DNA of 5,976 nucleotides from Betaproteobacteria bacterium (GTDB lineage: Bacteria; Pseudomonadota; Gammaproteobacteria; Burkholderiales; SG8-39). Location: contig JAOUGZ010000189.1 in assembly GCA_029865405.1 (NCBI GenBank), positions 1 to 5,976 of the forward strand. The letters are read 5' to 3'. The position numbers and the translations under genes are program-made. Positions 1 to 5,976 of this stretch are shown here, one piece after another. Positions within the stretch are counted from its first letter, which is position 1. Each line of letters begins with the position of its first letter. The notes under the pieces are model-generated. The model was not told where the DNA came from. It worked only from the letters and a program-made list of their open reading frames with translations, and did no database searches.

Positions 1-1
1 T

Positions 2-613
<612 letters not shown>

Positions 614-622
614 GCGCGCGCC

Positions 623-2931
<2,309 letters not shown>

Positions 2932-2943
2932 CCAAGACCCCTC

Positions 2944-3366
2944 ATGGCCGCTAGCACCATCCACGTTGACGTCGTCAGCGCCGAGGAGGCGATCTTCTCC
3001 GGCGAGGCGGAATTCGTCGTCCTGCCCGGCGAGGTAGGCGAGCTCGGCATCTATCCGCGGCACACGCCGCTGATCACGCGCATCAAGCCCGGCGCAGTTC
3101 GCATAGTGCCCGCAGGCGGCGGCGAAGAGCAGCTCATCTTCGTCGCCGGCGGTATCCTCGAGGTGCAGCCGAGAGTGGTCACGGTGCTCGCCGACACGGC
3201 AATCCGCGGCGCGGACCTCGACGAGGCGAAGGCGAACGAGGCCCTGAAGAAGGCCGAGGAAGCGCGCGCCAAGGCGCAGGACAAGCAGGAAATCGCCGCG
3301 GTGGAAAGCGAGCTGGCGATGCTCGCTGCGCAGCTCGCGGCGATCCGCAAGCTGCGCAAGAAGTAG
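2944..3366 (+). CDS. atpC: ATP synthase F1 subunit epsilon
   Basis: This 140-residue epsilon subunit joins gamma to the c-ring and can inhibit ATP hydrolysis through its C-terminal helices. The N-terminal beta-sandwich is recognisable ([19 protein letters not shown], then [17 protein letters not shown], an ordinary epsilon signature, and GGILEVQP). From about residue 88 an alanine/lysine/glutamate-rich helical hairpin runs to the end ([18 protein letters not shown]). Length and architecture are standard. The ATG at 2944 gives the normal N-terminus; no clear Shine-Dalgarno precedes it, so coupling to atpD is likely. It is normally the last gene of the atp operon. No hairpin terminator is visible in the 22 bases before the next reading frame. 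Confidence 0.97.
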
Positions 3367-3388
3367 AACCCCGCAGACCGAGCCCATC

Positions 3389-4108
3389 GTGCCCGCGCGC
3401 CAGTACTGCCTGCGCGCGGCGCAGCGGGGTTTCACGCTGGTCGAGATCGCGATCGTGCTGGTCATCGTCGGCCTGCTGCTCGGCGTCATTTTCAAGGGCG
3501 AGGAACTGATCACGCAGGCGCGGGTGAAGAGCGTGATCGCCGAGTTCTCCGGTGTTTCGGTCGCCTATCATGGCTACTTCGACCGCTATGGCGCGTTGCC
3601 AGGCGATGACGCCGGTGCCGCGGCGCGCTGGGCAGTCACGAGCGGCGACGGCAACGCTCTGGTGGCGGGCACCTACAACAATGGCAACGCAGCGTGCGAC
3701 GCGAGCGTGGAAAGCTGCAGTTGGTGGGACCACCTGCGTCGCGCCGGCTTCATCTCGGGATGCGGCGCAACGCAACCGCGCAATGTGGCCGGCGGCCTGA
3801 CTGGCGTGCAAAGCGGCGACGGCACTGCGCCGACGTACGGCCCGGTACTGGGTGGCGCGGCGGGCGCGGGCGGGTTTTCCGTGCTGGCCTATTGCTCGGC
3901 GAACTTGTCGGAGTAGATCGCCATCGCCGTCGACACGCAATTGGACGATGGCTCGCGCACCACCGGTACAGTGCGCGGCATGTTGCAGGCTGCGCCGAAC
4001 CCGCCGATCGCGGTGGATGCCACGGCCGCTGCTGCGGGCGGCGTGGGCAGTTACGTGGAGACGGGGACCAACGTGTATACGCTTTGCCGCGCAATGCAGG
4101 CGCCCTGA
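3389..4108 (+). pseudogene. Type IV pilin-like / pseudopilin gene with one in-frame amber stop
   Basis: The gene starts at GTG 3389 and encodes a class-III (prepilin) signal: a 14-residue basic leader ending in Gly14, then FTLVEIAIVLVIVGLLLG with the conserved Glu at mature position 5. This is the substrate pattern of prepilin peptidase, which cuts after the glycine, and of pilus or type II secretion assembly. A globular domain with several cysteines follows. TAG at 3914-3916 (codon 176) ends translation after ANLSE, giving a 175-residue product. The same frame continues for 63 more codons to TGA at 4108, with protein-like sequence (AVDTQLDDGSRTTGTVRG; then AVDATAAAAGGVGSYVETGT and NVYTLCRAMQAP) and unchanged codon usage. 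The intact gene would encode 239 residues. The simplest reading is a recent nonsense mutation or a base-call error. The precise pilus or secretion system is not identifiable, and no assembly genes are adjacent. Confidence 0.75.
3914..3916 (+). other. In-frame TAG interrupting the pilin-like frame
   Basis: A single amber codon separates ANLSE from IAIAVDTQLDDG with no frame change. It is one base from TAC, TAT, AAG, CAG, GAG or TGG. Sequence quality cannot be judged from the window. Confidence 0.8.
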
Positions 4109-4144
4109 CCGTCCTGTACCGATCGAGCCCTGGCGTGGTGTGCC

Positions 4145-4585
4145 TCAGCGGGCACCGTAGCGCGCGTAGACCTTGGAGGTGCCGTCCGGGAGTATGAGCA
4201 GCACGTCATAGGGCTCGCTTCGTGGGCCTTCCATGCCCGGCGACCCCGCCGGCATGCCGGGCACGGCGAGCCCGATCGCCTTCGGGCGCTCTTTCAAGAG
4301 CCGCCTGATTTCGCGTACCGGAACGTGACCCTCGATCGCATAGCCCTCGATCACGGCGGTGTGGCAGGCGCCCAGCGCGTGCGGCACGCCGAGGCGCGAG
4401 CGGTAGAGCGCGGGATTACTGACGTCCTGCGGCTTCACACGGAAGCCGTTTGCTCGAAGATGGTCCATCCACGAGCTGCAGCAACCTCAGGTCGCGTCCT
4501 TATAGACGGTAACGCTTTCTGTGGCATGGGCCGCCATTGGCAAGAACGCCAGTGCCGTGGCAACCAGAAGACCGCGAAGATTCAT
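4145..4585 (-). CDS. Exported DUF411 (CopG-like) metal-binding protein, candidate selenoprotein
   Basis: The frame from ATG 4585 to TGA 4145 encodes 146 residues if the in-frame TGA at 4489-4487 (codon 33) is read as selenocysteine. Residues 1-21 are a signal peptide (MNLRGLLVATALAFLPMA, then AHA as cleavage site), so the mature protein is periplasmic. The domain begins SVTVYKDAT, followed by U33-G-C35-C36-S-S-W39, where DUF411 proteins normally have CGCCxxW. Downstream family landmarks are intact: DHLRANGF, the LGVPHALGACHTAV segment with Cys74-His75, GYAIEGHVP, AIGLAVPGMPAGSPGME, and the end PYDVLLILPDGTSKVYARYG. From established knowledge, DUF411 includes the copper-resistance protein CopG, whose conserved cysteines bind copper. 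ATG 4585 is preferred over ATG 4591 because AGGAG sits 6 bases before it. The alternatives are a nonsense mutation or a sequence error. Selenium insertion would require selA, selB, selC and selD elsewhere in the genome. Confidence 0.8.
4452..4476 (-). promoter_or_regulatory. Candidate bacterial SECIS stem-loop
   Basis: The stem-loop starts 10 nt after the UGA. The outer arms GCUCG and CGAGC form five perfect pairs. A U-U mismatch follows, then GGAU pairs with AUCU (four pairs, one G-U). The apical loop is GGACC, beginning 20 nt after the UGA. A short stem within the coding region, an apical loop of a few bases with G in its first two positions, and a spacing in the high teens to thirties are the known features of bacterial SECIS elements recognised by SelB. 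The fold was made by eye and no energy was computed. Confidence 0.55.
4487..4489 (-). other. In-frame UGA, candidate selenocysteine codon
   Basis: On the minus strand the codons read Asp-Ala-Thr-TGA-Gly-Cys-Cys-Ser-Ser-Trp. The TGA takes exactly the place of the first cysteine of the DUF411 CGCC motif (codon 33). A Cys codon (TGC or TGT) is one base away from TGA, so mutation is also possible. The coincidence of position and of the hairpin just downstream favours recoding. Confidence 0.65.
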
Positions 4586-4591
4586 CCTCAT

Positions 4592-4596
4592 CTCCT
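4592..4596 (-). promoter_or_regulatory. Ribosome-binding site of the DUF411 gene
   Basis: AGGAG lies 6 bases before ATG 4585 but directly abuts the alternative ATG 4591. This favours 4585 as the start, with MNLRGLL as the N-terminus. Confidence 0.7.
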
Positions 4597-4630
4597 GTCC
4601 GAGTGTAGGGCCGGGATCAAGTACGCGGAT

Positions 4631-4658
4631 ATTAAAGCGTGGGCACTGCAGACGCCAA
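4631..4658 (-). promoter_or_regulatory. Candidate sigma70 promoter of the DUF411 gene
   Basis: On the minus strand TTGGCG (-35, 4658-4653) and TTTAAT (-10, 4636-4631) are 16 bases apart. They lie between the upstream terminator and the gene, with transcription expected to start about 40 bases before the ATG. The -10 matches consensus at 5 of 6 positions and the -35 at 4 of 6. The gene needs its own promoter because a strong terminator separates it from ompA. Confidence 0.4.
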
Positions 4659-4687
4659 TTGACATGCATCAACTCACCGCTTGGCCG

Positions 4688-4724
4688 AAAAAAAGACCCT
4701 CGCTCCAGGGGGAGCCGAGGGTCT
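4688..4724 (-). terminator. Rho-independent terminator of ompA
   Basis: Read on the minus strand, AGACCCTCG and CGAGGGTCT form nine perfect pairs (4724-4716 with 4702-4694). The inner CTCC/GGAG pairing extends the stem past one bulged C. A run of seven T (4694-4688) follows immediately. The hairpin begins 36 bases after the ompA stop. On the plus strand the A-run lies before the hairpin and no T-run follows, so action is mainly on the minus strand. Confidence 0.9.
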
Positions 4725-4760
4725 CTTGAAACGAACTACCTTGTCGCGAACGGCAGATAC

Positions 4761-5489
4761 TCAACGCAGTCGCGTACCCACCAACTCGATCTCGACGCGC
4801 CGGTCAGCCTGCAGGCAGGCGATGAGCTTGGGGCCCTTCGGTCCCGTGCACTCGTTCGGCCTGGTGACCGATTCCAGCTCGCCCTTGCCGGCAACCTCGA
4901 TCTCGCTCGGCGCAACGCCCCTGCTGACCAGGTAGGACTTGATCGACTCCGCGCGCTGCATCGACAAGCGCTGGTTATAGGCGCTGCTGCCCAGCCTGTC
5001 GGTGTGGCCGGTGACATGAATGCTTTCCGGATCGACCCCTTTCAACTTGCCTACGAGGTCGTCGAGCTTCTCCATGGCCGTGGGTCGCAGGTCCGCCTTG
5101 CCGAACGTGAAGAGCGCGTCTGCGGAAAGCGCGACCTTTTCCCGGCGCGGCGCCGGCGCCGGCACGATTGCCGGTGCGACGACGGGTGCGACGGCGATTG
5201 GCGCAACAGGCGCCGGTGCGGGTTCGGCGCGGGCGGGCATCGGTGCCACCGGCTGCGGCGGCGTGACGATCGCTACGGGCTTCGGCATGAGATCCGGATC
5301 GCAGGCTTCGGTTGCCCGCGCGGGTGTCCAGTATTGGGTGCGCCAGCAAAGCCCTTGGCCGTTCCGCACGACTTCGCCGCGCTGGTCGGTCCAGTAACCC
5401 GGCAAGTCCACGTCGGCCTGCACGGGAGCGATGCCAAACGAAAGCACGACTGCTGAAAGCGAAGCGTAAATCGAGAGCTTAAGCGACAT
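4761..5489 (-). CDS. ompA: OmpA-family peptidoglycan-binding protein
   Basis: This is a 242-residue exported protein. Residues 1-25 form a signal peptide ending APVQA. A short N-terminal segment follows with two cysteines (Cys48 in GLCWR, Cys63 in EACDPD), then a proline/alanine/valine-rich linker at about 71-114. The C-terminal OmpA domain (about 118-240) contains LSADALFTFGKADLRP, the peptidoglycan-binding segment TGHTDRLGSSAYNQRLS with MQRAESIKSYL, and the end DRRVEIELVGT. Two further cysteines (214 and 225) flank a loop in this domain, probably a disulfide. There is no eight-stranded barrel, an architecture familiar from betaproteobacterial OmpA proteins. Its likely role is tethering the envelope to peptidoglycan. 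The start at ATG 5489 is chosen because it gives a proper signal peptide after GGAGG; the frame is open further upstream, but that sequence does not look like protein. The symbol reflects family membership, not proven orthology. Confidence 0.93.
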   Translation of the reverse strand: MSLKLSIYASLSAVVLSFGIAPVQADVDLPGYWTDQRGEVVRNGQGLCWRTQYWTPARATEACDPDLMPKPVAIVTPPQPVAPMPARAEPAPAPVAPIAVAPVVAPAIVPAPAPRREKVALSADALFTFGKADLRPTAMEKLDDLVGKLKGVDPESIHVTGHTDRLGSSAYNQRLSMQRAESIKSYLVSRGVAPSEIEVAGKGELESVTRPNECTGPKGPKLIACLQADRRVEIELVGTRLR

Positions 5490-5498
5490 AAGGGGAGA

Positions 5499-5504
5499 CC
5501 CTCC
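5499..5504 (-). promoter_or_regulatory. Ribosome-binding site of ompA, in a small hairpin
   Basis: GGAGGG lies 9 bases before ATG 5489 and decides the start. The first GGAG can pair with CTCC at 5497-5494 across a three-base loop, which would weakly mask the site. Confidence 0.6.
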
Positions 5505-5652
5505 AAGGTTGGCCCGGAACGTCGATCCGGACGATGCTTCTGGATAGGGCGCGCGGAGCGAAATGATCCGGCGCATGCTTGAAACCTTGCCGCGAAGAAT
5601 TCTGCGGGGTTGGTTGCTGCAGTGCATCAACAGCGAGCAATGCAACCGAGAA

Positions 5653-5681
5653 ATTATAACATTATGGATGCTGCGGCGCAA
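5653..5681 (-). promoter_or_regulatory. Candidate sigma70 promoter of ompA
   Basis: A perfect TATAAT (-10, 5658-5653) is preceded at 17 bases by TTGCGC (-35, 5681-5676; only TTG matches consensus). This is the only AT-rich spot in the intergenic region. It would give a leader of about 155 bases, and long leaders are common for ompA messages. The leader (5490-5645) holds no convincing small gene. Confidence 0.5.
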
Positions 5682-5704
5682 CAAGCGCGCAGACTACGCT
5701 CCTT

Positions 5705-5724
5705 CGCGGCGCCGCTGCGCCGTG
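5705..5724 (-). other. GC-rich hairpin after the BamE-like gene
   Basis: CGGCGC (5707-5712) and GCGCCG (5717-5722) pair across a four-base loop, and the stem extends by a G-U and a C-G pair. It lies about 20 bases beyond the stop of the BamE-like gene and before the ompA promoter. It may end or slow the upstream transcript, but no T-run follows on the minus strand, so it is not a standard intrinsic terminator. Confidence 0.3.
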
Positions 5725-5744
5725 GCTTCGCTTGGAACGTAGGA

Positions 5745-5975
5745 TTACCGGCCGGGCTCGTGCAGCACGCCGAAGCGGGTCTGCGGGTCCGCGATGACGT
5801 CCTTCACCCTTCCCGCGTTGTCCCAGACCACGAGATACGACCCGAAACCGGTGTGCCAGTACTTCCATTGCGGCGCGTCCAGACTCGGCGTCTGGTGCAT
5901 CGGCGGGTAGCCGATGGCGACGAGCACCTGCTCCTTGCTCATGCCGACTGCCACCTTGCCGGCGCGCACCGCATC
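5745..5975 (-). CDS. BamE/SmpA/OmlA-like protein, C-terminal part (5' end outside window)
   Basis: The frame is open to the window edge and ends at TAA 5745; 76 residues are visible. The segment VGMSKEQVLVAIGYPP resembles the start of the SmpA/OmlA (BamE-like) fold, where a GM-S/T-x-x-x-V helix leads into G-x-P. WKYWHTGFGSYLVVWDNAGR followed by VKDVIAD matches the later beta-strands with aromatic residues and the N/D-x-G-x-V turn. BamE proteins are small outer-membrane lipoproteins of the beta-barrel assembly complex; many BamE-like proteins have other or unknown roles. The N-terminus, including any lipobox, lies outside the window, so bamE itself cannot be claimed. A GTG at 5969 is in frame but would cut the domain, so it is unlikely to be the start. 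Confidence 0.7.
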   Translation of the reverse strand, partial: DAVRAGKVAVGMSKEQVLVAIGYPPMHQTPSLDAPQWKYWHTGFGSYLVVWDNAGRVKDVIADPQTRFGVLHEPGR

Positions 5976-5976
5976 G

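Follow-up and report, generated by a model that had tools for sequence, protein, structure and literature searches.

Does the single in-frame TGA of a DUF411/CopG-like gene end translation, specify an ordinary amino acid, or direct the insertion of selenocysteine (Sec), and, if the last, what would selenium do in such a protein? The question is raised by a minus-strand gene in a 5,976-nucleotide stretch of betaproteobacterial DNA, hereafter called the window.

The frame, its family and its interior TGA

Translated on the minus strand, positions 4585 to 4145 give MNLRGLLVATALAFLPMAAHATESVTVYKDAT-U-GCCSSWMDHLRANGF...YARYGAR, with the stop codon at 4145–4147. As the preliminary description of this DNA had stated, the DUF411 frame is intact but for one TGA at codon 33 (4489–4487), its sole interior stop, which lies within VTVYKDAT-UGA-GCCSSW. 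The family membership claimed there was likewise borne out. Thus, the protein matches PF04214 with 93.9 bits (gathering cut-off 27; E = 4.7e-27), the model spanning only residues 72–118, and a solved CopG protein aligns to residues 25–145 (E = 1.4e-35, or 5.1e-42 in a profile search), on which ground the CxCC region is assigned to the DUF411 family as well. NCBIfam gave no match for the protein. At the position of the window's UGA, the solved CopG has a cysteine; the CxCC motif of CopG/DUF411 therefore appears here as UxCC, and is complete only if Sec is taken as the equivalent of Cys.

In a 44-sequence alignment, into which the window's UGA was entered as C, the invariant columns include 33, 35, 36, 39, 42, 74, 75, 87, 111 and 118, occupied by C/U, C, C, W, H, C, H, H, M and M, respectively. 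Cys35, Cys36, Trp39 and Cys74-His75, which had been described as intact, are correctly numbered and fall in invariant columns. An AlphaFold model in which Cys stood in for the UGA residue (mean pLDDT 83) found its best Foldseek match in CopG chain 6WJE_D (E 2.7e-15, 47% identity, TM 0.75/0.86), and all five structure matches with E < 0.001 are CopG chains (6WJE/6WIS). The protein is predicted from this model to fold as a CopG-type domain, the solved CopG (6WIS/6WJE) being its sole close structural match.

The neighbours in the window are ATP synthase subunits, recognised by eye, and a pilin-like gene and OmpA, both recognised by Pfam; no copper gene was recognised among them. The pilin/pseudopilin-like gene (N_methyl, 3389–4108, plus strand) has an in-frame TAG of its own at 3914–3916, past which the frame stays open to the TGA at 4106–4108. 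This TAG perhaps reflects decay or a sequence error.

Table 1. Features of the Sec-DUF411 locus, in window coordinates.
Feature	Position	Strand	Basis
Sec-containing DUF411/CopG coding sequence (putative), 146 residues plus TGA stop	4145–4585	minus	translation, homologues
TGA at codon 33, in frame; proposed Sec in place of the first CxCC cysteine	4487–4489	minus	translation and homologue codons
SECIS-like hairpin, nt 13–39 counted from the T of the TGA	4451–4477	minus	folding, covariation, synonymous constraint
Probable signal peptide, residues 1–22	4520–4585	minus	by eye, sequence only
AGGAGA, Shine-Dalgarno-like, 5 nt ahead of the ATG	4591–4596	minus	sequence only
Cys35-Cys36, remainder of CxCC (here UxCC)	4478–4483	minus	invariant, 44-sequence alignment
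Cys74-His75	4361–4366	minus	invariant, 44-sequence alignment
Met111 (GMPxGSPGM), candidate copper ligand	4253–4255	minus	invariant, 44-sequence alignment
Met118, candidate copper ligand	4232–4234	minus	invariant, 44-sequence alignment

UGA among homologues and the Sec genes of their genomes

The codon at the site was read in 198 distinct DUF411 sequences. It is TGA in 51 (the window included), TGC in 123 and TGT in 24, and neither TAA nor TAG occurs, under a census motif pattern that excludes sequences with another stop within 39 codons after the site. Three loci (L083, L169 and L216) do not match the pattern and stand outside the census, and DNA was read only for fetched loci, at most 30 per search, plus 19 stretches. 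The preliminary description had placed the TGA at the first cysteine of CxCC/CGCC and had proposed a search for aligned U/C pairs in several species. The placement agrees with the TGC or TGT aligned there in the 147 Cys homologues, and the pairs were found, the 51 distinct TGA sequences extending over more than forty other genomes. The opposite case that it had considered, of relatives with Cys throughout and UGA nowhere else, does not hold, since 50 distinct sequences other than the window carry TGA at the same codon. One of these, L001, is 84% identical to its counterpart in the window and lies in the same surrounding gene order, which lends indirect support to the base read here.

A scan of species genomes yielded 12 TGA loci among the best 80 of 554, the other 68 being Cys loci; all 12 TGA genomes are metagenome-assembled. 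In taxon surveys, which overlap and some of which were sampled from larger groups, DUF411 matches were obtained around G001, the closest relative identified, in 100 of 369 genomes at class level, in 116 of 349 at order level and in 26 of 98 at family level; in the class and order surveys the matches outnumber the loci read, so that the TGA counts are lower bounds. The densest survey was made around G004, in a Burkholderiales-labelled family where 46 of 74 genomes have a match. Their 49 matches comprise 45 with TGA, three with TGC (L182, L208 and L214) and one unreadable (L216), and the TGA form is present in 43 of the 46 DUF411-bearing genomes. Outside this family, TGA genomes are G001, G010, G012, G1178 and G1179. 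The phylum of G010 gave matches in three of 198 genomes, G010 among them, and that of G012 in one of 198, G012 itself.

Several observations accompany the survey. Sec-DUF411 occurs in L020, from an assembly titled Thermodesulfovibrionia, and in L026, from one titled Deltaproteobacteria; with two other DUF411 matches and none, respectively, among the 198 genomes sampled from each phylum, these occurrences may reflect transfer or mis-binning. In genome G1262 a Sec-DUF411 and a Cys-DUF411 paralogue (L193 and L214, contig C120) lie about 10 kb apart. The Cys form L208:281 of G1264, a genome in which selB was found and tRNA-Sec was not, has Gly in place of the third motif Cys (CGCG). CusF-DUF411 fusions exist among the homologues (P0014, P0030, P0077 and P0112), and 3,457 plasmid records contain DUF411.

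If UGA33 terminated translation, the locus would be a pseudogene, a sequencing error or the source of a re-initiated 107-residue downstream protein. Such a 107-residue form does exist in protein databases: P0003 is the same protein beginning at residue 40, past the UGA, and in the window an ATG follows the TGA by seven codons. We nevertheless regard termination as very improbable. At this codon 51 distinct sequences have TGA and never another stop, and coding constraint is seen on both sides of it. All 51 have a start codon 18–60 codons upstream of the TGA, and the 24 nt before it change at rates of 0.05, 0.07 and 0.35 for the three codon positions, which indicates coding selection just upstream; in the signal-peptide stretch (−60 to −25) the codon periodicity is weak (0.37, 0.33 and 0.55). 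Furthermore, 29 of the 51 have no ATG, GTG or TTG in the 14 codons that follow the TGA, and a re-initiated product would lack both the signal peptide and CxCC. P0003 also illustrates the expectation, voiced in the preliminary description, that gene callers would truncate the gene.

Sec insertion would call for dedicated machinery, and nearly all examined genomes with the TGA form have selB and tRNA-Sec. Among the genomes of the scan, selB scored above the cut-off in 12 of 12 TGA genomes vs 4 of 14 Cys genomes (Fisher p = 2e-4), a p value that overstates independence because nine of the 12 TGA genomes come from one family, that of G004; it is generous also in that the 14 Cys genomes were drawn from the higher-ranking of the 68 Cys loci. 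A tRNA-Sec of at least 67 bits was found in the same 12 and 4 genomes, the threshold being set at a clear gap, as matches of about 48 bits elsewhere also pass the family cut-off. The selA gene was detected in 11 of the 12 TGA genomes and in the same 4 of the 14 Cys genomes. The exception is G001, where selA was not detected; its contig has the selB match from base 67 onwards, and tRNA-Sec starts 12 bases past the end of that match. Within the G004 family, 41 of the 43 TGA genomes have selB and 41 have tRNA-Sec; here, however, selB is uninformative, because 66 of all 74 genomes score above the cut-off. No selB match was obtained in G1233, no tRNA-Sec match in G1231 and neither in G1246, whose TGA-form locus (L209) may belong to an incomplete assembly, lie on a stray contig or be in decay. 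A positive control for Sec decoding is provided by the formate-dehydrogenase-type UGA (UGA-His) present in 4 of 18 genomes examined, namely G558, G1268 and G006, with matches above the family cut-off, and G010, with one below it.

If a suppressor tRNA or a reassigned code supplied Cys or Trp at the UGA, with no selenium involved, the Cys found at the site in relatives would be accounted for. This is the least probable of the readings weighed here: UGA also serves as a stop in this DNA, since both the DUF411 gene itself and the preceding open frame at 623–1486 end in TGA, and the Sec machinery and the hairpin described below would be left without explanation.

A SECIS-like hairpin downstream of the UGA

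The 54 nt from the TGA onwards align without gaps across the 51 Sec sequences, and contain a stem of 11 pairs (nt 13–23 with 29–39) closed by a loop of 5, in which 87.4% of the pair cells are standard. Slid to other registers, the stem is 26–51% paired. Four of five covariation measures were reached by none of 500 shuffles and the fifth, the number of pairs changed on both sides (5), by 19 of 500; the shuffles, like the Fisher tests, ignore kinship, for which the Cys control and distant members partly compensate. Thus, L020, a distant Sec member, keeps stem pairs with the letters changed on both sides. All seven core pairs form in 36 of 51 Sec vs 2 of 147 Cys sequences, and the 36-nt region folds with −16.6 vs −8.1 kcal/mol on average. 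Covariation is seen most directly between base 1 of codon 7 and base 3 of codon 9, where the Sec sequences have A-T in 34, A-C in 2, G-T in 1 and G-C in 14 (p = 1.3e-9), vs 13, 19, 46 and 63 in the Cys sequences (p = 1.0).

Third-position differences tell the same story at the level of selection. In Sec pairs at least 80% identical (47 pairs), the hairpin region differs at 0.076 vs 0.283 downstream, and in those 70–80% identical (160 pairs) at 0.192 vs 0.429; for Cys pairs, the corresponding values are 0.257 vs 0.241 (22 pairs) and 0.445 vs 0.453 (79 pairs). Synonymous change in the hairpin region is thereby lowered two- to fourfold in the Sec forms and, because the effect is absent in the Cys homologues, the constraint is a property of the UGA form, not of the protein.

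Of the 11 consensus pairs, the window itself has 9 and lacks two. The 50 nt from the TGA fold with −21.5 kcal/mol (z = −2.7) into two 5-bp stems separated by a mismatch, with GAC as the loop, 21 nt downstream of the UGA. This hairpin agrees with the bacterial SECIS rules given in PMC13188914, that is, a loop of 3–9 nt, a stem of 4–16 bp, a distance of 16–37 nt from the UGA, a G among the first two nucleotides of the loop and a minimum free energy of −7.5 or lower. Across the 51 sequences, the loop-G rule holds in 43 (8 fail) and the energy rule in 47 (4 are weaker than −7.5 kcal/mol). An unguided RNAalifold consensus has 8 pairs in total and retains 4 of the 11 hairpin pairs, the loop is unlike the GGUCU-type SECIS loop that the same genomes have in their formate dehydrogenase gene, and an Rfam scan of the window gave four weak matches, none of them SECIS-like and none at the DUF411 gene.

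The Cys form L182 bears on the history of the hairpin. It has TGC at the site and is 90% identical to L007, with which it shares 50 of 51 bases in the hairpin region vs 347 of 405 across the wider gene region. It scores 74.1 bits against a hairpin model built from L001, L020, L026 and the window (whose own scores are 61–75), vs at most 46.9 bits or no match for 38 other Cys loci. From these sequence comparisons, L182 reads as a recent Sec-to-Cys change that kept the hairpin. Its genome, G1234, has a tRNA-Sec and no selB match; a loss of Sec decoding there was considered and set aside, since the tRNA was found and an incomplete assembly is equally likely.

A tree of 198 rows unites 43 Sec rows with L182 in one supported set (98*) and six Sec rows, L026 among them, in a second (97*), L020 and L213 being unplaced; in a 100-row tree under a richer model, those larger sets carry no star. 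Parsimony counts at least five changes on the former tree and at least four on the latter, two being forced by starred branches in each. Independent origins of Sec were not upheld: a single grouping of all Sec rows with L182 was not rejected (p-AU 0.80, 52 rows of Sec forms and L182 vs 48 Cys rows drawn at random from 146), which is compatible with one origin followed by one reversion and transfer.

Taken with the CopG homology and the copper context of the relatives, the conserved UGA, the relatives' Sec genes and the covarying hairpin argue for the selenoprotein reading of the preliminary description, to which the census and the apparent Cys revertant L182 lend further support. On this comparative evidence, UGA33 almost certainly stands for Sec and the gene would encode a selenoprotein. 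SelB with Sec-tRNA-Sec, guided by the hairpin located within about 12 nt downstream of the UGA, would decode the codon.

Copper context and the proposed place of Sec in CopG

What the selenium might do is suggested by the family. According to review passages (PMC7558416), proteins of the CopG type hold a tetranuclear copper cluster with the CxCC cysteines and two methionine residues, and possibly oxidise Cu(I). In L005, Pfam identifies, in order, an outer-membrane efflux protein, a multicopper oxidase, a cupredoxin, Sec-DUF411 and CusF. With five context queries (four proteins of L005 and the P-type ATPase of L002) and with some flanks short, homologues of copper-operon genes were found within 5 kb of 8 of the 12 first Sec loci (L002, L005–L008, L010, L013 and L024), the context of L002 consisting of a 27% multicopper-oxidase match and its own ATPase, itself a query. 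Pfam supports the copper neighbours of L005, L006 and L010. None of the five queries matched near L001, L004, L020 or L026. Since 33 of the 68 Cys loci have such homologues within the same distance, the Sec form has the usual context of the family.

We propose that Sec replaces the first Cys of CxCC, to give UGCC, in a periplasmic CopG (DUF411) copper-resistance protein. The protein would be exported and fold as a thioredoxin-like domain, in which the selenolate would join Cys35, Cys36 and Met residues close by in holding a polynuclear copper cluster; the selenolate ligand is deduced from the binding of the CopG cluster by CxCC (PMC7558416). Copper would be bound or oxidised, and might then be handed over to a multicopper oxidase, a cupredoxin or CusF. 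As a whole, a Sec-containing periplasmic CopG copper-resistance protein is an explanation to which we give a probability of roughly 0.9. By analogy with CopG, it is rather likely that Sec takes part in the copper cluster or in copper handling. On balance, we also favour the fuller picture in which Sec is a ligand of a polynuclear cluster, a Se-bridged centre for periplasmic copper detoxification, and in which this is the normal form of CopG throughout the Burkholderiales-labelled family.

Sec could also be inserted into a protein that has the thioredoxin fold and acts as a periplasmic thiol/selenol oxidoreductase, with no role in a copper cluster. The thioredoxin-like fold would suit such a function, glutaredoxin-like structures rank second in the structure search, L026 has a weak glutaredoxin match and L020 and L003 have YruB matches, all below the cut-off, and most uncharacterised selenoproteins are expected to be redox proteins (PMC13188914). 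We consider this unlikely, because CopG is by far the closest structure, both invariant Met residues and the remainder of CxCC are retained, and homologues of copper genes lie near 8 of the 12 Sec loci.

The nearest known system to the proposed copper-binding selenoprotein is CopG/DUF411 itself (6WIS, 6WJE), which the protein of the window resembles in fold, in the position of CxCC, in Cys74-His75 and in GMPxGSPGM, and with which its relatives share copper-gene neighbours. It differs in the first motif residue, which is UGA with a SECIS-like hairpin here, as opposed to TGC or TGT in the 147 Cys homologues. Other comparisons draw on single rows of a catalogue table. Thus, the thioredoxin-like selenoprotein Sec.2 (UxC, PF13192) also has Sec two residues before a Cys, but is a different family from DUF411. 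The distant Grx-like/UXX-star selenoprotein family 1 (NF041114) is glutaredoxin-like, and the DUF411 loci L020 and L003 have weak YruB-family matches; its motif is UxxT vs UGCC here. Catalogued selenoproteins with copper-related names, the SO_0444 family Cu/Zn efflux transporter and a CopZ-like (2Fe-2S) protein, are other families by their domain identifiers.

The preliminary description knew of no DUF411 selenoprotein, and the literature searched agrees. In full-text literature, with bioRxiv, subscription journals and GenBank names outside the scope, no paper was found that joins DUF411 with selenoprotein or selenocysteine; among the papers listed, titles and the opening lines of abstracts on CopG tetranuclear copper, the bacterial selenoproteome, groundwater selenoproteins, DUF411 and copper-resistance selenoproteins contained no such report. 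Table 1 of PMC13188914 (May 2026), a work stated to cover 119 prokaryotic selenoprotein families or subfamilies, has no PF04214, DUF411 or CopG, nor does a DUF411/CopG selenoprotein occur in the available portions of PMC12013277 and PMC9312934. These searches support the view that a DUF411/CopG selenoprotein had not been reported previously, although unpublished or automatic annotation is possible.

The finding would add a many-member selenoprotein family to the catalogue of PMC13188914, as its own table presents it, and would do so in a protein with a reported copper-cluster cysteine motif. It also corrects the annotation of P0003, which is filed at 107 residues without the signal peptide and the motif. 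More broadly, it makes the role of selenium in periplasmic copper chemistry testable, and L182 and its Sec relatives offer a natural Cys/Sec pair for that comparison.
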